Source of the DNA: Apostichopus japonicus
Taxonomy: Eukaryota > Echinodermata > Holothuroidea > Aspidochirotida > Stichopodidae
NCBI RefSeq assembly: GCF_037975245.1
Contig: NC_092562.1
Location: 8,597,001-8,661,000, forward strand
Direction: 5' to 3'
DNA length: 64,000 nt
Positions 1 to 64,000 of this stretch are shown piece by piece. The first letter of the stretch is position 1, and every line of letters starts with the position of its first letter. The position numbers and the translations under genes were made by a program. The notes beneath the pieces are model-generated. The model ran no database searches. It had not been told where the DNA came from and saw nothing but the letters and a program-made list of their open reading frames with translations.

Positions 1-341
1 ATTCTATTTTTTATTCACCCATTTCCTACATTAGTCTGCTTGTTCAGTTTTGCTTGCCAGTAAATATTGACCTCATATCATCAATTGCCTACACTACTCA
101 CAGATTAACCCATTTGCACAGCCTTGCATTTGAAAGCCTTACACATCCTAATGTCTTACTCAATAGCTATGACCCAGAATCATGCAATGACTAACATTAA
201 GTTCTGCACCATTTCCTAATAGGAACCATCTGATATATCCAGCGGATTGCAGCGAGGAGTAAGTATTCGCTCACCTATGCATGACCTCTTTCATAGTAGA
301 TTACATAGTCATTTAATTGAGCTTGAATTTAATTACCTCAG

Positions 342-4976
<4,635 letters not shown>

Positions 4977-6250
4977 GTTGCAGCAACACTGCTGAAGGCC
5001 AGCTAAGCTTCTATTTGAGAAATTTGTTTTGATTGGCAATATTTCTGAGCATTTTACCCATTTTGTCTATGCAAGAAATACAAGAAATAGGCGGCTAACG
5101 GTGTCATTTCCTTTCCTCCGATCTCCTCTTGTCCTTGCCTTATGCTCCTTCATAGCAGACATTGTTTGTTACAATGTTAAAATGTTGTATTCCTTCAAAG
5201 AGGACACACTGTCACCAATTTATTTTATGCAACAGATGGTTGTACTTACTAGGAGGGATAAGCTTTTCCCCATTGCAAAAAACAAAGAACCAACAGTACT
5301 GTAGGCTATATGCACTTAGTAGTTTTAATTCATGCAATAATAGAACAAACATGTAAGAAAGTACACCTCTGCTAAAATCTGCTTAATATTTGTAGATATC
5401 ACGTTTGAATTGTGCTGACCCAAAATTGCTCTCAAAATTTGCACCCACACAATAATGGAATGAACTGCCACTTGTTTACAACCACAGAGAAACGTTAATG
5501 AGCAGAAATCAGAATGGGCTTCAACAATATAGGTCATTCTCACATGTGGTATTAAACACAAACTGTGGAAAAGTTCAAATTGCAAATCTGTCTAGTATTC
5601 ATGTACAGAGAATGACATCAAACTAGATAAAAAGCCTGAATAACAAGTAAATATTTGACTTGATCAAGTCTCCAACGGGTGGAACTATTTCCGAAAATGA
5701 GGGATGACATTTTGCTACACACATCAAAACGCATACTGGTCGTGAATACTAAATAGTTGAAAAACCTATTTCATGATCTTTGCATATGACCTATGGCCTA
5801 CATTTCATTATAACTGAAAACTACAGAAGGCCCTGGTTTGGGCCCTCACAATACGACAAAAATATTTTTACTGCACAACTTTGGTTCACCAGCAGTCAAA
5901 CGTTATATTCACAACATTGCAGCAGATTTAGAAAAATGCTCTAGGAGGAATCGCATTTTTTACGTTTTCAGAAAATGACCTCTCGTGACCTCCAATGACC
6001 TTCAAATTTATAATATATGATTGCACGTATGAAAACTTAACTCTCAAAAGCTACTGACAAAATTTCAGCCAAACCAAATTGAAAAATGACAGTCATTCAA
6101 AACATAGTGGCAAAAGGCTACAGCACTTCCTCAGAACCACACAATTGCTATAGCACAGCTGAAAGCTGCTTAGCTGAACAATTTCAGCTGAGCTAAGAAT
6201 TATTCCGGAGAAGTGCATCATCAGGATGCAGCAGCCCTGTATGGAAGCAT
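4977..6250 (+). other. Probable 3' UTR / downstream flank of the 5' gene
   Basis: No recognisable coding segment, RNA gene or repeat. Open frames here lack coding character. The first AATAAA downstream of the stop that I can find is at 6890-6895. Confidence 0.4.
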
Positions 6251-6251
6251 A

Positions 6252-6640
6252 TTAAAGGGTGTGAAGACTCGCGCAAAAAGAAACGTCTAATGCGGGTAAT
6301 TTGACCTAGTTTCGAATGAGGTGTAACAGAAGTGTTAAACAACCACCATCGATCCCAGAAAATACACACACAGCTTGCTACCGTCGGTAATTAGACACTA
6401 GTGTACAGCCAGTACATACAGCTGTGGTCAATACCCACAGCACAGTGTACAAACGATACAGCGATGGACATCTCAGGTCCAGCTAAATATAACAAGGTAT
6501 CACGTTTCATGACTGTCTGCATTTTGTAGCGACATGAACAAAACGTCACTTGCAAGCAGCAGAAAGTTAACTTTTTCAGATGGCCGCACGCGGTTTGGGG
6601 CGAATCTTCAATGCCTTTAAATGGTCAGAGCTACAGAACT
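6252..6640 (+). repeat. Dispersed repeat, copy 1 (about 390 bp)
   Basis: Closely matches 62771-63170 in the same orientation, from GTGAAGACTCGCGCAAAAAG to AATGCCTTTAA. No open frame or terminal repeats were seen, so the class is unknown. This copy has GGACATCTCAGGTCC uninterrupted at about 6474-6488. The other copy carries a 24-25-bp insertion there, so this copy is a natural empty site. Confidence 0.85.
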
Positions 6641-6664
6641 TCTTTTACGTTTGATTTATTTCAG

Positions 6665-6895
6665 GAGGAGAGTGGGCCAGAAGGAGAATTGATGGATTGG
6701 GAAGTAATTATCTCGAAGGGCCTTGTTATCTCTTTGGCAGAGTTCCAGACCTGTCACAGGTTAATATGAGAAGCATAAATGTGAGAGCCTCTTGTAATCG
6801 TTGTAATACCCAATTTGAGGCACCCGAGCTTCATGAAGAACAAAGGCTACTTATATTAGTATATATTATGAAATTGGAAATCATTCCACAATAAA
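6665..6895 (+). CDS. Candidate exon (or alternative last exon of the 5' gene)
   Basis: A good acceptor (TGATTTATTTCAG) precedes 6665 and a donor-like CACAG/GTTAAT lies at 6759/6760. Read from exon 3 of the 5' gene, it gives a short alternative tail, RRVGQKEN, then stop. A second frame stays open from 6666 to TAA at 6892-6894, and that stop overlaps an AATAAA signal at 6890. Either reading would be short. There is no family match, so this is only a candidate. Confidence 0.28.
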
Positions 6896-7078
6896 TCTAC
6901 TACATATGTATGCTGCACTACATTGTCAAATAATAAGTGATTTTGTTTTTTGCAATTGGGAGTCAAGTGTAATGTAATATCCTGACAAAGTGCTTCAAAA
7001 TATGCTTGATAAATATGGAGAATTGTATGTGCACTAAACCCCTTTGGAGCTGCATACAGTATGCTGTGCTGGTTTAGA

Positions 7079-7105
7079 GGGGGGGGGGGGGGGGGGGGGG
7101 GGGGG
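7079..7105 (+). repeat. poly-G tract, 27 nt
   Basis: An uninterrupted G run, followed by a region without recognisable genes. Confidence 0.9.
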
Positions 7106-10100
7106 AACTAAGGTACCTGTCTTGTTATGGTCACATGAGCTGTATAATTGTGTGTGTGGAATATTACACCAGTCAAACAGTCTTCTTTCAGATACAGGGA
7201 CACAGACACACAAGGTGCCTCTAGTTATTTTCACATTAGTGTCACAACAAAGGGTTATTGTCATAATAAAGTTTGCTACATTTTGCGAAGCAAATATCAA
7301 CACTTGCCTGCAACACCTTCCACAGAATATGAAAACTCAGTTGAAATTAAATGTAATTTTAGAGCAAATAGTAACAAAGTACCAATCCAAGTGGTTTTTG
7401 GGGGGTGATCATTACAGCAAATGTATGTTGTATATAAGTATAAAGTTTGGTAGGTACCAACCTCTGAAAAAGTTTGCTTTGAGGAGGGTATCTATATGAT
7501 CGGGACTCAGTCTGTCTTGCTGCAGTGTAAAAAAGTTGGTTGCATATGAAGGATAATTTCTGTCACAAAGAATTTATGCATTTGTGAAAAACCTTGTTTT
7601 ATTTTGGTCTCCGGTATTGATGTTTTGAAGAATTGCAAATATTGACAAATACACAGGTGTACAGCAGGTACATTTCACCATGTACAGAAATGAACTTTAA
7701 CATTTCAATTATATACTTTGATAACCTCTATGTAGAAGATTTTATTATAATTGACTGGAGATGGAAATGATTTGTGAATTGACTTCATGCCTTGCGATGT
7801 TTGATTCATTAACAAAACTTTCTGTACTATTCTTATAAGGTAAATTTCTGTGTAGTATCATTTCATTCATGATGGTCAATAAGTGTATGGTACTTACATA
7901 TATGGTACATATATGGTCAAACTTAAGGTCTGTCCACTAAATCAAATCAAACTAAAATTGTTTTCCGCTAAAATGCCACATTGGGGTGTTTATCCTCATC
8001 ACGATAATTAAAGCACTTCAGAGGAACAAAAATACTGCAGTATTTGGTTGACAGTTTTAGGCTATCTACTAGTATTGTGTTCATTATTTTGTGACATTCT
8101 TTGCATACACAAGTACTATTCATGCAGACCTACATTGAGCATGGATGTTTGGTACCATCACCAACTCCTTCTGTTACATCACTTTTATAGTCCCTTTAGT
8201 CGTTGAAAACTCCAGCAGTGCTCGTGTCAATTTATTACTTTGCATCCTGTAACACAGACTTTTACCACCTCAAGCAACGAATATGATGAGCTGGCTTTAT
8301 GCAGAAGTCTCCTTAATATTTAATACCAAATGATATTAAATATTGAATCTTTCCAGGAACATTAAAACTGCAGTATTATAAGTTCTATAATGTTTTCAAC
8401 AAGAGTCAGTTGCATGTAATGAAGGACTACAGTAAGCCAACAGCTACTTCTTATTACAAAACCTGTAACAATGAATTTAACAACATTAAGATTGTAATGC
8501 GGTCGTCCACTAATCAGTGAAAAACCTCTGTGTAAATGGTATCTTCTAGGAATTTCTCCAACGACCAATAATGTTAAAGCTTGAGGTTCATGGAAGAAGT
8601 AAGGATTGAAAACCGAGTGAATCACATCTCATCTTGTAGGGAACTTTGTTTACTAGATCTTACATTTATAACCAATTAACACCATTATTACACATGATAA
8701 TGTAAACTTTGATCATAAAAGAGTTACATCCATGTATCTGTTGAAGTACGGAGGAGTTCAAGGGACATGATGCATTTGTGTTTTTTTTTTTCAACTTATG
8801 TGTGTACCAAAGAAACTATACTCACGACTTCCATTTGACTTAACTATGTACAGTGACAGGACATTGAAGAACTGCTTCAAGTTATTAACACTGTTACTTG
8901 GTGTGAGAACTGTTTACCTTAAGGCACTAAGCATCAAATTTCTGTTGTTCTCAGTCAAATATTTTTGCAGGTAGCAGTTTTTTGTTACATATCAGATAAA
9001 CATATCTTAGGGTTATTTAACTTACTGCAGTATCCAAGGGATGATATCATCATATATACATGTTTTAAAGCTGCACTAGTAAATCCATGATAAACAGCGC
9101 AAACAGATGCCTGTCATCACTCGTAATATTGAAATCTAACGGAATAGCTTTGAGCATTCTGTTTTCAAGACTTGCGTCCTTGTTGACAAACAAGCAAAAC
9201 ATTTGGTAGGCATTTGGGCCAATTCTTATCGAAAAGAAAATACCTTATCATCATCATAAAGTGATTGTAGGGAACCTGCCAGACCTGAAGATGATTTTGG
9301 CCATCATCAGTTGCTTGTTAATATTGAAATACATATAATTCTTGCTTTAATTTAGTCAGTTGCTCTATCCTGCAAGGCTGCAATGAAGATTTAATGGCTG
9401 GTTTAATACATCTATACTGGGAATAGTGTTTCTGTACACTGTGTAGGATTTTTTTCAGTCTTTGTCATAGGAATGATTCACATCCAATTGAGAATTTCTG
9501 TTTACATCATTCATTTTCCTCTCTGTTTAACTATGGTAATCTTTTAGTTTAGTAAAAGGTTGTTTTTAAGATATTTATTAATTGCATTAGATGCATTCAA
9601 CTGGGGGCTTTAATGCATTCCTTGAGAACAGTGTAGCTACTTATGTGTGCAGTTTCTTCCGAGGCTTTATTATTATCAGTATTTTCTGTTACAGATATTA
9701 TAAATGAGTTTGTAAACTTTGTGTTTAATTTGTCTTCATTTCCGTTTTAACCAATTTCTTATCAATTGTGTTCTTTCTATTTAATTAAGTTGCATCCCAC
9801 CAGCTTTCACAAATTGCAACTAGAACAACTGTCTTTTGTATTCAAACACATGTCATTGTAGTGCGTGGTGAAGGTCAACGTTAGTTAGTTGTTCATATTC
9901 AATGGAGGAGTCTTTGTTACTGCAACCGTTTTGAAATTTTTTTTTTGCTCACCAACAAACCAGTTCGGCGTTTGGGCCCTTAATGCAGACCAAAGCTAGC
10001 CTATATTGTATAATGTTTATTAACAAAACTTTAGCAAGCATTTGTCTGCAATATAAACGAATAAATAATGACTAAAACCAATCAGAACCAAGCTGTCAAT

Positions 10101-10980
10101 CACGAATCACACCTGTTTCGAACGTGATAGAGAATACACAGTTACAACGTGCCCTACATCAAATACTACATCGTACTACGCTGCACACTACTACACACTG
10201 CACACTACTACACTGCTCTACACGTACATTGTTACCCACATTGCACTCACTGAGACACAGCTGCGAACTATTAACAAGTTCAGCAGTTGGTTTAGGGCTG
10301 ATTCATTCCACTTTCTACTGCAAGTATTCACCAATAATGACAATAACTTCAGCAGCGGCATAACCGCAGGGATGGGGAGGGCCTATCCCTCAAATATACC
10401 ACCCCCGCTATAAAAAATTATCAGAGACATGTTTGTTTTTTATAATAGGTTATGCCTGTCAGTAGAAAAGCTTGGGCGTTTCTAAAAAAAGGTATACTAC
10501 ACTACAGCCCCAATATTTATATGCAAAGTTGACGAAGTGCAAACTCACCCACAATGCCCCGACAAAAATGGACCCTCTTTACATTCCATAAAATTGCAGC
10601 TTTTTGGTTCCTTTTTATCTGTCAACAAGAGGACACTTTCTTATTAATTCTATTTTAATTTCTCAACAATGATTCACGATTCGAAGGACAAAGAAAGGAG
10701 GAACGCCTTTGAGGTTCTACCCAATTCTGCAGACATAAGCCCCTCCCCCCCCCCCCGCCTACAGCTTTGTAACCCCTTGTATATTCGTCAAGTTTATCAT
10801 TGAAATCAAAGTAATCCCGAATTGTAGTAATATAAAATGGCCTTCTATATGAATGTTATTAAACCGCGACCTGGTTCGAATCTTCTTATAAATGAATATG
10901 GGCATTGGTTAAAAAAAAAGCTGTCACTTGTAAAAATACTGTAGGGTGAGCTATAACACTGCACTTCTGAAGTTACTCTC
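7106..10980. other. Intergenic stretch without recognisable features
   Basis: AT-rich sequence. No exon pair, RNA gene or clear repeat was recognised. Minor items are a G/C-homopolymer scrap of transposon type near 10366-10400 and a C-run at about 10745. Confidence 0.5.
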
Positions 10981-11047
10981 ATTCAACGGTCACCTCCTTT
11001 AAGTGTCTCCTTTAAGTCAACTACTGACTCCGGGTGACTATTGCAGA

Positions 11048-11053
11048 TGTATG

Positions 11054-11111
<58 letters not shown>

Positions 11112-11114
11112 CAT

Positions 11115-11188
<74 letters not shown>
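11048..11188. repeat. (AT)n-rich microsatellite with GTAT interruptions
   Basis: Long alternating AT with scattered ATGTAT and ATACAT interruptions. It encodes only Ile-Tyr runs. Confidence 0.95.
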
Positions 11189-11192
<4 letters not shown>

Positions 11193-11301
11193 GGGAGTTG
11201 TCTGACGATCGCTATAACGCGTGAAACTCCGAGTTACAACTACTAGTGTTCCACTAGTCTCATCTAGTATCAACATGTACCTTAATATGTACCATAATAT
11301 G

Positions 11302-11563
11302 TACCTTAGGTCGACAGTTTATGGTAAAAAAGTGTACCTTAGGTCAACAGTGTACCTTAGGTCGACATTTCAGTGTCGACCTAATGTTTTCACTACCATT
11401 TTAAGACACTTTTTTATTGTCACAAATAGCTTTATGTTCTCCGTCCTCTAAAACGTTCATTTAAAAGTTTTGGTTAGGGTCGGTTCAGGGTTAGGGTTAG
11501 AAAAAAGGGTTAGGGTTAGATTAAATTTAGTGTGTAAGTCAATGTAACTGTCGACCTAAGGTA
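11302..11563. mobile_element. Small inverted-repeat (MITE-like) element, about 262 bp
   Basis: Perfect 18-bp terminal inverted repeats: TACCTTAGGTCGACAGTT at 11302 and its reverse complement at 11546-11563. The TACCTTAGGTCRACAGT motif is repeated inside the left end (about 11334 and 11350). An internal GTCGACCTAA near 11373 makes further inverted pairs. No convincing target duplication was found. The interior carries telomere-like repeats. Confidence 0.55.
11472..11519 (+). repeat. Interstitial telomere-like TTAGGG repeats
   Basis: Several GGTTAGGG or TTAGGG units, interrupted by GGTTCA and AAAAAA, inside the inverted-repeat element at 11302-11563. TTAGGG is the usual metazoan telomere unit. 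So short and degenerate a run inside a transposon-like element is not evidence of a chromosome end. Confidence 0.75.
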
Positions 11564-11915
11564 GGATCCATAGTTATATATATATATATTTAGGGCAACA
11601 GAACCCCTAATGACATTTAAGTGGAGTTTACGTGTTCACTCTCAGCAAACTTGAAATGACTGGAATGGTAAAATGGTAAGATTATTGATGCTTGGGTGAT
11701 TAGTGATGGCCGTCCTATGGGAAAGGTCTAAGGGGAGGGTGTGTCCCTGGGTCACAACACTCAAATTACAATCTTCAACTCGATCTAGAGTAGATCTGTA
11801 CGGTCTCTGTGTGGATCCCGCGAAATAGAAGGGCACTGCGTACAAAAGAATGTTTTTTTTTAATTCAGAAACTCAGGGGGGTTTAACCCCCCCTGGATCT
11901 GCCCTTGTATATATA

Positions 11916-13845
11916 CAGGTGCGTATCCAGGGGGGCGTTGGGGGCGCGCGCCCCCCGGGTAAGGAAAAGAGGAGAGAAAAAAAGAGAAGAAAAAAGGGAA
12001 TAGGAGGGAAAAAGGAAAAGGAGGAGAGAAAGGAAGGGAAAAGAAAAAGAAGAAAGAGAGAAAAAGGAGAAAAGGAGGGAGTAGAAGATAGCCAAGACCT
12101 CGGGAAGAGAAACGGAGGAACAGTCATAGTTAAAGCGCTGATCCCTATTATATACACAGGGTAGCCAGTGACAGATCAAGGATTACGGAGGGGGTGTGCG
12201 CCTCACTCCACCCCTTACACCGACAACTCCATTTTTGACGTTTCCATTTTTCCTCTCTCACTAATGTATCTATATAAATGCTATATATGGTCTATCATAA
12301 CGCGTGTGTGTTTATGGACGCCTTAAACAATTGTAGAATTGTGCTATATGGAACCAACTGTGGCTGGTCTTGAACTCGACCGAGTCATCGGGGAACATGA
12401 CGCATTTCGGGAAGGGGGCGACCGCCCCCCCCCCCCGAGCAAATTTTCTTTATGACATTGCTAGTAAATTCAAAATAGACAATGCTTAGATGCAACTTAC
12501 AAGGCCTGGGACGTGTCATTTTCAGCGATCTGGGAGGCATTTTCGGCCAAAAATTTTCTTGTACGCTTCGCGCCAACACATGGTGGCGCTTCGCTTAGAT
12601 AGTTTGCCTACAGGCTTCGCCCCTCTCTTGGCAATAACTCTCTACACGCCTGTTCGAATTTGTAAAGCAAATAACAGATATAACATCATATCAGTGAGCA
12701 TTGAAATGCATGTTCCACGATGAACAGCCTCAAAAACTGTGTATGTGTGTAGTCAAAGACGTTGGAGTCCAATTGGATTTGGGGCTGTAACGACTTGCCC
12801 GAAAAAAAAAAGCCAAAATTTTTCGCGCGTTCAACATATCGATGCCAATATCATATAAGCAAGCATCGGCCATTACATTGCATGGCATCGTGTACCGCAC
12901 GGTCCGTCAAAGTTGCACAGTATACCGCCGGATGTTAATGTAAACAACGAAATGTCTTGTGTAGATGGAGAAAAAGCATACAGATCCATTTATGTCAAAA
13001 CTCTCTTTTACAAAGGTAATGTCGGCCAAGCTTACAACTTTATTTTAATTACCAAGGAGATCATTTTTAAGCTATTCATTGCTATTTATTTTTCTATCAG
13101 TAGGTGCCCGAAAAAATGGTTGCGGGGGGGGGGGGCTGCAGCCCCGCCTCCTACGGGACCTACGCCTATGTGTGTAGTGTTCGGTTTCGATATACCTGAT
13201 ATCGGAAATATTTGCTATTTTCATTTCCTTCAACCAAGTTTTATAATAGCCATTATAAGAGGTTGCAATATTTCTACACCAAGAAATTAACTGTGTCGGA
13301 ATTTTCGAAAATTTCCTGCCCAACATTCGTCATCATACTTTCCTCTACTCGTGCAATTTTGACCTGTCTATTAGGGGTTGAAGGTTTTTTTTCTATATGA
13401 GTTGTCCATATATTGAATTTTGTGCAACATTATGGATATGTTTTCAAGTGATTTTTATTCACGAGAAATGTGAATTTTAAATTCTCAACAAATAATGGGC
13501 TTAAAACCTTCAAAAGTGGGGCTTTCGGATATTGTGGGCCGTGACGTAGAATCACCTACAAAAGCAATGATCCATAGGACATGCAATCAGGTCGAACATG
13601 ATGTGTAACTGGTGACAATCTCCAAAAAGGTTATGGATGGAAAAAAAAAACTTTTGGGAAATACTTGGTTCTTAGGCAAAAGTGTTCATCTTGTTTGTCA
13701 TTTTCAAGCCCGAGAAGTGCCATTTCCGGTGATCTGGGGGGTATCAAAACCAGAAATTTTCTTGTACGCTCCGCGCCAACCGATGGTGGCGCTTCGCTTA
13801 GATAGTAATTCGCGCCCCCCGGGTTAGAAAATCCTGGATACGCGC

Positions 13846-13848
<3 letters not shown>
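11916..13848 (+). mobile_element. Composite hAT-like non-autonomous element, copy 1 (1.93 kb)
   Basis: Ends are CAGGTGCGTATCCAGG and CCTGGATACGCGCCTG, imperfect inverted repeats. It sits between AT runs, so its target duplication cannot be read. Nearly its whole length recurs inverted at 36140-37794. In order from the left: a purine-rich GGAGAAAAAGG tract (about 11960-12090), a TGATCCCTATTATATACACAGG block, a scrap with a G/C run (12419-12436), a cassette with a GCGCCAACACATGGTGGCGC hairpin (about 12570), an internal scrap ending CCTACGCCTATG (13168), and a second cassette (about 13690-13805). No intact coding frame remains. It is a mosaic of pieces also seen in other elements in this window. 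Confidence 0.7.

Positions 13849-13932
<84 letters not shown>
13849..13932. repeat. (AT)n microsatellite
   Basis: Pure AT directly adjoining the right end of the composite element. It was probably the target of the insertion. Confidence 0.95.
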
Positions 13933-13934
<2 letters not shown>

Positions 13935-15127
13935 TATATCCAGGGCACTTTACAATTTGAGCTTCAACAATCTCAGTGAGCGACGGCAGGCCTGCACGCA
14001 GATAAACACCAGGATTGTAAACCTAAATGGCCTATACATAAAAGAAAATGTCATGTCGTTAATCGCAGGTTGAAAGTTAAGTTCAGGTAGTTTAGATTAC
14101 CGTTACAAAAAGAAATATTTTAAAAACTGTTTTTTTTTTCGAATCTAAACTTTCCCTAGAGTAAAATGAGGATGTTGCGGGTACTTGGGCTCGTCAGTGA
14201 GATGGGAGGGGCGAAGTCGTAAACTATAATAGACTAGCAGGCAGTTTTTCTTCTTTATATCTTCTCATACATAACAGAGTATCATTTCACTACGTTCTCA
14301 ATATGATCCACATATTAAAGTTTACGGAAGATCTGCAATGGTGTCAATTTTGCCACTGTTTTCAAAGCTTCTAAAAAGATATTGCCCGTTGGCGTGACGA
14401 CTGGGTATATATGGTTCAGTAAACACACACGAGAGGTGCCCTAACTGTTTGACTGCCGATATTCGTTTATGAATTTGGAAAACTGCGGTTGCAGTCTAGA
14501 ATATCTTACACAAAAGATGGATAGAAATTAAGTTCGTCTATTGACCGTATTGGAATTATTGTTTAATATCTATCGGTAAAAAGAAAAGGTACATAAATGC
14601 ACCTACTTTTTCACAAGACACAGTTAAGTTCACAGTTTGAAAATTCATACCGATCAATAGCAAATTGCATATCAAAAATGGTCACAATATATCCTAATAA
14701 GTTGGCGTCTCTATCATAACGGTGTTTAGGTTTTAATCTCACTGTTTGGTTAATTGCAATAACGTCAGAATGGATGTTGAAAACTGAAATGATGTTAACT
14801 TTTGAACGGAACCTTTCAAACCTAACAAACACCTTCAGAGTTCTCTTCCACCAGTGTGTTTAGCCTATATCAGCAAAGTCTATAGCCTAACTAATAGTAC
14901 TTTGCATGATTCAATGATTGTGGCTAAATTTTTGAAAAAACAAGCATTTCTCAGACTTCCTTGTCGTTGATATTTTGACAAACCATGACTCTATTAGCAA
15001 ACAAAAGCATGCGGCACTTATAGTATATGCTTTAAAATACTCTTAATGAACCATGGACTACTAGCGGAGTGGAATGGACTCAATGGACATTTAATTAAAC
15101 TGAAATGTGATGTGTAACACATGGTCA
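13933..15127. other. Intergenic stretch without recognisable features
   Basis: No exon pair, RNA gene or repeat family was recognised on either strand. Confidence 0.5.
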
Positions 15128-15135
15128 ATAGAACA

Positions 15136-15398
15136 CAGGCGCGTAGCCAGGGGGGCGAAGGGGCCACGCCCCCCCCCTTGAGCATATTTTGTTTACATGT
15201 TTATATGATATCGCTAGTAATTTCAAGCTTAGATGCAACTTACAAGGCCTGGGAAGTGCAATTTCCAGCGTTTTGTATACGTGTAGCGCCAACATATGGT
15301 GGCGCTACTCTTAGATAGTTTTCAATGCAGAATCTACGGCTCTGATAGTTTGCCTACAGGTTCGCCCCTCCCTTAGCAAATTCCTGGCTACGCGCCTG
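15136..15398 (-). mobile_element. hAT-like MITE, 263 bp, perfect 8-bp TSD
   Basis: Termini are CAGGCGCGTAGCCAGG and CTGGCTACGCGCCTG, flanked by identical ATAGAACA at 15128-15135 and 15399-15406. Eight-bp duplications and CAG...CTG ends are typical of hAT elements. It carries a G-run/C-run at the left and the shared cassette (about 15230-15318, GCGCCAACATATGGTGGCGC hairpin). It has no transposase. The strand is given by the cassette orientation. Confidence 0.85.
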
Positions 15399-15724
15399 AT
15401 AGAACAGGTTGCAGCCGTCTCTGAATCTTTCCGAGTTACAGTGTACTTTTCCTTTATAATTTCTAGTCCACTCAGATATTTGTTTTTAAATTATCCATGG
15501 TGTCATTGGGAGTATAATTTAAGCCTTACATAAGAGTGCCCCGTTTTCCTGTTTTGGTAACAGCTTGATTTGCCAGTACTACAAATTTCTTCTGCTTATT
15601 ATGATATACCCTCTTGTTACCTGCACTTGTGCTATACAGAAGGCACACAATATTCATTTGCCCGAATGTTTTGTGGATTACCCCCTCAAATATCACTGTT
15701 ACAATGATACCTGGGATTTAAGTG

Positions 15725-15744
15725 ACCCCCCCCCCCCCCCCCCC
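15725..15744 (+). repeat. poly-C tract
   Basis: A run of about 20 C in otherwise featureless sequence. Confidence 0.85.
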
Positions 15745-15839
15745 GACAAAACACACACTCCCGGATTCAGTCCTATATATTCCGCGAATGCAACACAAAA
15801 TGCTATAAAAGATTTGCAAATAATATATCGATCTTGAAG

Positions 15840-17690
15840 AGCATGAAGATGTTTTCCGGTAATATGTCATTAAATATTATTCACCAAAACATGTTCGTCA
15901 CAAGCAAACTGTTTGTAAAAAAAAATAACTCCAAACATTTCATGCAGACAATCGTAAAACAAAATTATATTGCTTAATAAGTGTGAGAATGAATCTCCGA
16001 CAGCAAATAAAACTTATAGGAAACACCAGGATTAATTTTGATATAGGCTACTTGACAACAACAAAAAATTGCACGGCGGCAAACTCCCGGTAAGACAAGT
16101 CGGAAATTCCCCTTAGTTTTATCAAATCATTCCCTCTGTTTACTTTAGATTCTGATATTTTCATGAGGTAAATGAGTATAAATTAGCCTAATAGGTGGAT
16201 AAAATACACTGTAATCTCGATTTTTGTACTTTTGATGGATCGTTGAATTACCGAGAAAGTTCATTTTCCGAGCGATCAAGTTGTCAAAATCATTAATTTG
16301 ACCAGCTGTTTAGGTTTACATTGATATCCTTGCATCACGCGTCGAAAAGCACGTACTATATAGCGTGGGATACTTGTTGCGCCATGTAGGTTACATGTTA
16401 ACTTAATTACGTGGAGTTCACAGCGGCGACCAAAACTCATGTCGACAAAATCCGTTGTGTGATATAAGTGTGGAATCTTACACCATTACAGTAAGGAGAC
16501 GAGCACAATCTGCTTTCGATTCAAGTAGCCTGAATCAAGCCTACTCTATCTATATAAAGATGCAGATTATTTGCATATAAATTCCCCTCCCCCACCGCAG
16601 TCCCCACGGACACAAACCACCAGTCCCCACCCACACAAAGACACAAACTACTGAGACCATAATTTTCGCGTAGATTTAATGCAACCTAAAACATACGGTA
16701 GCTCATTTCTTGTTTGGCACTAATTATGTTTACAGTCTTGTTCTGTTGTTCGAGGATGGTTAGCCGAGACAATTGTCTGCAAGAGCTTAGTCAATACAAT
16801 TGGATGTTATCGTCTATGCGGCCTAAAAAGTTCTTTCATTTTTGTCCATGCCAGGCAGCAACTAATAGTTTCGCATTTGATTACTTCAGAGATGTGTTGG
16901 GAGGGGGCATGGCTTAGTTGCATCACTTCACGCATTTATCATTGGCAAAGAGGGACTGGAGGGGAAGGGGTGGGAAGGGGTGGAGTGGAGTGGAGCGCTT
17001 GACACACTTGCAAAATTGTTGAGGCAATTGGTGAATTAAGATTCAGGAAAAACTAACAACATGTATGAGATAAAGAATATCAGACAGTATTTTACAGTTT
17101 CATATTTTCTATTCAGAAAGTTTCTCCGAACAAATCTAATAAAATATAAAGAATCGAAATCTTCTAAAATCTGAAACTTAATAATAGTTAAATTAAATAA
17201 ACATATTTGCATTCATAAATAATATATAGCAAGAAATTTGGAAAATAGCATTAGTTGACAAGAAGGCCAGCTTCCTGTAAGATGGATCATACATTATTAT
17301 TCAAATGTGATTGCACAATCACGTGCAAAACCACATAAACTAATGTCAGATAGCGATAGGCAGACATTTGTCAGTAGGAAAGGTGACATGAACTGATTCA
17401 TCTTCAAGTATTCTAAGGATAATTGGTCTGCCCAAATAGGATCCAAATACCAGATCTCTCTACCAGGAGAGAATCTGACAATTTCACATAAGATATAATA
17501 TAGCTTGACTCTTACATTCTAGTAGCTAGTACTGAGAAAAATACATATTTACATCATATATACTTATCACATTTCAGATATAGTTACTGTTAACTGCAAA
17601 TTTTCCATAAAGAAAACAGTGGCAATTAAAGGCTTACAATTAATACAGTGCAAAACTGAACTAAGAATAGTGAAGTCTTTGTCTTTACAA
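15840..17690. other. Intergenic stretch downstream of the KLF gene
   Basis: No gene was recognised. A G-rich run of GGGGAAGGGGTGG and TGGAG repeats lies at about 16950-16995. The right part may include KLF 3' UTR, but no canonical AATAAA was seen on the minus strand in the first kilobase after the stop. Confidence 0.4.
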
Positions 17691-17699
17691 AGCAAGTGA

Positions 17700-18079
17700 G
17701 ATGTTAAAACTTAACTGAAAGTAGACAATCACAAATCGGCATGAATAACACAAAAATGCAATGCATTTCTCCAATACCCAAGACTCTAAGTAACCCTGAT
17801 CTTACTGTTACTGTTTCTACTTCAGAAATACATTGCAACCCTCCATGTTGATTCCTAGCTCCTTCAAACGTGGAACTAGGTGGCTCAGGATATGCCAACC
17901 AGCTGTTATTTGAGCTAATGGATATCAGCCACAGCTTCAAGCTGAGATGTTGGCAAACCATTCATGCGCCTCAACGAGGGTCAACAGCAAAGGTGCACAA
18001 TTATACTTCAATGTACACCTTTGAATAGTTGAAACAAAGATGTAAACAAAACATCTTTCTTTTCAAGCACACGTCATAT
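17700..18079 (-). other. Probable KLF 3' UTR
   Basis: Sequence immediately 3' of the KLF stop, with no competing feature. The extent is a guess, because no clear polyadenylation signal was found. Confidence 0.4.
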
Positions 18080-19670
18080 TCACATGTGACGTTTCATGTG
18101 CAGACTCAAATGATCGGACCTAGAGAATGCTCTTTCACAGAGATGACACTGGAAAGGTCTATCCCCTGTGTGCTTACGGTAATGACGGGTGAGTTCATCA
18201 GATCGGGCAAATTTCCAGCCACAACCCTTCCAGTTACAGTGGTAGGGTTTCTCGCCAGTGTGGGTCCTCATGTGAGCCTTGAGATGTGAAGATTTGGTGT
18301 AGGTTTTGGCACAGCCAGCGTAAGTGCAAGTGTGAGTGGTCGTTCGTTTCCTCCCCCAGGTACGTCGGCCTCGTTTACGGACAACCTGAGAACCTGGTGT
18401 AATGACAGCTGTGTTGTCGACTGGTGTGCTCCTGAGCAAGTCCAGTAGTGGCGAATTACTCTGTGATGGGGAGAGCAGCCCAGTTGGCAAGGGACAACTT
18501 TGCGTCAGCAAGCTCATGTGTGGTCCCATTGTAGCAGTAGGACTCATCAAGTTCTGTTGTAAATGTGTTTGTGCAACCAATCCCTGCAGATGCTCAACCG
18601 GAACAGCGTTATAGGAGTACGGTTTGTTATCGTTGAGATGGTATGGGTATGCCGGTGGTGGTGGAATGCAGTCTACGTGCAAAAAGTTAGTAAATTCCTT
18701 GCTATCAGGCATTGTCTGTTCAAACATATGCTGAGTAAAGGCTGGTGGTGGTGATGGTGGCTCTTCTTTTATCTCGGTCAGAGGAATCTGCTCATGGTGC
18801 GGCACAGGAGATGGTGAGTGAGCGAAGCTCGATGCGCTGGTGTTGTTCAGAATGAAGTCCAGATCAAGGAGATTATCGTAGTCAGGCTCAAATATGTGAG
18901 GAGGCGGGGAGATGCAACCGTCACCCTCGCTACCAGAATTAGAGATAACTGTCGAGGTTGGAGAGCTCGCTTGATTTCTCTCTACATCTTCAAATGATGA
19001 AAAATCTTGGAGGAGGCTTTCCACGTCTGACCAAACCTGAAAAGACACAACATAGAATGCATTGTAAGGAAATTGTAGACAAATGATGTGATGTTTGAAC
19101 AAGGAAAAGGGCCAGTCAAAACTAATACAATTATAACATGAGGACAGGATCAAAAAAGAACATGGTATAATGCCTTGCAATGTACGTGTTGGTTCCTAGC
19201 TGTGAAGGGTGAAAGAATTCCTGCTATTTACTATATATATTAATATTATCACCATGTGTACATATAACAACCCAATTAAACCTCTACTGAAAAGCAAACG
19301 GGGCCAATTAGCAAACTGGCTAATGATTGCTTATTAAACGACATTAAACGATATTGCAGATTGTCCTTGTCGTGCAAAAATAAAATAGCATACAAACTAA
19401 CTACTGCTTTTCAATTTTCCATGTCCTAAATATTAACGAAAATTGAATATCGTGGCATCTAGGGTTGCAAGAATGGTAACCGCCACATGACCCAAGTCCA
19501 AAGTAACGGTGAAACCGAATAATGTATTCGCAACATTGAAGGAACCTAACTGATGCATTCAATTACACCATAAAGGTTTCACCATGATATATATAATGTA
19601 AAAAGTTGCTTACCTCATTTGCGATATTTTCAAAGCCAGCTTGGTTTAGTTCGTTCAATGTCATCGCCAT
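18080..19670 (-). CDS. Kruppel-like transcription factor, KLF2/KLF4 type, complete, two exons
   Basis: Exon 1 is 19614-19670 ([19 protein letters not shown]) with donor GAG/GTAAGC. Exon 2 is 18080-19036, with acceptor TTTTCAG before [12 protein letters not shown]. The junction is phase 0 and the product has 337 residues. Residues 69-84 contain [12 protein letters not shown], the acidic N-terminal motif of vertebrate KLF2/KLF4. [11 protein letters not shown]-like residues 107-115 include IKEEPPSP, a textbook phosphorylation-dependent SUMO motif. PPAY at 146-149 is a WW-binding PY motif. A basic stretch, [12 protein letters not shown] (239-250), precedes three C2H2 fingers at 256-278, 286-308 and 316-336. 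These carry the [16 protein letters not shown] and RSDHLSLH recognition helices and [14 protein letters not shown] linkers, predicted to bind CACCC/GC boxes in the nucleus. All three fingers lie in one exon. The 48 residues that an unspliced reading would add upstream of exon 2 are intronic. KLF4-like rather than KLF5-like is likely; the exact orthology is inferred. Confidence 0.96.
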
Positions 19671-19786
19671 CTTATACTAGTAAAGTAAGTTAGTTGAGTT
19701 GATAGAGTTCGGTGATATAGCAGTAACTGCAAGTGTGAAGTTGTCTCTTTGAGTCGTGTTGTTGATATGATATCTTTGCTTCAGAG

Positions 19787-19900
19787 TTGTGATTATATTT
19801 GCATGCTTATTACGAGCTTCGCCGCGGAGCCCCGGAATCTCTGGACCAATCAGCGTGGAGTATTTTCGGATCTAAATTTAGAAAGGTATATAAAGGCACC
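19787..19900. promoter_or_regulatory. Candidate bidirectional core promoter of the KLF gene
   Basis: On the minus strand, about 125 bp upstream of the KLF start codon, an octamer (ATGCAAAT, plus 19797-19804) overlaps an ATATAA element (plus 19793-19798). A CCAAT box lies on the plus strand at 19846-19850 (CCAATCAGCG). A good plus-strand TATA box, TATATAAAGG, is at 19887-19896, 37 bp after the CCAAT box, and would start a divergent transcript near 19918. That transcript could encode a 55-residue peptide from the ATG at 19994, but nothing shows the peptide is real. Motif positions are seen; function is inferred. Confidence 0.45.
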
Positions 19901-20161
19901 TACAACGTGAAACGTGCGGCATTGCGAGATATAGCTTCGCGGCGTACAGGCAATTCTGATGTCGTTGCCAATAGTAACACGGAACAACACGAAATGGAAA
20001 AGGTACACTTTGTGCAGTGGCGTGTTAAACAGACTTTTCTTACGAAAGTGTGGGAACAGCTAGGTGTTGAAATACTTGAAATTAGTCACAAAACTAAACA
20101 TTCCAAGTACGTTAGGAATTATTGGAAGTATAGTAAAGAACTGACGGTTAAACCCAGATGA

Positions 20162-21712
20162 GATCAAACGTTGGAATACACATACATAGCCTCGATAACT
20201 GTAGGGCCTTTAATATAATTAAATAATAGTAAATGAATATAATAAAAAAAAATATGATAAAATAAAACGAAGGCTATCCAACAACGCCGTCGCTAAAATC
20301 AACTGTTATGTGCAACATCATATGCCGATTGACATAAGAAGTAAGTGGATAATGGTTCCTTCCAGACGCGTAGCTAGCCTTCATGGTGTAGGGAGGGGGG
20401 GGGGCAATTTCTATTCCCAATTGTAGAGTTTAATTAACGCACGCATTCATATGTGCTTTTTCATGACACCTTATTGGCTCTACAATCTGTTATGAATCCA
20501 CATGTTAGGAAGAGGGACACAAAATGTTGCTGACGTCCGTACTGCATAGACCTAATTCAGAGGGGGTGCACTGAGGTTAAGAAAAGTTTGTTTCGGTAAA
20601 GAAGGCTAAGGTGCTGCAAGATAGATCATCCCATCATTTTAAATTCATTTGTGTATAAGATTTTGCCTGTATATGTATATGTTATAAAATGTAAGCCGCC
20701 CCACCCAAAAATAAGATGGGTGAGGGCCAGGCACGTGTTCCCACAATTCCCAGAAGCTCCGGCCCTGTATATATTAACGATATCAAACATTAAACCATAT
20801 ATAATACTTAATACTTGGTGTGGGAATATGTATACACATGTGTATCTCATATCTCAGTGATTCAAAAGAAGATGTTGCAAGTATATTGTTTCAAAGACGA
20901 TACTGCAGTGCCGTCCCACGGAACTGTGACTAGTAGTTTCATTGACTGAAGCAAATTTAACTTGTTAATAGAAATTTAATTTTTGCTTATTATGCCGAAT
21001 AAGGAAAACATAATGAGAGGCGGGCCATCATCTCGTGCTATCCTTCGAAAACAAGTACGGTAGCCTATCCATGTGTCATATATATATCATGCATAATTAG
21101 CCTATTTATTCAAGTTTCTTTGCCGTCTCCATCTCGCCCCGACGAGATTCTTGATTTTGAGATTTCTGTTAGGAGATCTTTCTTTTCTTATATAACACTG
21201 CATACGCATATTACTTTTCTATTCTTCCTATATAGGCCTAGTATACATGGCAGTCCAGTATACCGACTTTACAATTACCAAGAATTGTTAATCCAAAAGT
21301 GATTAGGAAAAGTCTGATAGTGGAAACTATAACTTGAATCTACTTGCTGAAAGTACCGGTACTTATCAATTGTAAAGTTGCATAGATTCGAGATAATAAA
21401 AAGAGCATTATCTTAATAATGCAAAGGGTGAGTTTTTTAGGGTATCCTTGATCAATAACAAGTACAATACTTTTTTTTTTTACAACAAGTAAATCGGATT
21501 AGGTCTCGCCGCGATAGTAATACCACACTGACAATAGACACGCAAAGGTCTGTAATATTAAGTGATTGTAGTGACCTCATTATTATCAGGACTATATAGT
21601 TCTGGCCGAGTGCATATCGAGGAATTGTGTTATTCTGTACCATTCAAAGTCAGTTGGAGGAAGTAGCCTACACAATGGAGCCTAGGTTAAGCAGTGTCTA
21701 CTGAAATTATAG
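20162..21712. other. Intergenic stretch, mostly featureless
   Basis: Contains only a transposon-end scrap (GCGTAGCTAG then a G run, about 20366-20406). No gene was recognised. Confidence 0.45.
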
Positions 21713-21725
21713 TCTTTAATCACTG

Positions 21726-21830
21726 TAAAATAAAACTGTCAGACAAGTGTCTTTTCACTTGTCTTAGTCATTTAGCTCCGAAGAAGATCCTGCTAGGATC
21801 GAAACGTCAGGCCAACTTACTTTTACACAT
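21726..21830 (+). mobile_element. Short 5'-truncated retroposon with hammerhead-like 3' motif, copy 1 (105 bp)
   Basis: Flanked by identical 13-bp repeats TCTTTAATCACTG (21713-21725 and 21831-21843). The 3' half matches 56430-56478. The motif reads CCGAAGA, then a GATCC-TGCTA-GGATC hairpin, then GAAACGTC, resembling the hammerhead core (CUGANGA, stem II, GAAA, GUC cleavage triplet). This copy has U4 changed to C and a broken stem I. Upstream there is a perfect GACAAGTG/CACTTGTC hairpin. Such 3' ends are known from Penelope-like elements, and membership there is inferred. Confidence 0.65.
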
Positions 21831-21843
21831 TCTTTAATCACTG

Positions 21844-24149
21844 GAATACATAGCAGTGTTTTGGTACGTTATGTATAGGCATCCTTTAGATCTTTGCAGC
21901 TTTGCATCATTAGCTCGAGGATTTTGTCAACTCAAATATTACGATTAATTGTCAGATTGTACCGGATCTGATATTGATGGTTAACCTATGATGTTTGTTA
22001 ACATAACGAGGAAAGAAGAATAAATAAAAAGTTACAAAATATATGCAAACTGTATCATTTAGGTTTAATCGTAATTATATACCAGGCAAAGCATTTATTA
22101 CTATTCCAACATGATTCAATGCTGTCAAGATGGATTTCAAGATATAGTCATATGTCATATTTATAGACTATAAGTACACTTAAACAATGACAAATTGATG
22201 ACCTAAACCAAACTGTCTCTTTAAACGATGATCATCAGAACTAACCAAGTGTTTTATTTCTCAAGAACTAAAGAGGAATTAAATGAAACTAAGTATGACC
22301 AATAGTAATTGCAAGTATGTAATTGTCTATGAAATTTAGTAATGATATCCTAGTTTGTCAGCCACCTTAAAATTTACAAATTCCTTAGTGACGAACTCCT
22401 AACTCATCACTCAACTCAACTCATTCATCACTTACTAATGTTGACTGAGGGAAATATATTCGAAGGGTTGATCAAATACACTCTTTGTTTTACTAATAAC
22501 GATAGGTTATAATTAAAGGACTCTGTGAACAAATGCAACGTATTACTGCCGAATAGTATCTAAGACAGAAGTAAGCCTGATGATAGGGAAGCAAAAACGG
22601 CGGAAGCCAAATTTTGAGGTTTCAAGTTCTAAGAGTTACTCTTGTTTACATCGTCAATGATATATAGACCCAATCATCCTATAGAATTTATCACAGAATT
22701 GAATGTACAATAGGCTTTTAGGTAACAAAAGTAGATCTGTGCAGGCTTGGTGAATTCATTTCATAGAGTTCATTCCAATCTCCATTGCTTCAGTCTGGTT
22801 TGTACAGACGGAAACATAAACCGCAGCTTGAGCACTCACGAATCCAAAAGGTCCCACAAAATCTTACTCAAGACTAGTGGTTGACTAACAATTGTTTGTC
22901 TGTTTGTATTCCAAGGTCGAAATTCTTTTACATAGATAATGGTAGTTCCATTGAACACATTCCAGGTTCGCGTGAAAGACGGTGTCTAGTACAGTAAGCT
23001 TTGTTTACAAAAGGAAATCGACTTGGTTTGTTGTGTAACAACGGCAAACAAGTGTGACGTCAAAGTTGGCACTTTGAACAGTTTACGGATGCCCGAGGAG
23101 ACCATGTCAAATTCTTGTCTTACGTCATTATATTGTGTGAAGGTTAACCTTCAACTGAGCTTTATTGCAGGTTCCAGTCCTGGCCAGATCATTGCGTTGT
23201 GTCCGTGATCGAGGCACTTTATCTCCATTGCCTCTCTTCAACCAGGTGTATAAATGGGGACTTGCGAGTTAACTTATAAATATAGTTGTGTGCGCCGGTT
23301 TGTGGCTGCACCATATGGGAAATCCCCCGGGGGCCAGGGGATGTGGTGCACTGTGGTGCCCCAGGAGAGATTGATTGAATTGTGCACACTTTGGTGTGTG
23401 GGTGTGACAAATTACCAATGACCAGGGATTAAGCTGTAAAGTCGTGTGAGAGGGCCTTGGCCTTGACAAGACTGCCAACCTTCATCATTCCGTTTCAAAA
23501 ACCATGAGAGGGCGTCAAAGCTTGACCCCTTTGACTTTGGATGCGGCAGCTTTGTACTTCGTGAATTAAAAAAATGATAATATTGTAATATCAGAGGTTA
23601 GCTGTTATGTCCATTCCTCGACATGAGTGTCGAAGAGGATGGGTGCATGGGTTTCTGTTCTTTCCCCATAATCCGGTGTCCCGTTCCCATCACCTCTGTC
23701 TGTTACTGGTCGCTCTAGTCTCGCTTTCAATGTGCGTATAATGAGCTTATGATTAGTTCTTGTCGTACGCCGTGCTGGTGTATCTGACAGCCTGGGAACT
23801 GGCTCTCTTTAACCTTTGAAGTAAATGATTCAGGACACCGAAGAGGAAAAGACTAAATTAATACCGGTACTCGGAAACATTAACTTGTTAATCATTCTTC
23901 TGAAGAATTACCCCAAAGTCAATCTGTTTCTAAAGTCAGTATTAATTTCCTTTTCGTGGCTTGTTTCAAAGTTAAATACCATTTGGATTCTTTTTACCCC
24001 GACAGCTTTATTTTGTAATGTGGATTGATCTAGAAATGTAGTTGGTGAATCTAAGTAAAATATCACAAATTTGGGGTAAAATTCAAGCAACGCAAAGGAA
24101 AGTTTGCAAAAATAACGCCAGACCACATCCTGGATTGGCAAACTACTGG
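21844..24149. other. Intergenic stretch without recognisable features
   Basis: No exon pair or repeat family was recognised. Open frames at about 23.0-23.5 kb and 23.8-24.1 kb lack splice partners or homology visible to me. Confidence 0.45.
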
Positions 24150-24157
24150 GGGTAACT

Positions 24158-24556
24158 CAGTGGCGGAGCTAGGGGTATTGGTCAGAGGGGGGGGCGAGAA
24201 TGGTCTGTAGGGGCGCTTTTGACACTATCTAAGCGGAGCGCAGCCATAGGTTGGCGCGGAGCGTACAGAAATTTTTGGAGTAAACATGCTCACTAGATCG
24301 CCGGAAATGACCCTTTCCGGGCCTTGCTAATTCGCAGATAAACGAAGAATAAATAGGTGTCATCGCCATTTTGTTAGAAAATTACACCAACAAAATGTGA
24401 CAAATGTCAATAGGTATTTGAGAGCGCAATAAAAAAGTCAATAATTGCGAATAAGTAAAAAGTGGTAAAAAGCTGAAAAGGGCGCCAGCACTCCATTTGA
24501 GTCCGTCGGGGGGGGGGGGCATCCGCCCCTCTGACTGTATCGACGCTCCGCCACTG
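24158..24556 (+). mobile_element. hAT-like MITE, 399 bp
   Basis: Ends are CAGTGGCGGAGCTAGG and GACGCTCCGCCACTG, with flanks GGGTAACT (24150-24157) and GTGTAACT (24557-24564), an 8-bp target duplication with one mismatch. It contains the shared cassette (about 24210-24330: CTATCTAAGCGGAGCG, hairpin, CGGAAATGACC) and a G run near the right end. It has no coding capacity. Confidence 0.8.
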
Positions 24557-25585
24557 GTGTAACTTACACGTGCAGAAACGTGAAATATCATCAATTGTTT
24601 TACGTCTCGCAAACTGAGTTTATAGACTAGCCCTGTAGCTATTCTCTGAATATGTTCTCGACATCCGGTTAAAGGGCAATAGGCCTTCGTTTGTACTGAA
24701 CATTTATTTCCAAAAAAGCCGGTACTAAAGCTCTTGCACCTATATTCTTTAATCACTTTGTAAACAGATACAAAGACTTTTTGAAACGATTAGATCGTGA
24801 ATTCTTCGATAGTATAATGCAAATCGGTAAACAATGATAACAGCGTTTTCGTAACTTATCTTGGCAAGCACGTGTTATATCGCCCATAGTGTGTCTCTCT
24901 GTATGATACTTTGCACAGTCGGCTTCATGTACACGGCTGAAAATGCCAATCGCATGTAAGAAATTGTTATTAGTATCGCGTGGTTAGTAAACTACCAAAT
25001 CTTTACAACAATCCAAATAAATTAATATGAATAAAAATTATAAGGAGGTGTTCATACTCCAAATATTCTGCAGATATCAAGGGATCTTCAATGAAACAAT
25101 AAGAAGCCTCATTCATGAGGAAAATTGCTTGAAGAATGAAGACCATGGAATACTTCATTTGAGTTGAAATGTTGAATTGGAAGCCACCCGGCGTGAACTT
25201 TGTAAATCCATAAGCCCATGCGGGCTTCTCCCATATTCGAAAAATAACTGCTTGGTTTTTATTATTATTATTAATTTGACTATGCCGAGTGACTAGTTTA
25301 TATATACTTCTAGCATATTTTGACCATATCGATGCAATTACGGTTAGCTTCAGATAACATACTAATCGCATGAAAAGTAAGACGTCAAGAGAAATATCCT
25401 AAATATGGACCTACTGCAGTCATTTTGTTCGGCTTATTTGGCATGTTTTCAGTCATCAACTTGATTCGTTATACTTGGATGTTGACGAAGATTAAATCAA
25501 CTACTAACAAGTTACTGATGGTCTCAAACTCAAGAGACTTGAGGTGATTTAAGGCATTTTAGAAAATCCTACGTGACAGGAAGAT

Positions 25586-26297
25586 TCTGCAGCGAGAGCT
25601 GACAAACATGAGAACTATGCTAAACTTTCACCTCTTCTAGCTCAAAATATAAACGGACCGGTTATTTAAAAGCATTTTATGGCGGATAAAGTTGATTGCT
25701 GAACATACTTCCTGAATATTTTCTGAATCTATTTGTGAAATCCACAACCTTATAGCATTTTGTATTGCGAAGATATGAATTTTCAAAATGTAGTGATATT
25801 TTGTTTAATGCATCAGAATGGATGATGCCATCAGGGCACTTCAACTAAAATGTTTTTGCTTTTCTCTAAGTAATTTGTCAATCATTTATTCACAAACAAA
25901 AAGAATATTCTACACATAAAAAAGAAGCATTTTGATGAAAACTACAAAGAACTTTAACAGCTATGCAAACATTCAAAATGTATCAAGGATGATCAACGAA
26001 ATATTATAATAGCATTGGTAAAGCTTCCAAAGAGCATTTGCCTAGATGACATCACAGACCCCTACTATGATCCAACTTCCTGGAGTAGTTGAAGGGTTAG
26101 TCAGTCAAGTTATGTTACAGTCATTCATCTCTCGAGTTAGGGGCATAATATTGAGATGGGGTTTTAACTAGCAGTGTTGAATAGTGTTCTATTCAATATA
26201 AGTTTTACATTGTTTGTCACCAGAATTCAATTTGTCGGTGTGTCCTGCCATATCCAAGCCACCAGCTACCATGTGATGGGTAGGGTTTTAAGTTGAC
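25586..26297 (+). pseudogene. Split remnant of an unidentified coding sequence related to 47059-47265
   Basis: Segment 25586-25669 reads SAARADKHENYAKLSPLLAQ then NINGPVI and stop. Segment 26249-26297 reads HIQATSYHVMGRVLS and stop. Both halves resemble, in the same order, the open segment at 47059-47265 (ERANGRVQCDKLAPLLAHN and EHRYHVVGRIYQ), where they lie close together. Here about 580 bp separate them. The protein family is not recognised. Confidence 0.45.
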
Positions 26298-26778
26298 AGC
26301 GTCTATGTATGTTGTAGCGGCCTTGGAATATGACTGTTAGCCGATGGGGGTAAATAATTATGGTATACGACACCTTCCATAAACAGTTTTGGATCATCCA
26401 GTGTACCCCTATAAAACGCAATATTTGCAACAAAAAATATATATAAATACGCGAAACATAATTTGTACCTTTTCAACTCTTCCCCGACCTAAAGAAATGC
26501 AGAAAAGGAACAAACCATACTCCGCACTGGATTCCATTAAAAAGGATGGGGGGGGGGGGGAGTTAATATTGCCCATACTCAATTGCAAATGTCTTTTATA
26601 TGCTGAAATACAGAATACCGTGTGCTATTTTGCGTCCATACAACGCTTCCGTATTGTTTTTATTTGATATCTGGCGTGAGTACGTGAGTGTATTGCATTA
26701 TCGATTGTTTGTTCCTGGATTCTTTGAATGAGTGGGGAATTCTGCTGTGCTATTTTCTCTTTCAGGCACTTCATGAAT

Positions 26779-26815
26779 ATTCATAAGGCGGTTATTTTCG
26801 GAACGTATATAAGAG
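26779..26815 (+). promoter_or_regulatory. TATA-box-like promoter motif
   Basis: ATTCATAAGG at 26779-26788 is followed 17 bp on by TATATAAGAGCGGC (from 26806). A similar arrangement, TTCATAAGG then TATATAA then AGAGCGGC, occurs at 40846-40900. No downstream coding frame is obvious. Confidence 0.25.
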
Positions 26816-27482
26816 CGGCTCGTTTGCAATGAGTCAACATTTTCGATTGAGAAGTGAACATCGTCAGACTATTGCATCAGGATTGCCTATACGTTATTAG
26901 TCAGATTGTATGTTTCTTTTATTTGCAAGCAGAAATAATGGTGAATTATTAATCATATGTGAGTGTAAGAAGGGTATATGGAAGAGGAGTGCTATGTGAG
27001 TGGGGGGGGGGGTGGGTCTACATGTGAGTGGGGGGTGGGTCTAATGTGTTACCTGTTGATCACATTCCTTATTCAATCCATTTGGGTGTATGAGACTTGG
27101 TTACGGATGTTACAGCTTGGTAGCGCTGTTAAGACATTACGACCAAGCGGAGGAATGCTCTCATCGTATTCCCACATTGTTTCTCCAGTTTGACTATCTT
27201 TATGACAGAATTTCGCAAACAAGAACACCGTTCATGTATACTGTGTGTGTGTGTGTGTGTTCGGCAAGGGCCGATTGAGATGATTGGGGGTGGGGGGGGG
27301 GGTATCTTTGGTGTGGTTTCTTTGCCTTGTTAAATAGTTAAGAAGGTTGGGTTATGTGAATAATCGCAGTATACATAAATTATACTGGTAGATTAATGTA
27401 TCTCGCTACTGACAATTATGCGTTACATGTTTGTGATAACTGAGCTTAAATGGAATCAGTATATGCCTATAGGCCTAATCCT

Positions 27483-27783
27483 CAGGCGCGTAGCCAAGGG
27501 GGGGGGCGAAGGGGGCGACCCCCCCCCCTTGAGCATATTTTATTATACATTTTTATGATATCGCTAGTGATTTCAAACTAGAAAATGCTTAGATGCAACT
27601 TGCAAGGCATGGGAAGTGCATTTCCAGCGATCTGGGAGGCATTTTCGGCCAAAATGTTCTTGAACACTTCGCGCCAACTTATCATGGCGCTACGCTTAGA
27701 TAGTTTCCAATGCCGAATCTACGGCTCTGATGATTTGCCTATTGGTTCGCCCCTTCCCTGGCAAATTCCTCGCTACGCGCCTG
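27483..27783 (-). mobile_element. hAT-like MITE, 301 bp
   Basis: Termini are CAGGCGCGTAGCCAAGG and CGCTACGCGCCTG, flanked by CTAATCCT (27475-27482) and CTAGTCCT (27784-27791), an 8-bp target duplication with one mismatch. It is in the same subfamily as 15136-15398. It carries the cassette (about 27590-27705) and adjacent G and C runs at the left. Confidence 0.83.
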
Positions 27784-28288
27784 CTAGTCCTAGACTGATA
27801 TAAACAACCACTGTACTCACACTACAAATCAACAACGATTCCATTAATATATACTAAAGATAAAAGGAAGTGCTATCATAAATACTAGTTAAAGAGCCTG
27901 ACTTGCAGCTGGGTCATTCTCCATGCTCTGACCATGGAGCTATTACCGAAGGGGCAATTGGTTCACCTCTGCAAAATACCCTGCTTATATGGAAATGTAC
28001 GTCAGACCCTCTACCTGTTATACTTACATACATCAGTTTGCTAACGGTGTTCTTTCAGGTTTCCTCTACGAAAGAAGTGTTAAATAAAGAGCAATTGGCC
28101 ATCATGTTTGCAAGGATATAGTATCACATCCTATAAGAGGATAGAATTTCAAGTTAGTTTTCACTCCCACACATTACGGATGTGAACCTTATATCCATAA
28201 TCTTAACTGACACTGATGCCGTGAATTGGTGCATGAAAATACATAGGTACCAAAAACAACAACGGGAAACATTCTCGAAATATAAGCA

Positions 28289-28809
28289 CCCGTTACTGTT
28301 GGAGCCGAAAGTGAAGACCTCTGTTTACAGCTAATACTAATTCAGGCTTTCAGTAAATGTATTGCTCTCATACAGATAGGCTAATCATCAATAACGGTTC
28401 TTCAAGTTAACTAGTATGCTGCACACACAATGATTTTTGTTCTTAGGACATGTCCTTAGGGGAAGGGGGGAAAGGGGGGGTCACAGGACCTTCATGGAAT
28501 ATCCCAGAGTAACGACACTAGTACAGCCGACAACATTTATAATGTTATGACCCGTTACTGTTGGAGCCGAAAGTGAAGACCTCTGTTTGGCAGCTAATGC
28601 TAATTCAGGCTTTCAGTTAATGTTTTTGCTCTCATACAGATAGGCTAATCATCAATAACGGTTCTATAAGTTCACAAGTATAGCTCAGAGCCTCAGACAC
28701 AATGCTTTTGATTCTTAGGACAAATCCTTAGGGGTGGGGAGGGGGGGTCACAGGACCTTCATGGAATATCACCGACACTATACAGCCGACAACATTTATA
28801 ATGTTATGA
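28289..28809 (+). repeat. Tandem duplication, 262-bp unit, two copies
   Basis: CGTTACTGTTGGAGCCGAAAG recurs 262 bp apart (28291 and 28553). Similarity continues through TTAGGACA...CTTAGGGG, a G run, and CAGGACCTTCATGGAATATC to TTATAATGTTATGACC. No open frame or terminal structure was seen. Confidence 0.9.
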
Positions 28810-29058
28810 CCAATAATTTCCTTGTTCAATAACAGGATTTCCCGAGTCCCCCGTCCTTAATCCTTTGGGATTCGAATCTCGATGTTATATCTTATTATCA
28901 CGGTTTGTCGGCATATACAATAGCTATAACCTGTATTAAAATAAAAGGAATTACTCTATTGTAGATAATGAAATTATTACTCGATTTAGAAAGCTGTTGA
29001 AAACAGGGGAGCGAAGAATTGATTGACACATCAGCACCGTAACTCTCCTGGATAAACA

Positions 29059-29083
29059 CTACACACACACACACGCACACACA

Positions 29084-29179
<96 letters not shown>

Positions 29180-29227
29180 TATATGTATATATATATGTTT
29201 ATGTGTATATGTATATAAATACATATG

Positions 29228-29276
<49 letters not shown>
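29059..29276. repeat. (AC)n/(AT)n compound microsatellite
   Basis: About 28 bp of CA repeats followed by about 190 bp of AT with ATGTAT interruptions. Confidence 0.95.
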
Positions 29277-29279
<3 letters not shown>

Positions 29280-29280
<1 letters not shown>

Positions 29281-30590
29281 GGTGATATGAGAACTTTCAG
29301 GCATAGAGTTTGTGAGGGTAATGTAAATTTCCAGGCAACCCATTTCTTAGCTTTACATAACAGGGTCGGCTGTATATGTATACCTTTTCTTGTTTCATGA
29401 AAACAAGTGTTGATACTCACAAAAGAAGTCCATAAATCAATTCTGTTTCAGCTTGGCGAAGTTTACGAAATGGAGACTGTTGTGCCAGCAAACAACAAAG
29501 AGTTTCAATGGTCTCTGATAGTGGAAACTGCTGATGTATAACAGCTCTCTGTTATGGCATGCAGATTGTTATCTATATATATATATATAGTAAATTTACC
29601 AGGGACCACCAGGGACCGTCTAGCTGTTACATGGTTATCTATTCAACCATACTATTATGCAGCAACCAATGCCATCCACAGGGAGTCGCGATGGGAAGGG
29701 ATGTGGTATTGTTCAATGCCATGAATCAGGTGTGAACCCCCCCCCCCTTCCTCGACCCTCCCAAAGACACGCACACACAGATACGTTGAAAACTACACGT
29801 TGATGTTCGCGTACCATGCATGATAACATTTTGTGCAAAATACCCCCTATGCACCTCCACACCAACTCCCATTACCGTAACAAAGGCAATGGCGGATCTT
29901 AGTTCAACCTGCCCAAACTAGTATGGTGCTTTGCTTTCACGTCTCAGTTGATAAGTTAACCGTACTATAGAACGTAGCTGTAAGGTTTAATGTAACATCT
30001 TAAACATTTTGAAATAAACATATTATTTTCCAACAGTCTTATAACACAAACAACACTTATCATTTCGATTTTGGATCGTACGTTAATGGGAACCGTTTCC
30101 TATTTTTAGAGTATATTCCCAGGGGCTGTCTATAGCTGCTCAGTATATGGTGTTTATCTATACAACAATACTGCATGGTGGCGTAGTTACATTACAATAA
30201 GTCCTAATATTCCTAAAGAATTATAGACAAAATCCTAACAATCACACACATAGACGTCTCTAGACGATATGCACGGCGGATTACGTACAATATGGGCTGT
30301 GGTAATACTCTAATGCACTGGAGACAGATTTAAACGCCTTTCCTTCTATGGTAACTATGTATGCCGTGTCTTCTTTAGAATCGTTATCTATATATGAACA
30401 TTGTATTATCTTGTCGTTGAGAATACCCCCACCCCCCACCCCCCTCCCCCTTTCCTCATTGTGGTACAATTAATTACCAGATGATTAACCACAAGGGGAT
30501 CTGAAGGTGTTTGACCAGGGAAAGTATAGCTTTTAGACGTCAAATCATTTAGACTACATAGCTTTTCATGATACCATATTGGCTCTATCT
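29280..30590. other. Intergenic stretch without recognisable features
   Basis: Only a short (AT)n at 29573-29589 and C-rich runs near 29740 and 30426-30450. No gene was recognised. Confidence 0.45.
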
Positions 30591-31171
30591 CTGCTTGGCA
30601 GCATAGGCGTACGGGACCATTTCAGTTTGGGGGGGGGCAGAACTTTTTGTGCCCGAAAGTTCCCGTGACGCTATCTTAGCGGAGCGCCACGATCGGTTGG
30701 CGCGTAGCGTACAAAAATTTTTTTGGCAAACAATGCCTCTCAGATTGCCGGAAACGGCACTTCTGGGGCCTTGCAAGTTGCATCTAAACATTCTTTATTT
30801 TATAATCTCACGTTTTAGAAATTTACACTTCCCAAAAAATTTGGTAAATTAGAAGAAGAAAAAATGGTAACATCACTTTGAAGGGGAAAAATGGGACAGT
30901 ATATTTTTTAAGCTCCTATTTAGTTACCTTATTTATTATTTTAACACAGTACTCAGCTAACTCCAGAAAAACATACATTGTTCAACGACACGTAGGCGGG
31001 ATAATGTCGCTGTGCCGGGTGAGACTGCAATTTGTCTCACAAAACAGTATAAAATGTAACAAGAATATGATAAACCTGTACTACTAGGCTTGTAGGCACT
31101 CCCCCCTCCCACCCCACCATCCATGAAAAATAAAATGTTTCTTATATACACTCAGTTGGGGGTGTCCAGGT

Positions 31172-31820
31172 CAAGGCGGCGGAAGCACTTTAATCTGGGG
31201 GGCACCGACATCAAAGGGCACTTTGTAGAAATTCGATTGGACTGAAGCAGCCTTACATTTAGTACCCTTTATAACTCTTATTGTATTATCTTATTTGCGT
31301 ATACACATCACTCCATCAACGCCCCCCCCCCCCCCCCAAAGGAAAATATGCCTATACTAGCACTGCAATATCCAATGCGCAAATTGGGAAACAAGGAACA
31401 AGTTTTCTGTTGAGACAAAATGAGGTGAAATCATGCTAGTTGCTAATGTAGGAATCTTCCGAATTAAATTTTTTTTCTTGTTAATATCTTAACAATTTTT
31501 TTCCATTCAAAATAGCTTTGAGTTTGACCCACAGAAATTCATTAAAAGTCACGGGCTTAGTCAGGATTTGCAAAGTTGTATGTACGACTATCTGAGCGGA
31601 GCGCCACCATCGGTTGGCGCGGAGCGCATTAGAAAATTTTTGGTTTTTACAAACCCCTCAGATGGCCGGAAACGGCCCTTCCCGAGTATTCATTCTGGTT
31701 CCCTGGCCTCTTGCTAACTTGAGGCACCTCAATTTTTATGTAGAAAAAAGGCACATTTTTAACCTGAGGAAAAGTGGGGGGGGGCACGTCCCCCTGTTCC
31801 CCCCGGTTCCGCCGCCGTTG
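31172..31820 (+). mobile_element. hAT-like element, 649 bp, nested inside 30602-32230
   Basis: Ends are CAAGGCGGCGGAAGCAC and GTTCCGCCGCCGTTG, with perfect 8-bp TSD GTCCAGGT at 31164-31171 and 31821-31828. It is nearly identical over its full length to 33204-33851, so the family moved recently. It includes a C run, the cassette (31588-31700) and a G run near the right end. Confidence 0.9.
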
Positions 31821-32020
31821 GTCCAGGTATACAATTGACAGTTAGAAAAAAAAATTGATCGTGCAAAAGGGTGGTAGCCCAGATGAACTGCGCTTACGAT
31901 GGTGTTACACGGAAATATTCGGGCAGCATGATGCTAAATAAAGAAAATCATGGAATTGTCGGGCAAAAATTTGAAAAAAAATTCGGGCAAGCTTCTGCAT
32001 ATTTATATATATATATATAT

Positions 32021-32178
32021 TTCCAGAGGACAAGAAATTCGGGCAAAAGTCCTGAAAAATTCGGGCAGCCTAAGAGAAAAAAAAAATATATATATATATA
32101 TATATATCTATATTTTTTCTCCTCTTAGGCTGCCCGAATTTTTCAGGACTTTTGCCCGAATTTCTTGTCCTCTGGAAA
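32021..32178 (+). repeat. Long perfect hairpin inside the 1.6-kb element
   Basis: Two arms of about 56 bp (32021-32076 and 32123-32178) are exact reverse complements, from TTCCAGAGGACAAGAAATTC to GCAGCCTAAGAG. An A/T-rich, nearly self-complementary centre separates them. The motif ATTCGGGCA recurs within and just left of the hairpin. Confidence 0.92.
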
Positions 32179-33203
32179 TTTGGGGGGGGGGGCAGTCTGC
32201 CCCCTGCCCCCCCCGCCTCGTACGCCTATGCTTGGCAGTGGGATCGACATACTCTGAGTAGACTACCATGTTGTGATTTGCGCGTTCTTTACAAGGAAAA
32301 GGTCGATTTTAAGATGTCAAAAGGTGCATCCGAGGCAAAGTTGGACTTGAAATTAGGTCTATAATTAATTGCAAGGTTTTGCTAACAATGGTTTTTAATT
32401 TTTTTGTTGAGAAATGGGGTGTGGGGAGGGGGATGGGGGTAACTAGGGGGTGTATAACCCCCAAAACCCTGGATCCGAGCCTAAAGGGTTCCTTGTTTCG
32501 GAGGGAAGTCCCTTCCTATTTCCCCAGTGGCGTAGTTGAGGTTCGAACAAATTGGTTTCTTTGTGATCCTCCTTGCATACCGGTGAGTACCGTATGTGGT
32601 CTGATCAGGGAGCTAATAAAGTGCATGGGATTGTGGATTTGCAGCCATGCGGAAAAGCCTATGTGTGGATCTTCCAAGGAGTTGGTTGTTATTGTAGTGC
32701 GCATGCGCGCTACAATATTGGGATTACTAGCCACCATCTACATGGCTGGCTGGTGAATGCCTGCTGAACATACACTATTCATATAACAATCTCAAATTCA
32801 CAGGTTGGCTACGCAGGAAAAATTCCAGGCTCAGATTTGCAAAGAATTGTGGCCGCGAGCAGTTAATTCTGCACACGTAAATAAAGTAGATCTCATTGAG
32901 TAGCATGCATCTTCAAAACAATACGTACAATTCTCTACTTTGTTTCGTTATTCTCGAATTGAACAAGACAGGTAACATTTGAACGTTTGAATTTTCTTTA
33001 ATAGACCGGAGGGTGTCACATTTGCAATGATAGACTATAATTCTCAAGATTAATCGTCCATTAGGCCTTCGGTGCAAAGTACCGTATGTTTGTAAAATTT
33101 CGCTAACTAGGCGAGGATAGAGTAACGTTACCATGTTGTTCAATTTGACTAATCAGTGTCCAGTGTATATTTTCTGTCACGTCCGAAACAGGTGTGATTC
33201 GAG

Positions 33204-33851
33204 CAAGGGCGGCGGAAGCACTTTTAATCTGGGGGGCACCGACATCAAAGGGCACTTTGCAGAATTCGATTGGACTGTTGCAGCCTTATATTTAGTACCC
33301 TTTATAACTCTTATTGTATTATCTTATTTGCGTATACGCATCCCTCCATCAACGCCCCCCCCCCCCCCTTCAAGGAAAATATGCATACTAGCACTGCAAT
33401 ATCCAATGTGCAAATTGGGAAAAAAGGAACAAGTTTTCTTTTGAGACAAAATGAGGTGAAATCATGCTAGTTGCTAATGTAGGATTCTTCCGAATTAGAG
33501 TTTATTCCTTGTTAATATCTTAACAAATTTTTTCCATTCGAAATAGCTGTGAGTTTTACCCACAGAAATTCATAAAGTCAGGGGCGTAGTCAGGATTTGC
33601 AAAGTTATATGCACGACTATCTGAGCGGAGCGCCACCATCGGTTGGCGCGGAGCGTATACAAGAAAATTTTTGGTTTTACAAACCCCTCAGATGGCCGGA
33701 AACGGCCCTTCCCGAGTGTTCATTCTGGTTCCCTGGCCTATTGCTAACTTGAGACACCTCAATTTTTATGTAGAAAAAGGGCACATTTTTAACCTGAGGA
33801 AAAGTGGGGGGGGCACGTGCCCCCTGTGCCCCCCCGGTTCCGCCGCACTTG
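33204..33851 (+). mobile_element. hAT-like element, 648 bp, sister of 31172-31820
   Basis: Ends are CAAGGGCGGCGGAAGCAC and GGTTCCGCCGCACTTG, with perfect 8-bp TSD GATTCGAG at 33196-33203 and 33852-33859. Internal order: GGGGGGCACCGACATC block, C run, AT-rich centre, cassette (33618-33740), G run. Non-autonomous. Confidence 0.9.
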
Positions 33852-34045
33852 GATTCGAGATTGACAGCTTGGTTCTGATGGTTTTAGTCATAATTTCTTC
33901 GTTTATATTGCAGGCGCATGCTAGCACGAGTACTGTACTGTCTATAATATTACATAATATAGCCTAGCTTTGGTCTACGTTAAAGGACCAAACGTCGAAC
34001 TGGCTTCTTCGTGAACGAAATTACTCCAAAAGGAGTGTTAGCTCA

Positions 34046-34291
34046 GGAGTGTTTGCTCAGTGGTTAACGCCGGTGCATTCCAATCATAAGGTCCCAGTTC
34101 GAGTCACTCCAAGATAATGTATGTCGTCTAGTCACAGAGTTGTTGAAAATTGACAATTCATAATCATGGACGTTAAAGAGACTGACTTAGGTCAGCTTGC
34201 GGCTTTGATAAGCCAATGATGGCTTCTTCGCGAGTTCCTGCTTGCAGGAGGATCTAAATTACATAAATACATACACGCATACATACATACA
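34046..34291 (+). mobile_element. tRNA-derived SINE with ACATAC tail, copy 1
   Basis: Begins with a tRNA-like head (GCTCAGTGGTTAACGCC A box, GTTCGAGTCACTCC B box). The body is shared with 43143-43383 (TTGACAATTCATAATCATGG, GGCTTCTTCGCGAGTTCCTG, CAGGAGGATCTAAAT). It ends in ACATAC repeats. The first 14 bp of the head are duplicated at 34032. Confidence 0.8.
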
Positions 34292-34299
34292 AAAGGGTT

Positions 34300-36130
34300 G
34301 CAGTATAACAATTAAAGTCCCCTCCATTGAATATCAACAACTGCTTACTTTGACCTTCACCATGCACGCACTACAATGACATGTGGTTGTACACAAATAC
34401 AGTTGTTGTAGTTATTGTTTGAAATTTGAAATGACGGGGGTATATAGAAATTGAAGTAGGAAGAATGACGTCATGCGTCATTATCCTGAAGCCACTCATC
34501 CAACTGGTGGCGCTTTGCTTGTACATCAGGAAAGTACCGGCACTTAATACATTCACTACGTCTTTGACATAACTAAATTGATGATAATGGTGATATCGTG
34601 TGCCACATTTGGGTACCAAAGTCGTCAAAAATGTGGCAAAGACTGCAGTTTCACAAGTAATTCTTAGGATGCGATAGTAGAAGCAATTACATATGAATCT
34701 AATTACTTTACTAGTGTCGTCTGCTCAGCTGCAGTATTGCTATTCACTGGACCCTGGGTATAGTTCGCCTAGGCCCCTAGACCGACTACTGCTGTCCTTT
34801 CGGATGCGATATGACTAAGCCTAATGACAACAATTATCACCACCTCATTTTACTTTAAACTGTATCCCTAACGATAGATCCACATGCCAGAATAACATGG
34901 GATGACGGTTATGATGTCCGGGCTTATCACTAACAATTCAATACTACGAAAATAGCCTGACTAACCTAACTTAGGCATGTACGTAGCATTGACTTTTGTC
35001 TAACTTATAGGTTAGCCTAGGTCATAACTTAAGCCTAGAATAGTTTAGTATTGTAACATATTTAGAATTGTGCAAATATTCCAACACACCATCCATTTGC
35101 AACATATTCCCAACACTGTAAATGTGGAGTAAGGCCTAGCCAGTAACCTGAGTTTTGAGGTAGGCCAAAGCCTATACTCAGCCTAGCCAGGTATGTTCTG
35201 GACAATAGCTTTATAGGCTTTTTGCCTAAATTTACTCAACAATGATTTTAAGGCCTAATGATATTCACTAACCATGTTCGGACAAAGCTTTGTGGACAAA
35301 CCGACACACCCAAGCAATTATACTCGTGCTAACATCTCATACTTTGATGTCTGTGACTGAATGTAGACATGCATCAACCTTTTTGCACTTTCACTTCATT
35401 GGGTGGGGTCTGTTGTCCTGCATAAACAGCTACCCAATTTGCAACAATAACATTAAACTGAGAACTGCATGCACATACGAATATGGAAGTATAACACAAA
35501 CGTAGGTGCGTGGGAAGGGGGGGGGGGTTGGGGGAGGAAGGGTTGCTTTTCACGGAATTTTCCAGGCACAACTATGATACTATCTGAGTGGAGCACTCAA
35601 ATAATACAAGCAAGAAAAATTTGCCATGTGTCTCTCAGATACCAGAAATGACACTTTCCAGACATTAAAAGTTGCATAAAAGTATAAAACACTCCACTTG
35701 CTCGAGTCATTAGAGGCGAGAAGTTGGTTCTTAAGTCAGAGTATAGTACTTACCACTTTGGTCGCCATAACATGTCTCTGTTTGTGAAAAGATTACCTAC
35801 TTTTTCGAGAAAAACTGGGTAAAATCAAATTCAGTTTCAAAGTCGAATGCACAATGTATGTATATAGACGTACACATGATCTGGCCTTTTGCTGTACAAG
35901 GCAAAGCGCCCTCACTTTCAAGGCTTCACTGCTTAATTAAACACACGGTGATACACTGTGTCAGCATTCGTCATAGTTCAATTTCTACGGGGTGGTATCA
36001 CACTGAATTGAATTAAGTCATAGAAGTAAGTCATATGATGATCTAATTGTATAAGTTCAAGCTGCTTTGCAATATCAGTCATATAGCTAGCTGCACCCAC
36101 AGTCAAAAGGGAAAAATCTCAGTTCACTGT
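34300..36130. other. Intergenic stretch without clear genes
   Basis: One degenerate cassette-like block (about 35575-35680: CTATCTGAGTGGAGCAC, then CCAGAAATGACACTTTCCAG) lies after a G run at 35517. No exon pair was recognised. Confidence 0.4.
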
Positions 36131-36139
36131 GTAAGTATA

Positions 36140-37794
36140 CAGGGGCGTATCCAGGATTTTCTAACCCGGGGGGCGCGAATTACTATCTAGGCGGAGCGCC
36201 ACCATCGGTTGGCGCGCAGCCTACCAGAAAATTTCTGAATTTGAAACCCCCCAGATCACCGGAAATGGCACTTCTTGGGCTTAAAAATGACCAACCAGAT
36301 GTACATTTGCCTGAGAACCAGATGTACTTTTGCCTGAGAACCTAGTATTTCCCAATAGTATATTTTTGTCATCCATAACCTTTTTGAAGATTGTCGCCAG
36401 TCACACATCATGTTCGACCTCATCGCATCTCCTGTGGATCATTGCTTTTGTAGGTGATTCTACGTCGCGGCCCACAGTACCCGACAGCCCCACTTTTGAA
36501 GGTTTTAAGCCCATTATTTGTTCAGAATTTGAAAATTCACATTTCTCGTGAATAAACTCACTTCAAAACATAGGGCCCTACCCATAATGTTGCAAAAATT
36601 TCATCTATGGACATCCAATTTTTTTAATAAAATTCGGGCAGTATGCTGAGAATGTTTCGGGCACCTACTGAAAGAAAAATAAATTGCAATGATGTAGCTA
36701 AAGGAAATTAATAGTTTAAAAATTATCTCCTTGGTAATTGCTTGGCCGACTAATTCGCCATTACTAATGTAAAAGAGAGTTTTGACATAATTGGACCTCC
36801 ATGAAAAATTTGGTTATATTTTTCGGGCAAGTCGTTACAGCTCCCCAAATCAAACTGGCCTTTTACGCCTTTGACTATAGACATAGACAGTTTTGAGGCT
36901 GTTCATCCTGGAACGCAATTTTTGTGCTCACTGATATGATGTGATATCTGCTGTTTGCTTTACAAATTCGAACAGGCGCGTAGCGAGGAATTTGCCAAGG
37001 GAGGGGCGAGGCCTGTAGGCTAACTATCTAAGCGTAGCGCCACCATGAGTTGGCGCGAAGCGTTTAAGAAAATTTTGGCCGAAAATGCCTCCAAGATCGC
37101 TGGAAATGGCACTACCCAGGACCATGGGTTGGCGCGAAGCGTACAAGAAAATTTGGCCGAAAATGCCTCCAAGATCGCTGGAAATGACACTTCCCAGGCC
37201 TTGTAAATTGCATCTCAGCAATTTCTAGTTTGAAATTACTAGCGATATCATAAAAAAAATATGCTCGGGGGGGGGGGGGGAGCGGTCGCCCTTCCCGAAA
37301 TGCGTCATGTTCCCCGACGACTCGGTCGAGTTCGAGACCAGCCACAGTTGGTTTCATTGTACGATTGTTTAAGGCGTCCATACACACACACGCGTTATGA
37401 TTGACCATATATAGTATATATATAGATACATTAGTGAGAGAGGAAAATCGGAAACACCAAATATGGAGTTGTCGGTGTAAGGGGTAGGGTGAGGCGCACG
37501 CCCCTTCCGAAATCCTCGATCCGTCACTAGCTACCCTGTGTATATAATAGGGATCAGCGCTGTAATGATGTCACTGTTCCTCGTTCTATTCCCGGTGTCG
37601 TGGCGTTTTTCTTCTACTCCCTCCATTTCTCCTTTTTCTCTCTTTCTTCTCTTTTTCCCTTCCTTCCTTTCTCTTCTCCTCCTCCTCCTCCTCTTTTCCC
37701 CCTCTTTTCTCCCTTTTTTCTTCTCTTTTTTTCTCTCTCCTCTTTTTCTTACCCGGGGGGCGCGCGCCACCAACGCCCCCTGGATACGCGCCTG
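36140..37794 (-). mobile_element. Composite hAT-like non-autonomous element, copy 2 (1.66 kb, inverted)
   Basis: An inverted match to nearly all of 11916-13848, including the same internal mosaic. Ends are CAGGGGCGTATCCAGG and CCTGGATACGCGCCTG. GTATAC lies at both borders, and ACTGTGTAA occurs in both flanks. The internal cassette is tandemly duplicated at 37020-37215 (two AAAATGCCTCCAAGATCGCTGG blocks), unlike copy 1. The pyrimidine-rich tract (37605-37745) is the complement of the purine tract in copy 1. Confidence 0.7.
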
Positions 37795-38047
37795 GTATAC
37801 TGTGTAAAAAGATACCATGAAGCGAACGCTGATGATGAAGGATATGTAATACGCCCTATAGGATCCGATATTGGTGAAAGAGGGAAAACGTCTTGCCAAA
37901 ACTATATTAGTATCGCTAACGATACAACTTGTTATATAATTATTCGTCTTTCTTCAGTCCTCCCTAGTATATTACTGTATATCTACTAAGTTAGACTACC
38001 TGTTTTAGTTTACTGTTATTGCTACTATGTTAGGCCTAGATGCCTTA

Positions 38048-38176
38048 GTGGTCTTATTCTGGAGTATGCTGTGCAGGCTTGGAACCCATATTTCGCTAAG
38101 GATAAGGAAGTACTGGAGAAGGTTCAGAGGATCAAGGGCAACTAGGATGGTTAGTTCCCTTAAGTTAAAAGACTAA
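38048..38176 (+). pseudogene. LINE reverse-transcriptase fragment (CR1-like C-terminal region)
   Basis: Reads GLILEYAVQAWNPYFAKDKE then VLEKVQRI. After a frameshift it continues RATRMVSSLKLKD. The (L/P)ILEYAVQAW-P-KD---LEKVQRRAT signature is characteristic of the region after the RT domain in CR1-type LINEs. Both ends are missing. Confidence 0.7.
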
Positions 38177-38597
38177 GTTCACGCTCAGCAAAACTGAAAT
38201 CGATGGCGCTCGATCACTATATACCTGTCAGTACGATCGTTGCTGAGGGCGTAAACTATAAGGCTTCCAACTTAAAAATAAGCAACACAAAACTTGAAAT
38301 CCAATTTATCATGATAAATCCCGAATTGTGTGTCTCAATATACGTGGTGCTGTGTATTTTATTATATTATGTATTCTGTACATTGTGAGCTACATTGATA
38401 AACGTTGCCAAAAGTGATATTAGATCTACAACCCAACACAAAATTATGCAGAAACTATGGACATTTAATTAGGCTATTAAAACGTTCAACTTTGAAAAAA
38501 AATGTCCGAATCAAATGATAAAAATATGCATAGCAGTTATAATCATTATAAGAGAACTTAAAAACACGAAAAGTACTCAAAAGGACACACACACAGA

Positions 38598-38790
38598 ACA
38601 GTGAAAAAACTTCCAGCCTCCACCAGGATTCGAATCCGGGCTTCTCGCTTTATATGCGGACACCCTAACCACTAGTCTATGGATGCTGATTGTATGTCCA
38701 GAGGTTCGAAACCGGTAAGGAAGGTCGTAGTTCCACTGTAGGCGTTTGTCACCTGTATCGAACAATACTAGTTCTGTTTTTGCTGACATA
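38598..38790 (-). mobile_element. tRNA-related SINE, copy 2
   Basis: Reverse-strand match to 1932-2128. The tRNA-like module is 38616-38686 (71 nt, the same length as in copy 1). The acceptor stem GCATCCA/TGGAGGC has one mismatch and the ATATAAA anticodon loop is conserved. The 5' block and the 3' CACTGTTCT end also match. Confidence 0.75.
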
Positions 38791-39353
38791 TTTGCTTTAG
38801 CAGTTACTGACTCAGAAATGGTGACATAGGATTTCTTTACTGATGATATTTTGGTTTATTAAACATCAACGTGAAAACTTGCTTGCCTTTCTGAGTTTCT
38901 CTGCTGAAAGTAAAGATGTTTCACTGCTTGTAGGTTTCCATTCATAACATTCGCAATGCAGGCTTCAATCAAAGAACGATTAATCACCGAAAATACATTA
39001 ATAAAGGCTTACACGACTTCTCGGGTGCTGAAAGTTTTCAAGTCATGGTAATTGAGGGCGCGGTTAAAGAATATAAAGAAAACATAAAGAATACTACATT
39101 TACATTTGCCTTACTCTAGAGATCAAACATGATGCTAACCAACTCAAAATCATTTGTGATTCCTAAAGCCGGATCTCGTTGGACAATATTAACTCGAAAC
39201 CAATATTCCTGGTATAAACTTGTGAAGAACCGCTGGAAATAACCAGAATTATGTGTATTTTGTCAAAAGTCATTCTGCTGTATTTTGCATAGCTGGATAC
39301 AGACGTTGTTCTATGTTTCATCATGTTTACCTGTTCGTCGTTCTGTTCGTCTG

Positions 39354-39406
39354 ACCATGGAGGTAAAACAGACTGTTTTACCTCCAGACTGTTTTACCTC
39401 CATGGT
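39354..39406 (+). repeat. Perfect inverted repeat, 18-bp arms
   Basis: ACCATGGAGGTAAAACAG at 39354-39371 and its reverse complement at 39389-39406. The 17-bp loop is itself a copy of the right arm (ACTGTTTTACCTCCAG), giving two overlapping hairpins. Confidence 0.9.
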
Positions 39407-39619
39407 CTGACGCGCTGTTAATTACGGTACAGCTACTGCTCAATCGACTTTGCAAATAGTGAAAAGTTGGTCTAAAGCCTGTAAAGGTGTAGTGTTGCTC
39501 ACAACGTAGGGTTACTTAAAGAAATCAAGATGGTGAGTAGGAATTTTTGTGAAATATCTTATCAAGACTTTACTGGGCGCAATATGCCCAAACAACCTAA
39601 CACTTCGAAAAATGTGTAT

Positions 39620-39676
39620 CTTGTAATGTAATGTAATGTAAAGTAAATGTAATGTAATGTAATGTAATGTAATGTG
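39620..39676 (+). repeat. (TAATG)n pentanucleotide microsatellite
   Basis: About ten TAATG units with one AAAGTAA interruption. Confidence 0.9.
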
Positions 39677-40607
39677 TATCTTCCCAACACTTCTAGCTAT
39701 AGACTTGGTTTGGTGTTAGAATAAAGCTGAAAAACAGATCTATTAAAAAATACCTATTTTTAGAGGGTGCTATTGATGATTTTTTTTTTATAAACTTTGT
39801 GTGATTCAAAAAGTGTGAAAATTCTACATTTTGACCTTTATAATTTCAAAAAAATCTCCACTTAGAAACAGGCCAGCACCTTCATAAATGTTCTAGAACA
39901 AGCCCAACACATAAGAAAAACACTATCCTGACAAGATCAGGGCTATAGAGAATTGGAAATTTGAATTATCATCGGAATATTGCCAAATCCCGACTAAAAA
40001 CAGAAAAATAGTTCAAAAACCCTTCATTGTTTCAAAAATTCATATTTCGCGCACCCTACACCCTTTTTCAAAAAACTTATTAAATATTATGTTCTTTACA
40101 GGTGTCCTTACAAAAGTAAAGCAATTAATATCAGCATAGCGCCACCACAATTTCTTCTGAATTGATGTAAATTGAGTCCAAGAAAAGTCACTTTCGGCTG
40201 CTTATAACTAGGTCGTATTGCCCTGTAAAAGGGATATACAATGTGTACTAAATATGATGCATACATGACATTTGTTCAGAATATCAGATTAAAAAGATTG
40301 CATGAGGTAAAAGAAATAGAGATTGCTTCGGCTTCAAAAATAGATAGACCACAACAACAATCACACCGACCCATATGATGTTGTGCTGGTACTGAATTTG
40401 CGAGAAGGACTCGTGAAAGGCTAGTCATTGTTTATAGGATATAGATATGCAACTAACAACCAACGACTCCCTCTCCGCTGGCCGAAACTGAAAAAACTTT
40501 CCTCGCCTATATTGTATTTTTCATGAGAAAAGTAGGTTTTGTCCGAGCCTATACATTTCGCGCCTCATACATATAGTGGTAGCCCGCCGCCCGCGATTTT
40601 TTTTCCT

Positions 40608-40727
40608 AGCGCGGTAAAGGCCACTATTTGCATACCTCGCTTCTCATTGGCGGATTGCAAAAAAAAAATTCCCAGCGCGGTAAAGGCCACTATTTGCATA
40701 CCTCGCTTCTCATTGGCTGGCTTGCAC
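40608..40727 (-). promoter_or_regulatory. Tandemly duplicated CCAAT plus octamer module
   Basis: Two copies of a 66-bp-period unit. Each contains plus-strand ATTTGCAT (40626-40633 and 40692-40699) and CATTGG (ATTGG at 40646 and 40712). On the minus strand this reads CCAATGAG followed by the octamer ATGCAAAT, a promoter order known from histone and snRNA genes. A TATATAA with another CCAAT lies to the right on the plus strand (40877-40888). No matching gene is visible on either side. Confidence 0.4.
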
Positions 40728-41688
40728 TTTTGATGTTGAATTGGGAAGTTCTTGATTACGTTATGTACGCATGTGTGTATATATATGTACATATACGTGC
40801 GACCAGTGCATCGTGATTGGCATACACGGCCTTATTCTGTTTATTTTCATAAGGAAAGGCCGAACAGAAAGCAATCTATATAACCAATTTTAAGAGCGGC
40901 GTAATTTCACACTTGCAATTTACTAATTCTTTTCCTCAAATTATTATCAATTTTCTATATCTTTACAATAGTGAGTATTATTTTTGACTTATTTGTCATT
41001 TAATAAATTTAAAAAAAAGCAAAACATCTTTTTTATATAAGTACACAGTTTTAGAATGTGATAAATACGTATTTTTATGTAAGATCTATTTTTTTTTTAC
41101 GGTGGCCTAGTAGGGACCCAGCGAAACATAAATAGTATGCCAATTATGTCCTTGCTAATTTGTTTTAACGAAGTATTGACTTTGTTATTACTAATTATTA
41201 ATTATAATAATTAAAATAATTCTAATAATAAACATAACACACACAGTGAACCAAACATACAAACAAAACAATAATGTAATGTTGTGTGTGCACTTTTTGT
41301 AGTAGATGTTATTAGTCAGCTATAAGTGGAGAACACTGGTTGATAAAATGAGATGTAAAATTAATTTCATAAATGTAACCGTGCTCCATATTGGAGAGAC
41401 AGTGATGTTAAACATATACTATCCTTTTTCAAAGTTTTCCCACAAAGGTTTTGCTGTCAGACTTACGAAGCTATAGAAATCTCTGACTTTCACCAATAAC
41501 TGAAAATATCAACCACAGAAATGGAACTATTGAAGTCATCTTCAAATTGGGGTTAATCCTAGTCCGACATTCTAAAGACAGTGTAATTACCCTGTACGAC
41601 CTGTATTTTGTGCTTCTAAGAATTACGAGAAGAGATGAATGAAATATGTGGGAAAAAAATCTAACTTCTGGGGGTCTTTGCTCTTTAG

Positions 41689-41860
41689 ACCTAATTTTGC
41701 GCGTGAAAAACTCACCGAAGGACCAAAGTATGCATGGAAATACCGCATGGCTCGCACCATGCAAACACTAGGGATTCGCCCTGCACTACAAGCGAAAAGT
41801 TATACACCTTATAAAAGAAATCTTCTATATGCCCGTCTCACAACATTATCCCATTCTTGA
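41689..41860 (+). CDS. Candidate terminal exon, unrecognised
   Basis: A good acceptor (TCTTTGCTCTTTAG) precedes an open segment reading PNFAREKLTEGPKYAWKYRM and then a basic tail to TGA at 41858. The residue mix is protein-like, but no partner exon or family was found. It could be an old transposon remnant. Confidence 0.22.
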
Positions 41861-42669
41861 CTTGCCATCTTCCACCCTTGTAAATTAAAGGAAAAGCCCT
41901 TCTTGGACACTCCATGTAAAAAAAAAAAACATTATAGCTATGAGGTTTATAGGCAAACGTATGCACGGGAGGGGGGAGGGGGGGGGGTAAAGAGAACGTA
42001 TTCAGGTATGTGAAATCGACATTGCATGAATAGGTAAGACTGGCCTCAGACTTGGACTCGTGGTGCCTGGACTCGAATTTGAAGCATACTCGGCCTGCGT
42101 AAGACTCGACTTGGATCTGATCTGCTAGACTCGACTTCATCCCTGATTATAGTCAATTCGCATGTTTAACATCCTTCTTCGTTTTAGAATCAACTGTATG
42201 CATCTGGACATAACTTTACGTTTGATGGACCCTTTAGTCCAAGAGAAAGTGTGATGAAAAACAGATTTTCAATTGCTAGACTTACAGGTCAAAACTGTAA
42301 CATTATAAATCTCTCACAATAATCAGACCGACATCCGAAGTCACTGTTTCAAGAAATATAGCATCGTGTTATAACACTTTCACATTCGTACTGGCAAAGC
42401 ACCCTGAAGGACAAATTGTCCTACCAGTGGGGGGGGGGGGGGACACTAGTCCAAACGCTTTATCCAACATAAACCTCACTTTTAAATTGTTTGCCCGCAG
42501 TCGCCAAACACGAAGTCACATACAGTTGGCATCAAACAGTTGTATGATAATTAACAAATGTTTATGTCAATACCTGTATAGCCCCATCTCTTTGTCAGGG
42601 AATTTTATCCTCGCAAACAAAATTTTCTGTATGTTTCAATTGAACTTTTTTATGTTGCCTAGACGTATT

Positions 42670-43007
42670 ACCATCCATTGGCGTGCGCATGATTGGAAAT
42701 TGGAGGGGGGGGGGGAGGGGAACTTAAAACACCCCCGTCCTATTATGGTAGGGGCTCAACCTTTGGGGCAGGGCCAGATTCGAATGAAGGAAATTATAAG
42801 CCGACTTTTATGTAAGGGGGCACTGGGGGGTCCCCAGACAGAAACAAAGTTTTAAACGTCAAACAGTGCTTTCTGAGCCATATTTAGATTATAATTTAGG
42901 TCTATGTAAGAAGCTCTAAAGGATGGATGAATGCAAATGTTCCCGACTGAACCATTTTACCCCGACTGACGATGTTTGCCCCGGCCCCTTTGCGCACGCC
43001 ACGACTA
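42670..43007 (+). mobile_element. Probable hAT-like MITE fragment
   Basis: TTGGCGTGCGCA near 42678 and TGCGCACGCCA near 42994-43004 form inverted ends. A G run lies just inside the left end. No clear target duplication, so the boundaries are approximate. Confidence 0.4.
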
Positions 43008-43142
43008 TACTTCCTTATGTATTGTACACTTACATCCCCGTGCACGGTCAAAACCCTATCAAACCCTCAACAATTTAGGAATCTAAAAAACCAATTAAGT
43101 CAATACTAAGGAGTAGCAGCTAGGATTAGGAGTATATATGGA

Positions 43143-43383
43143 GGAGTGTTAGCTCAGTGGTTAACGCCGGTGCATTTCAATCATAAGGTCCCCGGTTCGA
43201 GTCACTCCGCAGATTAATGTATGTTGTCCAGTTACAGAGTTGTTGACAATTGACAATTCATAATCATGGACGTTAAATATGAATGTAAGAGACTGACTTC
43301 GGTCGGCTTGCGGCTTTGATATGCCAACGAGGCTTCTTCGCGAGTTCCTGCTTGCAGGAGGATCTAAATACGTACATACGATT
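43143..43383 (+). mobile_element. tRNA-derived SINE, copy 2
   Basis: The full-length head starts GGAGTGTTAGCTCAGTGG and the B box reads GGTTCGAGTCACTCC. The body matches 34046-34291, with a 14-bp internal insertion (TATGAATGTAAGAG region). It ends near GTACATACG. Confidence 0.82.
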
Positions 43384-44233
43384 ATGGTTTGGGGTTATGA
43401 AATTTTGAGGGGCGGAAGTTGGCTGTGAGACGGAAATGCGGAGGGTCGAGTATATAGGTTTGTCTACGTAATACAGTAATGGCGCCGTTACGATGAAATA
43501 GAGGGAACTGGTCATTATTTATGCTTTCGCCATTAACGCATATCTTCACCAGAAGCAATACAATAGTCAGATATACCCGGTTAGTTGAGAAGCTATAAGA
43601 GCGCACATGCATGGTGGAAATTCTATGCCCAAGAATGGTTTTCGCAAACTTTAAGGGAAGTCATATAAACTTTAAGGGAAGTCATATAACCTCGGTTTCG
43701 CTCGATTTTGATTGTTTCCCACTCTACATGGTAAAATGGTTCGGTCGTTACCGTATAGTGACGAGGTTTCGACGAAATCTTGATCTTATCGTCAAAATAG
43801 CTTTCATTTCCACATAAAGAAATATTTGATACACTAGATTAGCTCGAATATTCTGGAAAAAATATACTAATTAAAATGAATTACAACTCACGGGTATATG
43901 TAGCCGCTGCTCACACAGTTGTTCCTACTTGTTGAAGAAATCCTAGCATGTTCATTATCTACAATCTTACGTTAGGCCCTTAACTAGATACATAGGGCAC
44001 AAAGCCTAACCGTCTATATCGTTTATCATGCTAATTTTGATTAGACCAAACTATTGGGGATACAGATGGCTTTAAAACAAATGTTTGAGCTCACAGGGGG
44101 CAGGTACTCCGAGTTGGAGGGGCACCAACAGTTTATGGAGGGGTACCGATATGCACTTTCAAGTCTTGTTCAGGTAAAACATTTTCTTGAACATTTTTAT
44201 GACAAATTAAGCCTATAAAAAGCGAAAAGGTGA

Positions 44234-44905
44234 AAAATTGCTGCAGTTTCAATCGAAAGGCAGTTTCATGCCTCTAGAATTCAACCCCTTTACTTACTTC
44301 AAAAGAGAGCCATTCGTTATATTTGTAATGCGGATTACCTCCAGCATACAGCACCTCTCTTTACTACTCTTAACGCTCTTAGTATCTATGATATAAATCG
44401 TTACTACGTTGGTATTTTTATTTTCAATTGGTTACATGATAATGCTCCGTCGACTTTTCGCAACTATTTTCAGTTACGTAACGATCCTTATCCCAACCGT
44501 GCGCCAAATCAATTGACTGTTCCTTACTTTAGACTTAGGTCTGCACAACTTGGTATTCGTTATGTCGGCGTAAAACTTTGGAATTCCCTCCCTACTACTA
44601 TTACTGGTTGTAAAACTCTGAACACCTTCAAAAAACGTCTTAAAGAGTATCTTATTTCAAACTATCATTGATTTTGTATTTCCTTTCTTTGCCATCTTTG
44701 TTCTGTTTTCTCTGTATACTTAAGCTTTCTTTCTATATTTTATATGTAAAGGGGTGTCAACGTAAATAAGCTCTGCAGAGCTTCTTGTTGGCACTCCTCA
44801 ATCTCTTGTTCTCTTGTACATTTACCCACGTCTATTGTCATAATTGCATACTTTAATGCGAGAGATTGAAATAAAGTCTTATGAATTGAATTGAATTGAA
44901 TTGAA
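44234..44905 (+). pseudogene. 5'-truncated LINE: C-terminal RT tail, 3' UTR and TGAAT tail
   Basis: Open from 44234 to TGA at 44669. From about 44273 it reads SRIQPLYLLQKRAIRYICNA, then YLQHTAPLFTTLNALSIYDI, then ...IRYVGVKLWNSLPTT... and FKKRLKEYLISNYH. The LLQKRAIR / HTAPLF / G-LWNSLP / FKK-LK--L pattern is the C-terminal region of CR1/L2/Jockey-like LINE ORF2 proteins. About 200 bp of 3' UTR with AATAAA (44870) and a (TGAAT)n tail (44881-44905) follow. The 5' end is truncated, as expected of target-primed retrotransposition. Confidence 0.82.
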
Positions 44906-45626
44906 AGGTACATAACAGTAATGAGACAACCAAGATACCTTTATTGATTTGTATATGAATATGATGCAGGTACTTGGAATATAAGTCAAAACCCACTCAT
45001 ATCACATCTGCAAAACGGTTTTGGATAAAACTTTTATCAGATTTGTCTCTGTATACTTTAAATGGACGTATCAGATTGTCCAAATGGAAACTACTACAGT
45101 TTATACATACTAGCAAAAATAAAAGTCAACATGGAAGAAGAATGAGATATCCTCTCTAAAAAATATTCAATCTCTCCCTGCCTGCCTCCCTCCCTCCACC
45201 CCCCCCCCCATTAAAATGGTTATATGCTTCTTCTTTCTTAAAGATATCGCTTAAAAATGATTGGCATGTTGTTTCTAACTTTTACAATGTACAATCTTTT
45301 ATTGAAGAATATTGAAGTTACAATGGAACAAGGCACCATCAAAGATGTAGGCATATCAACGTGTATTGCAGCATTTTCAGCAGTCTGCAACAGTACATTG
45401 TTGTCTACTTATATAAGTAGTCTCTTTCTTCTGTAATCAGGCGCGTAGCCCGGGGCGTAATTTTTTTTCCTAGGAGGGTTAGGGGCAATTATCATATGTA
45501 GGCGTATCCAGACCCTCACGCATGCGTGTTACTCGTAAAAAGTTTATAGCTAGTAGTCGTACATACAGTGTGTGCGACGCGATTCACGTTTTGCACACAT
45601 GCATACGTATATGCGTTCGTGCAACA

Positions 45627-45692
45627 ATGGAGACCTGTTCGACTGACAATCCTTGCGACAATCTTCAGCTGAAATCTTGCCCTAGATTAGAG
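45627..45692 (+). CDS. Candidate first exon inside the composite element
   Basis: ATG at 45627 opens 22 codons (METCSTDNPCDNLQLKSCPR then LE) ending at a donor GAG/GTAAAG in phase 0. It could splice to the phase-0 candidate exon at 47471. The frame also extends upstream. Very tentative. Confidence 0.2.
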
Positions 45693-45820
45693 GTAAAGTT
45701 ACTCGATACAATTGCATATAAAAAAGTAATCATCTCACCTAGATTTTAGAGACAATGTACGGATATCATCTGTCGTCATCAATGTGCGCGACGGACATTA
45801 ATTTAATGGTTTGGTTAATG

Positions 45821-45853
45821 CAGGGAGTTGTTATGGAACCATTACAACTCCCT
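45821..45853. mobile_element. Ultra-short near-palindromic insertion, 33-34 bp (site 1)
   Basis: CAGGGAGTTGTTATGG...TACAACTCCCT, nearly its own reverse complement, between GGTTAATG (45813-45820) and GGTTAATG (45854-45861). If a terminal G is counted as element, the duplication is 7 bp (GTTAATG). Confidence 0.75.
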
Positions 45854-46310
45854 GGTTAATGTTAACCTGCTAGCCTACATTACATGTATTTCTAGCTTCA
45901 CGGTAAACATTAATGTTACGGTAAACTTTAAAATTCTGTACATGATACTAATATAGTAGGCCTACATACAAACTAAAGCCTGCTCTATGAACTATCAGTC
46001 ATTCGGTACTTTATCTGCTTTGCAACATTTTTTAATTGTACAAGTGAAAAATAATTATGTGATGATATTGAGGGTGACGATTTGATCGCGCTTTAATTTG
46101 TATTTCTTTAACCCGCGTCCCATCACTTATTTTCTTCAATTCTCACTTGGTAGTCCTTGGCCAAAAAGCAAAGTGCATTACGTGTAAAACTGTACAGCGG
46201 AGATCTACTGCTTTGTACAGCGTACATACTGCCCACGTAAGCCCAGGCCCCCACACGTGTATTACAGCGATCGTATTGCAAGCCGTTTTAACATTTACCT
46301 CTCTATTCTA

Positions 46311-46726
46311 CTTAAGTAGAATTAATTCCACTTAAGTAGAATACAATTAAGCTTAAGTGAAATGAATTGCACTTAAGTAGAATTGCATTTTACTTAAGCT
46401 TAATTGTATTCCACTTAAGTGGAATTCATATTAGCTTAAGTTCAAACGGTCTTTGTCTACATCGTATTTTACTTAAGTAAAATACAATTCTACTTAAGTA
46501 AAATACAATTCTGCTTAAGTAAAATTCAATTCTACTTAAGTAAAATGCAATTCTGCTTAAATAAAATTCAATTCTACTTAAGTAAAATGCTATTCTACTT
46601 AAGCAAAATGGCTTTTCAATTTCACTTAAGCTAAATTGCATTTTACTTAAGTGAAATAGAATTACGCTTAAGTGAAATGTGATTGGTCAATCTATTTCAC
46701 TTAAGTAAAATGCAATTTAGCTTAAG
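46311..46726. repeat. CTTAAG palindrome array, left arm (18 sites, mainly 21-bp spacing)
   Basis: CTTAAG starts at 46311, 46331, 46352, 46372, 46393, 46414, 46435, 46472, 46493, 46514, 46535, 46577, 46598, 46625, 46646, 46667, 46700 and 46721. A CTTAAA variant at 46556 fills one gap. Most steps are 20-21 bp. Typical unit: CTTAAGTAAAATNCAATT plus 3 nt. Many sites extend to longer palindromes (TTTACTTAAGTAAA, TCTACTTAAGTAGA, TTCACTTAAGTGAA). Confidence 0.97.
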
Positions 46727-46847
46727 TAAAATGTGATTGGTCAATCAGTATATGCTACTCATTGCGTCACTGTACTTGCCGCGAGGTCCGACTCTGTATA
46801 CTATTTTAGGTACCTCACCACGTGTTCATCCGCTCAATAGGTTTACC

Positions 46848-46872
46848 GAGGGAGTTGTTATAACAATTCCCT
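46848..46872. mobile_element. Ultra-short near-palindromic insertion, 25 bp (site 2)
   Basis: GAGGGAGTTGTTATAAC...ATTCCCT lies between perfect GGTTTACC repeats at 46840-46847 and 46873-46880. Same core as sites 1 and 3. Confidence 0.75.
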
Positions 46873-47058
46873 GGTTTACCATTGTCAGAAAAGAGGTAAA
46901 AGTACCTAACGTAAAGCTTCCTTAAGCATGTTATCATTTACTGTCATCGTTTTTTCTACCTTTATATGAAAGAGCATAATTTTAAGTACAGATGGTGTGA
47001 AAATAGGGAGGATCGAAGGTGATATAAACCATTTAAAAAATCTTTGGTTAAATATTGA

Positions 47059-47265
47059 TATTACTCCGAACGAGCAAATGGAAGGGTTCAGTGTGATAAA
47101 CTTGCTCCTCTTCTAGCTCATAATCTAAACGGTCATGATATGGAAGTTTGCAAGTGCCATGGTAGGCCACTAGAACACAGATATCATGTGGTGGGTAGGA
47201 TATACCAGATGAAAACTTCTATCTATGCTTTGGCAGGTCTTGAAAGTGATGAGTTTAGTGTGTAA
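47059..47265 (+). CDS. Open coding-like segment of an unrecognised family, inside the composite
   Basis: 68 sense codons between TGA (47056) and TAA (47263). It reads YYSERANGRVQCDKLAPLLA, then HNLNGHDMEVCKCHGRPLE, then HRYHVVGRIYQMKTSIYALA and GLESDEFSV. Conservation with the split remnant at 25586-26297 supports real coding ancestry. A CxC and a CxHG cluster (CKCHG) are visible. There is no ATG near the start, and a donor-like GTAAGT overlaps the end (47262), so it may be an internal exon. Confidence 0.4.
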   Translation, partial: YYSERANGRVQCDKLAPLLAHNLNGHDMEVCKCHGRPLEHRYHVVGRIYQMKTSIYALAGLESDEFSV

Positions 47266-47470
47266 GTCAATGGAACAATTAATTGTGATGCGAGACCTAT
47301 AGAGTTACGTTCAAGACGTACTAGTTACGTAAGCATTTGCGGCCATTCCCCCATTATGTGATACTTATCCAGCTTTCGTTGTGTATATACGAACATAACA
47401 CCATACTTAGCAAATGAAGCAAAGCTTTGTTTATCACTGAGTCTGAACGTTAGACATTTGGTAAATGCAG

Positions 47471-47647
47471 CCAGCCAATAAATCGTTGCAAACTGTTGCT
47501 GATGCAGTTGGAAAAGCACTTTTGAGGGCAAGGGAGCGACTACAACAAGACATACCACCAATCAGTGGTACTAGTAGTAGAAGTATCACAAGGCATGGTA
47601 CCATGCATGTAAACATTGCCCCCAGACCAACCACTTCTCCGCACGAG
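47471..47647 (+). CDS. Candidate internal exon inside the composite element
   Basis: Acceptor AAATGCAG before 47471 and donor GAG/GTAAAT after 47647, 59 codons, phase 0 at both ends. Reads PANKSLQTVADAVGKALLRA, then RERLQQDIPPISGTSSRSIT, then a tail ending TTSPHE. The helical, charged start looks protein-like. No family was recognised. Confidence 0.3.
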
Positions 47648-47685
47648 GTAAATGTTATAACGGCTTGCCATATCCTTCAATTCCA

Positions 47686-48168
47686 CTTCAGCTAAATTGT
47701 ATTTTACATAAGTAGAATTGAATTTTACTTAAGTAAAATGCAATTGTATTCTACTTAAGTAAAATACAATTCTACTTAAGTAGAATACAATTTAGCTTAA
47801 GTTAAATTCAATTTCACTTAAGCTTAATTGTATTCTACTTAAGTAAAATACAATTTTACTTAAGTAAAATGCATTTAGCTTAAGTGAAAAAGAATGACAA
47901 TTTTACTTAAGCTAAATTGTATTCTACTTAAGTAGAATTGTATTTTACTTAAGTAGAATAAAATTAAGCTTAAGTGAAATTGAATTTAACTTAAGCTTAA
48001 AAGAAAGCGGTAATTTTACTTAAGTGGAATACAATTAAACTTAAGTAAAATGCAATTCTACTTAAGTGCAATTCATTTTACTTAAGCTTAATTGTATTCT
48101 ACTTAAGTGCAATTCATTTCACTTAAGCTTAATTGTATTCTACTTAAGTGGAATTAATTCTACTTAAG
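47686..48168. repeat. CTTAAG palindrome array, right arm (21 sites, mainly 21-bp spacing)
   Basis: CTTAAG starts at 47728, 47754, 47775, 47796, 47817, 47838, 47859, 47879, 47906, 47927, 47948, 47969, 47990, 48019, 48040, 48061, 48081, 48102, 48122, 48143 and 48163. Decayed sites CTTCAG (47686) and CATAAG (47707) lie at the inner end. The outer part is the reverse complement of the outer left arm, including the 20/21-bp step pattern. Confidence 0.97.
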
Positions 48169-48926
48169 TAGAATAGAGAGGTAAATGTTAAAACGGCTTG
48201 CCATACGATCGATGAGTAACGCGTGTCTATGAGTAACACGCATGCGCGAGGGTTAGGATACGCCTATATATGATAATTACCCCTAACCCTCCTAGGAAAA
48301 AAAATTACGCGCCCGGGAAGGGGGCGAAGGGGGCAGCCGCCCCCCCCCCTGAGCATATATTTTTAATTTGTTTTTTAATGTTTTTATGATATCGCCAGTA
48401 TTTCCAAAGAGAAAATGCTAAGATGCAACTTACAAGGCCTGGGAAGTGCCATTTCCAGCGATCTGGGAGGCATTTTTAGCCAAACTACTCGTGTACGCTT
48501 CGCGCCAACTATGGTGGCGCTCCGCTAAGATGGTTTGCAATGCATGCCGAATCTACAGTTTCGCCCCTCCCTTGGCAAATTCCTGGCTACGCGCCTGTCT
48601 GTAACATTATATTGTTTTCATTTTGTAAGTCAACGCCTTCGGTGATGCATGGTGATTTACATGTGCATATTTTAAGTTGTCATGACACACAGTTTATCAC
48701 TACATAACCTAAGAAACTTAAGGATGCATACATTTACCACAAACATTTCATCTTCATCTTCATCATCATTTGCTTGGAAGGTACAACAAGGACCTTTTCG
48801 TGTTGCATTTTATGCTTCTTATTCAGTAATTTCATTATTAGCAGTTAGGCCAATGTAAGCAAACACAAAAGCAGACTGTCATCTCATTCCCAACAAAGTT
48901 TGTTATCACCGTTACTTGAGTTGAAT

Positions 48927-49407
48927 CAGCGACGTAGCCAGGAATTGGCGGGGGGGGGGGGGGGCAAATTTTGCAATTGATTTGGGGGAGGGGTCTAAGG
49001 GGAGGGGGTGTCGATTGCTAGCTTAGCTTCATAACATGCTGTTCGTGCGACAACTTATGACGAATCATAGAAAGGATTAGAACGCTCGTTGTCGTCGTCG
49101 TTGTGCATACGGTTCGTGACACTCCATCTAATGCTGTTAGGTAGGATATATGTATTTTATTACGCATTGGCCAACAGTAGGCTTGTAATAGGCTATAGGC
49201 TAAATTTAGCTAATTGCATCTGCCAAACTAAGTAGTTGAATCAGTAGGCCTGAATGTTACTACGAATATAATGGGGTTAACGGAGCTGGCGAGTATCAAG
49301 ATCAAAAGAGCACTGACAAAATGCCCTGCAAAAAAAACAACAACAGTTTTTAACAATTTTTCGACATTGAAAGGGGCGGGGAGTTGCTCCCCCTGGTTAC
49401 GTCCCTG
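48927..49407. mobile_element. hAT-like MITE, 481 bp
   Basis: Ends are CAGCGACGTAGCCAGG and CCTGGTTACGTCCCTG. Flanks are AGTTGAAT (48919-48926) and GGTTGAAT (49408-49415), an 8-bp duplication with one mismatch. G runs near the left end. It lacks the common cassette and any transposase. Confidence 0.75.
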
Positions 49408-49415
49408 GGTTGAAT

Positions 49416-50720
49416 TCTACTTTACTATCCTAGTAATTGGATATCGCCTATACCTAGTATACTACTTTAGCTTTAATATAACGATAACTTTATAGTTATA
49501 GTAGTAGACAGTACTAGTTAACTTATAGCTAGGCTATAGGCAAGCCATATATGCCATCGCCCATGTGCGTCACTGCCAGTGAAATACCAAAGGACAGACG
49601 CAGTCTAGCGGTAATCTAATACTGATCGATGAAAACTTCGGTTACATCATACGAGTTGTATATTTATATAACCTCATCTCAGTTTCTTGGAAGCTTGAAA
49701 ACGTCGTTAATAGCGCTGTATGATAATGCTTCCGTAGATAGGTACTGTTATGTGTTGTTACGTCCTATCAGTACAGATCGAGCATGCTGAGTAACGTACT
49801 GTTTCGTGGAAGGTTTTTTTTAATAGAAACATGACAAAGATTCTGTTTCGTTTTCCATTCCGAACACGTATACTCTTAGAAGTGACTCACAATTCTGTGT
49901 ATTTATTATTTTTATTTTTAGGACTTCTTACAATATGGAAAGTTAATTGGGCAATACATTGCCTAACGTTAAGATTCTACGTAAAATAGCAGTGTAGGTT
50001 GATGCTTTTGTGTGAGCTCTTACCACAAACATAATATGGAACGCAAAACGTTTTCACATCACAACATCAATTTATATCATCACAAGATGTATTTTGACAT
50101 CACTATTCACAACTTCAATTGATATCGTCAAAACACGCATTGTAACATCACAGCGTATATTTATTTTCGTCATATATGATAAATCTGCCATATCAAGACG
50201 TATACCCGTATGTTTGCAACGTCACAGCATAAATTGTTAACGTCACAGGAGATGTTTGTTATTACTCATTAATTTTACATCGTCACACAAGACATTTATT
50301 AATTTCACCACTACTATATTTGCCATGGTCACTGTAACAGTTGTGGCATAGTCATATAATATGTTCCGTTTTAGCGTTCCATACTATACTGGGTTTTTTC
50401 AATATCTCTGCCATGCCAATAACAACGCGCGTAAATGCAATTATACCTACATCATATTGGAGACTGGTAACCTAAATTTTACTACTGCACAACTTCTCAT
50501 CACAACCAGAGTTAACATTGTCACATACAGAGTTTACATCACATATATAGTCACATAATATTTACCGCTAATGCGTCCATATACTGCTATCGGTACATTG
50601 ACAGATAGCCTATACAATTGAACAGCTATGCAGACACAAAAAGTCCGATGTTTAACTTTTGTGTTGACTTAAATATAAACCTCCTTAATTAAGGAATCAC
50701 TACTACACCAGGGACTTTTT
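49416..50720. other. Intergenic stretch with a degenerate CATCACA-rich region
   Basis: About 50040-50340 shows irregular repetition of CATCACA, GTCACA and TTTATTAACATC-like phrases at roughly 25-30-bp intervals. This suggests an old minisatellite. Otherwise nothing was recognised. Confidence 0.35.
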
Positions 50721-50730
50721 TAGATGTGAT

Positions 50731-51210
50731 GTAAAGTTTGGTATTCAACCCAATAATCGAAAGTATCGGATATAGATCTACTCGTATTACTAACCACTCT
50801 GCTTCTTTGATTGACAATATTTTCACAAATGTGATTAATGTTGACTTTAAAAGTGGATATGTTATAAATGTTGTAAGTGACCATCTCCCAGTGTTCAGAG
50901 TAATTGATTATAATATACAAAGATGAAAAGAGAGTGAATTTATATTTACCAGGAAAGTAGATGCATCTATGACATTGCTCCATCAAAAGTTAAACCAGGA
51001 AACACGGGATTTAGTATACACAGCCAATGACGTACATAACTCATATGATCTTTTCATCAACATTATATACTGAACTTAATAATGAATGTTGTCCTATAAG
51101 AAAAAAAAAACCGATTTAATCGAAGTGTTAGAGAAAGGCCATGGACTACAACTGGTTTGAAAAATGCATGTCAAAAGAAAAAAATATCAATAGAAAAAAA
51201 ATATCGTATA
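50731..51210 (+). pseudogene. LINE endonuclease remnant (AP-endonuclease C-terminus and linker)
   Basis: Reads STRITNHSASLIDNIFTNVI, then SGYVINVVSDHLPVFRVIDY. The TRIT--SA-LIDNIFTN and SDHLPVF motifs are hallmarks of the apurinic endonuclease domain of CR1/L2/Jockey-like LINEs (SDH holds a catalytic His). After a stop it continues with KVDASMTLLHQKLN and, shifted, RPWTTTGLKNACQKKN, typical of the linker to the reverse transcriptase. Stops and frameshifts show it is dead. Confidence 0.78.
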
Positions 51211-51487
51211 TGAAATATCGCACGATTCAACCCTTAATGAATTGAAATTTAGATTCAAACTAGTGAAGCGTTTATGTGTGATAATACCTATTGTTACATA
51301 TCCTTTCTTTTCCCATTGATCTCATTGTGTTGTTTACTAGTAAACATTTTCTTGATGCGTGTATAGTCATATCCTGGTAATGATCGAGAGAGCGTATAGA
51401 GGATTAATAAGTATTACACTTCTGTTTTCTCATTTTCTCAGTAGTATGTAAACATGTAAATATTACTTGTATATGTACACACTAGTC

Positions 51488-52637
51488 CAAGGGCGTAGGA
51501 ACCGGGGGGGCTGTGAAAATATGGAGGGGCGGAAGTATCATTCCGCCCCCCCCCCCCCGCTTCGCAAGTCAGAAAACCCCTTTTTCATATCCAAATGAGA
51601 AAAAAAAATCTCATTTGGAGCACCAAATTGCATCTAAGGCCAGGTGAAAATGCAAAATTATTTACAAAATGGAGTGGGTGCAAGGGCGGCGGAAGCACTT
51701 TTAATCTGGGGGGGGGGGGCACCGACGTCGAAGGGCACTTTGCAGAAATTCGATTGGAGTGGTGCAGCCGGATATTTAGTACCCTTTATAACTATTATTG
51801 TATTATCTTATTTGCGTATACACATCACTCCATCAACGCCCCCCCCCCCCTTCCAAGGAAAAAATAAATGGCTTCTGCTTATTACAAAGTCACAATGTAA
51901 TATAGCAATGCATTTTTGGAAATGCCTTAGGATTTTTTTGGCAAATTGAATATGCATAATGGCACTCACCAGATTGTTAGAAGCCTTGTGGTAGTAAATA
52001 TAGGCGTAGGAGGCGGTGGGGCTGGGGGCTGCAGCCCCCCCTAACCAAAAATTGTTGTGAAAATTCGTGAAATATGCTGAGAATTTTCGGGCACCTACTG
52101 AAAGAAAAATAATTTGCTATGTGTTTTTCCATGAATAAACTGATATTATTATGATCATTATTATTGTAACGACTTTCCCAATAATTATAACCAATATGGA
52201 AGGGTAATAACACGGCAAAATGATTGCGATGTAATAACCGACGCATGCCTATATGATATGCACTTTAACATGTTGAACGCGCGCGGAGCGCGCGAAAAAT
52301 TTTGCTAATATTTTTTCGGGCAAGTCCTTACAGCCCCCTCAAACCAAATTTTTTTGCTTTGTAAACTCTTTTTTATTTAGAAATTTTTATGTAGAAAAAG
52401 GGCACATTTTTAACCTGAGGAAAAGTGGGGGGGGGCACGTGCCCCCTGTGCCCCCCGGTTCCGCCGCCGTTGAGTGGGTGTTGAAGTGTGCTATATTGCA
52501 CCAAATTGCATCTGAGGCCACCTGGAAATGCAAAAAACTTCCAAAGGGGAGGGGGACACCCCCTCCCATTAGACCCCTCCCCCAGGCCGGCCGTCAGTCT
52601 TCAGCCCCCCACTCAAAAGTACCTTCCTACGCCACTG
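51488..52637 (+). mobile_element. hAT-like element, 1150 bp with nested insertion
   Basis: Ends are CAAGGGCGTAGGAACCGG and CCTTCCTACGCCACTG, with perfect 8-bp TSD CACTAGTC (51480-51487 and 52638-52645). Removing the nested element at 51681-52472 and one TSD copy leaves about 350 bp. Confidence 0.85.
51681..52472 (+). mobile_element. hAT-like element, 792 bp, nested inside 51488-52637
   Basis: Ends are CAAGGGCGGCGGAAGCAC and GGTTCCGCCGCCGTTG, with perfect TSD AGTGGGTG (51673-51680 and 52473-52480). The first 190 bp and last 90 bp match 31172-31820 and 33204-33851, but the centre differs. It has the CTGCAGCCCCCCC and TTTCGGGCACCTACTG modules also found in the 11.9-kb and 36.1-kb composites. 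It is therefore a recombinant of family ends with another interior. Confidence 0.87.
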
Positions 52638-52645
52638 CACTAGTC

Positions 52646-55150
52646 TGTTCTATTATAATTCTGTTAAAGGTTGTACTTGCTGGAAATAAATGAATGAATG
52701 ATTAATTTAACTCAAAAAGCGATCCTGAAGTGGTAAGACACTGAATTCTCTTTTCTGAACGTTTTCATACATGCGCAAAATTTTAGGTTAAAACGCCCTC
52801 AAATTCGACAATTTAACTACAGTCCCAATAGCTGGACTTCATGGTTAGTGAGGGAGAGTATGGCTATCATATTTTCCATATATCTATGCATTGCTGTACG
52901 GTCTGTATACACAATCAGCAGTCCTCACCATATATGTATCACGTGACCCATGACTTATGTGACCATCGTATGTCATACCTATGCCATCAGTATGAATGGT
53001 CCAGTGTATACTGTCCTTCAATTTATTCCAATTAACATTATAATTTTTGACCAATTTGCTAATTCCACATCAATAAGTCGGTCATCATAGATGGGACCTC
53101 TTAGGTATTTATGAATGTGTGGATTATATAAACATTCAATTACAGCCTGTATTTGGCTGATCTGCCATGATAACGAAGATTGAAGGTAGAATTCGTGTGA
53201 TTGAAAGCTATAACGATAAAACGATTCTATACCACAGGTCATATGCACTACATAGCAACGAGTAACTTTGAACTTTTACTATCAACTTGACTGAAGTTTT
53301 CATTACTTCAGTATGATGTACATATATGGACATTAGTTTCATTTGCTTTATGTTAAGAAGGTTTATCAGGCTGACCAGAGACCTCGGCACACCGGCCAAG
53401 GTACGCCCACGACGCATTCAACCAACAGTTCATGCAGCTTCACCATTTGTCGATGCTGTTCTTGTGCATTTAATTCACTTTCTCTCGTCCCTTGCAGGTT
53501 CCACTTATACCCCCCCCCCGCCCTCCCCACCCCCTCTACTATCGTCACTCTCAGAGTTGTTGTCCTCAGTGGACGGACGGAGTTTGTGATGATCAGTGCA
53601 GACACATATCAAGATAGTTATCTCTTCTTCGACATGACACACGTTAGGATCATAACCACTATTTCCTGGAATTCGAGAAGGGGAAAGATCCTGAAGTTGA
53701 CATTTCCAAAGGATGGTTAGAATGCGTGGAATTGAAATGTTATGAACTCCTAGGTAACATTCTGGCAAAATCCTTTCATGTAATATGATTTGGAAGACGT
53801 TCCAGCATTTCTCACTTGCCCCTTCCCCTTCCCCTTCCCCTTCGAACACGGTTATCGTCATCTGTACCACCACTCTCCACCATCATCAGGCTCTATACTT
53901 CATTTATAATTTGTGATAAATGTAACCTTTTTGTATATAGTTATCTTTCGTCTGTTCGTCTTTACGCTAACGGGAGTGAAAGGCCAAATACAACTGATAT
54001 ACGACATAAAATAATACCGAAAGGTTATTATGGCAAACGTACAGTAATAATCATCTTACTAATCAATTCTATTTCTCTTAACGCCACGGTCGAGATATGA
54101 CTAAATGTTCATAAATTGTAAACTTGTATAACTGCTGTCATATTCAACTCGGCTAGACACGAATGTTTGAATTAAAGAATTACGCTTTATATGTAACCGT
54201 TTTGCTCTTTTCCCTACTACACTATAACCCAAAGACCTCAAAAATATCTTTAATAGTCAAGCCAGAAATAACAAAATAACAAGCGTGTTTCTTTCTGGGC
54301 AACCATATTGATATTGTGGTGTTTATATAAGTTGGTATAATATGTCTATTCAGAAATTGTATACGTCAAATGAACACTATACATTATAATAATGTATGAC
54401 AGTAGTACATTTCATTCACACATTTTGTTTTACATATGATGACATCACTATTAGGCCCCCCCCCCCATCCAATTCCGTAAGAAAACCACAGAAGCCGTAA
54501 ACTTTAACACAGATCTGTCAATAATATTCATAAATACTTCTGGAAATAAAAGGAAAATCATCGCTAAAATCGTTTTATTTAAACAGAAATATGTTTCTTT
54601 ATCCATTGAACCAAACACGGCGACTTTTAATCAAAACATGATCGCGAATTGATTAAATTAACGTTAATCAATGATTCCACTAAAATGTCAGTCGTCGTGA
54701 AAAGGTTTTTGGGTTATTATTAGCATTCACATGCATGCAAGCATCAGTTCTTGGAATTTTCCATTAAAGTTTCCATCACTGTGATTTCAAATGAGACTTG
54801 AGGAAGTCCAAAATAGATTCTGATGGGATTTGAGCATCCAATGAAATCAACAAAAAACCCTCTTTTATAAGTGACTTTTATATCTCCGGAAAATTGATTA
54901 TCCAATGAGTCTTTCGCAATAACTTTGTCATGCAAGCCTAGAATATAGAGCCACACATCCATCTCTGAATTCAACCATGTAAAACGTGACATGTTCGGAG
55001 CAAACGTCTAAACCCGATCGTCACTTCCGTAGTTTTGACTGATCGGGAACGACACCCCCGTCCACCCTCTTCGATTCATCACCAATGTGTCTGTCAGTTC
55101 CTCCTCGACTGTTGTATAAGTGAGGCCAAGTGCAACCGGAAATTTAATCC
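52646..55150. other. Intergenic stretch without recognisable genes
   Basis: A (CCCCTT)n run lies at 53816-53842 and C runs near 53508-53535 and 54456. No spliced or recognisable coding sequence was seen. Confidence 0.4.
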
Positions 55151-55189
55151 TGTTTTTTTTTTTTTTTTTTTTTTTTTGGGGGGGGGGGG
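55151..55189 (+). repeat. poly-T / poly-G tract
   Basis: About 27 T followed by about 11 G, a purine/pyrimidine switch in the same strand. Confidence 0.9.
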
Positions 55190-55280
55190 CATATACAGGA
55201 CGACGATTACGTGAACTTTTTTTGTTTACTGTTCCAAATTGAAGTTTATTTCCTGTACCACATACATTGATGTTTATCTG

Positions 55281-56070
55281 TCTATACATTGGTTCGAGAT
55301 AGTATGTCTATACATGGGTTCGAGATAGTATGTCTATACATGGGTGCGAGATAGTATGTCTGTACATGAGTGCGAGATAGTATGTCTATACATGGGTGCG
55401 AGATAGTATGTCTATACATGGGTACGAGATAGTATGTCTATACATGGGTGCGAGATAGTATGTCTATACATGGGTACGAGATAGTATGTCTATACATGGG
55501 TACGAGATAGTATGTCTATACGTGGGTGCGAGATAGTATGTCTATACATGGGTACGAGATAGTATGTCTATACATGGGTACGAGATAGTATGTCTATACA
55601 TGGGTACGAGATAGTATGTCTATACATGGGTTCGAGATAGTATGTTTATACATGGGTGCGAGATAGTATGTTTATACATGGGTGCGAGATAGTATGTCTA
55701 TACATGGGTGCGAGATAGTATGTCTGTACATGAGTGCGAGATAGTATGTCTATACATGGGTGCGAGATAGTATGTCTATACATGGGTGCGAGATAGTATG
55801 TCTATACATGGGTTCGAGATAGTGTGTCTATACGTGGGTGCGAGATAGTATGTCTATACGTGGGTGCGAGATAGTATGTCTATACATGGGTTCGAGATAG
55901 TATGTCTATACGTGGGTGCGAGATAGTATGTTTATACGTGGGTGCGAGATAGTATGTCTATACATGGGTGCGAGATAGTATGTCTATACATGGATACGAG
56001 ATAGTATGTCTATGCATGGGTACGAGATGTCTATGCATGGGGACGAGATGTCTATGCATGGCGAGATATT
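55281..56070 (+). repeat. 26-bp minisatellite, about 30 copies
   Basis: Unit is approximately GAGATAGTATGTCTATACAT plus GGGTNC, with the variable base mostly G, A or T and single-base variants (GTACATGAG, TTTATAC, ACGTGGG). The final units are shortened (GAGATGTCTATGCATGG) and decay at about 56065. No coding or terminal structure. Confidence 0.96.
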
Positions 56071-56098
56071 ATCCGCGGTACTACCACAACTATATATA

Positions 56099-56478
56099 AG
56101 ACATGACTAACTTTTCTTCTGTCCCCCCATCCATCTCCCCTTGCCCCCACCCCATCACTCCTCTTCTCACAGCTTTCTTCCACCCCTTTTTTCTCCACAC
56201 CTTTCTGTCTTTGTCCTTCTCCAGTTTATTCCCTACTCTCCCTACTCTCTTGCCTTCCTCTCTACTATTTATCTCCTACCTCTCCTCTTCCCTGTTGCTT
56301 TCTTCTCTCCATCTCTTGTCTACTCATCCCCTTACATCTATCTCTTTGTGTTCACCATGCTCATTAACCTGTCTGTATTCTGTGCGTGTTTTTGTCCCCT
56401 CTGTTACTGTTACTTGTCATTTAGCCTCTGAAAGAAGATCCTGCTAGGATCGAAATGTCAGGCCAACTTACTTTTACG
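56099..56478 (+). mobile_element. Retroposon with hammerhead-like 3' motif, copy 2 (380 bp)
   Basis: Flanked by 14-bp repeats CACAACTATATATA (56085-56098 and 56479-56492). It starts with about 300 bp of pyrimidine-rich sequence and ends with GCCTCTGAAAGA, the GATCC-TGCTA-GGATC hairpin, GAAATGTCAGGCC and AACTTACTTTTACG. Here stem I can form (GCCT with AGGC), and the core has one extra A. It is a longer 5' version of the 105-bp copy at 21726. Confidence 0.7.
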
Positions 56479-56492
56479 CACAACTATATATA

Positions 56493-58303
56493 GATATAAG
56501 TTTATAAGAACGGTTGAGATCGTAAATATGCTAACAATAGAACAATCGTGGTCAAAGATAAATCGAAAGTCAAGTTTACACATATGGGCAATGAGCTATA
56601 TGGAGTTAAGTTTACTACAATGTACGTGTAGTGTCCTGTCTTAGCCATGGTATATAATGATCTAACTATTTAGTTATTTGTCAGTCTTATGGCCCAAGGA
56701 GAGCCTTAATAGTTCAAAGGAGTCTGGAAAGCCTACAAATACTTTTTAACTGGATTGGTGTAAGCACGATTTGCTACGTTACTTGTGCCCCATTTTGCCA
56801 ATTTTTTTGGTTTTGTTTTTGTAAATTGTGATAAAGAAAAGCTATTTTATTGTTTTGAACTAAAATGCCAATTTGGCTGAAAAATAAAATACGTTTGGAT
56901 TTAAAAAGTGTCATTTATGTTGAAAGAAAACACATTTCAATACAGGAAATTCTAGTGCTGAATCCTAAATGCTCAAAGGACTTATTTGCTGGTGAGGCTA
57001 TGAGGTAATGTTATGCTTTCATCCCACCTGTGACTAAAGTCACAATTTCCCATCACTGCCCTCCATGTTCGCGCCCATCCCAATCCAAGATGCACTCCTC
57101 ACTACCCCCCCTCCCTCCCCCCTTGATGTCAGATCTATTGTCCAGACATTTCTAGCTCTTATTAGTCCATGAACCTTCAGAATGGGTTTGAGCCTATTTT
57201 CAGGTAATAATTCTTTCTTTTTTACATATGCACATGAGAGTAAATTACAAATGGCAATATAGTTAATGCTGAGCTACCATGGAATCAACGAGATTATGTT
57301 AGTGATAATGCGCAAGAAGGTAACTGTGACCCAAAGTCAAACCGTGTTACTTGGGGTGGGGTGGGGGAGAGTCACTATTTTGGGGATCTATATGACTGTG
57401 TGAAGACCGCCTAGCCCTACGGACTGTCTTCCATTTATAGTTAAATCAATCCTGGGGAACCTAATTGGAAAAGGGAACCTATTCCTAGTACTTTCGGCCC
57501 GCGGTTAGCAATTTCAATCCGAAACTTTTATTGCCAATCTATGGTTGCTTGCACCAGGTTTTTCATTCGATCTATGCTGCTTTTTCCCCATGATTTTCTG
57601 TCTGGAATCGACATTTTTGAGTGCGACAATATACGATTGTCTAAACTTTGGAAAATTTATTCATAGGAAATATATATACCATTGGTAAATTTGTTATTGC
57701 CCTTTCTGTTGTTTGAGAATTTATTTTACTGAATATGTTTGATTTTATGTTCCAGATATAAGTTAGATATTAGATTGTCATGATGGTCGTTATTTTACCT
57801 GTTGCAACAAACCAAAAAAACAAATAACGTGGATTAATATTCACGTTTTTCATAACACATCATGTGTACCCATGTCATATTCTTGGGGTGTTTAATTCTT
57901 AAAAGATTAAAATATTCACAACATTGATTTTGATATGTTGCAGACCGTTACGAAACACTGCGATATGTCTTGGTGGTATTTCTATCTCTTAGTTTTCGAG
58001 AAATTACCCTTGAAACAAGAAGCTGCTATAAGCATCCGAGGGTCATCAGTTGTAATCAATTGTCATCAATTGTACTATATAGTATAGTACCAGAGAACTG
58101 CTACTCTATATAGTAAGCAGCTCTAGACCTCGGAGGGCATTTTATGGCCGCAAATCACGTGTTTACAATGCAGTACAAGAACAGTTTAGTCCTGCATGGA
58201 GGCGCCGATGTCGGAGTTTAGACTATAGTAGCATTCAGGAGATTTAACAAAGGGCTATTATAGGTGAATACCTTGAAAACTGCAAATAGCGTAAGAAACA
58301 ATA
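56493..58303. other. Intergenic stretch without recognisable features
   Basis: Only C/G-rich scraps near 57105-57122 and 57353-57366. No gene was recognised. Confidence 0.45.
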
Positions 58304-58311
58304 CTTGAGAT

Positions 58312-59656
58312 CAGGGGCGGGATTTGAGTTGTGAAAGTGGGGGGGCAAACCTGCCAGCAAGACTATCTAAGCGGAGCGCCACCATCGGTTGGCGCGGAGC
58401 GTACAAGAAATTTTTTGGCTTTACAAACCCTCCAGATGGCCGGAAACGGCACTTCCCGTGTGCTCTAAGCTGCATGTACCCATCCTTGAAATATGGATCT
58501 CATGTCTGCAATTGTATCTAGATAGTTAATTATTGTTTAAAAATTTGAAGAGGATTGATAGTAGAACATATGGTCAGATGGTAATGTACAACTTTTGTTA
58601 TACGTCACTATCTAAGCGGAGCGCCATCATCGGTTGGCAAGGAGCGTCGAAATTTTCGATGAAAGGTACCCTTAGATCGGTTAAATTAACACCCATATAG
58701 GCTTTAAATTGCATCTAAACAATTAATGAACGTGTTGAAATTTAGGGAGGACGGATAGAAGAACTTATATGGTGATGTACAACTGAAGCTTATACGTCAC
58801 TATTTAGGCGGTGCACCACCATCAGTTGGCGCGGCGCGTCGAAATTTAAGCAAAAAGGAAATCCTAGATCAGCAAAAATGACACCTCTGGTAACAATAAA
58901 TCGCATCTAGACAGTTCTTTCCCCCTAAAATTATTAGTATATTGTGCATTTGGACCGATCAAGAATATGTTCAGCACCCACTCGAAATTCTCCCCGCGGT
59001 CCCCACTTCTTGGAGCACTTGGCAAATATTGGGGCTGAACATACCTTTACCCCCCCCCCACTTTATTCATGGGGGATAAGCCCCTCAAGTCCACCGGTTC
59101 CGTCGCCACCGAAGTCGAGGAGGGGTGATTTCGAGCAGTAAAGAAATTACATCGGCATTGCCATTGCATATTGTTGAATGACACGGGGGGGGGGGGTGTC
59201 ATGTGTCAGTATATTGAATTTAATTATTGATATACCCAATATGCAAATCTGGCCTTCGTAAATCGTTTCTCTGGATTTAGTTATTCAACGCATTCAGTAG
59301 AGCAGCAACGTTGAAAATCAATTCCTGAAGCTAGCACTGTAGCACATGCCGCGGATTCATCACATGCAGAATTGAATCGCTAGTGTGTTAGCTCCAGGAT
59401 ACGTAACCTGTGCTGCGATCCATGTGCTAGCTCCAGCTCCAGTTATTCTGCATGCTACATGTTACGATCTTAAATACAAATTCGACTTAGATTCGAAACA
59501 AACAGGCCTATTTGATAGAGCTGTTGTGGGGGAATAATTTCGATTAGGGTTGTGCACATTTGTCTGCAAAAACGACAAAAAAGTGAACTAAGATTTGGGT
59601 AAAAGTGGGGGGGGGGGGCAAATGCCCCCTCTTGCCCCCCCGTAATCCCGCCCATG
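58312..59656 (+). mobile_element. hAT-like element, 1345 bp, with three internal cassette repeats
   Basis: Ends are CAGGGGCGGGATTTGAG and GTAATCCCGCCCATG, with perfect 8-bp TSD CTTGAGAT (58304-58311 and 59657-59664). Three diverged copies of the shared cassette start near 58362, 58608 and 58796 (CTATCTAAGCGGAGCGCCAC, hairpin, AAATTT). G and C runs occur near both ends. No transposase frame. Confidence 0.87.
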
Positions 59657-59664
59657 CTTGAGAT

Positions 59665-60723
59665 GGTCAAATGGATTATCTCAGCTGACCCAGTCCACAT
59701 CAGCTTCGCCGGACATGGGACGCCGGGAGTGGGACAGAGGGTACAGTGCCATGAAATATATCACATTATTAATATTAATATTGAGCCCTCGGCGTTATTG
59801 TTGTTGGCATGTTGTTGTTTGGATATTTGTCTGTTTGGGCCATCGAAATAATATCATGTCAGTTCGAAATGATAAGAGTGTCGTAGAACTCCCCGCTAAC
59901 AGGCATTTATGGTTAATTCAAGAATAATAGGGTTGGATGATAAATATGTTGAAATTTACTTCTCTGTCTCATGAAAGACTTGATCTGAATATATATACCT
60001 TGGCTACTTTTCGAACATCTACTGTCAGTGGCTTATATATAGCCTATGCGGCGGTCACTCCTATCATTTTACACGGTAGTTCACGTGCAAAAACGGCATG
60101 GAGGACTTGTGTGGCCTTAGGAACAACAAATCCTGTCGTCTGCTATACTCGTGTCTGTATACATTGTGTACAGTCCTTATAAGCTACCGTGTGTTCCAGC
60201 TGCAGTTCGATTGTTTGAAAGAAAATATTCTCAAAATGGCATGTTGGAATTGAAAATAGCGGTAAACATTGGAAAAATGTACCACATAGCTAGATTCCAT
60301 TGTTCGCGTATAGCTTCACCATGAATGTGGTAACTATGAGATAATGATATAAGTTGTTGTGCAATACACCGTTTTAGCCTAGTACAGTTAGAGTTCAGTG
60401 CTACAAGGGAGCAATGGCGTCGTCGGTCCATATTCGTATATACGTCGATGATTTGGTCCCGATGCCGAATGCAGGCATTGAAACATATGCATTCAAGCCG
60501 GCGTTCGAGTGTGATGTGTTGATCCTCTTTCCCGCCACGTTCACATGTGCTAGTTGCGTTTCATTGAGGTGAACATCTCATATCTTCTGAACATTTTGTA
60601 CTTGTTTCGGCAACAAATTGTAAGCTGTGACCGGTTTAACTTACCAAATTAGTACTGTTATTTAGTCGACATTCCCTGCTTTCGCAAGCCTGTGATCAAT
60701 TATATTATACTTATATTGACGTT
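59665..60723. other. Intergenic stretch without recognisable genes
   Basis: A possible tiny inverted pair, ACACGGTAG (about 60071) and CTACCGTGT (about 60184), encloses about 120 bp. No TSD was found, so it is not called. Confidence 0.4.
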
Positions 60724-60731
60724 GTTGTGTC

Positions 60732-62543
60732 TAGTGTTGCGCCGATATCACCAATATCGGCTTTGGCCGATATCCGATATTATCATCCCAATATCGGTCC
60801 GATACCGATACGATACCGATATTTTTTAACAGACAAAATGAAGGCAAAATCGTACTTTAGTCATGCATACATTCACAAATAAATCTTCAAGTAAACAACA
60901 AAATATGGTGTTTTGTTTTCCTTTTGTCCTAAGTTGAAAAGAATGACTTTTTTCCTGATTTTGAAAAAGAGAATTATAATTGAAATCCAACCAGAATCTT
61001 TTTCACTGCAGCGCTGCACGCGATAATAAAATGGACGCAGTAAATGTGAGCCTTAACATCGTGAAGACTTACAAGTAGCTATAGTGTTAACGTATGCTTG
61101 CAAAATTGCATCTTAATTAGGTTACGAACTGTCGATCACAATGTAAAAATGATAATTTATTGAGTTTATACTCAATGTACAACTTATTCACTTGACCGTA
61201 TAGAGAAGAAAAAAACTGAAAATCAGTAGAGAAATGACCAATTGTGTACGGAAAGTAAGGTGGTACACCTTTCAAATATTACGAAAGATCGAACAAAACA
61301 CTTTCGAAAAATTCACGCAAAACTGGCATATCGTACTAAATGCAACTAATGTCATGTAAACAAGGCTCTAGTGCATCCATTTATGAATATACCGTAAGAC
61401 CACATCTGTTTTTAAGCGGGGGAAAAAAGAAAGTATTTTCTAGAATTTCCAAAAATACGGAAAAAATAATATCCTACCATAGTTAATTGTATAGCAAATA
61501 GCCTAACCACCTCGGCGGTTACGGATCTCACGTAACTGAAAAGTTCCCTGGCAACTTGCCAAAAAATGTTAACAAACAGGTGTTACACAGGGGATGAGCT
61601 TACAGTGTGTTTGGGAAGGTACCTGGGAAAATTCGCAGCACATGTACGGCGGTAGTTGGGTATAGGGTTAAACACCGCAGTTGTAAAAATGTACGCATTG
61701 TGCACGCTATTCATTGTTAGGCAGTCTAGAGACAGGGCTTTGCTGAACGTTGTTTGTTTCATAATATCGGAAGTTTTGTAAGTTGCACTTTTTAAAGATT
61801 GAAAGACAGATTAAATCTCTTTTCATTTTATAACATAATATAGCTACTCTAACTTGTCATTTTAAAATTTTCATCTGTTTCGTGACAATTTAAATAAGAA
61901 AATTATTTTGCATACTCAACTGCGATTTTTTTTTTTATCGCCAGACACGCAAAAAAAAGCCAATTTTTCGGGGCTTTATCCCCCAGGATCCCCACAGGGG
62001 TTCTACCCCATGACCCCACCAAGGCCCTAAGGCGGGCCCCTGGACACTACGCCTTTATGCTCGCGTGCTCGGCGTGTTCGCTGGGCGAACACCGGCGGGA
62101 AATCGGCAGTGTGTTCGCGGAAAATTAAAAGTGCAGTTATGCATCATGTTCAAGGTTTTCACGGAGGCCTTTGAGAAAATGAATGGTTAGTACAGTACAG
62201 TGTATACATGCTGCACTAATGCTATGTGTAGGCCAAGGTTCACGAAGGTCATTGGTTATATTCGCGCGCCGTAGACGTGTTTTATAGGTTACGGAGGGTC
62301 AGGTTTCCATGGATATTAATCGAAAATGAATAAGAGTTTAACTGACGCTAAAGAAATGGATCGTCTTGGGCAGATTAACAAATCATTGCAAGTATAAATA
62401 AGTAGCTCTGCTGTGAAAAAAAAAGTTCAATATCGGCTTGCTGTTATCGGCAATTAGGCAAAATTTTACCGATACCGATATGCTGCCGATATTGCAAATA
62501 TCGGCCGATAACGATATTGAAAACGATTATCGGCGCAACACTA
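60732..62543. mobile_element. Non-autonomous hAT-like element, 1812 bp, TATCGG-rich ends
   Basis: Termini are TAGTGTTGCGCCGATA and TATCGGCGCAACACTA (perfect 16-bp inverted repeats), with perfect 8-bp TSD GTTGTGTC (60724-60731 and 62544-62551). About 100 bp inside each end is filled with CGATATCGG/ACCGATA repeats, probable subterminal transposase sites. The interior is AT-rich, has no long open frame, and includes a GC-rich scrap (61970-62060). Confidence 0.9.
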
Positions 62544-62770
62544 GTTGTGTCTATCATTATGACTGAGATTGACAAATATGTTAACGAGATCACCCACCAT
62601 ATCGCACGGTTCAATTATTACTGAAAGTTTCAAGAAACGGTTTCTGACATGCATGATGCAGTGTTGATGATATATGAACCTACACTCGTTGTGTTCGTGT
62701 TAAGGGGGGGGGGGGCTGTCTTGTTTGGGTAAGTGGCGGGAAGGAGAGGAAGGTGGCAATGTATTTATAG

Positions 62771-63170
62771 GGAGTGAAGACTCGCGCAAAAAGAAACGTC
62801 TGATGCCGGTAATCTGACCTAGTTTCGAATGAGATGTAACAGAAGTGTTAGACACCACCATCGATCCCAGAAAATACAAACACAGCTTGCTACCGTCGGT
62901 AATTAGACACTAGTGTACAGTCAATACATGCAGCAACGGCCAATACCCACAACACAGTGTACATAGCAGCGATGGACATCTCAGCAGGGAGTTGTTATGG
63001 AACTCCCTGATCTCAGGTCCAAATAAAATATAACAAGGAATCACGTTTCATTACTCTCTGCATTTTGTAGCGACAAGAAGAAAACTTCACTTGCAAGCAA
63101 CTATTTTTCAGAGGGCGGCACGCAGTTTAGGGCGAGTCTTCAATGCCTTTAAGCGTTCCGATCTTTAAAG
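62771..63170 (+). repeat. Dispersed repeat, copy 2
   Basis: Matches 6252-6640 in order and orientation. It is interrupted by the ultra-short insertion at 62985-63008. Confidence 0.85.
62985..63008. mobile_element. Ultra-short near-palindromic insertion, 24-25 bp (site 3)
   Basis: CAGGGAGTTGTTATGG followed by AACTCCCT(G), between CATCTCAG (62977-62984) and GATCTCAG (63009-63016). Counting the last G as element gives a perfect 7-bp duplication, ATCTCAG. The homologous sequence at 6474-6488 has a single GGACATCTCAGGTCC without the insert. Confidence 0.85.
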
Positions 63171-63715
63171 TTTGCTTCATATAAAGCATGTTATTCTTTT
63201 TCGATGCAACAGCATGAAGTATTGTCAAGAATTGAAAAGGATTGTTTTCCCGCTATGCTATTGCGCAACTAAACTAGGGTGTTCACGGTCCAGAAACTTC
63301 CCACGACCGAACATCGTGTACGTACGTTTAACTGCATAGCGTGCTATGTATTCAGGATAATTCTTAAATAGACATTATAGTGTTCACACGTCACTCAGTT
63401 CCGACAACCTTCATTAAAACGGTTTTCGTTTCAATGAAATGAACTTACATACAATGTAAACAAAGCAATAGGCAAATCATTTATGCTCTCAGTTCATTTC
63501 TTTTTATTACTCTGTGCCACAAACATCAAAAACATTTTGCATCTGAAATTGCAGTTAAAAACACGTCTCAGGTTATGCGAGGACCAATACCATACGCAAA
63601 GAAAAGAGGAATACCTTGTCCAGAATACATGTGGTAAAGAGAGGCAAGATCCAGACTGTACCAATAGGAAACCAAGAAGAGAATACTTGACCTTATACCA
63701 TCAGTGTTTACGGAA
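63171..63715. other. Intergenic stretch without recognisable features
   Basis: The open frame at 63483-63842 runs into the AT repeat and shows no family resemblance. Confidence 0.4.
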
Positions 63716-63852
63716 TATATCTATATATATATATATATATCTATATATATATATATCTACATGTATCTATATATATCTATATGTATATATATATCTACAT
63801 GTAGGCCTATATATATATCTTTATGTATCCATATATATCTAAATACACACAC

Positions 63853-63893
<41 letters not shown>

Positions 63894-63895
63894 AT
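63716..63895. repeat. (AT)n microsatellite with ATCTAT/ATGTAT interruptions
   Basis: Alternating AT broken by CTA and GTA triplets across about 180 bp. Confidence 0.95.
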
Positions 63896-64000
63896 ATAAG
63901 CGCATATATGATATGGTCTATAAGATTTATTCTTCGGAAATGCCAACCTTCTGCGTTCTTCTTTTTGTGCAGGGACGGATACGTTAAGTCTCACCAAGAG

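Follow-up and report, generated by a model that had tools for sequence, protein, structure and literature searches.

Eukaryotic IS3EU transposons are described, in the part of the source available, as having TA..TA termini and a target-site duplication usually of 6 bp (PMC10045372). In the accessible portion of a report that covers rust fungi, IS3EU families have TAYGG..CCRTA ends with terminal inverted repeats longer than 30 bp, and in TET-bearing fungal families an alpha-kinase gene runs opposite to the transposase (PMC12730594). The same portion mentions no subterminal palindrome array, the words "subterminal" and "tandem repeat" each occurring 0 times, and the available text on Styx, which has an IS3EU-like coding sequence, likewise mentions no palindrome array ("subterminal" 0 times, "tandem repeat" 1 time; PMC10853768). 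In these partial sources, which give termini and duplications and no internal sites, end recognition by eukaryotic integrase-type (IS3EU) transposases looks little studied.

Here we analyzed a 64,000-nucleotide stretch of the sea cucumber Apostichopus japonicus (C2:8597001-8661000, hereafter the window, meaning that stretch at its full length) against a scanned genome of 671.6 Mb in 35 contigs. On balance, the data favor a model where the window harbors a non-autonomous IS3EU-like transposon with bipartite ends, each combining a terminal repeat with an array of CTTAAG palindromes that would offer successive dimer sites, the transposase being the likeliest protein to bind them. Judged by its sequence, the segment 46274-48205 is a cut-and-paste DNA transposon with inverted ends TATGGCAAGCCG... 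and a 6-bp target duplication CGATCG, present on the + strand at 46268..46273 on the left and at 48206..48211 on the right. Copy alignments, ends and an uninterrupted site define it as a complete non-autonomous IS3EU-like element of 1,932 bp (46274..48205, no strand assigned). The left 28-bp terminal inverted repeat (46274..46301, + strand, TATTGCAAGCCG...) reads TATTG and is thereby one base off the family TATGG, and the right one (48178..48205, - strand, TATGGCAAGCCGTTTTAACATTTACCTC) matches the family end, of which 306 exact 28-bp copies of the TATGG..CCATA type are found genome-wide. At one position of the terminal repeat, 39 of 345 end matches have a base other than T.

A genome-wide search with the core as query returned at least 40 large matches at 89-100% identity, window copy included, 38 of which are full length. 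We retrieved 20 other copies for boundary alignment: their main match to the window begins at 46266-46274 in 19 of the 20 (the exception, L031, at 46312) and finishes at 48205-48211 in all 20. The element boundaries are confirmed by an uninterrupted paralogous site at C3:10665540-10665760, as it carries the duplicated target once, as CTATCG, in place of the two CGATCG that flank the window element. Of 37 original end pairings, five that cross nested or multiple ends, all lacking an exact 6-bp duplication, were set aside, as was L049, whose flanks are identical to those of L043; both alternative L029 pairings are counted, and exact 6-bp duplications flank 25 of the resulting 31. The six pairings that have no exact duplication are L018 (4 mismatches), both of L029, L046 and L047 (1 each) and L048 (2). 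The duplications are GC-rich (76% GC, pattern nGSSCn), and a link to piggyBac through the TTAA within the palindrome is ruled out because they are GC-rich and 6 bp long. The DNA-transposon identity suggested by the preliminary description is thus borne out by full-element alignment, which yielded boundaries, inverted ends and a 6-bp duplication. Family members are also found close together or nested: at C1:11141000-11147900 seven exact ends and several arrays lie within 6.5 kb in apparently nested elements, and at L024:1231-5033 an element sits inside another of the same family, both with exact 6-bp duplications. L043 (C3:7723693) and L049 (C3:7766380), 43 kb apart, share flanks and duplication, and their locus was therefore probably duplicated after insertion.

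The window element is itself inserted in another non-autonomous element of about 0.9 kb, covering about 45455-46273 and 48206-48317, which has terminal repeats of about 83 bp and at least 20 further near-full copies at 84-99% identity, including a C3 copy that is 99% identical and free of the insertion. The outer inverted repeat 45449-45537/48228-48317 was considered as the array element's own ends and rejected, since this host element, to which it belongs, exists elsewhere without the insertion. The earlier view of one composite gives way to one element and an unrelated outer host element, and the coding-like core of about 0.95 kb is partly a reading-frame remnant described below. A tiny hairpin repeat, GGGAGTTGTTAT...ATAACAAYTCCC, recurs at 45823-45852, 46850-46871 and 62987-62998 of the window and also in L058 (5 matches with at most one mismatch, 0.4 expected). 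A search of Rfam returned nothing at gathering score within 44000-50000 of the window.

The two arrays comprise 18 exact CTTAAG sites on the left (46311..46726) and 21 on the right (47728..48168), neither assigned a strand, and all 39 sites listed in the preliminary description were recovered at their positions; one further CTTAAG lies in the core, at 46921. The window as a whole contains 47, against a shuffle mean of 18.7 and a highest value of 31 in 100 shuffles. Of the 37 gaps between neighboring sites in the two arms, 30 measure 20-21 bp, upholding the spacing first noted, and an equal number of randomly placed sites gives on average 1.4 such gaps and at most 8 in 20,000 trials. The outer parts of the arrays are indeed reverse complements (146 nt, 91% complementary). 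Over eight sequences, 234 of 297 gaps shorter than 100 bp are 20-21 bp and 63 differ, with gaps of 27, 29, 33 and 36 bp recurring, so that strict phasing on one helix face is broken in places. Each end has 17-23 CTTAAG in the window, C1 and C16 copies and 13-35 in the other elements read; array length and unit order vary between ends and between copies, and Tandem Repeats Finder reports 42- and 84-bp higher-order repeats in the arrays. The arrays are subterminal and tied to element ends: of the 86 exact 28-bp ends listed for C1-C7, 77 have their first CTTAAG at a distance of exactly 9 bp on the inner side and 9 do not. For the converse, whether every array has an end, the check covers the loci examined, and two other array places from the genome triplet scan (L001 and L002) have a recognizable end. 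A simple satellite independent of element ends, one of the outcomes that would have dissolved the initial interpretation, is rejected on this fixed offset.

Genome-wide, CTTAAG triplets at 20-22 bp number 3,468 per strand, a figure that does not represent as many independent events because matches overlap and many are copies of one family, and those at 15-17 bp number 10. The composition-matched palindrome GTTAAC forms 88 triplets at 20-22 bp; a GAATTC control gives 595, and is not independent because GAATTC is also present inside the CTTAAG arrays. These counts bear on the idea that the array works through DNA shape, with intrinsic bending or cruciform extrusion joining the ends in the absence of a sequence-specific protein. 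A/T tracts do recur in the units by eye, every unit is near-palindromic and the arms are inverted repeats, yet a shape-based mechanism would not require exact CTTAAG over other palindromes, and GTTAAC triplets are about 40 times rarer; we regard this explanation as very improbable.

The shared unit, derived from 62 and 51 distinct units in two groups, is ATTnnRCTTAAGYnnAAT, an 18-bp near-palindrome. Units were picked by CTTAAG, which is fixed by that choice; ATT and AAT are not, and these flanks carry 1.4-1.9 bits in both groups and are kept, the two inner positions of each half and a short spacer being variable. The original observation that flanking bases change symmetrically, as if to preserve a palindrome, fared less well: relative to shuffled partners, symmetry does not exceed chance in any of eight single sequences and is marginal when pooled. 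The window has 8 symmetric units of 40, against 6.1 expected (p=0.25), and the seven other sequences give p values of 0.22-0.77; pooling 106 non-redundant but related units gives 22 symmetric against 15.6 expected (p=0.049) or, counted by letters, 272 matching against 255.4 expected (p=0.027). The halves of the unit covary at most weakly, and compensatory changes are not clearly supported. The two halves obey one rule largely independently, which fits a dimer reading two half-sites rather than a compensating palindrome.

The Pfam profile rva_4 (PF24764), which we take to represent the IS3EU transposase, has at least 143 matches in the genome among 150 candidates scored. One match, C1:12277550-12278077, sits 5.5 kb from an exact end and belongs to a complete element of 22.7 kb, C1:12260970-12283636, assembled by reading outward in separate pieces; the C1 copy alone was read end to end. 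Its ends match those of the family, the right one with one mismatch, it is flanked by CGGCCG on both sides as a 6-bp duplication, and its arrays hold 21 CTTAAG on the transposase side and 17 on the other. Pfam searches of six of its frames gave rva_4 (E=3e-75 and 1.4e-8), HTH_7 (E=3e-5, scoring 24.5 bits where the cut-off is 23.8) and HECT (E=1.4e-11), and two of the six gave nothing above the Pfam cut-off. The translated exons of the transposase contain WHMDG, SDQGGEN and IERLW, and the HECT-type frame (C1:12273896-12274981; L053:2397-3482) lies on the opposite strand. A copy on C16, with a different outer flank, shares 98% identity with the C1 copy across 2.1 kb of transposase, has 23 CTTAAG at the one end read, and is without some 1.5 kb of the C1 copy that represents a separate high-copy repeat. 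In the C16 copy a 161-bp minisatellite (L052:1-1633, L054:2594-3851) separates the two genes; it is also found in the C1 copy, with 97-98% matches between copies. The TA..TA character of the ends and the 6-bp duplications are shared with IS3EU, whose transposases are IS3/IS481-like DDE enzymes lacking an HHCC zinc motif; along with the integrase-type transposase of the C1 element, which may be of that kind, they would place the family in or next to that superfamily. The second gene differs, being HECT-type, in an element of 22.7 kb, rather than the alpha-kinase given for TET-bearing fungal families in the available text. Our searches of the open-licence PMC literature found no paper on IS3EU together with HECT and nothing relevant on CTTAAG arrays with terminal inverted repeats, and on that partial literature we take the array to be a new feature on a known kind of transposon.

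The arms of the window element correspond to the two ends of the 22.7-kb element: the left arm (46274-46735) matches its HECT-side end (C1:12260970-12261388, 87%), and the right arm (47691-48205) its transposase-side end (C1:12283168-12283636, 89%). The core (46735..47690, + strand) matches it in part, with 46735-46802 aligning to C1:12261388-12261452 at 91% and 47302-47646 to C1:12261482-12261825 at 86%; for 46803-47301, nothing matching was found in the four searched pieces of the C1 element. The core retains a reading-frame remnant, MQPANKSLQTVADAVGKALLRARERL... (47465..47656, + strand), whose counterpart lies beside the HECT-side end at C1:12261641-12261835 (76% of 66 aligned positions identical, E=5e-26), and the frame behind it may be the first exon of the second gene of the 22.7-kb element. 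Peptides from non-autonomous cores gave a mixed result, with matches to the C1 element for two of the five tested and none for the other three. Most likely, then, the window element is an internal-deletion derivative of a relative of the 22.7-kb element. An additional, inward-facing copy of the terminal repeat, TATGGCAAGCCGTTATAACATTTACCTC, lies at 47645..47672 on the - strand with no array inside it, and is present in other family copies too.

The arrays and their spacing are not confined to the window, as the initial interpretation had to presume: both recur in other copies and in another lineage. Six elements (L041, L042, L044-L047) have the same 28-bp end, one L041 end with one change, and 33-44 CTTAAG each (L041 by its 6-bp-duplication pairing), and their cores do not align with the window core. 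For the two cores tested, L042 and L045, there is no DNA alignment to the C1 element; at the protein level, an L042 core frame shares 34% identity over 56 aa (E=1e-7) with a C1 frame upstream of the helix-turn-helix. The alignments thus delineate a second, deeply diverged lineage that keeps the 28-bp end, CTTAAG and the 21-bp step; one arm of each lineage was also seen in L048, part of the C1:11141000-11147900 cluster. Set against the L042 lineage, the window and C16 arrays show differences at 0/114, 5/114 and 0/131 aligned CTTAAG positions and at 93/282, 108/279 and 107/319 neighboring unit positions (33-39%), a contrast overstated because the shared motif anchors the aligner. Orthologous arms align securely, and each of the seven comparisons made between them shows a lower rate of differences in CTTAAG than in the rest, one of them with p<0.05 (0.035); in 20 young copies the differences are nearly equal, 0.47% for CTTAAG and 0.72% for the rest. 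Upstream of an older relative, C16:30146318, two CTTAAG 21 bp apart are left in a decayed stretch in which no end was recognized. The rva_4 element L058, whose own ends were not found, shows no CTTAAG in the 4.2 kb read upstream of C3:14228558, indicating that the superfamily in general does not need the motif.

The array could also be a passive minisatellite, in which a 21-bp unit expanded by slippage or gene conversion, hitch-hiked with the transposon and kept CTTAAG uniform through homogenization. The varying array length and unit order and the higher-order repeats agree with this, as does the smaller divergence of the arrays between window and C1 element (12/373 and 9/416 positions, gaps excluded) than of the homologous core (28/332), and tandem repeats within the arms of foldback transposons are known (PMC4079207, from the part available). 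Homogenization would however even out whole units, in which we instead find the inner positions and spacer varying while CTTAAG and ATT/AAT stay; moreover, the step is still 20-21 bp for the most part in lineages that differ by a third in unit sequence, and the array starts at its fixed offset in most listed ends. We consider a passive origin distinctly unlikely.

A further possibility is that the array is a regulatory or host-factor platform, through which a host transcription factor or the HECT-side protein would control transcription or silencing rather than end recognition. In the 22.7-kb element the coding part lies between the two arrays, and the HECT-side array is some 250 bp away from the MQPAN frame; such a dense set of sites might form a strong enhancer, and CACTTAA/TTAAGTG resembles NK-type homeodomain sites. 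Against this, both arrays persist, in at least two lineages, in elements stripped of nearly all their coding sequence, an observation that is not decisive because deletion derivatives may keep their ends passively, and regulation has no need of a fixed first-site offset. This alternative appears unlikely, if somewhat less so than a passive minisatellite.

In the bipartite-end model that we favor, the 28-bp end would be the site of cutting and joining by an IS3EU-type transposase, giving 6-bp duplications in GC-rich sites, and the window element is presumably mobilized by the rva_4 integrase-type transposase of its 22.7-kb relative. From 9 bp further in, the second part of the end would be the row of units, mostly every 21 bp or two helical turns, each unit taking up a single symmetric dimer of a DNA-binding protein that the element itself encodes. 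The simplest and most likely candidate for this binder is the helix-turn-helix part of the transposase, whose putative DNA-binding region is the frame C1:12280092-12280391. A row of dimers on one helix face may then mark the ends and load many transposase molecules, and the abundance of sites at each end could improve specificity as well as helping to hold together ends 22.7 kb apart; binding to the array, the identity of the binder, cooperative assembly and a need for the array in transposition are all conjectural parts of this model. A bolder version, which we put forward tentatively and judge more doubtful than not, has the array as a templated platform for about 20 transposase dimers per end, assembling in a filament- or iteron-like manner and pairing ends across 22.7 kb. 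If true, it would amount to an end type undescribed for integrase-type DDE transposons in the literature consulted and kept through deep divergence. Together, the 28-bp end and the palindrome repeated every two helical turns would constitute a candidate recognition code readable from sequence, one that a transposase-bearing element contains and that non-autonomous elements in two lineages have retained. The family also provides an instance of a DNA transposon with a putative HECT-type gene opposite in orientation to its transposase.

Several protein sites inside each end aid end recognition in Sleeping Beauty (IR/DR), maize Ac and En/Spm, which belong to other superfamilies and have fewer or irregularly spaced sites. 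Plasmid iterons are rows of sites of about 20 bp lying about two helical turns apart, at replication origins and not transposon ends, and their likeness to the CTTAAG arrays would be an analogy in spacing only. Foldback-type elements, among them Drosophila FB (subrepeats of 10-31 bp) and sea urchin TU (15 bp), have transposases of other classes, MULE- or P-type. Inverted arms of tandem subrepeats, characteristic of such elements, are also seen here (462 bp and 18 units in the left arm, 515 bp and 21 units in the right), and a foldback assignment is rejected by transposase class, that of the 22.7-kb relative being rva_4 integrase-type. In the open-licence PMC literature we found no paper treating foldback elements together with sea urchin. 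The foldback-type element Tetris has subrepeats of about 220 bp in the text available, as opposed to the 21-bp step here (PMC4079207).

A functional parallel may be Galileo, of the P superfamily in Drosophila, for which the accessible text describes long inverted ends and internal tandem repeats with several sites for the DNA-binding domain, proposes a higher-order synaptic complex and also mentions the secondary sites of Sleeping Beauty (PMC3688188). Galileo differs in having a P-type transposase with a THAP domain rather than an rva_4 integrase-type enzyme, and its three mapped sites, which lie some 70, 561 and 701 bp in from the end, contrast with about twenty palindromes on a 21-bp step (PMC3688188, same portion). 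As suggested there for Galileo, the very large 22.7-kb transposon may offset its length with many binding sites (PMC3688188).
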